From positions 1-48,296 of the forward strand of contig CALRAI010000005.1 in the NCBI GenBank assembly GCA_943350635.1: a stretch of DNA of 48,296 nucleotides. The letters are read 5' to 3'. Below, piece by piece: positions 1-48,296 of the stretch (positions within the stretch are counted from its first letter, which is position 1; the number at the start of each line of letters is the position of its first letter). A program made the translations under genes and the position numbers. This DNA is from Candidatus Uhrbacteria bacterium (GTDB lineage: Bacteria > Patescibacteriota > Patescibacteriia > UBA9934). The notes beneath the pieces are model-generated. The model did no database searches and had not been told where the DNA came from. It worked only from the letters and a program-made list of their open reading frames with translations.

Positions 1-705
1 GAAGAGACATTAACAGATTTGAAAAAGAAGGTTCTTGAAGTTGGTGCAGATTTCGGGGTCGCCATTGATGGGGATGCGGATCGCATTGCGTTTGTTGATA
101 ACGAGGGATTCTCTGTTGCTGGCGACTCCACGCTTGCAGTGCTTTCAAAAGATGTTCTTTCCAAAAATCCTGGCGGGAAGATTTTATATTCCATTAATGC
201 TGGCTGGGCACTTGAGGATGCGATTCGTGCGAATGGGGGAGTTCCGGTTCCGTGTCCAGTTGGAAACACAAAAATCATCAAAACGATGCATGACGTTGCT
301 GGAATTCTTGGTGGAGAGGTTTCAAGTCATTTCTTTTTTCCAGAATTTCATAATCTTGAAGCGATAGACTTTGCTTTCTTAAAAATATTCTCTGCGTGGA
401 AGGATTTTGGAGGAACGTTCGCAGACCTGGTTCGTCCGTTGCGGTCGTATGCGAACAGCGCCGAAGTGAATATCCATACAGAGAAAGGCGACAAAGCAAT
501 CGCGGTGATTCGTGAACAATACGAACTAAAGGCATCAAACGTCATTACGATTGATGGATTGCGTTTTGAATTTGATCACGATTGGTGGTTCCTTGTTCGC
601 AAGTCAAATACCGAACCACTCATCCGAATTACCGTCGAGGCAAAAGATCGTGAGACGATGGAACGTGAACGGGACGCGCTTGTCGCGATTGTACAAAGTC
701 TATGA
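1..705 (+). CDS. Phosphomannomutase/phosphoglucomutase family protein, C-terminal part (5' truncated by window edge)
   Basis: Frame open from base 1; GVAIDGDADRIAFVD metal-binding loop, GGEVSSHFFF and C-terminal KSNTEPLIRITVEA phosphate-binding motif. Confidence 0.9.
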   Translation, partial: EETLTDLKKKVLEVGADFGVAIDGDADRIAFVDNEGFSVAGDSTLAVLSKDVLSKNPGGKILYSINAGWALEDAIRANGGVPVPCPVGNTKIIKTMHDVAGILGGEVSSHFFFPEFHNLEAIDFAFLKIFSAWKDFGGTFADLVRPLRSYANSAEVNIHTEKGDKAIAVIREQYELKASNVITIDGLRFEFDHDWWFLVRKSNTEPLIRITVEAKDRETMERERDALVAIVQSL

Positions 706-2102
706 TCCTTATCATTTCCCCCGCAAGGCAATTCATCTTCACATCCTATTCTTTTGATCGCGAAAGCGGGGAAGTGTTACTGAAATACGGGATTGACGAT
801 GAGGAGTTTGTGGAGCGATTGGTATTTCCAATTCCTTCAACCGGAATTCCGGAGGGAATCGAGGCCATGCTTGATCTCGCACTATTCACACTCCACCTCA
901 TCGCCGGCGTGAGCTACTACAAAGCGAAGTTGCCACCGTCCATTGTGGTGAAGTCGGGGGAGTTGTCTGCCGAACAGGCGGAGTTTTGGAACAAATTATA
1001 TACGTTAGGACTTGGCGAGTTCTTCTTCCGCAATGATTTAGATTTTCGGGAGTATGTGAAATTTCCGATTGGTGGGCCTGGATTGCCACGTCGGGATTAC
1101 CCTCCTCGCAATGACGGAAGTGAGACGATGTCCCACAACGACGGAAGCGAAAAGAAGTCATCGAATCTTTCGGGCGCGATTGTTCCCATCGGCGGCGGCA
1201 AGGACTCTCTCGTCGCGATCGAAATGCTGAAGTCGGCGAATATTCCATTCGATCTGTTTATGTTCGGCAATCATGCACGTATCCGCGAAGTTGCCGGCGA
1301 GGTCGGCGCGAAACTGTTCTCCGTTTCACGCACCATCGATCCAAAACTTATCGAACTCAACAAGTCCGGCGCGTGGAATGGTCATGTTCCGATTACCGCA
1401 TATGTCGGGATCGCAGCATCGATTGTGGCCTTGCTCCACGGTAAACGTGATGTCATTTTCGCGAACGAACGGAGTGCAAACTCGGGGAACACGGAAGTCG
1501 ATGGCGTCGTGATTAATCACCAATATAGCAAGAGCATTGCGGCAGAGCTCGATCTGCAGAATTATATTTCGTCATTCGTTTCGTCGGACGTTCGCATCTT
1601 TAGTCTGCTCCGACCGCTTTCCGAGCTGGACATTGCACGCAGATTCGCGGCAAACGGAAAATATTTCGGTGTTTTTTCAAGTTGTAATACAAATTACAAA
1701 CAAGGTGGAGCTCCATCCATCACGCGATGGTGCGGAAAGTGTCCAAAATGCGCATTTGTGTTTGTGATGCTTGGCGCATTTATTCCTCGCAGAAAAATGG
1801 TGGAAATGTTTGGTGAAGATCTTTTGGTGCGCGCCGATCTTTTGCAGATGTATAAGGATCTCACTGGTTACGGAACTATGAAGCCGTTCGAATGTGTTGG
1901 TGAGTTTGAAGAAGTTATCGCTGCATTTGCGCTCATTCACGGTCGTGGTGAATATGAAGATTCGCCGATGATGAAGTGGTTTGAAACCGATGTGATGTCC
2001 ACACGAAAAGACATTGATGCGTTGATCAACGGTGCATTAACTCTGTCAAAAGAACACGCAATGCCTGAAGAATATGAAGCTCTCGTCTATGCGTCTCGCT
2101 GA
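702..2102 (+). CDS. murL: MurL-like UDP-N-acetyl-alpha-D-muramoyl-L-alanyl-L-glutamate epimerase
   Basis: 466 aa; PIGGGKDSLVAIEML, NERSANSGNTEVDGVVINHQYSKS and SITRWCGKCPKCAFVFVML are typical of the MurL family; overlaps murD downstream. Confidence 0.8.
   Translation: MILIISPARQFIFTSYSFDRESGEVLLKYGIDDEEFVERLVFPIPSTGIPEGIEAMLDLALFTLHLIAGVSYYKAKLPPSIVVKSGELSAEQAEFWNKLYTLGLGEFFFRNDLDFREYVKFPIGGPGLPRRDYPPRNDGSETMSHNDGSEKKSSNLSGAIVPIGGGKDSLVAIEMLKSANIPFDLFMFGNHARIREVAGEVGAKLFSVSRTIDPKLIELNKSGAWNGHVPITAYVGIAASIVALLHGKRDVIFANERSANSGNTEVDGVVINHQYSKSIAAELDLQNYISSFVSSDVRIFSLLRPLSELDIARRFAANGKYFGVFSSCNTNYKQGGAPSITRWCGKCPKCAFVFVMLGAFIPRRKMVEMFGEDLLVRADLLQMYKDLTGYGTMKPFECVGEFEEVIAAFALIHGRGEYEDSPMMKWFETDVMSTRKDIDALINGALTLSKEHAMPEEYEALVYASR
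1078..1117. repeat. In-frame copy of the CGTCATTGCGAG...GGCAATCCAGG repeat inside murL
   Basis: Reverse complement cgtcattgcgaggagggtaatcccgacgtggcaatccagg differs from 31161-31200 at only 2 of 40 positions. Confidence 0.95.
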
Positions 2103-3345
2103 TTTGTCCAATGCACTCGTCATTATTCTTGGATATGGTCGCGAAGGAAAAGCGATACATGAGGTTTTGAAATCGCATGTTCCAGCGGCGCGGATCATCG
2201 TCACCGACGAAAAAACCATCGATATTCCAGAATTTCTCTCGCTTGCCGACGTAGTCGCACTGGCGACACCCGAAACAATCGTGATCAAATCCCCAGGAAT
2301 CCCATGGCACCGCGACTACGTCATCGCCCTCCAAAACGCCGGAGCGCAGTTCACATCATCCACGAATCTTTTTCTTGCTGAGCGAAAAGGAAGGGGAACG
2401 ATTATCGGCATCACCGGAACGAAAGGAAAAAGCACCACAGCATCGCTTCTCGCTCACGTTCTTAAAACGTCTGGTCGACCCGTCGTCTTTGCGGGCAACA
2501 TCGGCGATCCTGCAATCGCACACGTCGACGACACGGCAGACACCATTTTCGTTCTTGAGATGTCGAGCTATCAACTTGCCGATCTCGCAATTGCGCCAGA
2601 CATTGCGCTCATCGTGAATCTCTACGAAGAGCACATGGATTGGCACGGCAGTGTGGAAAGCTACCACGCCGCAAAAACGCGTATTGCAGAACTGCAGATT
2701 GAGGGCGATGTGTTTGTATACAACGAGAAATTTCCGCAGCTCGCCAATCTTGCTGGTCGTGTTCGATCGACCCCGATTCCGTTCATCGATCGTGCGGATC
2801 ATTCGTTGGATGCATTAACGCTCCTCGGCGAACATAATCGCGAAAACGCAGCCGGTGTTCTTGCTGTTTGCGATGTTCTCGGTATCGATCGCGCTGTCGT
2901 CGAGTCTGCATTTTCGACATTTCAGCCTCTGCCGCATCGCATGCAAGACATTGGTATTCATCACGGCATTCATTTCATCAACGATTCTATTTCTACAACT
3001 CCTCAATCCGCACTTGCCGCGATCGACGTCTTCAACAAAGACCTCGGCGCCATCATTCTCGGTGGCCAGGACCGTGGCTATCATTTTGCCGATCTTGCAC
3101 AACGTGTGGTCGATCTTGGTATCGCAATCTACATCTTGCCAGGTGGTGATCGCATTGCCGACGCAATCGCAGCGGTCGGCGGTACATCGATTTCAATGAA
3201 AACACTCACTGAAATCGTCCAACACGTCGTTGCGCACGCCAAATCTGGCTCCGTCTGTCTCCTTTCCCCCGCATCCCCAAGTTATGGCCAATTTCTCAAT
3301 TTCGAGGATCGCGGGCAGCAATTCATTGCAGCAGTCGAAAAATAA
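2074..3345 (+). CDS. murD: Mur ligase, MurD family (possibly MurD2-type, L-Glu-adding)
   Basis: ITGTKGKSTTASLLAHVL P-loop, LEMSSYQLADL, NDSISTTPQSALAAI (not the usual NDSKATN), GGQDRGYHFADLA; alternative ATG at 2089. Confidence 0.88.
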   Translation: MKLSSMRLADLSNALVIILGYGREGKAIHEVLKSHVPAARIIVTDEKTIDIPEFLSLADVVALATPETIVIKSPGIPWHRDYVIALQNAGAQFTSSTNLFLAERKGRGTIIGITGTKGKSTTASLLAHVLKTSGRPVVFAGNIGDPAIAHVDDTADTIFVLEMSSYQLADLAIAPDIALIVNLYEEHMDWHGSVESYHAAKTRIAELQIEGDVFVYNEKFPQLANLAGRVRSTPIPFIDRADHSLDALTLLGEHNRENAAGVLAVCDVLGIDRAVVESAFSTFQPLPHRMQDIGIHHGIHFINDSISTTPQSALAAIDVFNKDLGAIILGGQDRGYHFADLAQRVVDLGIAIYILPGGDRIADAIAAVGGTSISMKTLTEIVQHVVAHAKSGSVCLLSPASPSYGQFLNFEDRGQQFIAAVEK

Positions 3346-3371
3346 TCGAAAATTGTGTACACTCTTCCCAT

Positions 3372-4460
3372 ATGTTTTGGACCATTCTTCTGTTCCTCGC
3401 GTTGCTCTCGGTTTTGGTGCTTGCGCATGAACTCGGGCACTACATCGCCGCACGAAAGGCGGGGATGACGGTGGAGGAATTTGGTATTGGGTTCCCGCCA
3501 CGATTGTTCTCTTGGAAGGCGAAAACCGGAACCGTGTGGAGCATTAATGCAATTCCGCTTGGGGGATTTGTGAGAATCAAGGGAGAATCTGGCGAAGATG
3601 TTGGTGCGCCGGATAGTTTTGCAGCAAAAAGTTGGTTACGACGATTCTCCGTGGTTATTGCGGGTGTAGTGATGAATGTGGTGCTTGCGTGGGTGTTGTT
3701 TACCGCGGGGTTTATATTTGGTTTGCCGGCAGTAGTGGAAGACGGTGTTGAATCTGGAGTTACGGTAACAGATCGCGCGGTGAATATTGTGGATGTGTTG
3801 CCAGAGTCTGCGGCAGACGTTGCCGGGCTTCAAGTAGGAGACCGTGTACTCACAATCGACGGCGTTGCATACGAGGCGGGTGCTGCGGCTCGCGAAGCGT
3901 TAAAACCACACGACGACGCATCAACAATTGCGATGATGATTGCACGACACGGCGAAACACAAACAGTGCAGATCACACCACTCTTCGTGGAAGAGCTTGG
4001 TCGCAATGGTGTGGGTATTGCGTTGGTGGAGACAGGATTCATTCACTATCCCTGGTACATAGCGCCAATAAAGGGTGCACAAATTACCTACACCGCGCTG
4101 GGGGAGGTGGTGCAAGGATTTGCTGGCTTGGTTGTGGGACTTTTCCGTCAGGAGGACGTTGGCGCGAATCTTTCCGGCCCTGTGGGCATTGCGGTAATAA
4201 CCGGTCAGGTTGCTTCACTTGGTGCATCGCACTTGGTGCAGTTTGCGGCAATGTTGTCCATAAACCTCGCAGTAATGAATATTCTTCCGTTGCCTGCGCT
4301 CGACGGTGGACGTCTTGCGTTCTTGCTGTACGAGCTTATTCGCAGAAAGAAAGCCACCCTAAAGTTTGAACAAGCGGTGCACGCGATTGGTTTTGCGGGG
4401 TTGCTTCTCCTGGTAATCGTTGTTACCGTGAAAGATATTGTTCACATTTTCTTCAGTTAA
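3372..4460 (+). CDS. rseP: RIP metalloprotease RseP/site-2 protease family
   Basis: HELGHYIAARKAG zinc motif, central PDZ domain, NILPLPALDGGRL C-terminal motif. Confidence 0.93.
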   Translation: MFWTILLFLALLSVLVLAHELGHYIAARKAGMTVEEFGIGFPPRLFSWKAKTGTVWSINAIPLGGFVRIKGESGEDVGAPDSFAAKSWLRRFSVVIAGVVMNVVLAWVLFTAGFIFGLPAVVEDGVESGVTVTDRAVNIVDVLPESAADVAGLQVGDRVLTIDGVAYEAGAAAREALKPHDDASTIAMMIARHGETQTVQITPLFVEELGRNGVGIALVETGFIHYPWYIAPIKGAQITYTALGEVVQGFAGLVVGLFRQEDVGANLSGPVGIAVITGQVASLGASHLVQFAAMLSINLAVMNILPLPALDGGRLAFLLYELIRRKKATLKFEQAVHAIGFAGLLLLVIVVTVKDIVHIFFS

Positions 4461-4463
4461 TCT

Positions 4464-5531
4464 ATGCAAGACGTTCTCCTCCAATTGCAAAAAGAAGCGC
4501 TTGATGTGTTTTTGAAGGTGCAAACTCCAGAGGAGCTGGAAGCAGCTCGTGTGGAATACCTTGGGCGCAAAGGCAGGCTTGCCGAGGCAATGAAGGACTT
4601 AGCGGCGCTTGATGTTGATGCCCGACGCGACGCGGGAAAAATTGCGAACGACGTGAAACGCACCGTGGAAGCGAGTTTTGCGGCTACAGAGGCACGGATT
4701 GTGGAGTCCGCTGCGGAGGATCGTCAGGCGCAGGAATGGCTTGATGTTTCGCTTCCAGGCGTTGTGCCAGCGGTGGGGCATTTGCATCTCACCACGCAAG
4801 CGATCGACGAGATTAGCGATATTTTTGCCCACATCGGATTTGTCCGTTCCCGTCATCCAGAAGTGGACTGGGATTACTACGCATTCGAAAGTTTGAACAT
4901 GCCAAAGGAGCATCCAGCGCGCGATGAATGGGAAACATTTTTCGCAGAGGATGAGGGGGAGATTGCCTTGGGTGAAAAAGGAAAAATTGTGCTCACGCCA
5001 CACACAAGCAACGGCCAAGTACGAGAGATGGAAAAGGGAGTATTGCCAATTCGCATGATCAACATTGGAAAGTGTTACCGTCGCCAAGCAAGCGCGCGGC
5101 ACTTGCCTATGTTTCATCAGTTTGAAGGACTCATGGTAGATACGAATGTTTCAGTAACAGAACTGAAAGGTGTGTTCGATTATTTTGTGAAGCGCTATTT
5201 TGGCGCGAATCGTGAAACGCGACTACGTCCATACCATTTCCGATTTACAGAACCGAGTTTCGAATTAGATATTTCATGTGCAGTATGTGACGGAACGGGA
5301 AAAGTTGATGGAGTGAAGTGTAAATTGTGCAAAGGCGGATGGCTGGAACTTGGTGGTGCAGGCATGGTGCACCCAAATGTGCTTAAGGCCGGCGGACTCG
5401 ATCCCGATGTCTATACAGGCTTTGCGTTCGGGTGGGGTGTAGAACGCACCATGATGATGCGTTCCGGTATTAACATCGACGATATTCGCACGCTCTACAA
5501 AAACGATCTGCGATTCTTATCGCAATTCTAG
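4464..5531 (+). CDS. pheS: Phenylalanyl-tRNA synthetase alpha subunit
   Basis: RHPEVDWDYYAFESLNMPKEHPARD, MFHQFEGLMVD, GAGMVHPNVL, FAFGWGVERTMMM; carries a CxxC...CxxC insert. Confidence 0.95.
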   Translation: MQDVLLQLQKEALDVFLKVQTPEELEAARVEYLGRKGRLAEAMKDLAALDVDARRDAGKIANDVKRTVEASFAATEARIVESAAEDRQAQEWLDVSLPGVVPAVGHLHLTTQAIDEISDIFAHIGFVRSRHPEVDWDYYAFESLNMPKEHPARDEWETFFAEDEGEIALGEKGKIVLTPHTSNGQVREMEKGVLPIRMINIGKCYRRQASARHLPMFHQFEGLMVDTNVSVTELKGVFDYFVKRYFGANRETRLRPYHFRFTEPSFELDISCAVCDGTGKVDGVKCKLCKGGWLELGGAGMVHPNVLKAGGLDPDVYTGFAFGWGVERTMMMRSGINIDDIRTLYKNDLRFLSQF

Positions 5532-5532
5532 T

Positions 5533-7920
5533 ATGAATATTCTCGCTTCCTACAATTGGCTCAAAGAGCACGTACACACAAGGCTCTCTGCCGAGGACTT
5601 CGCAAAGGAGTTTTCACTGCGATCCATGAGCGTTGAATCCATTGATCGTTTGGATCAGCGTTTCGAAAATATTGTTGTTGGTGTTGTGAAATCTGTGGTA
5701 CCGCATCCCAACGCGGATCGACTTCGTATTGCAATGGTGGATATTGGAGAGAAAGAGGTTCCTGTTGTGTGTGGCGGAACGAATCTTGCAGAGAACATGC
5801 GCGTGGTGGTGGCATTGCCGGGATCCAAAGTGCGTTGGCACGGCGGAGCAGATTGGACGGAGCTCAAAAAGACAGAAATTCGTGGGGTAGAAAGCATCGG
5901 AATGATTTGTGCGCCGTCGGAAATTGGATTCGATAAAATTGCGTGTGGCGATCATGAAATCTGGGACCTTACTGCGCTAGTGGATGCTCCAGCAGGCGCT
6001 TCATTCGCCGCGGCACTCGACTGTGCGGATACACTGTTCGATATTGAGATCACCACAAATCGCCCCGACGCCATGGGAATTATCGGCTTAGCGCGAGAAG
6101 CAGCGGTGGCGGTGAATGGAGAGTTCGTTCCGGCGACAACCCTCCCCCTGCCAAGGGGGAGCAAGGAGGGGGTCTTGCGCGTCCGTCTCGAGGACTCTCG
6201 TTGCGAACGATACATGGCTGCAGTTGTTGAAGGAGTTACGGTGGGGGAGTCGCCATGGTGGTTGCAAAAGCGATTGTTGCTTGCGGGCTTGAAGCCGATC
6301 AATACGATTGTCGACATCGCGAATTACGTTGCGCTCGAACTTGGGCAGCCAATGCACGCATTCGATGCAGAGTCGATTGCTGAGAATACGATCATCGTTC
6401 GCCCTGGAGTGAAGGGAGAAAAGCTTACGCTCCTCGACGGAAAGGTGGTGGAGTTGAACGAATTGATGATTGTTATCGCAGACGCAGAGAAGCCATTGGC
6501 CATTGCGGGAATTATGGGAGGAAAGGATTCTGGAACGACCGAAAAAACAACAACGGTTATTTTTGAAGCAGCAATGTTTAATGCGCTCACCATTCGCAGA
6601 ACATCTCGAGCAATCGACGTTGCATCGGATTCGCAATTGCTCTACGAAAAAGGACTATCGCCAGAAGCATTGCCAACAGCCCTTGCACGCGCGGTGGAAC
6701 TTGCAACACAGATTGCCGGAGGAGCATTGGTAGATGTCGTGGACGTGTATCCAAAGCCTCGTGAACCAAAAGTATTTGCATTCGATCCTGAGCAGGTTCG
6801 GAGCAGAATTGGTGTGGATATTGGGGACGATGTACAGAAAGATATTCTCACAAAACTCGGATTCGACATTGCGGAGAAAAAGGGAAAGTATGCGGTAACC
6901 GTTCCGTATTGGCGCGAAGACGATATTGAGGGAAGTGTTGATTTTACGGAGGAGGTTGCGCGCATGTACGGGTATCACAATATGCCTGCGGTGCTGCCAG
7001 CGTCTCGTCCGCCAACCGCCTTCGACGACGCAACATTGGACTGGTCTTCGTGGACAAAGCGATTCTTGGCGGGTGCGGGTTTTTCCGAGTTCTTCAGCAA
7101 TTCCATGGTGAGCGTTGCGGATCTGGAAATGTATGGTGTAAGTCCAAAAGATGCACTTGCATTGTATAATCCGTTGTCCAACGATCTGACGCACATGCGA
7201 CCAACACTCATTCCTTCCGTGCTTCGAGCGGTAGAACGAAATCAGGCACTCACGTCTGCCGCAAAAGTGTTCGAGCTTGCTCGTGTGTATTGTTCGAAAG
7301 AGGGGAACATTCCAGAAGAACGCATGATGATGGTGTTTGGGGAATATGGTGTGATAGACGCAGAGGCAACATTCATGCGACTTCGTGGAACGTTAGAACA
7401 GTTTGGTGCAAAAACAGGAATCACATTTACGTTCGATCGACTCACAGACAACGATCATTGGCATAACGGCCGAACTGTTGGCATCACCATCGATGGCGTG
7501 CATGTGGGTGTGCTTGGACAGGTAGCAAGTGACTTCCAATCGTCATTCGGCATTCATCGATCGGTATTTCTTGCGGAGGTGAATCTGGAAGCGCTGTTCC
7601 CAATGATGCGTCATTCGCACCATTACCAAGCGGTGCCCGCATTTCCAGTGGTTACTCGAGATATCGCGGTATTACTGGACGAACACACGGAGTACGAAAA
7701 GATTTGCGGTGTGGTTCGCGGAGCAAAAACATTAGTGACGGATTGTCGTGTGGTAGAGACGTATCGCGGCGAAGGCATTCCTGCTGGAAAAAAGAGCGTC
7801 ACCATTGGTGTGACGTTGATGGCGCCAGATCGAACGCTTACAAGCCAGGAAGTGGATGATGTTATGACAACGGTGATTCGTGAGCTGGCACTGCGTGTCG
7901 ATGGGGTGCTCCGAGATTAA
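5533..7920 (+). CDS. pheT: Phenylalanyl-tRNA synthetase beta subunit
   Basis: 795 aa directly after pheS; tRNA-binding N-domain, B3/B4 and B5 domains, C-terminal anticodon-binding domain. Confidence 0.95.
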   Translation: MNILASYNWLKEHVHTRLSAEDFAKEFSLRSMSVESIDRLDQRFENIVVGVVKSVVPHPNADRLRIAMVDIGEKEVPVVCGGTNLAENMRVVVALPGSKVRWHGGADWTELKKTEIRGVESIGMICAPSEIGFDKIACGDHEIWDLTALVDAPAGASFAAALDCADTLFDIEITTNRPDAMGIIGLAREAAVAVNGEFVPATTLPLPRGSKEGVLRVRLEDSRCERYMAAVVEGVTVGESPWWLQKRLLLAGLKPINTIVDIANYVALELGQPMHAFDAESIAENTIIVRPGVKGEKLTLLDGKVVELNELMIVIADAEKPLAIAGIMGGKDSGTTEKTTTVIFEAAMFNALTIRRTSRAIDVASDSQLLYEKGLSPEALPTALARAVELATQIAGGALVDVVDVYPKPREPKVFAFDPEQVRSRIGVDIGDDVQKDILTKLGFDIAEKKGKYAVTVPYWREDDIEGSVDFTEEVARMYGYHNMPAVLPASRPPTAFDDATLDWSSWTKRFLAGAGFSEFFSNSMVSVADLEMYGVSPKDALALYNPLSNDLTHMRPTLIPSVLRAVERNQALTSAAKVFELARVYCSKEGNIPEERMMMVFGEYGVIDAEATFMRLRGTLEQFGAKTGITFTFDRLTDNDHWHNGRTVGITIDGVHVGVLGQVASDFQSSFGIHRSVFLAEVNLEALFPMMRHSHHYQAVPAFPVVTRDIAVLLDEHTEYEKICGVVRGAKTLVTDCRVVETYRGEGIPAGKKSVTIGVTLMAPDRTLTSQEVDDVMTTVIRELALRVDGVLRD
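6139..6175. repeat. In-frame palindromic repeat (same family as miaA) inside pheT
   Basis: accctccccctgccaagggggagcaaggagggggtct, self-complementary; encodes TLPLPRGSKEGV. Confidence 0.8.
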
Positions 7921-8801
7921 TAGCCGATCGCACAAAGGACGTCGCCCTTTTTCATTCGCATCGTTTCTTTCCACCATAAACGATAGCCGCCAACAGGTGC
8001 GACTATCGTTTTGGTTTTAGTGCGGTCGAACGACTGTGCAATGCCGATGGTTGTGCCGTTCTCGAGCGGTCGGAGAGGGTTTTGCTGCCAAATCCCATCA
8101 TAGGGCGCCGTCACATACTGAACATTCTTCATCACGATCGGCGAGGTAGCGCTCACGATTGGAGTATCAATCATTCCAAGCGTTGTCATAATCGCCTTCG
8201 TCCATTGGATATGCAGTGCGATATCGTGAGCATCACGATTTCCGCGTTGTCCCGATTCTGCGACGATATACATTTTTCCGCGACGCGCGAGCTGCGACGC
8301 TTTGTGACTCGATGAGCAAGATTCGATAAGCATGCGATCGGCGATATTCTTTTCCGCGAGGCCGTCGATAAGACTATCGGTGTCGCGATGTCCGGTACGA
8401 TGTAGCCACAAAAACGGATCCAGCCCTTCAGTAATCGCGCCGCTATGCAGGTCGATCCAACAATCGGCTTGATCGATATACGGCATGAGCGATGCAATAA
8501 TTTGTTCGGACGATGATCCGCGACTATTCCCGGGAAAAAGATATTTTGGGAATTTGCCATCAACCGGATTATGACTCGACTCATTCATAAATCCCGGCAT
8601 ATTGACGATCGGAATCACAATAATGTGACCAGAAAAGGATCGGTCGCGAAATATATCGATGAGCTGATGTGCGGCGTCGATCCCTGAATATTCATCACCA
8701 TCAACTCCAGCGGTGATGAGTAGGGTTTTTCCTGGAGCACTACCGTCGATGGAGATTGCGCCAAGATCAGAGAGCTGTGGAAGAAATCGTTTGAAAAACA
8801 T
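7917..8801 (-). CDS. Succinylglutamate desuccinylase/aspartoacylase (M14-like) family zinc hydrolase
   Basis: TAGVDGDEYSGIDA, VIPIVNMPGF, DCWIDLHSGAITEGLDPF; start set at MFFKRF (ORF extends to 8855). Confidence 0.75.
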   Translation of the reverse strand: MFFKRFLPQLSDLGAISIDGSAPGKTLLITAGVDGDEYSGIDAAHQLIDIFRDRSFSGHIIVIPIVNMPGFMNESSHNPVDGKFPKYLFPGNSRGSSSEQIIASLMPYIDQADCWIDLHSGAITEGLDPFLWLHRTGHRDTDSLIDGLAEKNIADRMLIESCSSSHKASQLARRGKMYIVAESGQRGNRDAHDIALHIQWTKAIMTTLGMIDTPIVSATSPIVMKNVQYVTAPYDGIWQQNPLRPLENGTTIGIAQSFDRTKTKTIVAPVGGYRLWWKETMRMKKGDVLCAIGY

Positions 8802-8847
8802 GAGAAAAGTGTAGCATAGGCTTGTATCGTCCGTTACACGAAATTCC

Positions 8848-8918
8848 TCCGTCATCCCCGCGCAGGCGGGGATCCAGAAAAATCCCGAATGGATCCCCGC
8901 CTGCGCGGGGATGACGGA
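8848..8918. repeat. Palindromic repeat with perfect 29-bp arms (TCCGTCATCCCCGCGCAGGCGGGGATCCA)
   Basis: Left arm 8848-8876, right arm 8890-8918, exact reverse complements; a single-arm copy lies at about 19972-20000. Confidence 0.95.
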
Positions 8919-8956
8919 AGCTGATATTTGGTATAACCCAAAAAGTATAAGTTCTA

Positions 8957-10443
8957 TGAACGCCCTTGCGGATATTCACCAAGACTGCGAGGAGATGCTA
9001 TGGATCGTGAACGATCGCATACACCGATTATCGGTACTCCATTCTCGTCATAGAAAGCACACGATGCCGGATACGTCGAAAATGTTGATGAAACAGGCAA
9101 GCGACATGATCGCAATCTACAAAGCTGTAGCGAAGGAGCTTCGATCGATGATGAAAAATACGTATAGCACAATTGGTGACCTCATCGCGCAAAAGAACCG
9201 AATCGCTGACCAGGTTCGAAGTCTTCAAGGAATCAGTGCCGCGCTCTGTGTTGCGCCAGGCTGGCAGTCGCCGTCATTCCTTTCGTCTCAACAGTCGCAG
9301 GCGGGATTAGAAACAGGAAGCATCAAAGGAACAATCAATGATTATAAACGCGATCATCACGCCGATGCGTTGCGGTACGAAAAGCAATTCGCAAAAGCAT
9401 ATATCGACGCAACGTTACGATTCCCTCCGCAAGCATTCCTCACATCGAGCGGCATGGCAGCGCTCACGACGATTATCGCGGCACTCCTCGACGACAAGAC
9501 GTGTACTGGCCCTGTGCTTCTTGGTCGATCGAGTTATTTTGAAAACATCGAACTCGTCCAAACTCATTTCCCAGGGCGCATCATCTTCATCGACGAACTG
9601 GATACGGAAGCAATTCTTGTAGCAATAAAAGACCACGCACCATCGGCAATATTCTTGGACACACTCTGCAATGCGCCAACAATTGCAATACCGAATGTCG
9701 ATGAACTTTTTCCAAAAATTGCCGCGATCATATCAAGACCGACCACGATCGTGCTTGACGCGACGGGAACATCGATCTTTACGCAGCCATTAAAAGGATT
9801 GCCGCGATTCAGTGCCTCACTCCGTATTGTCGTCTTTGAAAGCATGCTGAAGTACCATCAGTTCGGCATGGACCGAGTGAGTGGTGGCATTATGTGGCGC
9901 ACGGGAATGTCCCCGTTGCATCTGTTTAACCATCGAATGCACTGCGGCACGAATATTGCTGATGCTTCCGCGGTATCGTTGCCGCAACCAAACCGCAAAC
10001 TCTTGCACGATCGATTACTTCGACATCATCGCAACGCGACGATGATTGCGAAGGCGCTCGATGATCGACTACGAATGTCAAAGAAAAAGATTGCACTCGA
10101 ATCCGTGGTGTATCCAGGATTGCCAAGTCATCCAGCGTATTCTTGGGTACAGCATCAGCCGTTTCATGGAAGTTTTGTGATTCTCAAACTCAAAGAAAAA
10201 TATCGCACCACAGAGCGCTATAAAAAGTTCCTGCAATGTGCAATCGATGAAGCGCGAAAACAGCGCGTGAATCTTGTTGGCGGAAGTAGTTTTGGATTGT
10301 CGACGACCCGGGTGTATCTCACGGCACTGCACGCTATTGGAACCACAGAGCCATTTCTTCGAATCAGCGCAGGAACAGAGACTGTTGGCGAGATTGAAAA
10401 AATAATTCTTGCAATTACTCGCGCCCTCGAAGCGCTTCCATAA
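8957..10443 (+). CDS. PLP-dependent enzyme of the Cys/Met-metabolism (aspartate aminotransferase fold) type with extra N-terminal helical region
   Basis: FLTSSGMAALTTIIAALL, VLDATGTSIF, ESMLKYHQFGMDRVSGGIM (candidate Schiff-base Lys), FLRISAGTET C-terminal motif; about 110 aa helical N-terminus. Confidence 0.7.
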
Positions 10444-10675
10444 TCTTCCGAATACCGTCACCAATGCTGGTGATAGCGCTCACATGGCCTTCGATTTTCA
10501 TACGTATCGTGTTCACGCTATTGAGTACATCATCCACTTTTTCTCGAACATGTGCAGAAAGTTCCTGCATTTTTTTCATGAATCGCGCCACGTGGTACAG
10601 CGCAAAGCAGAGGAACGCTGTGAACCACAGCGCGCAGAACGCAAGTACCATGTACAGAATGTCCTTAGAGTCCAT
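10415..10675 (-). CDS. Small membrane protein with coiled-coil tail, hypothetical
   Basis: MDSKDILYMVLAFCALWFTAFLCFALYHVARFMKKMQEL: one TM helix then amphipathic helix. Confidence 0.6.
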   Translation of the reverse strand: MDSKDILYMVLAFCALWFTAFLCFALYHVARFMKKMQELSAHVREKVDDVLNSVNTIRMKIEGHVSAITSIGDGIRKIMEALRGRE

Positions 10676-10762
10676 ATACAGAAATAGTAGCATAAACACG
10701 AAAGCCCCAGAACCCATCGACGAATCGACAAGGCTCCAGGGCAAAAGGCGTAGGAAACGTGG

Positions 10763-11320
10763 CTACGAGTACGTAGTTTCGGCGGACTGAACGGGTCGTT
10801 CGAATCGAGGGCGTTTCGCGGACTGCCGGAGCAGATCCATGATGGCGTTCGCATCTCGCGGAATCGTTGCACCGCGAAAATACGGTTTGTGCATTTCCCA
10901 TTTCACGTCGTCGAGTGTGAGCCAGGCACCGGGGAAGTTCACTTCAATCGCTGAAGGAACATCAGGATGCTTCACGACGTCGCCCTTGCAGGTAACTCCA
11001 ATATTTCCAGCGGGATCAAGAATGACGAACACTGAGCCTCCTTCGACGATCGTCGCGGTAACCGGTGACCACTCGCTAATCCAGGCCATCATCCAGACGG
11101 CATGGAGTGCCATGACCATTCCAGTGATGACGATGGAGGCAGCTACGCTGCTCGAGAAGAATCCGGTAACGAGCCCTGCCGGAAAGGCGACGATCAGAGA
11201 ATCGATAGCGACACAAAGCGCAAGATCGATGGCTACCTTCTTTGGTCGGAGAAGATCGGCGACCTCCATGGTTCGGCCGGTGATGGATTTTACGAAGAAG
11301 CGAAACGGAGAAAAATACAT
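10763..11320 (-). CDS. Hypothetical membrane protein
   Basis: 185 aa; two hydrophobic segments (DLALCVAIDSLIVAFPAGLVTGFF; VAASIVITGMVMALHAVWMMAWI) plus soluble C-terminus. Confidence 0.6.
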   Translation of the reverse strand: MYFSPFRFFVKSITGRTMEVADLLRPKKVAIDLALCVAIDSLIVAFPAGLVTGFFSSSVAASIVITGMVMALHAVWMMAWISEWSPVTATIVEGGSVFVILDPAGNIGVTCKGDVVKHPDVPSAIEVNFPGAWLTLDDVKWEMHKPYFRGATIPRDANAIMDLLRQSAKRPRFERPVQSAETTYS

Positions 11321-11426
11321 GAAAGAACCTAGGTTACGTGGCTGATATTAGCAAAAAAGTACATTTTCGTCCAGGGCGCCGACTATCCACAACAACGATT
11401 CATGCGAGGTCTGTTACTGTACGCCC

Positions 11427-14400
11427 ATGGATTCCAAGGATTTCGTGTATTTGCACGTGCATTCGCATTATTCGCTCCTTGAGGCACTTCCCAAGCCCAA
11501 GGCGCTGGTTGCGCGTGCAAAAAGCATGGGAATGACGGCACTTGCGCAGACAGACAACGGAAACCTCTATGGAGCCGTCGAATTTTACAAAGCGTGTAAA
11601 GACGCAGAGATAAAGCCAATCATCGGCGCCGATATTTTCGTCGCGCAACACGGCATGACGGACCGTCGACCACGAATTGACGATCGACCGTTTCGCTTGG
11701 TGTTGATCGTGGAGAGCGAGGAAGGCTATCGCAATTTGCTCGCGATTGTTTCGGCTGCCTTCCTTGAGGGCTTCTACTACAAGCCACGTGTCGATAAGGC
11801 TTTTCTTCGTGCACATTCCAAGGGTCTCATTGCGCTGTCTGGCAGTGTGAGTGGCGAAATTGCACATGCGTATCTTGGTGGTGAGCACGAAAAAGCAGAA
11901 AAGTTGATTCTCGAATATCAAGATATTTTCGGTGTCGGGAATTTCTTTCTGGAGCTGATCCATCATCCGGATATGCCACGGCAAGTGGATATCAACGACG
12001 CATTTCGAGCATTATCAGCAAAGCTCAACGTTCCGTTGGTTGCCACAAAGAACGTGTTCTACATGAATTCGGACGACCGCGAGGGCTACGAAGCACAACT
12101 GTGTATTCAACGAAGCCGTACGCTGGAGGATTTCCGCAGAACATCTACAGACGATGTTGATCTCTCATTCGGCACGCCGGAAGAAATCATGGCGGCGTTT
12201 GCGGATGTTCCCGAGGCGCTGGAAAACACGCGCCGTATTGCGGACCGAGTGAATTACGCCATGGAACTTGGGAAAAACTTTTTGCCGATTTTCCCGTTGC
12301 CCGAGGGAAAGACGGACAACGACGTGATGCGTGATTTGTGTATTCAAGGATTGAAGGATCGGTATGCGGATCCTATTCCACCAAACGTGATGGAGCGATT
12401 TGAATTTGAATTCGCAACCATCGTGAAAATGGGATTCTCCTCCTACTTTCTCATTGTGCAAGATTACATTACGTGGGCAAAGGATAATGGGGTTTTGGTG
12501 GGGCCGGGCCGTGGTTCTGCGGCAGGATCGATCGTTGCGTTTGCGTTACGAATCACCGACATCGAACCGTTGCGATACGGATTATTGTTCGAGCGGTTTC
12601 TGAATCCGGATCGCGTTTCCATGCCAGATATCGATACCGACTTTGCAGATCGTGGGCGTGGAAAAGTGTTGGAATACGTGACAAAGAAATATGGTGCCGA
12701 CCATGTTGCCGGAATCGTAACGTTTGGAACGCTCATGCCACGTGCTGCGGTGCGGGATGCAGCGCGAGTGCTGGGATTGTCGTTTCAAGAAGCGGATGTA
12801 ATTGCGAAGGTGGTTCCACCGCCAATTCAGGGAAAACATACGCCGTTAAAAATCGCAATCGTCGAAACGCCAGATTTGCAGCAGATGTACAACAGCAATC
12901 CCATGGTTCGTCGGGTAATCGACCTCGCAATGAAAATTGAGGGGAATCCTCGTCATGCTTCCCAACACGCGTGTGGAATCGTTATTGGCGATAAGCCACT
13001 CGTCGCTCGTGTTCCGTTACAACAAGGACAGAAAGAAGACATGGCGTTGATCACGCAGTATTCATTGAACTCTGCGGAAGCCGTCGGGCTCGTCAAGATG
13101 GATTTTCTTGGGCTGAGCAACCTAACCGTCATCGAAGATGCACTCGATATTATTCGTGCCGTTCACGGTGTAGTCGTCGATCTTGATAACGCGCCATTGG
13201 ACGACGCGATCACATTCGAGCTCCTTGGTCGTGGCGATACCACGGGCGTGTTCCAGCTGGAATCCGACGGCATGAAGCGGTACATCAAGGAACTGAAACC
13301 AAGTGCGTTCGAGGATATTATCGCCATGGTGTCGCTGTATCGCCCAGGGCCGATGCAGTTTATTGAAAGCTTTATTCGTCGAAAGCATGGAACAGAAAAA
13401 GTGGTGTACGAACATCCGCTCATGGAAAATTCGTTCCGTGAAACGTATGGCATTCCGGTGTACCAAGAGCAGGTGATGCAAGTCGCAAAGGACATGGCGG
13501 GGTTTACGGGTGGAGAGGCTGACACGCTCCGCAAAGCGATGGGAAAGAAAATCGCGGAGCTCATGGAAAAGATGAAAGCAAAGTTTGTGGACGGCTCCGT
13601 TAAAAATGGCGTGAAGCCGGATGTTGCAATGGCGGTGTTTCAGAAATTAGAGGACTTTGCGGCATACGGTTTTAACAAGTCCCATGCGGCGTGCTACGCG
13701 ATGATTGCGTATAGAACTGCGTATTTGAAAGCGCATTATCCGGGGGAGTTCATGGCGGCGCTCATGAATTCAGATTCGGGGATTATCGACCGTATTACCA
13801 TCGAGGTAGAAGAATGTCGGCGTATGGGGCTTACGGTTATGGCGCCAGATATCAACGAGTCGTTTGCGGGTTTTGCGGTGGTGAAGGACACGAAGAATGT
13901 GCGTTGGGGATTATCGGCAATCAAAAACGTGGGGCAAGAAGTGGCGGAAGAAATTGTCCGTGAACGAAAGCGCGGCGGTCCGTATGCGGATTTGGCCGAT
14001 GTGTTAGGGCGTGTAAAATCGAGTGCATTCAACCGGAAAACATTAGAAGCACTCACAAAAGCTGGCGCACTCGACCGGTTCGGGGACCGATCCCAGCTTG
14101 TCGGGAACCTCGATACGTTGGTGCTGTACAACAAGCATGTACAGCACGAATTGGCGCGCAATCAAACGTCGTTGTTTGGCTTGGAAACATCCATCGTCGA
14201 ACAGAAGATTGAATTCCGAAGCGTTCCCACAATTCCAACTGGCGTGTTGCTCACGTGGGAAAAAGAGCTGCTCGGGCTGTACGTGTCCTCCCATCCTGCG
14301 GCGTTGTTTTACGATCAGTTTTCACCATATGTCGTCAAAGCGAGCGCAATTCCCACGTACGACGACGGAGCCATGGTGAAAATCGCCGGTGTTGCAAGTA

Positions 14401-14978
14401 ATATTAAGCAGATTTTTACCAAGAAAAAGAACGAACCCATGGCATTCGTCAAAATTGAGGATCCGTCGGGAAGTATCGAGACCGTCGTGTTTCCAAAGAT
14501 GTACGTTACTACGCGCGCTGCGCTGAATCCGGAAGCGATGCTGTTGATTATGGGGAAAGTGTCGCATCGGAAGCGTGAAGAATCGGAAACGGTGGAATAT
14601 TCGGTGCTTGTCGACGGCGTGATCGCATTTACAGAAAGCGAGATTCCATCCTTGACGGCAATGCTCGCACGTGGCGGCTGGCAAGAGGCAGGCGGCGGAG
14701 AATCGATAAGTATTTTTGATGCACCGGCACCAGTCGCCGCACCAACAGGATCGCTCACTGAAGGATTATCAATCACCGTGCCGCAAAATCCCACGCACGA
14801 TATGATCACCAAACTCCGTGATATTTTCCGAGCTCACCCCGGTCGTGCCCGCGTGTTCCTGCTGGTGGAATCTGGCGGGGAAATTCGGAAAGTGAGTACA
14901 GAATATTCCGTGGAGCTTTCATCGGACGTTGTACGGAAAGTTGGGGAGGTGGTGGGGGAGGGGAATGTGAAGGTGTAG
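11427..14978 (+). CDS. dnaE: DNA polymerase III subunit alpha
   Basis: 1183 aa; FVYLHVHSHYSLLEALPK PHP start, GPGRGSAAGSIVAFALRITDIEPL, PDIDTDFADRGRGKVLEYV, KMDFLGLSNLTVIEDAL, YRPGPMQFIESFI, GFNKSHAACYAMIAY. Confidence 0.97.
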   Translation: MDSKDFVYLHVHSHYSLLEALPKPKALVARAKSMGMTALAQTDNGNLYGAVEFYKACKDAEIKPIIGADIFVAQHGMTDRRPRIDDRPFRLVLIVESEEGYRNLLAIVSAAFLEGFYYKPRVDKAFLRAHSKGLIALSGSVSGEIAHAYLGGEHEKAEKLILEYQDIFGVGNFFLELIHHPDMPRQVDINDAFRALSAKLNVPLVATKNVFYMNSDDREGYEAQLCIQRSRTLEDFRRTSTDDVDLSFGTPEEIMAAFADVPEALENTRRIADRVNYAMELGKNFLPIFPLPEGKTDNDVMRDLCIQGLKDRYADPIPPNVMERFEFEFATIVKMGFSSYFLIVQDYITWAKDNGVLVGPGRGSAAGSIVAFALRITDIEPLRYGLLFERFLNPDRVSMPDIDTDFADRGRGKVLEYVTKKYGADHVAGIVTFGTLMPRAAVRDAARVLGLSFQEADVIAKVVPPPIQGKHTPLKIAIVETPDLQQMYNSNPMVRRVIDLAMKIEGNPRHASQHACGIVIGDKPLVARVPLQQGQKEDMALITQYSLNSAEAVGLVKMDFLGLSNLTVIEDALDIIRAVHGVVVDLDNAPLDDAITFELLGRGDTTGVFQLESDGMKRYIKELKPSAFEDIIAMVSLYRPGPMQFIESFIRRKHGTEKVVYEHPLMENSFRETYGIPVYQEQVMQVAKDMAGFTGGEADTLRKAMGKKIAELMEKMKAKFVDGSVKNGVKPDVAMAVFQKLEDFAAYGFNKSHAACYAMIAYRTAYLKAHYPGEFMAALMNSDSGIIDRITIEVEECRRMGLTVMAPDINESFAGFAVVKDTKNVRWGLSAIKNVGQEVAEEIVRERKRGGPYADLADVLGRVKSSAFNRKTLEALTKAGALDRFGDRSQLVGNLDTLVLYNKHVQHELARNQTSLFGLETSIVEQKIEFRSVPTIPTGVLLTWEKELLGLYVSSHPAALFYDQFSPYVVKASAIPTYDDGAMVKIAGVASNIKQIFTKKKNEPMAFVKIEDPSGSIETVVFPKMYVTTRAALNPEAMLLIMGKVSHRKREESETVEYSVLVDGVIAFTESEIPSLTAMLARGGWQEAGGGESISIFDAPAPVAAPTGSLTEGLSITVPQNPTHDMITKLRDIFRAHPGRARVFLLVESGGEIRKVSTEYSVELSSDVVRKVGEVVGEGNVKV

Positions 14979-14998
14979 TCGTGCTATACTTCCAGCAT

Positions 14999-16150
14999 AT
15001 GGCACGTGAATCTCGCGGGGCGCAGCCACTGTCACGATCGCTGAAGGTGTATCAGCGTATTGCGGTGGCGTTTGTGTTCATGACGTTCTTCCTTCTGCTT
15101 GCGGTGTTGTATTTATCCATTTCTCGCGCGACGATTACCGTTGTGGCAAATCCACGAGTCGTGTCGGTGGATACGGAAGTACAGGCCGTTGCGAACCCTA
15201 CGAACGACGGTGAGCTGAGCGGAATCGTTTCCAAACAATCCTTCAATACGCAGGAAATCATTACGCTTCCAACCGACGGCGGCACAGCTGTGGAGGAAAA
15301 AGCCGGAGGAACAGTCACGATTATTAACGAATCAAACAGCGGTCAACCACTTGTCGGCACCACGCGACTGCTTTCCAAAGAGGGCATATTATTTCGTATC
15401 GATTCTGCCGTAAACGTTCCCGCGAAAGGCCAAGTGAATGTCATCGCGCATGCGGACAAGCCTGGGCTTTCCGGAGAGATCGGTCCAACGCAGTTCACTA
15501 TTCCCGGCTTGCCAGAATCTACACAAAAACTCATCTACGCGGTGAGTGTTGACTCCATGAAGGGCGGCGTGTCGTACAAGCGAACACTCACGCAGAAAGA
15601 TGTTGACGATGCGGTGTCCACGGTGTCGAATGCATTGTTAGAAAAAGCAAAAACAACGATATCGGCGGGCGTGGACCGCACGGTGTTTAGTGGAGAATCG
15701 TATTCATCGAGCGTTACATCCCAAGGCGCAAGTGTCGCGGTGGGTGCCGAAGTGGGAAGTTTTACCGTAACGGTTGCGATGGATGTTACGGCGGTGTACT
15801 ACGATCAGAATGCGGTGAAACAATACGCACTGTCACAGCTCTATGCCCGTGTTCCTGAAGGATACGCTGCAGAAAACGTTTCTACTGATGCTGTACAAAT
15901 GTCGGTAAAAAGTGCCGACGTAAAAAAGGGGGAAGCAACACTTGGTGTGTATCTTGAAGGAAAGGCAATCATCGCTGAAGACTCTGCTGTGCTCAGTAAA
16001 GACCGTTTTGTCGGTCGTGCGCCGAACGAAGTGCTCACACTCCTTCGCGCATCAGAAGCAGTGAAAGACGCTTCAGTAAGCTTCACGCCATTCTGGCTTG
16101 AACGCGTGCCAACACTCAAGGATCATATTACGATCGTGATCACGGAATAG
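14999..16150 (+). CDS. Membrane-anchored baseplate-J-like extracytoplasmic protein
   Basis: N-terminal TM (VFMTFFLLLAVLYLSI); GGTVTIINESNSGQPLVGTTRLLSKEGILFRI and GPTQFTIPGLPES resemble baseplate J-like proteins of Patescibacteria. Confidence 0.55.
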   Translation: MARESRGAQPLSRSLKVYQRIAVAFVFMTFFLLLAVLYLSISRATITVVANPRVVSVDTEVQAVANPTNDGELSGIVSKQSFNTQEIITLPTDGGTAVEEKAGGTVTIINESNSGQPLVGTTRLLSKEGILFRIDSAVNVPAKGQVNVIAHADKPGLSGEIGPTQFTIPGLPESTQKLIYAVSVDSMKGGVSYKRTLTQKDVDDAVSTVSNALLEKAKTTISAGVDRTVFSGESYSSSVTSQGASVAVGAEVGSFTVTVAMDVTAVYYDQNAVKQYALSQLYARVPEGYAAENVSTDAVQMSVKSADVKKGEATLGVYLEGKAIIAEDSAVLSKDRFVGRAPNEVLTLLRASEAVKDASVSFTPFWLERVPTLKDHITIVITE

Positions 16151-16152
16151 AT

Positions 16153-17346
16153 ATGGCAAAGCAATTGGAGGAGGCTGCAGATTTTGTCATGACATACGGT
16201 GGGTGGTATCAGCGAACAACATTGCACCTTGTTGAAATTTTCGAATTTTGTGCACATGGAACGTCGAAGCTCGCGCTCGAGAAAAAGGAACTTTCACGAT
16301 TGCATCGTCAGTTGCGACTCAAGGATGTCGTTCGCAGGCCGGGAACATTAGAGTTTCTTGCAATGGAAACGACAGACGGAATAACCATTCGGTATTTCGA
16401 AGACGGGTTGTATGTTTTTGAAATGCCATCGACGGTAGCTCGTTTCGCAAAGGATCGAATACTCCTTGAGAAATATGCACAAGATATTTTTACGCCAGCA
16501 ATCGCATATATTTTTTCGCACGGAGCGCCAACGCCAAAGATCCTTGCGAATATTCCCGTGAAACATCCAATTGTGCTTCGGTATAGTACGAAAGAGCCTG
16601 GCGAACTATTGTTGTCAAAGAAGAGTGTGGGAACGGTATACAGCGTACTTTCTGTTGATGCAGTTACGGTCCACAAAACGGACGAGTGTATTATTATTGC
16701 ATCAAAGCCGGGAACGCCGCATATGGAGGAACTTGTAGAATCGCACATTTTCTTTCGAGAATTCAAATCGCAATTAGAAAAGTATCTTTCTATTCATCGA
16801 ACAATCTGGGAGAAAATTTCTGATATTAAGGAGCGAAAACAGATTCGGGTAAAAGATCTGAGTCAAATTCGTGGGGTACTCGACGGATATCAAAAAACAG
16901 TAACGCTGATTGGAAGCCGAATGCAGCAAATGGCATCATATAGTAAGACCCGTGCAGTCCTTGCGCAGAAATTGGATATCGATACGAGTTTGCGTGAACT
17001 CTTCGCATTCAAGTTTGAAACGCTGAATGATACGTTGGAATACGTGAAAGAACTTTGGAAGATGACGATCGCATATTTGCAGAGCGCAATCACCAACGTT
17101 TCCGATATTCAAGGCCAAGGAACACAACGTGGCATCCAGGCATTGCAGGTGCTCACAACGGTGGGGGCCTTGAATATTTTGGTGACACTGTTTGTGCGGA
17201 AAGACCTTCTGATCCCAACGGGATACGGATCGCTGTACGTGTTGGGAATCTTGATATTGTCATGGTCGGTGATGATGACGATCAAATATATTTTCCAACA
17301 AAAAGCATATTCACTCACGTTTAACGATCGAAACGAGGATTTGTGA
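16153..17346 (+). CDS. Hypothetical protein with helical stalk and two C-terminal TM helices (CorA-like architecture, no GMN)
   Basis: Soluble N-domain, long helical region, then VLTTVGALNILVTLFV and LYVLGILILSWSVMMTIKYIF. Confidence 0.5.
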   Translation: MAKQLEEAADFVMTYGGWYQRTTLHLVEIFEFCAHGTSKLALEKKELSRLHRQLRLKDVVRRPGTLEFLAMETTDGITIRYFEDGLYVFEMPSTVARFAKDRILLEKYAQDIFTPAIAYIFSHGAPTPKILANIPVKHPIVLRYSTKEPGELLLSKKSVGTVYSVLSVDAVTVHKTDECIIIASKPGTPHMEELVESHIFFREFKSQLEKYLSIHRTIWEKISDIKERKQIRVKDLSQIRGVLDGYQKTVTLIGSRMQQMASYSKTRAVLAQKLDIDTSLRELFAFKFETLNDTLEYVKELWKMTIAYLQSAITNVSDIQGQGTQRGIQALQVLTTVGALNILVTLFVRKDLLIPTGYGSLYVLGILILSWSVMMTIKYIFQQKAYSLTFNDRNEDL

Positions 17347-17401
17347 TGAAGAGAATAATCCACAATGACAAGGCCGTGCGTTTTTGCTAGGATGAAGATC
17401 T

Positions 17402-17893
17402 ATGGAGGAGAATAAAAAAATCGATCAGATTTTAGAGATTGTCCAAGGACTTGCTGTTGATGTTTCTGGATTAAAGTCAGATGTCTCTGTCTTGAAATCA
17501 GATGTCTCCGAACTGAAGACAGATGTCTCTGATCTGAAGACAGATGTCTCCGATCTGAAGTCAGATGTCTCTGTTTTGAAATCAGATGTCTCCGATCTGA
17601 AGTTAGATGTCTCTGTCTTGAAGTCAGATGTCTCTGTCTTGAAGTCAGATGTTTCCGAACTGAAGACGGATGTGAGGTCATTACGTGAATTTGTGGAAGA
17701 CCAGGCAGAAGCGTTGCAGGATTTCTCAACACATGTCGATGAGCAATTTTTGGCAATGCAAGGTCAATTGAATACACGTTTTGTCACAAAAGAATATCTG
17801 GACGATAAACTTGAAGAATTGCGAATCGATTTTGGTCTTAAGAATCGAAAATCGGGTTCATCAGATTCCGCACTATTACGAGTGCTCCGATAG
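17402..17893 (+). CDS. Heptad-repeat coiled-coil protein
   Basis: Ten consecutive LK(S/T/L)DV(S/R)x heptads (LKSDVSV...); TAGGAT -10 box 8 nt before ATG. Confidence 0.75.
   Translation: MEENKKIDQILEIVQGLAVDVSGLKSDVSVLKSDVSELKTDVSDLKTDVSDLKSDVSVLKSDVSDLKLDVSVLKSDVSVLKSDVSELKTDVRSLREFVEDQAEALQDFSTHVDEQFLAMQGQLNTRFVTKEYLDDKLEELRIDFGLKNRKSGSSDSALLRVLR
17471..17680 (+). repeat. 10 x 21-bp in-frame tandem repeat encoding LKSDVSx heptads
   Basis: Unit close to ttgaagtcagatgtctctgtc repeated 10 times with codon-level variation. Confidence 0.95.
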
Positions 17894-17902
17894 TTCATCC
17901 AC

Positions 17903-17931
17903 TTGCACACCTCTCATGATCAGTTTATAGT
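17903..17931 (+). promoter_or_regulatory. Predicted thrS promoter
   Basis: TTGCAC (17903-17908), 17-nt spacer, TATAGT (17926-17931). Confidence 0.7.
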
Positions 17932-17937
17932 ATTTTC

Positions 17938-18088
17938 ATCGGCGCTGACCGGATTACTACCCCGCGAGCCGCTACAAATTGAGTGAGTGTCCTTTTACGC
18001 GTGAGCGAAGAGGAAATTCGGGTGGAACCGTCGATGATTCATCGACCCCGATCATGAGTAATCGTTACTCGGGTCGGGTATTTTTTAT
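17938..18088 (+). promoter_or_regulatory. T-box riboswitch leader of thrS
   Basis: Antiterminator GGG-[TGGAACC]-GTCGATG-ATT-CATCGAC-CCC (18020-18049) with the 7-nt T-box bulge; competing terminator ACCCCGATCATGAGTAA-TCG-TTACTCGGGTCGGGT followed by T-run (18045-18088). Confidence 0.88.
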
Positions 18089-18094
18089 TCATCT

Positions 18095-18183
18095 CGTCAT
18101 TGCGAGAAGGGTAGTCCCGACGAAGCAATCCAGGTTTAATGATCCTAGATTGCCGCGTCAAGATTACTTTTCTCGCAATGACT
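18095..18183. repeat. Palindromic repeat, CGTCATTGCGAG...GGCAATCCAGG family (two ~40-bp imperfect arms)
   Basis: Left arm 18095-18134 cgtcattgcgagaagggtagtcccgacgaagcaatccagg; right arm about 18144-18182 is its imperfect reverse complement. Confidence 0.9.
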
Positions 18184-18201
18184 GTGTTTCTTGATTTTCA
18201 T

Positions 18202-19944
18202 ATGACCTCCGAGGAACTTCAACATCTTCGTCACTCTCTGGCGCACTTACTTGCAGCGGCAGTGTTAGAAATGTATCCCGACGCCAAACGCACGATCGGT
18301 CCGGCCATCGACGACGGCTTCTATTACGATTTCGCATTCTCGTCACCAATCAACGACGAGGATCTGCCAAAGATCGAAAAACGCATGCGTGAGCTCATGA
18401 AATCGTGGAATCGTTTTGATCGGAAAGAAATGAGTTCGGACGAAGCTCGCGTAATGTTCGCGGACAACAAATACAAAGTTGAGCTCATCGACGAGTTCGC
18501 GGGCGAAGGGCAAACTCTCACGCTCTACACATCCGGAAACTACTCCGATCTTTGCCGAGGTGGCCATGCGGACGGAATTGCGGATCTTGATCCAGAATGC
18601 TTTTCTCTCTCGAAGGTTGCTGGAGCATATTGGCGCGGCGACGAACACAACGACATGCTTACCCGTATTTACGGAATCGCTTTCGCGACGAAAGCAGAGC
18701 GTGACGCACATCTTGCGATGCTCGAAGAAGCAAAGAAGCGTGACCACCGCAAGCTCGGCGTTGAGCTCGATCTTTTTGCCTTCTCTCCATTGGTCGGTCC
18801 GGGTTTGCCATTATTTACACCCCGAGGAACCATTCTTCGCGAACAGCTTGTGGCATTCGTGTGGGCACTCATGAAGCCATACGGCTACACAAAGGTGACC
18901 ATTCCGCACATGGCAAAGAGCGATCTGTATAAGACGAGTGGCCACTGGGATAAATTCGCGGACGATATCTTTCATGTTTCCAGCAAAAAGACCGACGATG
19001 CATTTGTGCTCAAGCCAATGAACTGTCCGCACCACACCCAGATCTTCGCCTCCCGTGGCCGAAGCTACCGCGATCTCCCACTTCGATATAGCGAAGTAAC
19101 GACGGTGTATCGCGATGAGAATACGGGTCAGCTTCAAGGATTGTCTCGCGTCCGGTCAATCACTCAAGACGACGCACACGTATTCTGCCGCCTCGACCAA
19201 GTAAAGGACGAAGCTCGTGCTATCGCCAACATCATCACAAAGTTCTATGAAGCATTCCAAATGCCACTGAAGGCTCGGTTGTCCGTGAACGATCCAGAGA
19301 AGCCAGACGCATATCTTGGCGGTGCAGACGTGTGGGAAAAGGCGGTAGGGACGCTCAAGGAACTTCTTGCTGATATGCAGCAGGAATACTTCCTTGGAAT
19401 CGGTGAGGCCGCGTTCTACGGGCCAAAGATCGACTTCATCGCTACCGATGCTATCGGCCGTGAATGGCAACTTGCGACCATTCAGTTGGACTTCAATCTT
19501 CCAGAACGATTCGAACTTGAGTACGCCGATGCAAACAACGAGAAGCAGCGTCCGGTCATGATTCACCGTGCGATTCTCGGATCTCTCGAACGCTTCATCG
19601 GTGTCATGATCGAGCACTACGCTGGAGCATTTCCAATGTGGCTCGCGCCAGAGCAAGTTCGCATTGCATCAGTCTCCGACGAGTTCGTAGACGTTGCACG
19701 ATCGATGAAAACAAATCTCGAAGCGGCTGGCATTCGCGTAACCCTCGACGATGCACCAGAAAAAGTGGGAAAAAAGATTCGCGATGCCGCAATGAACAAA
19801 GTGCCTTGGACCATCGTGGTTGGTGCAAAGGAGCGTGACGGAGGGGATATTCAGGTGAAAGTGTTTGGTTCAGAAGAATCGCTCGTAATCTCGCAAAGCG
19901 AGATCGTAAATCGTGCGGTAGAGGCAGGAAAGTTGCCGGTGTAA
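18202..19944 (+). CDS. thrS: Threonyl-tRNA synthetase lacking an N-terminal TGS domain
   Basis: MTSEELQHLRHSLAHLLAAAVLEMYPDAKRTIGPAIDDGFYYDF, MNCPHHTQIF, RVRSITQDDAHVFCRLDQ, GREWQLATIQLDFNLPERF, MIHRAILGSLERFIG. An in-frame ATG at 18139 lies in the repeat. Confidence 0.95.
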   Translation: MTSEELQHLRHSLAHLLAAAVLEMYPDAKRTIGPAIDDGFYYDFAFSSPINDEDLPKIEKRMRELMKSWNRFDRKEMSSDEARVMFADNKYKVELIDEFAGEGQTLTLYTSGNYSDLCRGGHADGIADLDPECFSLSKVAGAYWRGDEHNDMLTRIYGIAFATKAERDAHLAMLEEAKKRDHRKLGVELDLFAFSPLVGPGLPLFTPRGTILREQLVAFVWALMKPYGYTKVTIPHMAKSDLYKTSGHWDKFADDIFHVSSKKTDDAFVLKPMNCPHHTQIFASRGRSYRDLPLRYSEVTTVYRDENTGQLQGLSRVRSITQDDAHVFCRLDQVKDEARAIANIITKFYEAFQMPLKARLSVNDPEKPDAYLGGADVWEKAVGTLKELLADMQQEYFLGIGEAAFYGPKIDFIATDAIGREWQLATIQLDFNLPERFELEYADANNEKQRPVMIHRAILGSLERFIGVMIEHYAGAFPMWLAPEQVRIASVSDEFVDVARSMKTNLEAAGIRVTLDDAPEKVGKKIRDAAMNKVPWTIVVGAKERDGGDIQVKVFGSEESLVISQSEIVNRAVEAGKLPV

Positions 19945-20003
19945 ATTCATCATCCATCGTAAATGGATGATCCGTCATCCCCGCGCAGGCGGGGATCCAG
20001 TAT

Positions 20004-20040
20004 AAAAAATACGCTGCCCGATCGGGCAGCGTATTTTTTT
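20004..20040. terminator. Bidirectional terminator between thrS and convergent gene
   Basis: aaaaaatacgctgcccgatcgggcagcgtattttttt, near-perfect palindrome. Confidence 0.92.
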
Positions 20041-20048
20041 TATAGTGA

Positions 20049-20402
20049 TTACGTTGAAAGCTGTGCTTTGAGTGCGCTTGCCTGAAGGCCGTCCAATGCT
20101 TTGTTACCCTGCGCTTGCACCACTGCGGCATCGATAGAAAGATTTTCCATCTCCTCCGTGTACTCCGCCTCTGCTGCAGCAACGTCCGTATCAAATTGCT
20201 TTTGTGCAGCCTGTACCTGTGGATCGTTCGGATCAAGCTCGATACCGAGCGTCTTAAATCCAGCATCAATATATTCCTGCAGTGCGGTTTTGATCGCGGC
20301 AACAACATCTGGCGTTGCTCCTTCCTCACTGAGTCGTGCAAGAAGTTCTGCCTTCACATCGTCTGCAATTGGCGCGTCCGTGAGAATGGTTTGAAGAGAC
20401 AT
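20049..20402 (-). CDS. Hypothetical acidic helical protein
   Basis: 117 aa MSLQTILTDAPIADDVKAELLARLSEEGATPDV...; lies 9 nt after the 594-aa ORF. Confidence 0.6.
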   Translation of the reverse strand: MSLQTILTDAPIADDVKAELLARLSEEGATPDVVAAIKTALQEYIDAGFKTLGIELDPNDPQVQAAQKQFDTDVAAAEAEYTEEMENLSIDAAVVQAQGNKALDGLQASALKAQLST

Positions 20403-20411
20403 AGAAATGGA

Positions 20412-22156
20412 TTAGAGTTTTGGCGCTGGGCGCTTTACCGGAGCAATTCTTGGTGTAGGCGCATCTTCTGGCGCTTCTGTGAGAATACGATTCATTTCCA
20501 TCGCTGCAGCGTCGATTTGTGGAAGCATTTCGGTTGCCTTAGCGATTCCGCCGGTAAGATCTGGGTTACTAGCCTTCATGTCTTCGGTGATTTTTTTACC
20601 AAGGAACTTATTAATTGCGGTGTTGACGTCGTTCATCAGATCGTTGACCTTATTCCGCATACGCTCAAAGAACGAAGCTCCCTTTGCGGTAAGCGCCACA
20701 AGCTCCTGATCCACTTTTTTAATTTCGCGATGCATTGCATCTGGTGCTTCCGAAACATTCTTTCGAAGCGCAAGCATTTCTGGAGTATTTACTGCTGCCG
20801 AAGCACGATCACGAATATCTCTATCGAGTTTCACGCCTGCATTGCCAAGCGCATTAAGACCTTCTGCTCCTGCATTTGCCGCAAATTTGCCTCCTTCTAC
20901 AGCAAGGCCAACTCCAGCAGCACCAAGTCCAAGTGCGCCCATACCCACCGCTGCGGCACCGCGACCAACGGCTTGCGCTGGCTTTACGAGGAGCGCATCA
21001 GCGACAACTCCAGCGGCATCTCCAAGAGCTTTACCCGTCTTAACATTAAATTCCTTCATGTCGTCCCAAACTTGTTGCGGTACATTAGGATCCGTAACCC
21101 ATTTTGCCAAATCAACGCCGCCCCTTCCAAGATTCTGAACAATTTCCACTGCATGATCCATGAGCATCGCTTCATACGCAACGGTTCCAACTTTCCCAAC
21201 AACACCTGCAGCATCAATAGCTGCTCCAAGAGCCATGAGTTGCTTGTCGGTAAGTTTTATGCCACTAACAGGCTGTTCCTTTCCGGTTATTTTGCTAAGC
21301 AATTTACTCAACACTTCGTTAGGGTCAATGGCTAGCCATTCTGCTTTCTTCTCAGCAGATGCCTTGATGACAGGATCAACGGCCGCCTCCGCAATCCCAA
21401 CAACGGCTTCTCCTGCTTTGTTGGCTCCCCATCGACCAGCAGAAGCAAGGCCAGCCCCTGCCATCATCGCGCCAGCGGCAGCGCCACCAGCAACCATGCC
21501 GGCGCCTTTTCCTGCGGCACGTGCTGCAGCAGCAGCTGTCGCCGATCCTCGGAGACTTCGTGCTCGTGGTGCGCTTAAAATCTTTTCTTTCTCAGCTTGT
21601 AGATCCTCAAGTTCTTGTGCGTGGAGTTCGCGATTCCAAGGTTCGCTCGGATCAACTGCATTGAGCATTTTCTGAGCCTCTATAGTTTTTATATCGATAT
21701 CTGCGAGTGCGCTCCGTTCTGCAGGAGAAAGATCTTCTTCAGGACGAACAAGATCGTGCAACGCTTCTCTAACAGGCTTTACGACATCATCGTAAACGAA
21801 GCCCGGAATTTCTGCTGCACCCTTTGCTGCGCCTACAAGGCCATCGCGCATACCTCCGGCAAGATTGCTGGCATGAGTAGTAGCACTTTCAGCTCCTGAT
21901 GCAACTGCGCCAACACCAAAGCCGAGCGCTTTTCGTGCTCGCGCTGCGTATCCGCTCATGCGTGTCTGCATGCTTGAAAGAAAACTATTGAGCTGTGTAG
22001 ATGCTTGTGCGATAATCGCGTCACCACGATCTTGAACGCTAACTTCCGGTTTTGCTTCTCCGTCTTCTACTTTGGGCAATGCGGCGTTGCGATCCGCTTC
22101 TAATTTATTGACTTCCGCTGGTGTTGGGAAATCACGTGAGAGCTTTGGTCCTGCCA
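20412..22156 (-). CDS. Large Ala/Gly-rich hypothetical protein with glycine-zipper-like segments
   Basis: Start at MAGPKLSRDFPT; GSATAAAAARAAGKGAGMVAGGAAAGAMMAGAGLASAGRWG and VGRGAAAVGMGALGLGAAGVGLAVEGG. Confidence 0.7.
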
Positions 22157-22312
22157 TAAGAAAAAAACAAGAATGAATACGAGTATATTGTATCAACTCT
22201 ACGATTCCTCAGCTTTTTTTATGTGCATAACCGCAACGCCCCAGCAACTCTTTCGAGTGCCGGGGCGTTCGTCGTGATGTAGCGGTGAAGGCGCGTGCGC
22301 CGATGGCTGTGC

Positions 22313-22828
22313 TCAGCGCCTGTTCCGCGAGTAACGGGACGAGGCCTTGAGCCACGGGGGGAGCGGGCTTTTGCTCTTCCCTCCGCATTGCCAGTCGATC
22401 CAGTACGCGATGGTGCCGAACATCTGCTTGTCCACCTCGTCGTCGAAGGTGACCATGAAGCCGAAGATGCTCACACGCGTCGCGTCGATCGCTTCCTCGC
22501 AGACCTTCCAGAACGCGGGGTCTTTGCCTCGGTGTTCGAAGGTCCGCTTGAACCCCACGAGCAGGTTGAACTCCGGGGTGCCGTCCCAACCGATCTCCCC
22601 CTTGATTCGCCAGAGCGCGCGCCGCACGTCGGCCTTACGCCAGGCAGTGAGAAACATGAGCAGCGGCCACAGCGGAGGGACCAGCCACCCATGCCGGAGG
22701 GTGATGACGACGAGCGTTCGCCACCAGCGGGGCTGATCATGTGCTGTTGCGGAGGGAGGGTCGGTACTGGTCTCGGGAGTTGAGTCCTCGAGGTCTGCTG
22801 CGGTAACAAGGCGAAGGTAGGGACGCAT
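22313..22828 (-). CDS. Hypothetical protein in GC-rich segment
   Basis: MRPYLRLVTAADLEDS...; GGAG SD-like motif before ATG; alternative start at 22840. Confidence 0.5.
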   Translation of the reverse strand: MRPYLRLVTAADLEDSTPETSTDPPSATAHDQPRWWRTLVVITLRHGWLVPPLWPLLMFLTAWRKADVRRALWRIKGEIGWDGTPEFNLLVGFKRTFEHRGKDPAFWKVCEEAIDATRVSIFGFMVTFDDEVDKQMFGTIAYWIDWQCGGKSKSPLPPWLKASSRYSRNRR

Positions 22829-22962
22829 TGAAGTCTCCATGGGAAAAGGACGGGAGTCCACACCGGTCGGAACGAGCGGCGGGAAACAGCCAACCCTAGC
22901 AGAAAAAAGCATATCACGCAAGGGCTCGAGTGTCCGGTGGAAAGGTGATAAACTGAGCAAAT

Positions 22963-23973
22963 ATGACGCAGAACCTCCCAAAAATACTCGCCGTAGTTGG
23001 TCCGACATGTTCCGGAAAAACTGGGATCGGTATTGCCTTAGCCAAGTGTTTTGGTGGGGAAGTGATCTGCGCGGACAGCCGAACCGTCTACCGCGGCATG
23101 GACATCGGCACCGCGAAGCCGGCGGCGGATTCTGGCCCTCCCCCTGCCAAGGCGTTCGACGAGCCTGAAGCTGGGCGAGGAGGACGAGAGTTAGGAGGGG
23201 GTCTTACTATCGAATCCCTCTTCGCTTCTCCCTCCCGCATGGTCGAGGGTATCCCTCACTGGGGCATCGATCTCGTCGATCCCAGCGACGTCTTCACCGT
23301 CTCCCAATTCCAGGAATACGCCGATCAAAAAATCGCCGAAATCATCGCCCGCGGAAATGCTCCTATCCTTGTTGGCGGCACCGGTATGTACATTCGCTCA
23401 ATCATCGACCGTCCGAATTACGCGAACACCGAGCCTGATGCCGCGCTCCGGTCCGAACTTGAGGCGATGAGCGATAACGAGCTTCTCGAGGAAATTGCTT
23501 CTCGGGATCCAGATACCGCGTCCACTATCGACGACCGGAACCGTCGTCGACTCATTCGTGCGCTCGAAATTCTTCGCACCACCGGAAAAACATTAGCGGA
23601 TCGTCAAGAATTCGCTGAGCCAATCTACGACGCTCTCCAGATCGGCATCACAAAGCCTCGAGAGAAACTGTACGCCGATATCGATCTTCGCGTGGACGAA
23701 ATGATCGGTCGCGGTCTGGTAGACGAGGTTCGCGTACTTCGCGAGAAGTTTGGCGACGACTGCCCAGGAATGTCCGGAATCGGCTATCGTCAAATTGTCG
23801 ATTTCTTCCAAAAAAAGGAACAGCTTCGGGACGCTGTGATTCGCATAAAATACGACAGTCACCACTACGCCAAGCGCCAAGAAACCTGGTTCCTTCGCGA
23901 TTCGCGTATACTTTGGGTACAGAATGCTGCGGAAGCAGTAGGAAAAGCAGAATCTTTTTTGAACGCAGTATGA
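22963..23973 (+). CDS. miaA: tRNA dimethylallyltransferase
   Basis: AVVGPTCSGKTGIGIALA, ADSRTVYRGMDIGTAKP, ILVGGTGMYIRSII, MSGIGYRQIVDFF; interrupted in frame by a repeat-derived insert. Confidence 0.93.
   Translation: MTQNLPKILAVVGPTCSGKTGIGIALAKCFGGEVICADSRTVYRGMDIGTAKPAADSGPPPAKAFDEPEAGRGGRELGGGLTIESLFASPSRMVEGIPHWGIDLVDPSDVFTVSQFQEYADQKIAEIIARGNAPILVGGTGMYIRSIIDRPNYANTEPDAALRSELEAMSDNELLEEIASRDPDTASTIDDRNRRRLIRALEILRTTGKTLADRQEFAEPIYDALQIGITKPREKLYADIDLRVDEMIGRGLVDEVRVLREKFGDDCPGMSGIGYRQIVDFFQKKEQLRDAVIRIKYDSHHYAKRQETWFLRDSRILWVQNAAEAVGKAESFLNAV
23135..23205. repeat. In-frame palindromic repeat (CCCTCCCCCTGCCAAGG...AGGAGGGGGTCTT) inside miaA
   Basis: Shares ccctccccctgccaagg and aggagggggtctt with the pheT copy at 6139-6175; separates GTAKP from EGIPHWGIDLVDP. 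Confidence 0.85.
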
Positions 23974-24413
23974 ACGAACGCATGATGGGAGTAGAGCAGA
24001 ACATTCAAAAAGAATTCGCATCAATCCAAGAGCCGATCGATGTTCAGGAAAAGATTGCTGACGTGAAACGAGAAATTATTATCGAAACAGACGACGCCAG
24101 GCGTGAGGTATTGCACACGCAATATGCGGCGTTACTCCAATATCAAAAAGCGCTAAGTCTTCCTGATCGTCCAAGCGCTGCCATCGATTCCTCCGATGGT
24201 CTTCATCGACTTGCGGAGCCATGGAAGGAAAAAATGTATCCAGGAATTCTTGCTGCCGATGCGATGAAGGTGCGTCCGTACGATGCCCCGGAAGAAACGC
24301 TCGCACCAAAAACAACGAATAATGTTGTGCCAATACGAAATCCAGACGCAACGCCAGTAATGGTTCGTAAACCTCGAGCAACGGTAGAGGACCAGGAACA
24401 AGCAGCAAAGTAA
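23970..24413 (+). CDS. Hypothetical protein
   Basis: 147 aa, ATGA overlap with miaA stop; MNERMMGVEQNIQKEFASIQEPIDVQEKIADVKREI... Confidence 0.6.
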   Translation: MNERMMGVEQNIQKEFASIQEPIDVQEKIADVKREIIIETDDARREVLHTQYAALLQYQKALSLPDRPSAAIDSSDGLHRLAEPWKEKMYPGILAADAMKVRPYDAPEETLAPKTTNNVVPIRNPDATPVMVRKPRATVEDQEQAAK

Positions 24414-24472
24414 GTGTGGGTAACTTCGTATACGGCAGCACAGAAATAGCAGAAAATAGATCAAACTCCTAA

Positions 24473-25207
24473 ATGAAATATATGTCGCACGAGAATCTAG
24501 AGATGCCGGGAAACGATCTCATACAGGCGCCATCGCACGAGGTGCTTCGTATTAACGACCCGATGGACGATACGGCTGGTGCACCGTTCATTCCGCCAAT
24601 TCCTCGAAATCAGCACGAAGGTCAAAGCGGAGAAACCACATTCTTGAAAAACAAAGCGCAGGCAGATGAAGTAAAAGAAGCATTGAAAGAAAAAGTTATT
24701 GTCCAAGATAATAGAATTCCTGGTCCAGGTTTAGAAAGTCCGCAAGCTCTCACGCTCCAACGCGATGCGCTCAATATGCAGCTGCGCGATCTTCGGATAA
24801 AGCTCAAGAACGCAGATACATTCTTTGCACAATGGACAAAAGCAGGGCGAGACACGCTTACATCGGTGCAAAAGGCGATTGACGAAACGCGGGATCAACG
24901 GGATGCACTTGATGCGCAAATGGAAGAGATGTTGCCAGCACAAGCAAAATCTGTTGCTCGAGCCGATGTTGTTTCGGAAGCGCGACAGAAGATTGGTGAT
25001 GTATTGGCTCCGGCGCTCGCGGGACAGCGGGATCGGAAGGCAGACATTCCACGCAAGGATGCGTTGAGCGCCGAACGAACGAATCTCTCGAATGAGCTTT
25101 CAACGCTGAAATTTTGGCAGTTTGGACGAAAACAAGAAGTTACCGCAGCAATAAAGGAAATTGATCGCGAAATGAGCGGAATCCTCAATAAAGAAAAAGG
25201 CCTATAA
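24473..25207 (+). CDS. Hypothetical coiled-coil protein
   Basis: 244 aa with helical QRDALNMQLRDLRIKLKNADTFF and DETRDQRDALDAQMEEM; alternative ATG at 24482. Confidence 0.6.
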   Translation: MKYMSHENLEMPGNDLIQAPSHEVLRINDPMDDTAGAPFIPPIPRNQHEGQSGETTFLKNKAQADEVKEALKEKVIVQDNRIPGPGLESPQALTLQRDALNMQLRDLRIKLKNADTFFAQWTKAGRDTLTSVQKAIDETRDQRDALDAQMEEMLPAQAKSVARADVVSEARQKIGDVLAPALAGQRDRKADIPRKDALSAERTNLSNELSTLKFWQFGRKQEVTAAIKEIDREMSGILNKEKGL

Positions 25208-25217
25208 GGCCTTTTTC
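25193..25217. terminator. Bidirectional terminator containing the stops of both convergent genes
   Basis: gaaaaaggcct-ata-aggcctttttc, perfect 11-bp stem. Confidence 0.85.
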
Positions 25218-26677
25218 AGTGTTTCGGTGGCTTGTGCAGGATTCGCGTTGCCTTTGGCGGCACGCATCACTTGACCAAGGAAGAACGCAAACAGTTTCGT
25301 CTCACCATTTTTGTATCGGTCGAATTCTGCAGGATGAGCATTGAGAACATCGACGACGATAGAATCGATTGCGGTGGAGTCGTTCATCGATACTGCGCCG
25401 GCGCTCATCGACGCATCATCAACACTCGAATGATCGTGCTCCATCATGGAAAGAACCTCAAGTCCTTTCTGTGGTGTGAGTGTGCCCGTCATGATTCTTG
25501 CAAGAAAGCCCGCAAAGTGTGCCGGTGTGATCGATGTCGTCGCGATCGATTTCCCTTCATTCGTGAGAATATTTGGGAATTTCGTAAGAAGCCATCCTGT
25601 TACAAGTTTTGCGACAGTTTCCTTCGGCGATGTGATCATAACGTCTTCGGCAAGTTCACTCATCACCGCCTCGGTGTAATGCGCAAGGTCGGCGTCGTCG
25701 ATAATCTGTTTTGCAGCGTCGGGCTTGAATCCGTACTCATCAATGAAACGCGCACGCTTTGCTCGGGGAAGTTCGGGGAGCGATCGCGTCAGTTCGACGA
25801 CAAGTGCGCGAAGATCGAGTGGCGGAATATCCGGTTCTGGGAAATAGCGATAGTCGGCAGAATCTTCCTTGGTTCGCTGTGCATCGGTGCACTGATTCGC
25901 GTCGTTCCAACCGCGAGTGGTGGTAACCATCGGTGGTGTGCCCGCTTCCCACAATGCGGTCTGTCGCGCAATTTCATAATCGACCGCGCGTTCAACAGCA
26001 CGGAACGAGTTGATATTTTTGATTTCCGTCTTTGGATTCATCGGGCCAGTTGGCATTCCTGCCTCATCAACCTCCCGTAATGAAACATTCACATCGCATC
26101 GCAAATGCCCGCGCTCAAGGTCGCCCTCCGAAATACCGAGCATACGCACAAGAAGCCGAAGTTCCTGAACATACGCCTTTGCCTGTGCCGAGGTTCGAAA
26201 ATCGGGCTTGGTCACAATCTCACACAGCGGCACGGTGGATCGATTAAAGTCGACGTAGGTCTTTCCGTCGCTTCCATGAATATTTTTCGCAGAGTCTTCT
26301 TCAAGATGCATGCGCTCAATTCCGATACGTACCACTCCCTCATTCGGTACATCGATGAAGAGCTCACCATTCTGCATGACGGGAAGATCGAACTGCGAAA
26401 TTTGATACGCCTTAGGAAGATCCGGATAAAAATAATGTTTCCGGTCGAACTTCGAATGTTCAGTAATGGCGCCGTTGAGCGCTAAGCCTAAAAGAACAGC
26501 GTACCGTAACGCTGCGGCGTTCGGTACCGGGAGTGTTCCCGGATGGCCGGTACAGATTGGGCAAACATGCGTATTCGGCAATGCGCCTTGGTCGTGTGCG
26601 CTGCACCCACAAAACATTTTCGTTTTGGTGCTGAGTTCTACGTGAGTTTCCAGGCCAATAACAGGCTGTAATCGCAT
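25202..26677 (-). CDS. gatB: Aspartyl/glutamyl-tRNA amidotransferase subunit B
   Basis: MRLQPVIGLETHVELSTKTKMFCGC, CPICTGHPGTLPVPN, FDRKHYFYPDLPKAYQISQ, EEDSADYRYFPEPDIPPL; upstream ORF extension rejected. Confidence 0.96.
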   Translation of the reverse strand: MRLQPVIGLETHVELSTKTKMFCGCSAHDQGALPNTHVCPICTGHPGTLPVPNAAALRYAVLLGLALNGAITEHSKFDRKHYFYPDLPKAYQISQFDLPVMQNGELFIDVPNEGVVRIGIERMHLEEDSAKNIHGSDGKTYVDFNRSTVPLCEIVTKPDFRTSAQAKAYVQELRLLVRMLGISEGDLERGHLRCDVNVSLREVDEAGMPTGPMNPKTEIKNINSFRAVERAVDYEIARQTALWEAGTPPMVTTTRGWNDANQCTDAQRTKEDSADYRYFPEPDIPPLDLRALVVELTRSLPELPRAKRARFIDEYGFKPDAAKQIIDDADLAHYTEAVMSELAEDVMITSPKETVAKLVTGWLLTKFPNILTNEGKSIATTSITPAHFAGFLARIMTGTLTPQKGLEVLSMMEHDHSSVDDASMSAGAVSMNDSTAIDSIVVDVLNAHPAEFDRYKNGETKLFAFFLGQVMRAAKGNANPAQATETLKKAL

Positions 26678-26730
26678 AAGCAAAAAAACAATTATCCATA
26701 CTGTATCGAACTTTGATATTTGTGACGAGT

Positions 26731-26844
26731 TTTGATGCGCGTCGAGGAAATCTCGCGAGGCGTACTTCTTGGTACGTCGAGCGAGTTTCCGCTGATGCAA
26801 GTCAAAAATCGGCCAAAGAGCAAGGTTCGAAATTACTCTTTTTC
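26731..26844 (+). ncRNA. Candidate structured RNA (long interrupted hairpin plus U-rich 3' end)
   Basis: TTTGA/TCAAA + TGC/GCA + GGAAA(T)CTCGC/GCGAGTTTCC + GA/GA tandem mismatch + GGCGTAC/GTACGTC with TTCTTG loop, then AAAGAG...CTCTTTTT. Confidence 0.45.
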
Positions 26845-27603
26845 TGGGCTCGAAGCCAGATATAACACCGTATGTGCCACAATAACCGGCGGAATAAGCG
26901 CTAATTGCACAACCGTGAGCACTGCATCGATCCACAGTGGCGTTGTGGATGTGACGAGTGTAGCGACGGGAATATTGGTGATCCAGGCTCCTACAATAAA
27001 TACCGCGGTGCTGAGTGTGGCATACACGACGATGAACGCAGCGGCGATAGAAAAAAGCCGCCAACCAATGGCGAAGATTTGATGTTGGACGCGTGTTTTT
27101 GAAGCAGCGAGCGCAGAAAGCGGGCCATGACCGCGAAGAACCACTTCCTCAAAAGTGAACGTGAGAAGAATCGTGGCAAGAATACCGGGAACAACAAGAA
27201 GGATGTATCCGGCGGATTGGATAAGCGCAGAAAGCAACACCGCGAATAAAAGTTTTCCAAGAATACTCGTGGCGTGTGCGCTGATGCTCCTTGGATCGTG
27301 TTGCTTTTTTTCGTGCGCTTTGCCGGCCTTCAGGCTGATAAGCGTACTTATCGCCGCCGCCGCCCAGCAAGAGATCACGATAAAAAGTATATTGACGGCA
27401 GTAATGGCAACGTCCCCAAGAATTCCAGGAATGCCTTGAATTCCAAAATACAAAATAAGAGGAAAAAGCAGATACCCGATAAAACCATAAATATCGCTTG
27501 CGTGGCGCTTGGTGAGGGTAACGCTGTAGAACACAATATCGAACACGCTCGGAATGCCGGTAAGATCGGGCTTGGATTCGTTATCGCTTGGCGACGCTGT
27601 CAT
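26833..27603 (-). CDS. Polytopic membrane protein
   Basis: MTASPSDNESKPDL... with multiple TM helices; similar layout to next upstream gene. Confidence 0.65.
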   Translation of the reverse strand: MTASPSDNESKPDLTGIPSVFDIVFYSVTLTKRHASDIYGFIGYLLFPLILYFGIQGIPGILGDVAITAVNILFIVISCWAAAAISTLISLKAGKAHEKKQHDPRSISAHATSILGKLLFAVLLSALIQSAGYILLVVPGILATILLTFTFEEVVLRGHGPLSALAASKTRVQHQIFAIGWRLFSIAAAFIVVYATLSTAVFIVGAWITNIPVATLVTSTTPLWIDAVLTVVQLALIPPVIVAHTVLYLASSPEKE

Positions 27604-28468
27604 AGAGATAGTACGTTGCAAGACTGTACAGCGGCATAACGAAAGCGTTCACAATGAACACACTTAAGGTGAGGCCAAGGGAAATAAGGGTAATAGCAAG
27701 TGGGGAGAGCGATGCTGCGGCGAAGGAAATAAGGATAGTCGTTGCAAAGTTCGTCGTCATGGTAAACCCAAGAACAACAAGCGAAATAATCGCATTAGGA
27801 ATAAACAGTCTGAACATAATTGCCCACCACGATCCTTTCACATATGCACGGGAAGCGCGAGCTGACGCCAAAAGATTTTTGAAGGAGAATTTTGTGGATT
27901 CACTTTCAAGAACAAGATGATATTGCGCAAATGCAAGTTCAACACTGTAGCGAATAAGGGTATACAAGGCCGCTGCGCAACCAGCAAAAAGCAGAACAAC
28001 GCCCGCAATGCCAATGGCGGCTCCGGCTGCGCCAGAAGCGGTGTTGAACATCATCACGAGAATACCTGGCACCACGAACAGCGCGGAAATCGCACTGAGT
28101 CCAATAGCGATTGCTGCAGAAAGCACAAGGAACGAGAGAAAGAATTTCCACGATCGTTTTCCGAGCGCGACGTGGTTCGGTGTGGTGCCTTTTGCGCGAG
28201 CATCGATGGTGAGAATCAAACAGATGCCGATCCAAATGCTTGCTGCAGTCGTCGTCAATAATCCAACGCTACTCAGCGAAATGTAGGTAATCACGTCTAT
28301 TGTTGAGCTGTGCTCGTCTATACCAAATGGCGCAATGTATCCCGAAAAAAGAAACGGCATAGCGGCAACCAACAACCAGAGCGTAATGCCGACGAGTTCT
28401 TTTACGTGCAATCGATAGTGTTCGACGGTTTTGTCGATAAGTAATCCCAAGGTGATGAGTTTAGCCAT
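27581..28468 (-). CDS. Polytopic membrane protein, likely tandem paralog
   Basis: MAKLITLGLLIDKTVEHYRLHVKELVGITLWLL...; overlaps the downstream gene by 23 nt. Confidence 0.65.
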   Translation of the reverse strand: MAKLITLGLLIDKTVEHYRLHVKELVGITLWLLVAAMPFLFSGYIAPFGIDEHSSTIDVITYISLSSVGLLTTTAASIWIGICLILTIDARAKGTTPNHVALGKRSWKFFLSFLVLSAAIAIGLSAISALFVVPGILVMMFNTASGAAGAAIGIAGVVLLFAGCAAALYTLIRYSVELAFAQYHLVLESESTKFSFKNLLASARASRAYVKGSWWAIMFRLFIPNAIISLVVLGFTMTTNFATTILISFAAASLSPLAITLISLGLTLSVFIVNAFVMPLYSLATYYLYDSVAKR

Positions 28469-28506
28469 AGAATGAAAAAGGTGATGTTGCAAGCAGTATA
28501 TCAGGA

Positions 28507-28932
28507 TTATCCAGTGGTTCCGAATCCACCGCGGTCGGTAGTGGACCATTCGGAGGGCTCAACGAAGGTTGTTCGGGTTATGGGAACAAACATGCCTTGC
28601 GCGATGCGTTCGCCGGGTTCGACCGCGTACGGTTCGTCGCCGATGTTATGGAGCATGAGTTTGAGCTCGTCGTTTGGTCCGCAGTAGTCGGAATCGATAA
28701 CTCCGGTGCCGTTCGCGAGACGAATTCCTTTCTTTCCGTTGCTGGATCGGGGGAAGAGGAGAAGCACATGATCGTTCGGTACATTGACGACGAGGCCAGT
28801 ACTGAAAAGAAATCGCTCGTTTGGTTTGAGAGTTTTTCCATCGAGCACCGCAAGATCGAACGCACACGCTCCAGATGTTTTGTATTCTGGAAGGGGAGTG
28901 TTTGGATGAATTCTGCGAATGGCAATTTCCAT
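28507..28932 (-). CDS. dut: dUTP diphosphatase
   Basis: SGACAFDLAV, PRSSNGKKGIRLANGTGVIDSDY, C-terminal RGGFGTTG motif. Confidence 0.9.
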   Translation of the reverse strand: MEIAIRRIHPNTPLPEYKTSGACAFDLAVLDGKTLKPNERFLFSTGLVVNVPNDHVLLLFPRSSNGKKGIRLANGTGVIDSDYCGPNDELKLMLHNIGDEPYAVEPGERIAQGMFVPITRTTFVEPSEWSTTDRGGFGTTG

Positions 28933-29082
28933 AGCGCACCGATCGTACGTGATTGCGAACGATTTATCGAATGTTTTATCCACTCTTCTTTCCTTATCCA
29001 CATTCGTTCGTTGACCCTATAGATTTTCGATGTACAGTGCGAAGCGTGATGCGCGACATTCTCGCTCGTCACAAAAAATTAT

Positions 29083-29120
29083 CACGCGATTGCCATGCTT
29101 GGTCGCGTGATATTTTTTTT
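29083..29120. terminator. Rho-independent terminator (likely bidirectional)
   Basis: aattatcacgcga...tcgcgtgatatttttttt. Confidence 0.85.
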
Positions 29121-29168
29121 GACGAATGTGCGAAGAAAAGATAGTCTCTTCCTGCACATGGAGTTGCA

Positions 29169-29615
29169 ATGTCTACGATAATAGCGCCAGGGCGTGAGTA
29201 CGAACAGAAGATGCGGGAGGAGGGATGTCGGTTCTGTCAGGAGAGGTGGCGGGAGAAAGCGATCGCGGCCTCTGGTGGCTGGATCGCGGTGCACAACGAA
29301 TACCCTCGGTTGGACGCGCTGTTCATTCAGCCGGTGTACCAGATCGTGCTCTGCCCGATCGACCACATCGTGGATGAGATCGACGAGAACGGCTTCATCG
29401 CCATCGGTCGCCTTCGGAGTCAGCTCCGAGAGCAGCTCGATCTCACAGGCTACGGCATCTGCATCCGCGAGGGCGACAGGTTGCTCAGCGGCAAGACGGT
29501 TCCGCACATTCATGCGCACCTCGTGGTGCCGCAGACGGTGACCCTCGCCGACGGCTCACGCCGTGCGTCTACGTTCAACTTTCCAGTTGGGGACCGTGAC
29601 GCGCCGGTGAAGTGA
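29169..29615 (+). CDS. HIT-family-like protein
   Basis: CRFCQERW...VHNEYPRLDALFIQPVYQIVLCPIDHI...VPHIHAHLVVPQ; GGAG SD-like motif. Confidence 0.7.
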   Translation: MSTIIAPGREYEQKMREEGCRFCQERWREKAIAASGGWIAVHNEYPRLDALFIQPVYQIVLCPIDHIVDEIDENGFIAIGRLRSQLREQLDLTGYGICIREGDRLLSGKTVPHIHAHLVVPQTVTLADGSRRASTFNFPVGDRDAPVK

Positions 29616-29645
29616 TACAAAGAGATTCGGAATGTCCGACGCACG

Positions 29646-29680
29646 AGGAGCGGAGCCAATGCGGCTTCGCTCTTTCGATT
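29646..29680 (+). terminator. Rho-independent terminator
   Basis: gagcggagcc-aatgc-ggcttcgctc-tttcgatttt. Confidence 0.75.
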
Positions 29681-29751
29681 TTGGAGGAATTTTGAGCTAT
29701 CCACACGGTTCGTCGACCGTTGGGAAGGGGGCTGTTACCATCGGTCTATCT

Positions 29752-31152
29752 ATGAAAATCTGGCTGATTGCCGCCATGAGCGCGGACGGAAAAATTGCAG
29801 AACGAATTGATCAATCCTCTATGGATTGGACGAGTGCGGAAGACACACAATTTTTTGTGGAGAAGACGAAAGAGGCCGGTGTGGTGGTGATGGGGCGCAC
29901 GACGTTTGCCACGATTGGAAAAGGTCTCAAGGACCGACGAGTGATTGTACTCACGAAAGATCCTGGCGCAGCCGCAGCGATCGAAGGAGTGGAATTCACG
30001 AACGAGGCGCCTACTGATCTTGTGAAGCGTCTGATCGGCGAAGGCGTCGAAACGCTCGCGCTTGGTGGGGGAGCATCGATCTACGGACAATTTTTGGATG
30101 CGGGACTTGTTGACGATGTTTTTCTCACGCTCGAGCCCTTCTTGTTTGGAAACGGCGTTCCGCTTGGTGAGAAATTCGCCCGCGTAAACCTCGAACTCGT
30201 CGAAACGCGAAAGCTGAATGCGCGAAGCGTGCTGTTGCATTATCGTGTGCAACGATCGTTCATGAAGCCAGTTGTCGATCGTACGGTGGACAGGCAGTAT
30301 CACGATTTGCTCAAAAAGATTCTGGAGGAAGGTGTCGACGTGAAGCCAATTCAAGGCGAAGGCTCACGAATGATTTTGGGTGCGCAAATGCATTTCAATC
30401 TCGCGAACGGTTTCCCGATGATGACCGAGCGCGATCTCAGCGGTCGATTCATGGTTGGTGCGCTTGGCGAACATTTTGCATTTCTTCATGGAGCTCGTAC
30501 GCAAGAGGAACTGAAAGCATTTGGCTGCGCATGGTGGAAAAAGTGGGTCACCAAAGAACGTTGCGACATTTTCGGTTTGCCGGAAGGCGATCTTGGCCCA
30601 GGCAGTTACGGCCCCGCGTGGGCCGCGTTTCCCACGGCTGAAGGTGCGCCATTCAATCAAATTGAACACGTCGTCAAACAAATCAAGGAGCGTCCCAACT
30701 TGCGCACGCACATTATTTCGCCATGGATTCCTCAGTACACACTGCAGCATTCCGGAATTCCTCCACGAAAAGTGGTTGTTGCGCCATGTCATGGATATTT
30801 ACACATCCTCGTGTTCCCGGAAACGAAGCAGCTTTCCGTGCATCACTTTCAACGCAGCGGCGATATCCCTGTTGGAGTCGTCTTCAACATCATTCAGTAC
30901 GCGGCGTTCACCATGATGATTGCGCAAGCAACGGGCTACACGCCAAAAGAACTCGTGTACACTATTTCCGATGCGCACATTTACGAAAGTCAATTCGATC
31001 ATGTCCGCCAGCTCCTCGAACACGAGCCCCGCGTGTTCCCAACGATGTACATGGATTCCACGGTGACCGATCTCCTCGACTTCCGTCCAGAACACTTCAC
31101 CGTGGCCGACTACACGCCCCACGAGGCGATGGTGATTCCGACCCCAGTCTAA
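29752..31152 (+). CDS. Fusion: RibD C-terminal-type dihydrofolate reductase + thymidylate synthase
   Basis: N-term MKIWLIAAMSADGKIAERIDQSSMDWTSAEDTQFF...VVVMGRTTF...LGGGASIYGQFL; C-term ERDLSGRFMVGALGEHFAFLHG, APCHGYLHILVF, HHFQRSGDIPVGVVFNIIQYAAFT, SDAHIYESQFDHV. Confidence 0.88.
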   Translation: MKIWLIAAMSADGKIAERIDQSSMDWTSAEDTQFFVEKTKEAGVVVMGRTTFATIGKGLKDRRVIVLTKDPGAAAAIEGVEFTNEAPTDLVKRLIGEGVETLALGGGASIYGQFLDAGLVDDVFLTLEPFLFGNGVPLGEKFARVNLELVETRKLNARSVLLHYRVQRSFMKPVVDRTVDRQYHDLLKKILEEGVDVKPIQGEGSRMILGAQMHFNLANGFPMMTERDLSGRFMVGALGEHFAFLHGARTQEELKAFGCAWWKKWVTKERCDIFGLPEGDLGPGSYGPAWAAFPTAEGAPFNQIEHVVKQIKERPNLRTHIISPWIPQYTLQHSGIPPRKVVVAPCHGYLHILVFPETKQLSVHHFQRSGDIPVGVVFNIIQYAAFTMMIAQATGYTPKELVYTISDAHIYESQFDHVRQLLEHEPRVFPTMYMDSTVTDLLDFRPEHFTVADYTPHEAMVIPTPV

Positions 31153-31160
31153 ATCTCGTT

Positions 31161-31236
31161 CGTCATTGCGAGGAGGGTAATCCCAACGCGGCAATCCAGG
31201 TGAGCCGAGATTGCTTCGCTGCGCTCGCAAAGACGG
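31161..31236. repeat. Palindromic repeat, CGTCATTGCGAG...GGCAATCCAGG family
   Basis: cgtcattgcgaggagggtaatcccaacgcggcaatccagg, then diverged opposing arm gagattgcttcgctgcgctcgcaaagacgg. Confidence 0.9.
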
Positions 31237-31246
31237 AAAAAATTTT

Positions 31247-31690
31247 ATGAGTGATTTCGTGAACCAACAGAATGCGCGACCAGGAGGATACGATAAGGTT
31301 ATTGCTGGTATTGCTGCGCAAAATGTATGCCCGTTTTGTCCAGAACACCTTGCGGAGTTTCACAAAAAGCCGATGGAGCGTAGAAAGTTTTGGATTGTTA
31401 CGGACAACCAATACCCGTATCAACCATCAAAGCATCACAAGCTCATCATTCACGCGGAACACATCGATCACGTTTCAAAGATTGTCCCAGAGGCCTGGAC
31501 CGAGTTGTATGAAATTGTTCAAGAGTTAGTTGACGCGAATAGTATTGGTGGCGGAACGTTGTTGATGCGATTTGGTGAAACGCGATTCACCGGCGCATCC
31601 GTAACGCATCTGCACGTGAACCTTGTCCAATCAAATCCCGACGACGCTTCGTATGATCTTGCAGTCGGTTTACGAACTCGCGTTGGCTAA
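31247..31690 (+). CDS. HIT-family-like protein
   Basis: NVCPFCPEHL..., YQPSKHHKLIIHAEHIDHVSKI..., GASVTHLHVNLVQSNP. Confidence 0.75.
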   Translation: MSDFVNQQNARPGGYDKVIAGIAAQNVCPFCPEHLAEFHKKPMERRKFWIVTDNQYPYQPSKHHKLIIHAEHIDHVSKIVPEAWTELYEIVQELVDANSIGGGTLLMRFGETRFTGASVTHLHVNLVQSNPDDASYDLAVGLRTRVG

Positions 31691-32608
31691 ATCGACGAGA
31701 ATAATTTCAATCCCGTACGCTTTGAGAATTTCTTCGGCATCGAGTAGGGAATAGCCTTTATGGTAATAGACTTTTTTGATCCCAGCTTCCGCAAGTAACC
31801 GTGCGCAGTTCGGACATGGAAACGTGGTTACGAACGCCTCGGCGCCGTTGAGCGATATGCCATTCTTTGCGCTTTGCGCAACGGCGAGTGCCTCCGAGTG
31901 AATCGCTGTCGATAGATCAATTCGCACGCCAGCATCGAAGTTGGTTCGCGGATCGCCTTCTGCATCCATGTGATGATTGGTGGGGAGGTGGGTGTTGTGA
32001 CTGAGGGCAACAACCGATCCATCCTTCACGATCGCGGTTCCTACTTGTCGCCACCAGTCGCTGCTCTTCGTTGATTCCACAACTGCAGTACTCATCATCG
32101 ACTGCGCAAATTCGTCTGTGGTGATGTTCCGATCCGGCGCAACGATATTTTCTCGTGTGGTTATCTGTTTATGCCATCGGAGAAACACGGATTCAAATGT
32201 GACGTTTTTCAGTGCGTATTGCTCCGTAATCGCGCGCGACACGTCCTCATCCGGCATCACAATCACCGATTCGAGCGATGGGAGCACGGGGTGGCGCCGA
32301 GGGAGGCCCCCAGTGGCACGCAAAACCGCCCCGTCGGTTTGAGTACCAACGGGGTCCGAGGCGACAGGACCCCACGCGACCGTCGTGAGATTCGCAAGGT
32401 CGGATTTCGAAAGTACACGCACTGCGGAATGGATTCCGAGGCTCTCAATCGCAGTTTTCATTATTTCAGGATCAACCACCCGACAATCCCGAGTGAGCGC
32501 AGTGAAGTCGGCAATCACGTCAGCGCCAAGAATCCCGAGCGTGCCCGGGTATTTCTTGAACAGATCGATATACCCTTTGTGGAGAACGGGAACGAACGCG
32601 ATAAGCAT
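31670..32608 (-). CDS. dCMP deaminase-like protein with uncharacterised ~130-aa N-terminal domain
   Basis: C-terminal zinc motifs IHSEALAVA and PCPNCARLLAEAGIKKVYY; N-term MLIAFVPVLHKGYIDLFKKYPGTLGILGADVI. Confidence 0.75.
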   Translation of the reverse strand: MLIAFVPVLHKGYIDLFKKYPGTLGILGADVIADFTALTRDCRVVDPEIMKTAIESLGIHSAVRVLSKSDLANLTTVAWGPVASDPVGTQTDGAVLRATGGLPRRHPVLPSLESVIVMPDEDVSRAITEQYALKNVTFESVFLRWHKQITTRENIVAPDRNITTDEFAQSMMSTAVVESTKSSDWWRQVGTAIVKDGSVVALSHNTHLPTNHHMDAEGDPRTNFDAGVRIDLSTAIHSEALAVAQSAKNGISLNGAEAFVTTFPCPNCARLLAEAGIKKVYYHKGYSLLDAEEILKAYGIEIILVDLANASS

Positions 32609-32610
32609 AG

Positions 32611-33201
32611 TTATCCTTCGCGAATTTTCGTCACGAAATTGGTCATGAGCGTGTTTACTTCTTTAGCAAGATCCTCTACTCCTTCAATGGTTAAATTTCG
32701 CACACGTGCTGTGGTGGTTGTGGTGGCTTGTGGCGGCAGCACAACAATTTCCCCGCAATGCTGTTTGTATCCTTCCACATCAGCAGGTCCCACTTCTTTC
32801 GTAGACGATGAAAACACCATCACGTCAGGTTTGACGATTTCGATAATGTCGCCAATACCATGATGTGCTTCTTTGATCGTTACGAGGTCCACATGCCGAA
32901 GGTGCAAAAGCATATTGATACGCTCCGCCTGCGGCACGATCGGTCTCTTCGGCCCTTTACGAATCTTCGTCAGCTCATCAGAATCAACGCCAACAATTAA
33001 AATATCTCCCAACGACTTCGCCTTTTCCAGATACGCGGCATGACCTTCATGAATAAGGTCGTACACGCCTTGAGTAAGGACAATCTTCATTCCGAGTGCT
33101 TTGAGGCTTTGTACAAGAATACGGAGCCGTTCCTGATCAGCAACACATCGTTTCTCCACATTGCTTCCTGGCCCAAACGGATCATGATAAGGCGACGACA
33201 T
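32611..33201 (-). CDS. Cytidylyltransferase-family nucleotidyltransferase (RfaE/TagD-like)
   Basis: LTQGVYDLIHEGHAAYLEKAKSLGDILIVGVDSDELTKIRKGPKRPIVPQAERINML. Confidence 0.82.
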   Translation of the reverse strand: MSSPYHDPFGPGSNVEKRCVADQERLRILVQSLKALGMKIVLTQGVYDLIHEGHAAYLEKAKSLGDILIVGVDSDELTKIRKGPKRPIVPQAERINMLLHLRHVDLVTIKEAHHGIGDIIEIVKPDVMVFSSSTKEVGPADVEGYKQHCGEIVVLPPQATTTTTARVRNLTIEGVEDLAKEVNTLMTNFVTKIREG

Positions 33202-33257
33202 ATGCCATGAGTTTAGCAGTGATCGGCGATATATGAATCCACAGCTGTGTACAAACA

Positions 33258-33287
33258 AAAACCCCCCGAATTCTTTCGAATCGAGGG
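33258..33287 (-). terminator. Terminator downstream of rplA
   Basis: Minus strand cctcgattcgaaagaattcggggggtttttg. Confidence 0.75.
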
Positions 33288-33321
33288 ACATTTTGTGATC
33301 GTTACGATCGATGCACGAATG

Positions 33322-34008
33322 TTAGACAGAGGCCTGATCGAGTTTAATCGCAGGACCCATAGTTGAGGTCATCGTTACGGACTTCATGTAGATGCCCTTG
33401 GACGATGCTGGCTTTACCTTGCGGATTGCTTCAATCGCGGTTGCGAGGTTTGCAATAAGGTTCTCTGCGCTGAACGATACCTTTCCAACGATCATGTGAA
33501 CGTTGGCGGTGTTGTCGTTTTTAAATGCGACCTTTCCACCCTTTTGTTCTTCGATGATCTTTGCAATGTTTGGTCCAACAGTGTCCGTCTTTGGGTTCGG
33601 CATGAGTCCGCGAGGTCCGAGAATTTTTGCGGCCTTTGCGAGCTTCACCATCATACTTGGCACAGCAACAGCAACGTCGAAGTCGATTTTTCCAGTACGG
33701 ATAAGTGTTTCGATCACTTCTTCGGTTCCGATGATATCTGCTCCTGCAGCCTTTGCCGCCGCTTCGTTGTTCGCATCGACGAAGGCAATAACGCGCTTCG
33801 TCTTTCCGGTGCCGTGGGGGAGGGTAACGGTTCCACGAATCTGCTGGTCACCTTGCTTTGGATCTACTCCAAGCGCGAAGTGCAATTCAACAGTCTCATC
33901 GAACTTTGCCTTTGCAGTTTCCTTCAAAAGCGTGACAGCATCTTTCACTGCGTAGAGCTTCTTCTTGTCGATCATCTGCTTTGCGGTGGTCATGCGTTTA
34001 CCGGTCAT
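33322..34008 (-). CDS. rplA: 50S ribosomal protein L1
   Basis: DETVELHFALGVDPKQGDQQIRGTVTLPHGTGK, AKILGPRGLMPNPKTDTVGPNI; alternative upstream start 34053. Confidence 0.95.
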   Translation of the reverse strand: MTGKRMTTAKQMIDKKKLYAVKDAVTLLKETAKAKFDETVELHFALGVDPKQGDQQIRGTVTLPHGTGKTKRVIAFVDANNEAAAKAAGADIIGTEEVIETLIRTGKIDFDVAVAVPSMMVKLAKAAKILGPRGLMPNPKTDTVGPNIAKIIEEQKGGKVAFKNDNTANVHMIVGKVSFSAENLIANLATAIEAIRKVKPASSKGIYMKSVTMTSTMGPAIKLDQASV

Positions 34009-34061
34009 AATATTTTGGTTAGTGGTGTTCGCGATCGAGTTTCGATCTCCCACGGATTAAT

Positions 34062-34487
34062 TTACGCTACAACGTCTACTCCCATCTGACGACAGGTTCC
34101 TGCAATGATTTTCATCGCTGCTTCTACGTCCTTCGTGTTCAAGTCGGGCATCTTTTTGATAGCAACTTCACGAAGCTGAGCTTGCGTGATCTTTCCCACC
34201 TTTTCAGTCAACGGCTTTCCGGAGCCTTTTTCGATTCCGGTAATTTTCTTGACGAGGTCCGATGCTGGAGCAGTCTTCAAGATGAAGCTGAAGGAACGGT
34301 CTTCGTAAATGGTGATAATCGCTGGAACGGTTTCGCCCATGCGATCAGACGTTGCATCGTTGAATTCCTTCACGAACTGCTGAATGTTCACACCTTGCGC
34401 ACCAAGTGCTGGTCCGAGTGGTGGTGCTGGGGTTGCACGTCCACCAATCGATTGCACCTTAATCACCGCTTTAATTTTCTTTGCCAT
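34062..34487 (-). CDS. rplK: 50S ribosomal protein L11
   Basis: [32 protein letters not shown]. Confidence 0.97.
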
Positions 34488-34621
34488 AGTGTACGACCTC
34501 GAATCTAGGATTCGATGATTTTATAGTAGATTCCCTCGATTTCGATTGAAATCTTTGAGCAACTACATCGTGATTTAGTGCGAAGATTGTGCCAGGATTA
34601 GCGGAAATAGTCAATAAAAGG

Positions 34622-35236
34622 CTATTCAAAGCGTGTTTTGAGTTCTGCGATTTGTGCTTCCGATCCAACAACGACTGACATAAAAATACGCGATTCCTTA
34701 ATTTCGGGTTCGGAATGCACGTTTTTTCCTGGTTCACCAACACGATACATTACCGCTTGACCGGCCTTTACTTCAAAACCTTGAAACCGAGTCGGCGCGC
34801 CTTTGATGGCAAGTACAAGTTTATATTCTTCCGAAACAAATTCTCCTTGGTCATTTTTGAGGTAATGCCCATCAGAATGCCATCGGGGAGTATCGAGGTC
34901 GGTGGTCGGAAGAAATATCCGTAATGTTACCCAGGCTGCCGCTTGTTGAAAGTCGGTCTTCATCTCTTCGACGAGTCTTGCTAAGAGACGGCCGATCGCT
35001 GCCACTGTTTCGGATGTATTCGCTCCAACGGTGTTCAGATGCGTACAAATCGATGTTTCAAGTTCAGATTCCGAACTCCCATAATAATCGAAGTGTTCCG
35101 GTTCATTCTCGATAACAATCGTTTCAATCGCGTCGCATTCTTCAGTGGTAAACCGAACAGCACGTGCAATAATCCCTTCCCTCTGAAGCTGATCCATGGT
35201 TGATTCTTGCGCTCCCAGCAATTCTTCCTTCATCAT
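34622..35236 (-). CDS. Hypothetical protein with HxD...H pattern (DUF1826-like or cupin/dioxygenase-like)
   Basis: TPRWHSDGHYL...YKLVLAIKGAPTRF...AVMYRVGEPGKNVHSEPEIKESRIFMSVVVG. Confidence 0.5.
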   Translation of the reverse strand: MMKEELLGAQESTMDQLQREGIIARAVRFTTEECDAIETIVIENEPEHFDYYGSSESELETSICTHLNTVGANTSETVAAIGRLLARLVEEMKTDFQQAAAWVTLRIFLPTTDLDTPRWHSDGHYLKNDQGEFVSEEYKLVLAIKGAPTRFQGFEVKAGQAVMYRVGEPGKNVHSEPEIKESRIFMSVVVGSEAQIAELKTRFE

Positions 35237-35259
35237 ATTTGCCGATTGTATCACCAATA

Positions 35260-35292
35260 AAAATACCCAGCCGTTTTGACTGGGTATTTTTT
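35260..35292. terminator. Terminator downstream of nusG
   Basis: aaaatacccagccgttttgactgggtatttttt. Confidence 0.85.
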
Positions 35293-35293
35293 A

Positions 35294-35839
35294 CTACACC
35301 TTCTTTACCTGCAAGAAATCGAGTTCGAGTGGTGTCTCGCGGCCGAACATGGAGACCATGACCTTGACCTTGCCGCGGCTTTCGTCCACGTCGTCCACTT
35401 TGCCTTGCTGGCCTTTGAACGGACCGTCGGTGATGGAAACGAGCGTGCCTTTGGTGACGTCAATCTTGAATTCTGGCTCAGCAACGCCCACGCGCTTCAT
35501 CAGATCGTCGACCTGTTCCTGCGGGATTGGCGTTGGTGTGTTTCCGGTTCCAATGAAGCCGGTGACGTTTGGTGTGTTGCGCACAACGTACCAAGAGTCG
35601 TCGGTCACGATCATTTCCACGAGCACGTAACCAGGGAAAATCTTTTCTTCAACCACTTTGCGTGCACCGTTCTTGATTTTGATCTTCTTCTCTTTTGGTA
35701 CAAGAATCGCGAAGATTTTCTCCTCCATGTCCATGGTGCTCATACGCTGATTCAGCGCTTCAACCACACTTTCTTCGTAGCCGGAGTATGTGTGAATCAC
35801 GTACCAGCGTCGGCCGTAATTGGCGGTTTGTTTTGCCAT
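35294..35839 (-). CDS. nusG: Transcription termination/antitermination protein NusG
   Basis: WYVIHTYSGYEESVVEAL, FPGYVLVEM, VRNTPNVTGFIG, KOW motif GTLVSITDGPFKGQQGKV. Confidence 0.96.
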   Translation of the reverse strand: MAKQTANYGRRWYVIHTYSGYEESVVEALNQRMSTMDMEEKIFAILVPKEKKIKIKNGARKVVEEKIFPGYVLVEMIVTDDSWYVVRNTPNVTGFIGTGNTPTPIPQEQVDDLMKRVGVAEPEFKIDVTKGTLVSITDGPFKGQQGKVDDVDESRGKVKVMVSMFGRETPLELDFLQVKKV

Positions 35840-35840
35840 A

Positions 35841-36050
35841 TTATGCGGGAATCACAGAAATAAGTGCTTCCAAACCCTTTGTTAACCCAAGATCGAGTCC
35901 GCCAATAAACGCAGCAGTTACGAGACTGAGCACAAGGACGACTGTAGAGTACATCGCGGTATCCTTTCGCGTTGGCCACGATACCTTCCCAAGCTCCGCA
36001 CGTGCTTCGCGGAAGTATTTGACTGCAGGGTTGTTGAGAATGCGTTGCAT
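35841..36050 (-). CDS. secE: Preprotein translocase subunit SecE
   Basis: YFREARAELGKVSWPTRKDTAMYSTVVLVLSLVTAAFIGGLDLGL. Confidence 0.93.
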   Translation of the reverse strand: MQRILNNPAVKYFREARAELGKVSWPTRKDTAMYSTVVLVLSLVTAAFIGGLDLGLTKGLEALISVIPA

Positions 36051-36066
36051 AAGAAAAGATTGTATC

Positions 36067-36084
36067 AAAAAAAGCCTTTCGGCT
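36067..36084 (-). terminator. Short terminator downstream of gyrB, ending just before secE promoter
   Basis: Minus strand tcagccgaaaggctttttttga. Confidence 0.7.
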
Positions 36085-36165
36085 GATGGAAGAAATATAC
36101 ACGGATTTGGACGGGGGAGCAAGGGGGTCGGTGGAAAACGGACTCCGACCCCTTTGCTTTACTTC

Positions 36166-38193
<2,028 letters not shown>

Positions 38194-38265
38194 TTATCAT
38201 GCGTAGTCGATCGTGAACAAGGAACTCATGGTATTATTCTGTTGACAGATATCGATAGCGTGATT

Positions 38266-39177
38266 ATGGCTGAGCCAATACTTTCTCCGGAACTGCAAGC
38301 AATCGAGCGAGAACATCAGCGAAAGGTTCGTATTGTCGAGGCGCGACCAACGTTGCTGCGATTGAGCTTTTTGGTGGCGCTGGTTGCGGACATTGCGATG
38401 CTCGCATTTTTTGCATTTTTCATTATTGGATACGTGGTTTCTGATTCGTTCGTGGAGCTTCGATCTGCTGCGGCGTTTAAGGATAATGTGGCGTCGTTGC
38501 ATGCCATTGCGCAAGGAAGTCATGCACAGCAGCTCACGATTGGATCCGCAAAAGTCGTACAGGGAACACCGACGAGTTATGATTTTTACTCCACAATCAA
38601 AAACGTGAATGCGGATTGGTACGCAACGTTTACCTATCAGTTTACGAGCGGAAGCACGTCGTCCCGTATTGAAGAGGGCTTTGTAATGCCAGGGGAACAG
38701 AAATATCTCTTATCGCTGGGAACAAAAGCAGAAAGCCGCCCAACATCAGCGTCGATAACATTGAGTAATTTAGTGTGGCATCGTGTGGATCATCACGTTG
38801 CGCCAAATCTTTCAGAGTGGATGGCACAGCACGCAAATTTTGTGATAACAGCGCCAACGTATGCTGCGGACATTGCGTTAGCGAGCGAGAAGATTGGTAG
38901 AACCACATGGACGGTAGCGAACGCGTCGGCGTACAGTTATTGGCAACCAAAGTTTACCGTGATTCTCGAGCGCGCAGGTGCAGTGGTTGGGGTAACGCAA
39001 GCGCCATTTTCTCAATTTTTAGCCGGGGAGAAGCGTGAGGGAGAGGTGCGATGGTATGGAGATATTCCGCTCACGGCAACCGCGACGGTTACTCCTGAAG
39101 TGAATTATTTTGACGAAACGAGTTACATGTCGCCGCAGGGCAGTCAGCAGGAGGATCCTCGCGACGCGTTGAAATAA
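38266..39177 (+). CDS. Membrane-anchored hypothetical protein
   Basis: MAEPILSPELQAIEREH..., one N-terminal TM (LVALVADIAMLAFFAFFIIGYVV) then exported beta-rich region. Confidence 0.65.
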   Translation: MAEPILSPELQAIEREHQRKVRIVEARPTLLRLSFLVALVADIAMLAFFAFFIIGYVVSDSFVELRSAAAFKDNVASLHAIAQGSHAQQLTIGSAKVVQGTPTSYDFYSTIKNVNADWYATFTYQFTSGSTSSRIEEGFVMPGEQKYLLSLGTKAESRPTSASITLSNLVWHRVDHHVAPNLSEWMAQHANFVITAPTYAADIALASEKIGRTTWTVANASAYSYWQPKFTVILERAGAVVGVTQAPFSQFLAGEKREGEVRWYGDIPLTATATVTPEVNYFDETSYMSPQGSQQEDPRDALK

Positions 39178-39192
39178 GTGTATAGTGAGGTC

Positions 39193-40317
39193 ATGGCATT
39201 CGCTTCTCTTGCTTTGCTCCGGAAAGGAGATGTTTTTCTGATGATCGCAGCCGTGGTGCTGATTGCGTTTGGTTTTTCGGCAATATTTTCGGTGGAACTT
39301 TCGCGTGGTGTCGATGATGTGTTCCTGCAAAAGCAGGCAATTGCGCTGGGTATTGGAATTGTGGCGTGTGTGATTGTTGCTGCAATGAACTATCACGCAC
39401 TTCGGCACTATGCTCGGGGATTGTATGCGGTTGGTGTGCTCATGTTGTGTTTGGTATTTGTGCTCGGAAGAACGTTAAATGGATCAACGGGATGGTTCGT
39501 GCTTGGGGGTTTTGCCTTTCAGCCGGTGGAAGTGATGAAAGTTGCGGTAATGATCATATTGGCATTGTATTTCAGCGAGCGTGCTAAGCGTCGGTTTGGT
39601 TGGAAAGATTTTTTTGTGAGCGGTGGACTTGTGGCTTTGCCGGTGGCGCTTCTTATGTTTCAGCCAGATTTGGGCGGCGCGGCGCTATTGGTGGGTACAT
39701 GGATAGTAATGATGGTATTTGCGGGCATTCGTCCAACGCAGATTGGCGCGCTGTGCGCTGGGACGATTCTGGTGGTGATCGTCGGATGGTTTTTTGTATT
39801 TAAACCACACCAGAAGGATCGTATTCTCACGTTTTTTGATCCGTCGCTCGATCCATTGGTCACGGGCTACAATGTTATCCAGGCGAAGATTGCTATTGGT
39901 TCCGGTGGGTTGTGGGGGAGAGGACTGGGGGACGGGAGCCAGAGTCAGCTCCGATTCTTACCGCAGAGTCAAACGGACTTTGTGTTTGCGGTGATCGCGG
40001 AGGAACTCGGTTTTATTGGAGTCCTTCTGCTCTTTCTTGCCTTTATGATGTTGTTGTGGCGTATGCTCGTATTGAGTAGGATGGCGCGAGACACATTTGG
40101 CGCATACCTTTGTATTGGAACATTTTCACTGTTATTAGTGGAGATAACGGTGCACATTGGTGCGAATCTCTCGCTGATGCCCGCAACGGGCGTTGCACTC
40201 CCATTTGTAAGTTACGGAGGAAGCTCGCTCTTGTTGTCGCTCGTGTTACTTGGTGTAGTACAGTCGGTTGCGGTACGCTTGCGCCCAGGAGATCGGTTTT
40301 ACGATATTGCCCTATGA
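39193..40317 (+). CDS. rodA: SEDS-family peptidoglycan polymerase (RodA/FtsW)
   Basis: FQPVEVMKVAVMIILALYFS, MFQPDLGGAALL, GYNVIQAKIAIGSGGLWGRGLGDGSQSQLRFLPQSQTDFVFAVIAEELGF. Confidence 0.92.
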   Translation: MAFASLALLRKGDVFLMIAAVVLIAFGFSAIFSVELSRGVDDVFLQKQAIALGIGIVACVIVAAMNYHALRHYARGLYAVGVLMLCLVFVLGRTLNGSTGWFVLGGFAFQPVEVMKVAVMIILALYFSERAKRRFGWKDFFVSGGLVALPVALLMFQPDLGGAALLVGTWIVMMVFAGIRPTQIGALCAGTILVVIVGWFFVFKPHQKDRILTFFDPSLDPLVTGYNVIQAKIAIGSGGLWGRGLGDGSQSQLRFLPQSQTDFVFAVIAEELGFIGVLLLFLAFMMLLWRMLVLSRMARDTFGAYLCIGTFSLLLVEITVHIGANLSLMPATGVALPFVSYGGSSLLLSLVLLGVVQSVAVRLRPGDRFYDIAL

Positions 40318-40619
40318 TTCCTTTGCAGAATAGCCTTTTGGAGCCGCTCGCAACATGTCCGTTTTGTGGCGTTTCGTACAGCGAGGAGCGCTTACGTACG
40401 CTCAAAAAGGATGCACGTCGCGAGGTGTTGCATGCAACGTGTTCCCAGTGTGCTCGTGCAATGTTCTTTACCGTAGAGCGCTCTGAACAGAATATCTCTT
40501 GCGTAGGCATTTTTACGGATTGTGACGCTCAAGACGCGATGCGATTTATGACACGAATGCCACTCACTCTCGACGATGTGCTGTCGGCACACTTGGCATT
40601 GGAGAAGATGGGGAAATAA
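40314..40619 (+). CDS. Small zinc-ribbon-like protein
   Basis: ATCPFCGVSY...ATCSQCARAMFF; ATGA overlap with rodA stop. Confidence 0.6.
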   Translation: MIPLQNSLLEPLATCPFCGVSYSEERLRTLKKDARREVLHATCSQCARAMFFTVERSEQNISCVGIFTDCDAQDAMRFMTRMPLTLDDVLSAHLALEKMGK

Positions 40620-40688
40620 GGGGGTTTCGCATATTGTGTATGAGAAGTTTGACAAAATGGCTAGGATTCGATGAAATACCCGCCATCT

Positions 40689-41375
40689 ATGCACAAACAC
40701 GCAACAATGAATGCCACCCTTCGTGAACTGAAAGGCCGCGCAACTGAAGCACTTCGTGCTGAAGGAGCCGTCCCAGCAGTCGTGTACGGCTTCGGCACCG
40801 AACCAACCAACATTCAGGTCGATCGTAATGCATTTTTAAAAGTGCTTGCTGCAGCGGGTTCAAGCACCGTTGTTGATCTCGTGGTGGGCGAAAAATCCTT
40901 CCAGGTTCTTATCGGGGAAGTACAGCGCAATGCACTCAACGATTTTGTAACGCACATTGACTTCCGTGCCGTGGATCCTAACCGCAAGATTGAAGCAAAG
41001 ATCCCATTGGTATTGGTGGGTATGGCTCCAGCAGTGAAAGAACTTGGCGGAACCCTCTTGCAGTCGTTGGAAGAGGTGGAAGTTGTTTCCCTTCCAAACG
41101 CGCTTGTTCACGAAATTTCGATCGATGTTTCAAAGCTTGCAACGTTCGACGATGTGATTCGTGTATCCGACATTGTTGCACCAGAAGGTGTGGAAATTAC
41201 TACGGACGGCGAAGTCGCTATCGCGTCTGTGCAGCCACCACGTTCAGAAGAAGAGCTTGCCTCGTTGAACGAAACGGTTGACACCGATGTGTCCAAGGTG
41301 GAAGTTCTCAAGGAAAAGAAGCTCACTCCTGAAGAGGAAGCAGAAAAAGCAAAAGAACCAAAGGATAAGAAATAA
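40689..41375 (+). CDS. rplY: 50S ribosomal protein L25/CTC family
   Basis: LRELKGRATEALRAEGAVPAVVYGFGTEPTNIQVDRNAF, HIDFRAVDPNRKIEAKIPLVLVG. Confidence 0.93.
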   Translation: MHKHATMNATLRELKGRATEALRAEGAVPAVVYGFGTEPTNIQVDRNAFLKVLAAAGSSTVVDLVVGEKSFQVLIGEVQRNALNDFVTHIDFRAVDPNRKIEAKIPLVLVGMAPAVKELGGTLLQSLEEVEVVSLPNALVHEISIDVSKLATFDDVIRVSDIVAPEGVEITTDGEVAIASVQPPRSEEELASLNETVDTDVSKVEVLKEKKLTPEEEAEKAKEPKDKK

Positions 41376-41381
41376 TGCAAC

Positions 41382-41415
41382 AAAAATGCCTCGTCGCCAA
41401 GACGAGGCATTTTTG
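41382..41415. terminator. Bidirectional-looking terminator downstream of rplY
   Basis: aaaaatgcctcgtcgccaagacgaggcattttt. Confidence 0.9.
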
Positions 41416-41432
41416 ATATTATGGAATCTTCT

Positions 41433-42518
41433 ATGATGAAAAAAATCATGTCTTTGTGGAAGCAGTCATTGAAGATTTGGAAGAAAAAGGGAATGCCAAG
41501 AAATTTGATTGTGTTGGGATGTGGAATCTTTGTGTTCACAGGAATACTGGCATCGGTATTGGTGGTTCGGAGAGTATGGACCATGGAAAAATCAGTCGTG
41601 GAATATCCTCCCGCCGTTCTAACCGTGACACATCGTCATCCGTTAACGGGGGCCCTGCTTTCGGAGCCATTGAAGATTCTCCCACAAGTATTCGGGGTGA
41701 TGGTCGAGAATGCTGCCGACGCGTGGCCTTTGTCTGGAATCGACGAGGCGTTTCTTGTTATCGAAGCGCCGGTGGAGGGAAATATTCCGAGGTTCATCGC
41801 ATTCTTTTCGGAAGATCAGGACGTGAAGAAGATAGGTCCCGTTCGATCAGCACGATCGTATTATCTGGATTGGAACGCAGAGTTTCGAGGTATTTACGGA
41901 CACGTTGGCGGATCGCCGGATGCGCTCGCGAACATTGCGAAAGGCGAAGCGCTGGACTTGAATCAATTTTTTCAGGATGAATATTATTATCGCGATGAGC
42001 TGACGCGATACGCGCCGCACAATGTGTATACGAACACCGATCTTTTGAAGGACTCTATTTCAGAGATACGTAAAAAATATTCTGTCGAAGCACCGGTATA
42101 CGATTCGTGGAAATTTGCTGATGGAGCTTCGGAATCGGCGAATAGTGATGCCACGCATATCGCGTGGGGAAATGGATATGACATTGACTGGACGTACGAA
42201 CCTACATCAAACACCTATCATCGCTCACAAGGCGGAAATACGTATACGGCGAACAACGTAGTAATTATTGCAACAGCAATCGGAATGATCCCCGGGGACG
42301 ACAAAGGTCGACGCACGATTCGGACGATTGGAGAAGGAAAAACGACGCTATTACATAACGGTATATCGACTTCTGGAGCATGGAAAAAACTGTCCGCATC
42401 CGATCGAATCCGCTTTTACGATAGCACTGGGAATGAGATAGTAATGAACGCAGGAAAGACGTGGATTGAAGTGATCGACGATCTCGAAAAGATTTCAACT
42501 ACATCGTTGCGTGAATAA
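41433..42518 (+). CDS. DUF3048 (YerB-like) membrane-anchored protein
   Basis: FGVMVENAADAWPLSGIDEAFLVIEAPVEGNIPRFIAFF, KIGPVRSARSYYLDWNAEFRGIYGHVGGSPDAL; alternative ATG at 41421. Confidence 0.85.
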   Translation: MMKKIMSLWKQSLKIWKKKGMPRNLIVLGCGIFVFTGILASVLVVRRVWTMEKSVVEYPPAVLTVTHRHPLTGALLSEPLKILPQVFGVMVENAADAWPLSGIDEAFLVIEAPVEGNIPRFIAFFSEDQDVKKIGPVRSARSYYLDWNAEFRGIYGHVGGSPDALANIAKGEALDLNQFFQDEYYYRDELTRYAPHNVYTNTDLLKDSISEIRKKYSVEAPVYDSWKFADGASESANSDATHIAWGNGYDIDWTYEPTSNTYHRSQGGNTYTANNVVIIATAIGMIPGDDKGRRTIRTIGEGKTTLLHNGISTSGAWKKLSASDRIRFYDSTGNEIVMNAGKTWIEVIDDLEKISTTSLRE

Positions 42519-43398
42519 CGCGCTCGCGACCACTCATGTCCTTGAGCGTTTCAATACTCGCATCAGGAAAGTGTGTAGTAAGAAGTGCCGGTGCGGTGTT
42601 GCGCTGCGACGGATCAATTTCAATGAAGAGATCGACGGTGATGCGATTGCCTTTGCGCGATGCTTCGTGAAGGTACGTTCGAATCTGACTGCAAAGCTCG
42701 TCGTACAATGCTAAGCCATCGGCGCCACCAACAAGCGCGAGTTTTGGTTCGTAATTTTTGACGTCCGGATCACAGTCATTCCATTGCCACGGAGTGAGAT
42801 ACGGAAGATTCGCGGTGACGACGAGATGTGGGGTCAGGTCGTGAATTGTTGGTTTTATAAAAGGTTCAAAGAGTGAGCCCTCAAGAAACGTGACATTAGC
42901 GCCAAGATTTCGTGCGTTATGCTCCGCGATGGTTCTTGCATCGTGGCTAACTTCAATAGCGAATGTTGATTGATGGGTTGCAAGTTCGAGTGATATTGCA
43001 ATCGCGCCGCTTCCGGTGCCAATATCAATGATTGTCGACTGGGAATTGATGACGCGAAGGGCGGCTTCCACGAGTACTTCCGTGTCTGGTCGTGGAATAA
43101 GAACATGATGATTCACGAAAAAGTCGTGACCAAAAAATGCTTTGGTTTGTGTGAGGTACGCTACCGGTTCATGGCGCGCTCGTCGGGCAACAAGGCGCTG
43201 GAATATTTCAATACAATCGGTGCGCACAATTTCATCACCATGCGTAAAAAGATACGCGCTATTCACGCCAAGTACATGGGACAATAACACCTGAGCATCC
43301 AGGCGAGGATTTTGTTTGACGATGCGCGCGGCATCGGCGGGCTTCAGCGCGTCGCCGGCCCATGCGAGAAGCTCGAATATCGTCATTCCGCCGTCCAT
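42499..43398 (-). CDS. prmC: Release factor glutamine methyltransferase
   Basis: RPDTEVLVEAAL, IIDIGTGSGAIAISLE, VTANLPYLT (NPPY-like). Confidence 0.9.
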   Translation of the reverse strand: MDGGMTIFELLAWAGDALKPADAARIVKQNPRLDAQVLLSHVLGVNSAYLFTHGDEIVRTDCIEIFQRLVARRARHEPVAYLTQTKAFFGHDFFVNHHVLIPRPDTEVLVEAALRVINSQSTIIDIGTGSGAIAISLELATHQSTFAIEVSHDARTIAEHNARNLGANVTFLEGSLFEPFIKPTIHDLTPHLVVTANLPYLTPWQWNDCDPDVKNYEPKLALVGGADGLALYDELCSQIRTYLHEASRKGNRITVDLFIEIDPSQRNTAPALLTTHFPDASIETLKDMSGRERVIHATM

Positions 43399-43401
43399 AG
43401 A

Positions 43402-44499
43402 TTATTCGTCGTCCTCATCGTCGCTGGTGAGTTCACCAAATTTTGTATCACGAGCCGCCATTTTGAGCGTGGTGAGAATATCGTTGAGGTTTCCATCAAG
43501 AATTCCTGGCATACCATGCCACGACTGTTTGACGCGATGATCGGTAATACGATCTTGGGGGAAGTTATAGGTGCGAATCTTCTCCGAACGTTCTGCACCA
43601 CCAATCTGACTTCGGCGTTCGGCGTCGAGTGCGGCACGCTTCTTCTCTGCTTCAAAGGTGAATACTCGGGAGCGCATCACGCCCATGGCACGTTCTTTGT
43701 TCTGACTAAACGATCGCTCATCCTGACAGTACACCGTAATTCCCGTTGGTACGTGAACCATACGCACGGCGCTGTACGTGGTGTTTACGCTTTGTCCGCC
43801 AGCACCTTGAGATGTGGTTGCCTCAATGGTGAGATCCTTTGGATTGATGTCGAATTCTTCCTGTTCAATTTTTGGAAGCACAGCCACAGTGGCGGTAGAC
43901 GTGTGAATACGGCCAGCTTTTTCTGTGGACGGAACGCGCTGCACGCGATGCACGCCGCTTTCAAGCTTCATGGTTCCGTATGCGCCATCGCCATGAATTT
44001 CCACAATAATTTCTCGGAAGCCGCCAAGATCATTCTGACTTTGGGAGATGATGGTTGCTTTCCAGGTGTTGCGCTCCGCAAAACGGGTGTACATGCGATA
44101 AAGATCCGCAGCAAACAACGCGGCTTCGTCGCCACCAGTACCGGCGCGAATTTCCATGATGGCATCGTGGCCGTCGATAGGATCGGCGGGAATGAGTGCA
44201 AGCTCAAGATTCATTTCGAGTTGCGGCATGGTTGGAAGAATGGCGGCAATTTCTTGTTCGGCCATTTCACGAATTTCCGGATCTGTATCGTTCAACGTTG
44301 CTTTAGCCTCAGCAAGATTGCGTGCGGCAATTTCGTATATGTTTGCAATATCAAGAATCCGCGTAATCTGCTGATACCGCGCATTTACTTCGCGAAGCTT
44401 TTTGGGATTCCCAAGGGTAGCTGCGCTCATGAGCTCAGCTTCAATGATATCTTTTTCCGCCTTTTTATCGGCGATAACTTTGTCGAATTCCAGTGCCAT
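43402..44499 (-). CDS. prfA: Peptide chain release factor 1
   Basis: [75 protein letters not shown]. Confidence 0.96.
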
Positions 44500-44516
44500 A
44501 GATTTCAGTATAAACG

Positions 44517-44545
44517 AAAACACCCCATCGTGCGACGGAGTGTTT
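44517..44545 (-). terminator. Terminator downstream of rpmE
   Basis: Minus strand aaacactccgtcgcacgatggggtgtttt. Confidence 0.8.
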
Positions 44546-44555
44546 CCATGAAAAC

Positions 44556-44867
44556 TTAACGAGAAACGGATTTGATGGACGTATCGTTGTTTGCTTTCTT
44601 AGCTGCTTTTGCCTGAGCACGAGCTGCGCGTTCTGCAGCTTTGTCCTTGGCGGTTTTGACAGTAGCGCCCTTCTTGCTGTCCTTTGTGGTGAATTTTTCT
44701 ACGCGACGAGCAGTGTCCAAGATTTTCTGCTTACCGGTAAAGAATGGGTGACACGCACTGCACAATTCGATGTCGATCTTTTCCAGGCTTGAACCAACCG
44801 TGTATACCGCGCCACAAGCGCAGGTAATGGTGGAATCAAAGTACTTTGGATGGATTGCTGCCTTCAT
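44556..44867 (-). CDS. rpmE: 50S ribosomal protein L31 with basic C-terminal extension
   Basis: [59 protein letters not shown]. Confidence 0.93.
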
Positions 44868-44938
44868 AGAGGGAGGTTGAGACTGCTTTGTATACAGTCG
44901 AATAAGTGCGGAAATAGTATCGGGAATGAGGGTTTTTG

Positions 44939-45097
44939 TCAAAAGTCTGGTTGCATGATTTCTATAGTTTCCAAGTATTTATGAAGAATATCTCGGATAA
45001 ATTGGGAACGAGTAACGTGACGGTCGTCGGCCATAATATCGAGCATTTCTGCCATAGCTCTTGGAAGCGAAATAGTGATAGTGGGGGAGGCTCGCAT
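44939..45097 (-). CDS. Ribbon-helix-helix (CopG/ParD-like) DNA-binding protein
   Basis: MRASPTITISLPRAMAEMLDIMADDRHVTRSQFIRDILHKYLETIEIMQPDF. Confidence 0.8.
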   Translation of the reverse strand: MRASPTITISLPRAMAEMLDIMADDRHVTRSQFIRDILHKYLETIEIMQPDF

Positions 45098-45104
45098 AAT
45101 TTCC

Positions 45105-45135
45105 GTGTAAGACAATGTAAGACACTGTCTTACAT
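45105..45135. promoter_or_regulatory. Predicted operator of RHH gene: TGTAAGACA direct repeat plus palindrome
   Basis: gtgtaagaca (45105-45114) + atgtaagaca-c-tgtcttacat (45115-45135, perfect 10-bp arms); minus-strand tataat lies just upstream. Confidence 0.75.
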
Positions 45136-45259
45136 AAGAAAAATTATACACCCCAACTCGCTTATCGACAGGCTCTCGCTTCGCCCGATCCAGTCACGTC
45201 CTCCCACCCCACTCAAAAGAATCAGTTTTCTTGCTTTTCCGCAAGCATTAGCCTAAAAT

Positions 45260-46267
45260 ATGCGCATTATGCCAACGCCAGTTACGGATTTTTCTTACAA
45301 TCTTCCCGAGGAACTCATCGCGCAAACTCCCCTCGAGCCACGCGACGCTTCGCGGATTTTGGTGCTCGACCGGAATTCTGGTTTAGTCGTTCACCGACCT
45401 CGATTCTCCGAAATCCTCGATGAGTTGTGCGCTGGCGACGTTCTTGTTTTCAATATTTCCAAAGTTTTCAAGGCGCGACTTTCCATCGAGGGTTTCGAAG
45501 TCTTTGTCCTGAAGGTTCGCGACGGCGAGATTGATGCCTTAGTAAAACCCGGACGAAAGGCGGGAATCGGCTTCCGTATTGGTGATTTCAACGTTGTTTC
45601 AAAAACCGACGACGGGATTGTAACGTTGAGCACTGGCCGATCCGCAGCCGAAATGTTCGCGTTCTGCGAATCTGCAGGATCAGTACCGACTCCACCATAC
45701 GTCACCACCGAACTCGCTGATCCTGATCGTTACCAAACCGTGTATGCAAAAACAACAGGATCTGTTGCTGCGCCAACAGCGGGATTGCACTTCACGCCAG
45801 AGCTTATCGACCAAGCACGAGCAAAGGGTGTCCAAATCGAAGAGGTAATACTTCACGTCGGTATCGGCACGTTCCGACCGGTGCAGACCGATCACGTCGA
45901 GGATCACATAATGCATGCAGAATTTGTCGAAATTGATGAACAAACTGTCGCTCGAATTCGATCAGCAAAAGCTGAGGGTCGTCGAATTATCGCCGTCGGA
46001 ACCACGACGGTGAGAGTTCTGGAGGGTGTCGCTCTTACGATCGGCGAGCTTGTTACATACAGTGGCGAGATCAACATGTTCATCGCGCCAGGATTTGAGT
46101 TCAACGTCATCGACGGCCTTATTACGAATTTCCACCTGCCGAAGTCGACCTTGCTCATGTTGGTTTCCGCATTTGCTGGTCGCGAAAGCGTTTTGGCGGC
46201 ATATCAGCAGGCGATCGATCAACGCTATCGATTTTTCTCCTTTGGCGACGCTATGTTTATTCGGTAG
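45260..46267 (+). CDS. queA: S-adenosylmethionine:tRNA ribosyltransferase-isomerase
   Basis: FSYNLPEELIAQTPLEPRDASRILVLDR, GSVAAPTAGLHFTPELI, HVGIGTFRPVQTDHVEDHIMHAE, ITNFHLPKSTLLMLVSAFAG. Confidence 0.95.
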   Translation: MRIMPTPVTDFSYNLPEELIAQTPLEPRDASRILVLDRNSGLVVHRPRFSEILDELCAGDVLVFNISKVFKARLSIEGFEVFVLKVRDGEIDALVKPGRKAGIGFRIGDFNVVSKTDDGIVTLSTGRSAAEMFAFCESAGSVPTPPYVTTELADPDRYQTVYAKTTGSVAAPTAGLHFTPELIDQARAKGVQIEEVILHVGIGTFRPVQTDHVEDHIMHAEFVEIDEQTVARIRSAKAEGRRIIAVGTTTVRVLEGVALTIGELVTYSGEINMFIAPGFEFNVIDGLITNFHLPKSTLLMLVSAFAGRESVLAAYQQAIDQRYRFFSFGDAMFIR

Positions 46268-46314
46268 CTTTGTAGATTTTTTCGGGATGTGTCACAGTGT
46301 GCTCGGAGGTGCTT

Positions 46315-46734
46315 ATGGCACGTGACACGATTTTGGTAGTTGATGACGACCCAGATCTTCGTCAGATGATCGGACTGTATATCGGCGGGACGCTTGGTTG
46401 GCGAGTGCTCGAGGCCGATGGCGTGGAGTCCGCGACTGACGTGCTTCGGGTGGAAATACAACGGATCGCGGTCATTATTTCCGACGACCGCATGGGCGGC
46501 TACGGCAGGAACGGGTCGGACCTGTTCCTCCAACGTTCGCTGGATTTGCATGTTCACGGAATTCCGTTCGTGCTACTGAGCGGAACAAGCGAACCGCAGT
46601 TTTTGGCGACGGCACGGGAATTCGGCATGGTTCCCATGCAAAAGCCGGTTCGGCTGAACGTGCTCGGGGCGCTGCTCGATACACTCATTTCCACGATGCC
46701 ACTGTCGATTCCGCCAACGCCGAGCGAGCAATGA
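46315..46734 (+). CDS. Single-domain response regulator receiver protein
   Basis: ILVVDDDPDLRQMI, IISDDRMGG, VLLSGTSE, MQKPV; strong SD GGAGGT at about 46304. Confidence 0.88.
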   Translation: MARDTILVVDDDPDLRQMIGLYIGGTLGWRVLEADGVESATDVLRVEIQRIAVIISDDRMGGYGRNGSDLFLQRSLDLHVHGIPFVLLSGTSEPQFLATAREFGMVPMQKPVRLNVLGALLDTLISTMPLSIPPTPSEQ

Positions 46735-46755
46735 CATGCCGAGCGAGGGACCTAC

Positions 46756-46796
46756 GAGACCACCGAGAATACGCTCGGTGGTCTTGCCTTTTTTGG
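46756..46796 (+). terminator. Rho-independent terminator
   Basis: gagaccaccgagaatacgctcggtggtcttgcctttttt. Confidence 0.85.
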
Positions 46797-46937
46797 CGAA
46801 TCTTTGTACTATTCTGCCGTCTTCTACGGACACTTATTCACGCAAATCTCACAGGTTTTTGATAAAACGTCGACTGGATCCTCCCTGGCGTAGACAGGGC
46901 CCAAGACGCAAAAACTGAGGATAAAAGGATTATTACT

Positions 46938-47810
46938 ATGGCAAAGATGCCAACATTGTTAGAGATGCTTAAGGCCGGTGTTCACTTTGGTCACCAGTCC
47001 AGCCGTTGGCACCCAAAAATGAAGGAATTCATTCATGGTGAACGGGGCGGTGTGCACATCATCAACATCGAGAAGACGCTCACGCAGCTCGAAAAAGCAC
47101 TCACGTTCGTTACGGAAACAACAGCGCGTGGTGGCTCGATCGTTTTCGTGGGCACCAAACGCCAGGCGCAGCCAATCGTGGAAGCCTTTGCGAAGGAGTC
47201 CGGCATGCCATACATCAACACCCGTTGGTTGGGTGGAACGCTCACGAACTTTGCACAGATTCAAAAGCTCATCCGTCATTTCTTAGACTTGAAGGACAAG
47301 TCTGCAAAGGGCGAGCTGAAGAAATACACCAAGCTTGAACAGCTTCAGTTCTCCCGTGAAATCGAGGAACTCGACGAAAAGATTGGAGGACTTTCCACGC
47401 TCACAAAACTTCCGGACGCATTGTTTATTTTGGACGCTCGTCACGAGAAGACTGCGGTTCGCGAAGCAACGACCATGGGCGTAACTATGGTGGCGCTTGT
47501 GGATAGCAACGTGAACCCTCGTGGTATCCGTTACGTTATTCCAGGAAACGACGACGCTGTAGGAAGCTTGGAAATGATCACCAAGTTGGTTGCAGAAGCC
47601 GTGAAGGAAGGAAAGGCTCGCGCCATCGCCAACGTGAAGGCAGCAGCTGATGTGCGAAAGAATGCAGAAGATGAGGTAAAATTAACAGACAGTTCTCGTG
47701 TTGCGGTGGACGATTTGGACGACGCAACCAAGGAAGAGCTTGCTATGAAGGCAGGTGCAGCAAAGGCAGAGGCGAAGCCGGAAGTTCGTAAACCAGAAAA
47801 CAAGAAATAA
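46938..47810 (+). CDS. rpsB: 30S ribosomal protein S2
   Basis: LLEMLKAGVHFGHQSSRWHPKMKEFIHGERGGVHIINIEKT, PYINTRWLGGTLTNF, DSNVNPRGIRYVIPGNDDAVGS. Confidence 0.97.
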   Translation: MAKMPTLLEMLKAGVHFGHQSSRWHPKMKEFIHGERGGVHIINIEKTLTQLEKALTFVTETTARGGSIVFVGTKRQAQPIVEAFAKESGMPYINTRWLGGTLTNFAQIQKLIRHFLDLKDKSAKGELKKYTKLEQLQFSREIEELDEKIGGLSTLTKLPDALFILDARHEKTAVREATTMGVTMVALVDSNVNPRGIRYVIPGNDDAVGSLEMITKLVAEAVKEGKARAIANVKAAADVRKNAEDEVKLTDSSRVAVDDLDDATKEELAMKAGAAKAEAKPEVRKPENKK

Positions 47811-47823
47811 TTGAATATCCACT

Positions 47824-48296
47824 ATGCCAATTTCTGCGAGTGACGTGGCAAAGCTTCGGGAAATGAGTGGGGCAGGAATGATGGACGCGAAGCGCGCATT
47901 AGAGGAAGCGGGCGGAGACATGGAAAAGGCAATCGATGCCTTGCGTGTGTCTGGTGCTGCAAAAGCTGCGAAGAAGTCGGATCGCGTAACAGCCGAAGGA
48001 AAAGTGTTTGCTTACGCTCATGGCGACAAGCTCGCTGTACTTATCGAGCTCATGTGTGAAACAGACTTCGTGGCACGCAACGAAAAGTTCCTCGCCTTTG
48101 GTGCGGACTTGGCCATGCACATTGCCGCAAGCTCGCCGCAATATGTGTCTCGTGACCAAGTTCCAGCAGACGTGATCGACCGTGAAAAGGCAGTGTATCG
48201 TGAGCAGCTCACGCAAGAAGGCAAGCCAGCTGAAATGATCGAGAAGATTCTCGACGGCAAGCTGAACAAGTTTTTTGCAGACATTTGCTTGATGGA
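47824..48296 (+). CDS. tsf: Elongation factor Ts, 5' part (truncated by window edge)
   Basis: Open frame to window end: MPISASDVAKLREMSGAGMMDAKRALEEAGGDMEKAIDALRVSGAAKAAKKSDR...IELMCETDFVARN. Confidence 0.95.
   Translation, partial: MPISASDVAKLREMSGAGMMDAKRALEEAGGDMEKAIDALRVSGAAKAAKKSDRVTAEGKVFAYAHGDKLAVLIELMCETDFVARNEKFLAFGADLAMHIAASSPQYVSRDQVPADVIDREKAVYREQLTQEGKPAEMIEKILDGKLNKFFADICLM

Follow-up and report, generated by a model that had tools for sequence, protein, structure and literature searches.

Palindromic repeats of several families lie in frame at the same loops of MurL and MiaA in a genus of Candidatus Uhrbacteria

How does a dispersed palindromic repeat come to be read as part of a conserved enzyme, and does its position reflect one old insertion or many? 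The murL gene of a Candidatus Uhrbacteria draft genome (949 kb, 54 contigs) raises this question. Here we analyse a stretch of 48,296 nucleotides (the window; contig C5 of that genome), the main features of which are collected in Table 1. The genus set consists of five species: the window genome (G000) and its sisters G001, G002, G003 and G004. G014 and G015 belong to another genus of the same family, and G068 to a further family of the order. The named relatives of the window genome are Candidatus Uhrbacteria MAGs from lakes. Repeat copies were located by searches and judged from their loci rather than from full genome annotation; the queries were repeats derived from MurL, so that MurL is ascertained and MiaA less so.

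Table 1 Features of the window (position 1 is its first nucleotide).
Feature	Position	Strand	Basis or remark
murL	702..2102	+	uninterrupted 466-codon ORF; NCBIfam MurL model; murD next
MurL linker with repeat and echo, 35 aa (I123-S157)	1068..1172	+	ortholog alignment; AlphaFold pLDDT < 50 at aa 126-154
CGTC-tagged palindromic repeat unit CGTCATTGCGAGGAGGGTAATCCCGACGTGGCAATCCAGG	1077..1116	-	read on the opposite strand as PGLPRRDYPPRND
Echo	1110..1154	+	AATGACGGAAGTGAGACG (1110-1127) versus AACGACGGAAGCGAAAAG (1137-1154), 14/18 bases identical
PIGGGKDS, PP-loop-like ATP-binding motif	1185..1208	+	directly after the insertion site; 'PP-loop' inferred
Head-to-head pair of CGTC repeat	18095..18182		upstream of thrS; predicted single long hairpin, -51 kcal/mol
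miaA	22963..23973	+	Pfam IPPT, E=2e-68; second recurrent host gene
Repeat-derived in-frame insert in miaA	23134..23203	+	related to the G001 murL insert
Intergenic CGTC repeat copy and downstream half-element	31161..31235	+	between thyA and a HIT-like gene

The host gene is assigned by sequence as MurL over its whole length: NCBIfam model NF041275 (MurL) matches aa 8-460 (E=8e-120), with a score of 400 bits that lies below the 700-bit equivalog cut-off of a model restricted to Xanthomonadales. A Pfam search found no domain in MurL, and a PDB sequence search found no relative of it. The AlphaFold model (pLDDT 86, pTM 0.88) retrieved QueC/QatC PP-loop enzymes in a fold search, and this predicted fold would fit the ATP-to-AMP reaction known from biochemistry on the Xanthomonas enzyme (PMC8788868). 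MurL is said to have no known domains, and the predicted QueC/QatC-like fold would be a ready account of its chemistry. Residues G164-G166 and D168 of the PIGGGKDS motif are invariant in our ortholog alignment (A1). Across the five species, the murL core (both variable loops excluded) has a dN/dS of 0.03-0.08, with dS >1.2 in the nine computable species pairs, and the protein is thus strongly constrained. The gene is followed by murD (2074-3345). Four further genomes of the order (L046, L047, L159 and L160) encode MurL inside a single ORF of 818-868 aa; the C-terminal half is MurD-like in L046 and L047, the two that were read. Our data suggest that the MurL pathway for D-Glu is widespread in these Patescibacteria.

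An earlier sequence-only reading had placed an intergenic repeat at 1078-1117 of murL, matching the copy at 31161-31200 at 38 of 40 positions. The match stands, the coordinates being one base off the best register given in Table 1, and the likeness to the arm at 18095-18134 amounts to 36/40 (both for the 40-nt unit, reverse-complemented). As proposed, the repeat is read through in frame, as P126-D138 of the uninterrupted ORF. The inserted segment is smaller than the roughly 40 aa first suggested, because the entire linker has 35 aa and the repeat itself accounts for about 13-14 of these. Repeat and echo (aa 126-154) form the sole long low-confidence stretch of the MurL model, just ahead of PIGGGKDS, and the repeat thus maps to a predicted disordered loop. 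The echo (NDGSE...NDGSE) is real, and its second copy aligns with sequence 3' of a different repeat in G004, the closest relative. The echo could have arisen as a target-site duplication, or it could be what is left of the repeat that G004 still has; the 14/18 identity does not separate the two.

The whole-genome search (E<0.02) identified 21 significant copies of the unit at about 17 dispersed loci, which are mostly intergenic. Two are internal to genes and in frame, in murL and comEC; outside murL there are 16 loci, and all but the comEC one lie between genes or at gene starts. The nearest relative of the murL copy, on contig 15, is 38/39 identical to it. A difference of one base in 39, compared with a synonymous divergence in murL of more than 1 between species, fits the recent spread that the first reading had supposed. 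Paired copies form head-to-head dimers (C5:18095/18144, C25, C18 and C37). All 17 listed copies start with CGTCATTG, save those that the alignment cut at GTC; the stem (ATTGC...GCAAT) is palindromic and starts with AT, and the tail is CCAGG or CTAGG. From the tag, the stem and tail, and the dispersal, we assign the unit to the CGTC-tagged REP superfamily. In its predicted fold ATTGC pairs with GCAAT, a GGG-TAAT-CCC hairpin lies inside, and the pairs connecting the two are weak; the single 8-9 bp stem with a 4-5 nt loop of CGTC-1 to CGTC-4 is absent from this fold. Since its stem differs from these published shapes, we give it no numbered family. Four of its six frames are usually open, so that translation through the unit is often possible. 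The unit is abundant also in G001, G002 and G004, and was not detected by the repeat search in G003.

Other repeats were seen in the same genome. A second CGTC family, CGTCATCCCCGCGCAGGCGGGGATCCA, forms a perfect 29-bp inverted pair at 8848-8918 and has a third copy at 19971-20005. In comEC (L009), the CGTC unit found in murL is read in frame from the opposite strand as SVIARRVIATRQS, in the metallo-beta-lactamase part; it makes up aa 500-512 and lies within the ComEC domain match. An ORF at 17402-17893 is made of 21-nt repeats with a DVSxLKxDVS heptad pattern and encodes a putative coiled coil.

Beyond the first reading, the repeat at the MurL junction differs from one sister species to the next, and many genes are affected. 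In the alignment, all four sisters carry an insert at this junction, each different: DERSFAIAQDDG in G004, ETARWAVSESSDSIQSETAPRAVST in G002, SPPFMALDEPEPGEESESEGALDSAPLGPPINKG in G001 and PPPLQGGVGLPLRSSEGAKGGGG in G003. These inserts comprise a CATCCTGAGC/GAAGGATC unit and the palindromes GTAGAGACGGCCCGC, CCCCCATTTATGGGGG and CCCCCTTTACAAGGGGG, and nested or double repeats are present at one site in G001 and G003. When the five genomes were searched with the insert DNA, each sister insert proved to be a dispersed repeat of its own genome, with further copies numbering about 20 in G004, about 10 in G001 and about 40 in G003, and at 12 loci in G002. Identity between insert and own-genome copies is high in G000 (38/39), G001 (96% over 71 nt), G003 (92-98%) and G002 (25/25, and units at 91-97%); the G004 insert is less close (80-88%). 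No empty site was found at the junction among the five species. The segment of the window's MurL is absent from the orthologs. Distant MurLs, which would have refuted the first reading had they carried it, have unrelated linkers of about 20-25 aa. Repeats are also found in a second MurL loop (site 1; aa 44-53, following ERLVFP), in G001, G003, G014 and G015. G014 has them at both MurL sites and G015 at site 1, and the G014 site-2 and G015 site-1 inserts are one family in opposite orientation. Weaker evidence comes from G068, in which the MurL linker resembles three other places in the genome.

MiaA shows the same pattern, with repeat sequence at one site in 5/5 species of the genus. The site holds a C-rich element in G000, CCCCCCATTTATGGGGGG in G004, GTAGAGACGGCCCGGCGGGCCGTCTC in G002, a diverged form of the latter in G001, and CCCCCATTTATGGGGG in G003. 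The insert in the window's miaA aligns locally with the G001 murL insert with a score of 45, compared with a maximum of 29 in 2000 shuffles. Across the 102 repeat loci that were examined for read-through and domain context, an ORF of 150 aa or more reads through 47, and by our count about 29 are in frame within curated domain matches of conserved proteins. These hosts include ComEC, RNase HII, MiaA, Rpe, TruB, KsgA, RadA, ValS and UvrB, as well as UvrC, SMC, RibE, PBP2, MnmA, SufS, IleS, RecN and others. In a PEP-mobile-domain protein, different repeat families lie at the same place in G000 and G002. Nine non-murL genes are hit in at least two species, compared with 0.5 expected in a simple simulation, a comparison that is only indicative because detection is incomplete and some insertions were possibly inherited. 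The shared insertions in rpe and smc may be of this inherited kind rather than independent.

We conclude, with a probability of about 80%, that the murL segment is a recent, translated copy of a mobile palindromic repeat (a CGTC-tagged REP), and that families of such repeats recurrently enter permissive loops. Several unrelated palindrome families would copy themselves into new places, mostly intergenic, in this Uhrbacteria family, and genic copies would survive only when in frame, free of stops and placed where a loop can accommodate additional residues. A few loops (the MurL linker ahead of the ATP-binding loop, the second MurL loop and the MiaA loop) would be so permissive that, at one codon region, different families are gained independently by different species. 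The ORF indicates that the murL insert is probably translated, and the peptide is presumably kept in the mature protein and roughly neutral. Selection against harm, rather than targeted insertion, would make the hotspots. Frequent insertion with survival in tolerant loops only appears to be the simplest account. More tentatively, the loops may be common landing sites in which unrelated families repeatedly succeed one another at identical codons of a given essential gene, such that at the species scale loop peptides turn over faster by transposition than by point mutation.

If the MurL linker had received one insert in a common ancestor, and this had since diverged into the present segments, as has been proposed for the Rickettsia elements RPE-4/6/7, an insert at the junction in 5/5 species of the genus would be explained; G000 and G004 do share sequence 3' of the insert, and in both the insert is a CGTC-tagged unit ending in ATGACG. 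However, the families at the site are mostly unrelated, and most inserts are near-identical to copies in their own genomes even though the host genes differ by dS >1.2; most inserts are therefore taken to be separate and lineage-specific. Several unrelated families at one site favour repeated insertion into permissive loops over one ancestral insert, and on this sequence evidence we reject a single inherited insertion, which is unlikely. In a restricted form, an older CGTC element, perhaps decayed since, may have been present in the common ancestor of G000 and G004. That the linker is simply variable, its likeness to repeats being due to chance or to assembly artefacts, is extremely improbable. 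The linkers of distant MurLs are indeed unconserved (16-25 aa) and the genomes are MAGs, but the identity to dispersed copies reaches 38/40, and the sister MAGs, which derive from different lake metagenomes (TrH, LJ and Ike), all have intact ORFs. Dispersed copies in the own genomes of all five species led us to reject chance resemblance.

Two further accounts concern why the same loops recur. A mobilising enzyme, or older palindromes, could draw new insertions to these loops, so that the hotspots reflect target preference and not tolerance alone. The recurrence between KFP and GAIVPIGGGKDS is very precise, the nested or double repeats in G001 and G003 are as expected of targeting, and REPs are known IS targets (PMC1525189). 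We consider this account possible but doubtful, given that MurL site 1 and the MiaA site have no obvious target sequence in common with MurL site 2, that the inserts come from several unrelated families, and that the recurrent MurL sites fall at disordered or loop positions in the AlphaFold model. Alternatively, basic or proline-rich peptides, or mRNA hairpins, might regulate the host proteins; the same genes do recur, informational and cell-wall enzymes among them, and the G002 insert alone could form a predicted hairpin of -62 kcal/mol. Such adaptive inserts are very unlikely, since peptides at the same site show no obvious resemblance, whether in length (12-41 aa) or in sequence, and this points to tolerance.

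The parallel with Rickettsia palindromic elements (RPEs), drawn from the outset, is well founded: the murL segment is a dispersed, CGTC-tagged palindrome, in frame in a predicted disordered loop and absent from orthologs. RPE-4, RPE-6 and RPE-7 (CGTC-4/CGTC-1) are read in frame within housekeeping genes and fall where the protein is exposed to solvent (PMC3767692, PMC3733652), and in-frame palindromes were termed a 'unique but recurrent feature' of Rickettsia (PMC3767692). Different RPE groups occur at the same loci of Rickettsia orthologs; whether this reflects hotspots or a single insertion that diverged was left open there, with common origin as the preferred model (PMC3767692). The CGTC repeats of Uhrbacteria are likewise short, tagged palindromes (ATGAC motif), dispersed and in frame in exposed loops. 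By contrast, the sequences that share one site include a GTAG-flanked palindrome and two C-rich ones, all unrelated to CGTC elements, and most inserts are near-identical to own-genome copies, which favours independent insertion. As the host is a Patescibacterium and not Rickettsia, we describe the repeat as working like an RPE and do not class it as one.

CGTC-tagged REPs, RPE-4 and RPE-6 among them, and their intragenic copies are already known: Di Nocera et al. (2013) described CGTC- and GTAG-tagged REPs, with recB hit at nearly the same position in two Xanthomonas species; their CGTC repeats come from Proteobacteria, Chlorobi, Bacteroidetes, Spirochaetes and Thermotogae, with Patescibacteria not listed (PMC3733652). 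The window repeat resembles these in its CGTC tag, its stem starting with AT, its CCA tail, its head-to-head dimers and its mainly intergenic location with a few copies inside genes, whereas the recurrence in Uhrbacteria covers five species and several families. Similar events elsewhere were judged 'conceivable' in a 2024 review of MITEs (PMC10969869), and our search of open-access papers yielded no account of in-frame palindromes from Patescibacteria. No transposase adjoins the CGTC repeats in the neighbourhoods checked, and the contig that carries the Y1_Tnp gene of G000 (contig 7) has no CGTC copies, in agreement with the literature, which describes no dedicated transposase for CGTC repeats. 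In G016, a Y1 transposase fragment (L192 968-1318, G016:C1) lies between inverted copies of the repeat AGGCGGGGTCACCGTCCCCCGCC, which is the family of G014 murL site 1 and not CGTC. This arrangement in a Patescibacterium is REPtron-like, as in REP-RAYT systems (REPtrons, REPINs).

What appears to be new here is that a single site in Patescibacteria hosts several unrelated families that behave like RPEs. Since most of these match own-genome copies, they favour repeated independent insertion on the question that PMC3767692 left open. The recurrent in-frame repeats form a natural loop-insertion dataset, and annotators should be aware that an odd linker in these genomes is often a repeat. Small Patescibacteria genomes thus carry selfish DNA within conserved proteins.
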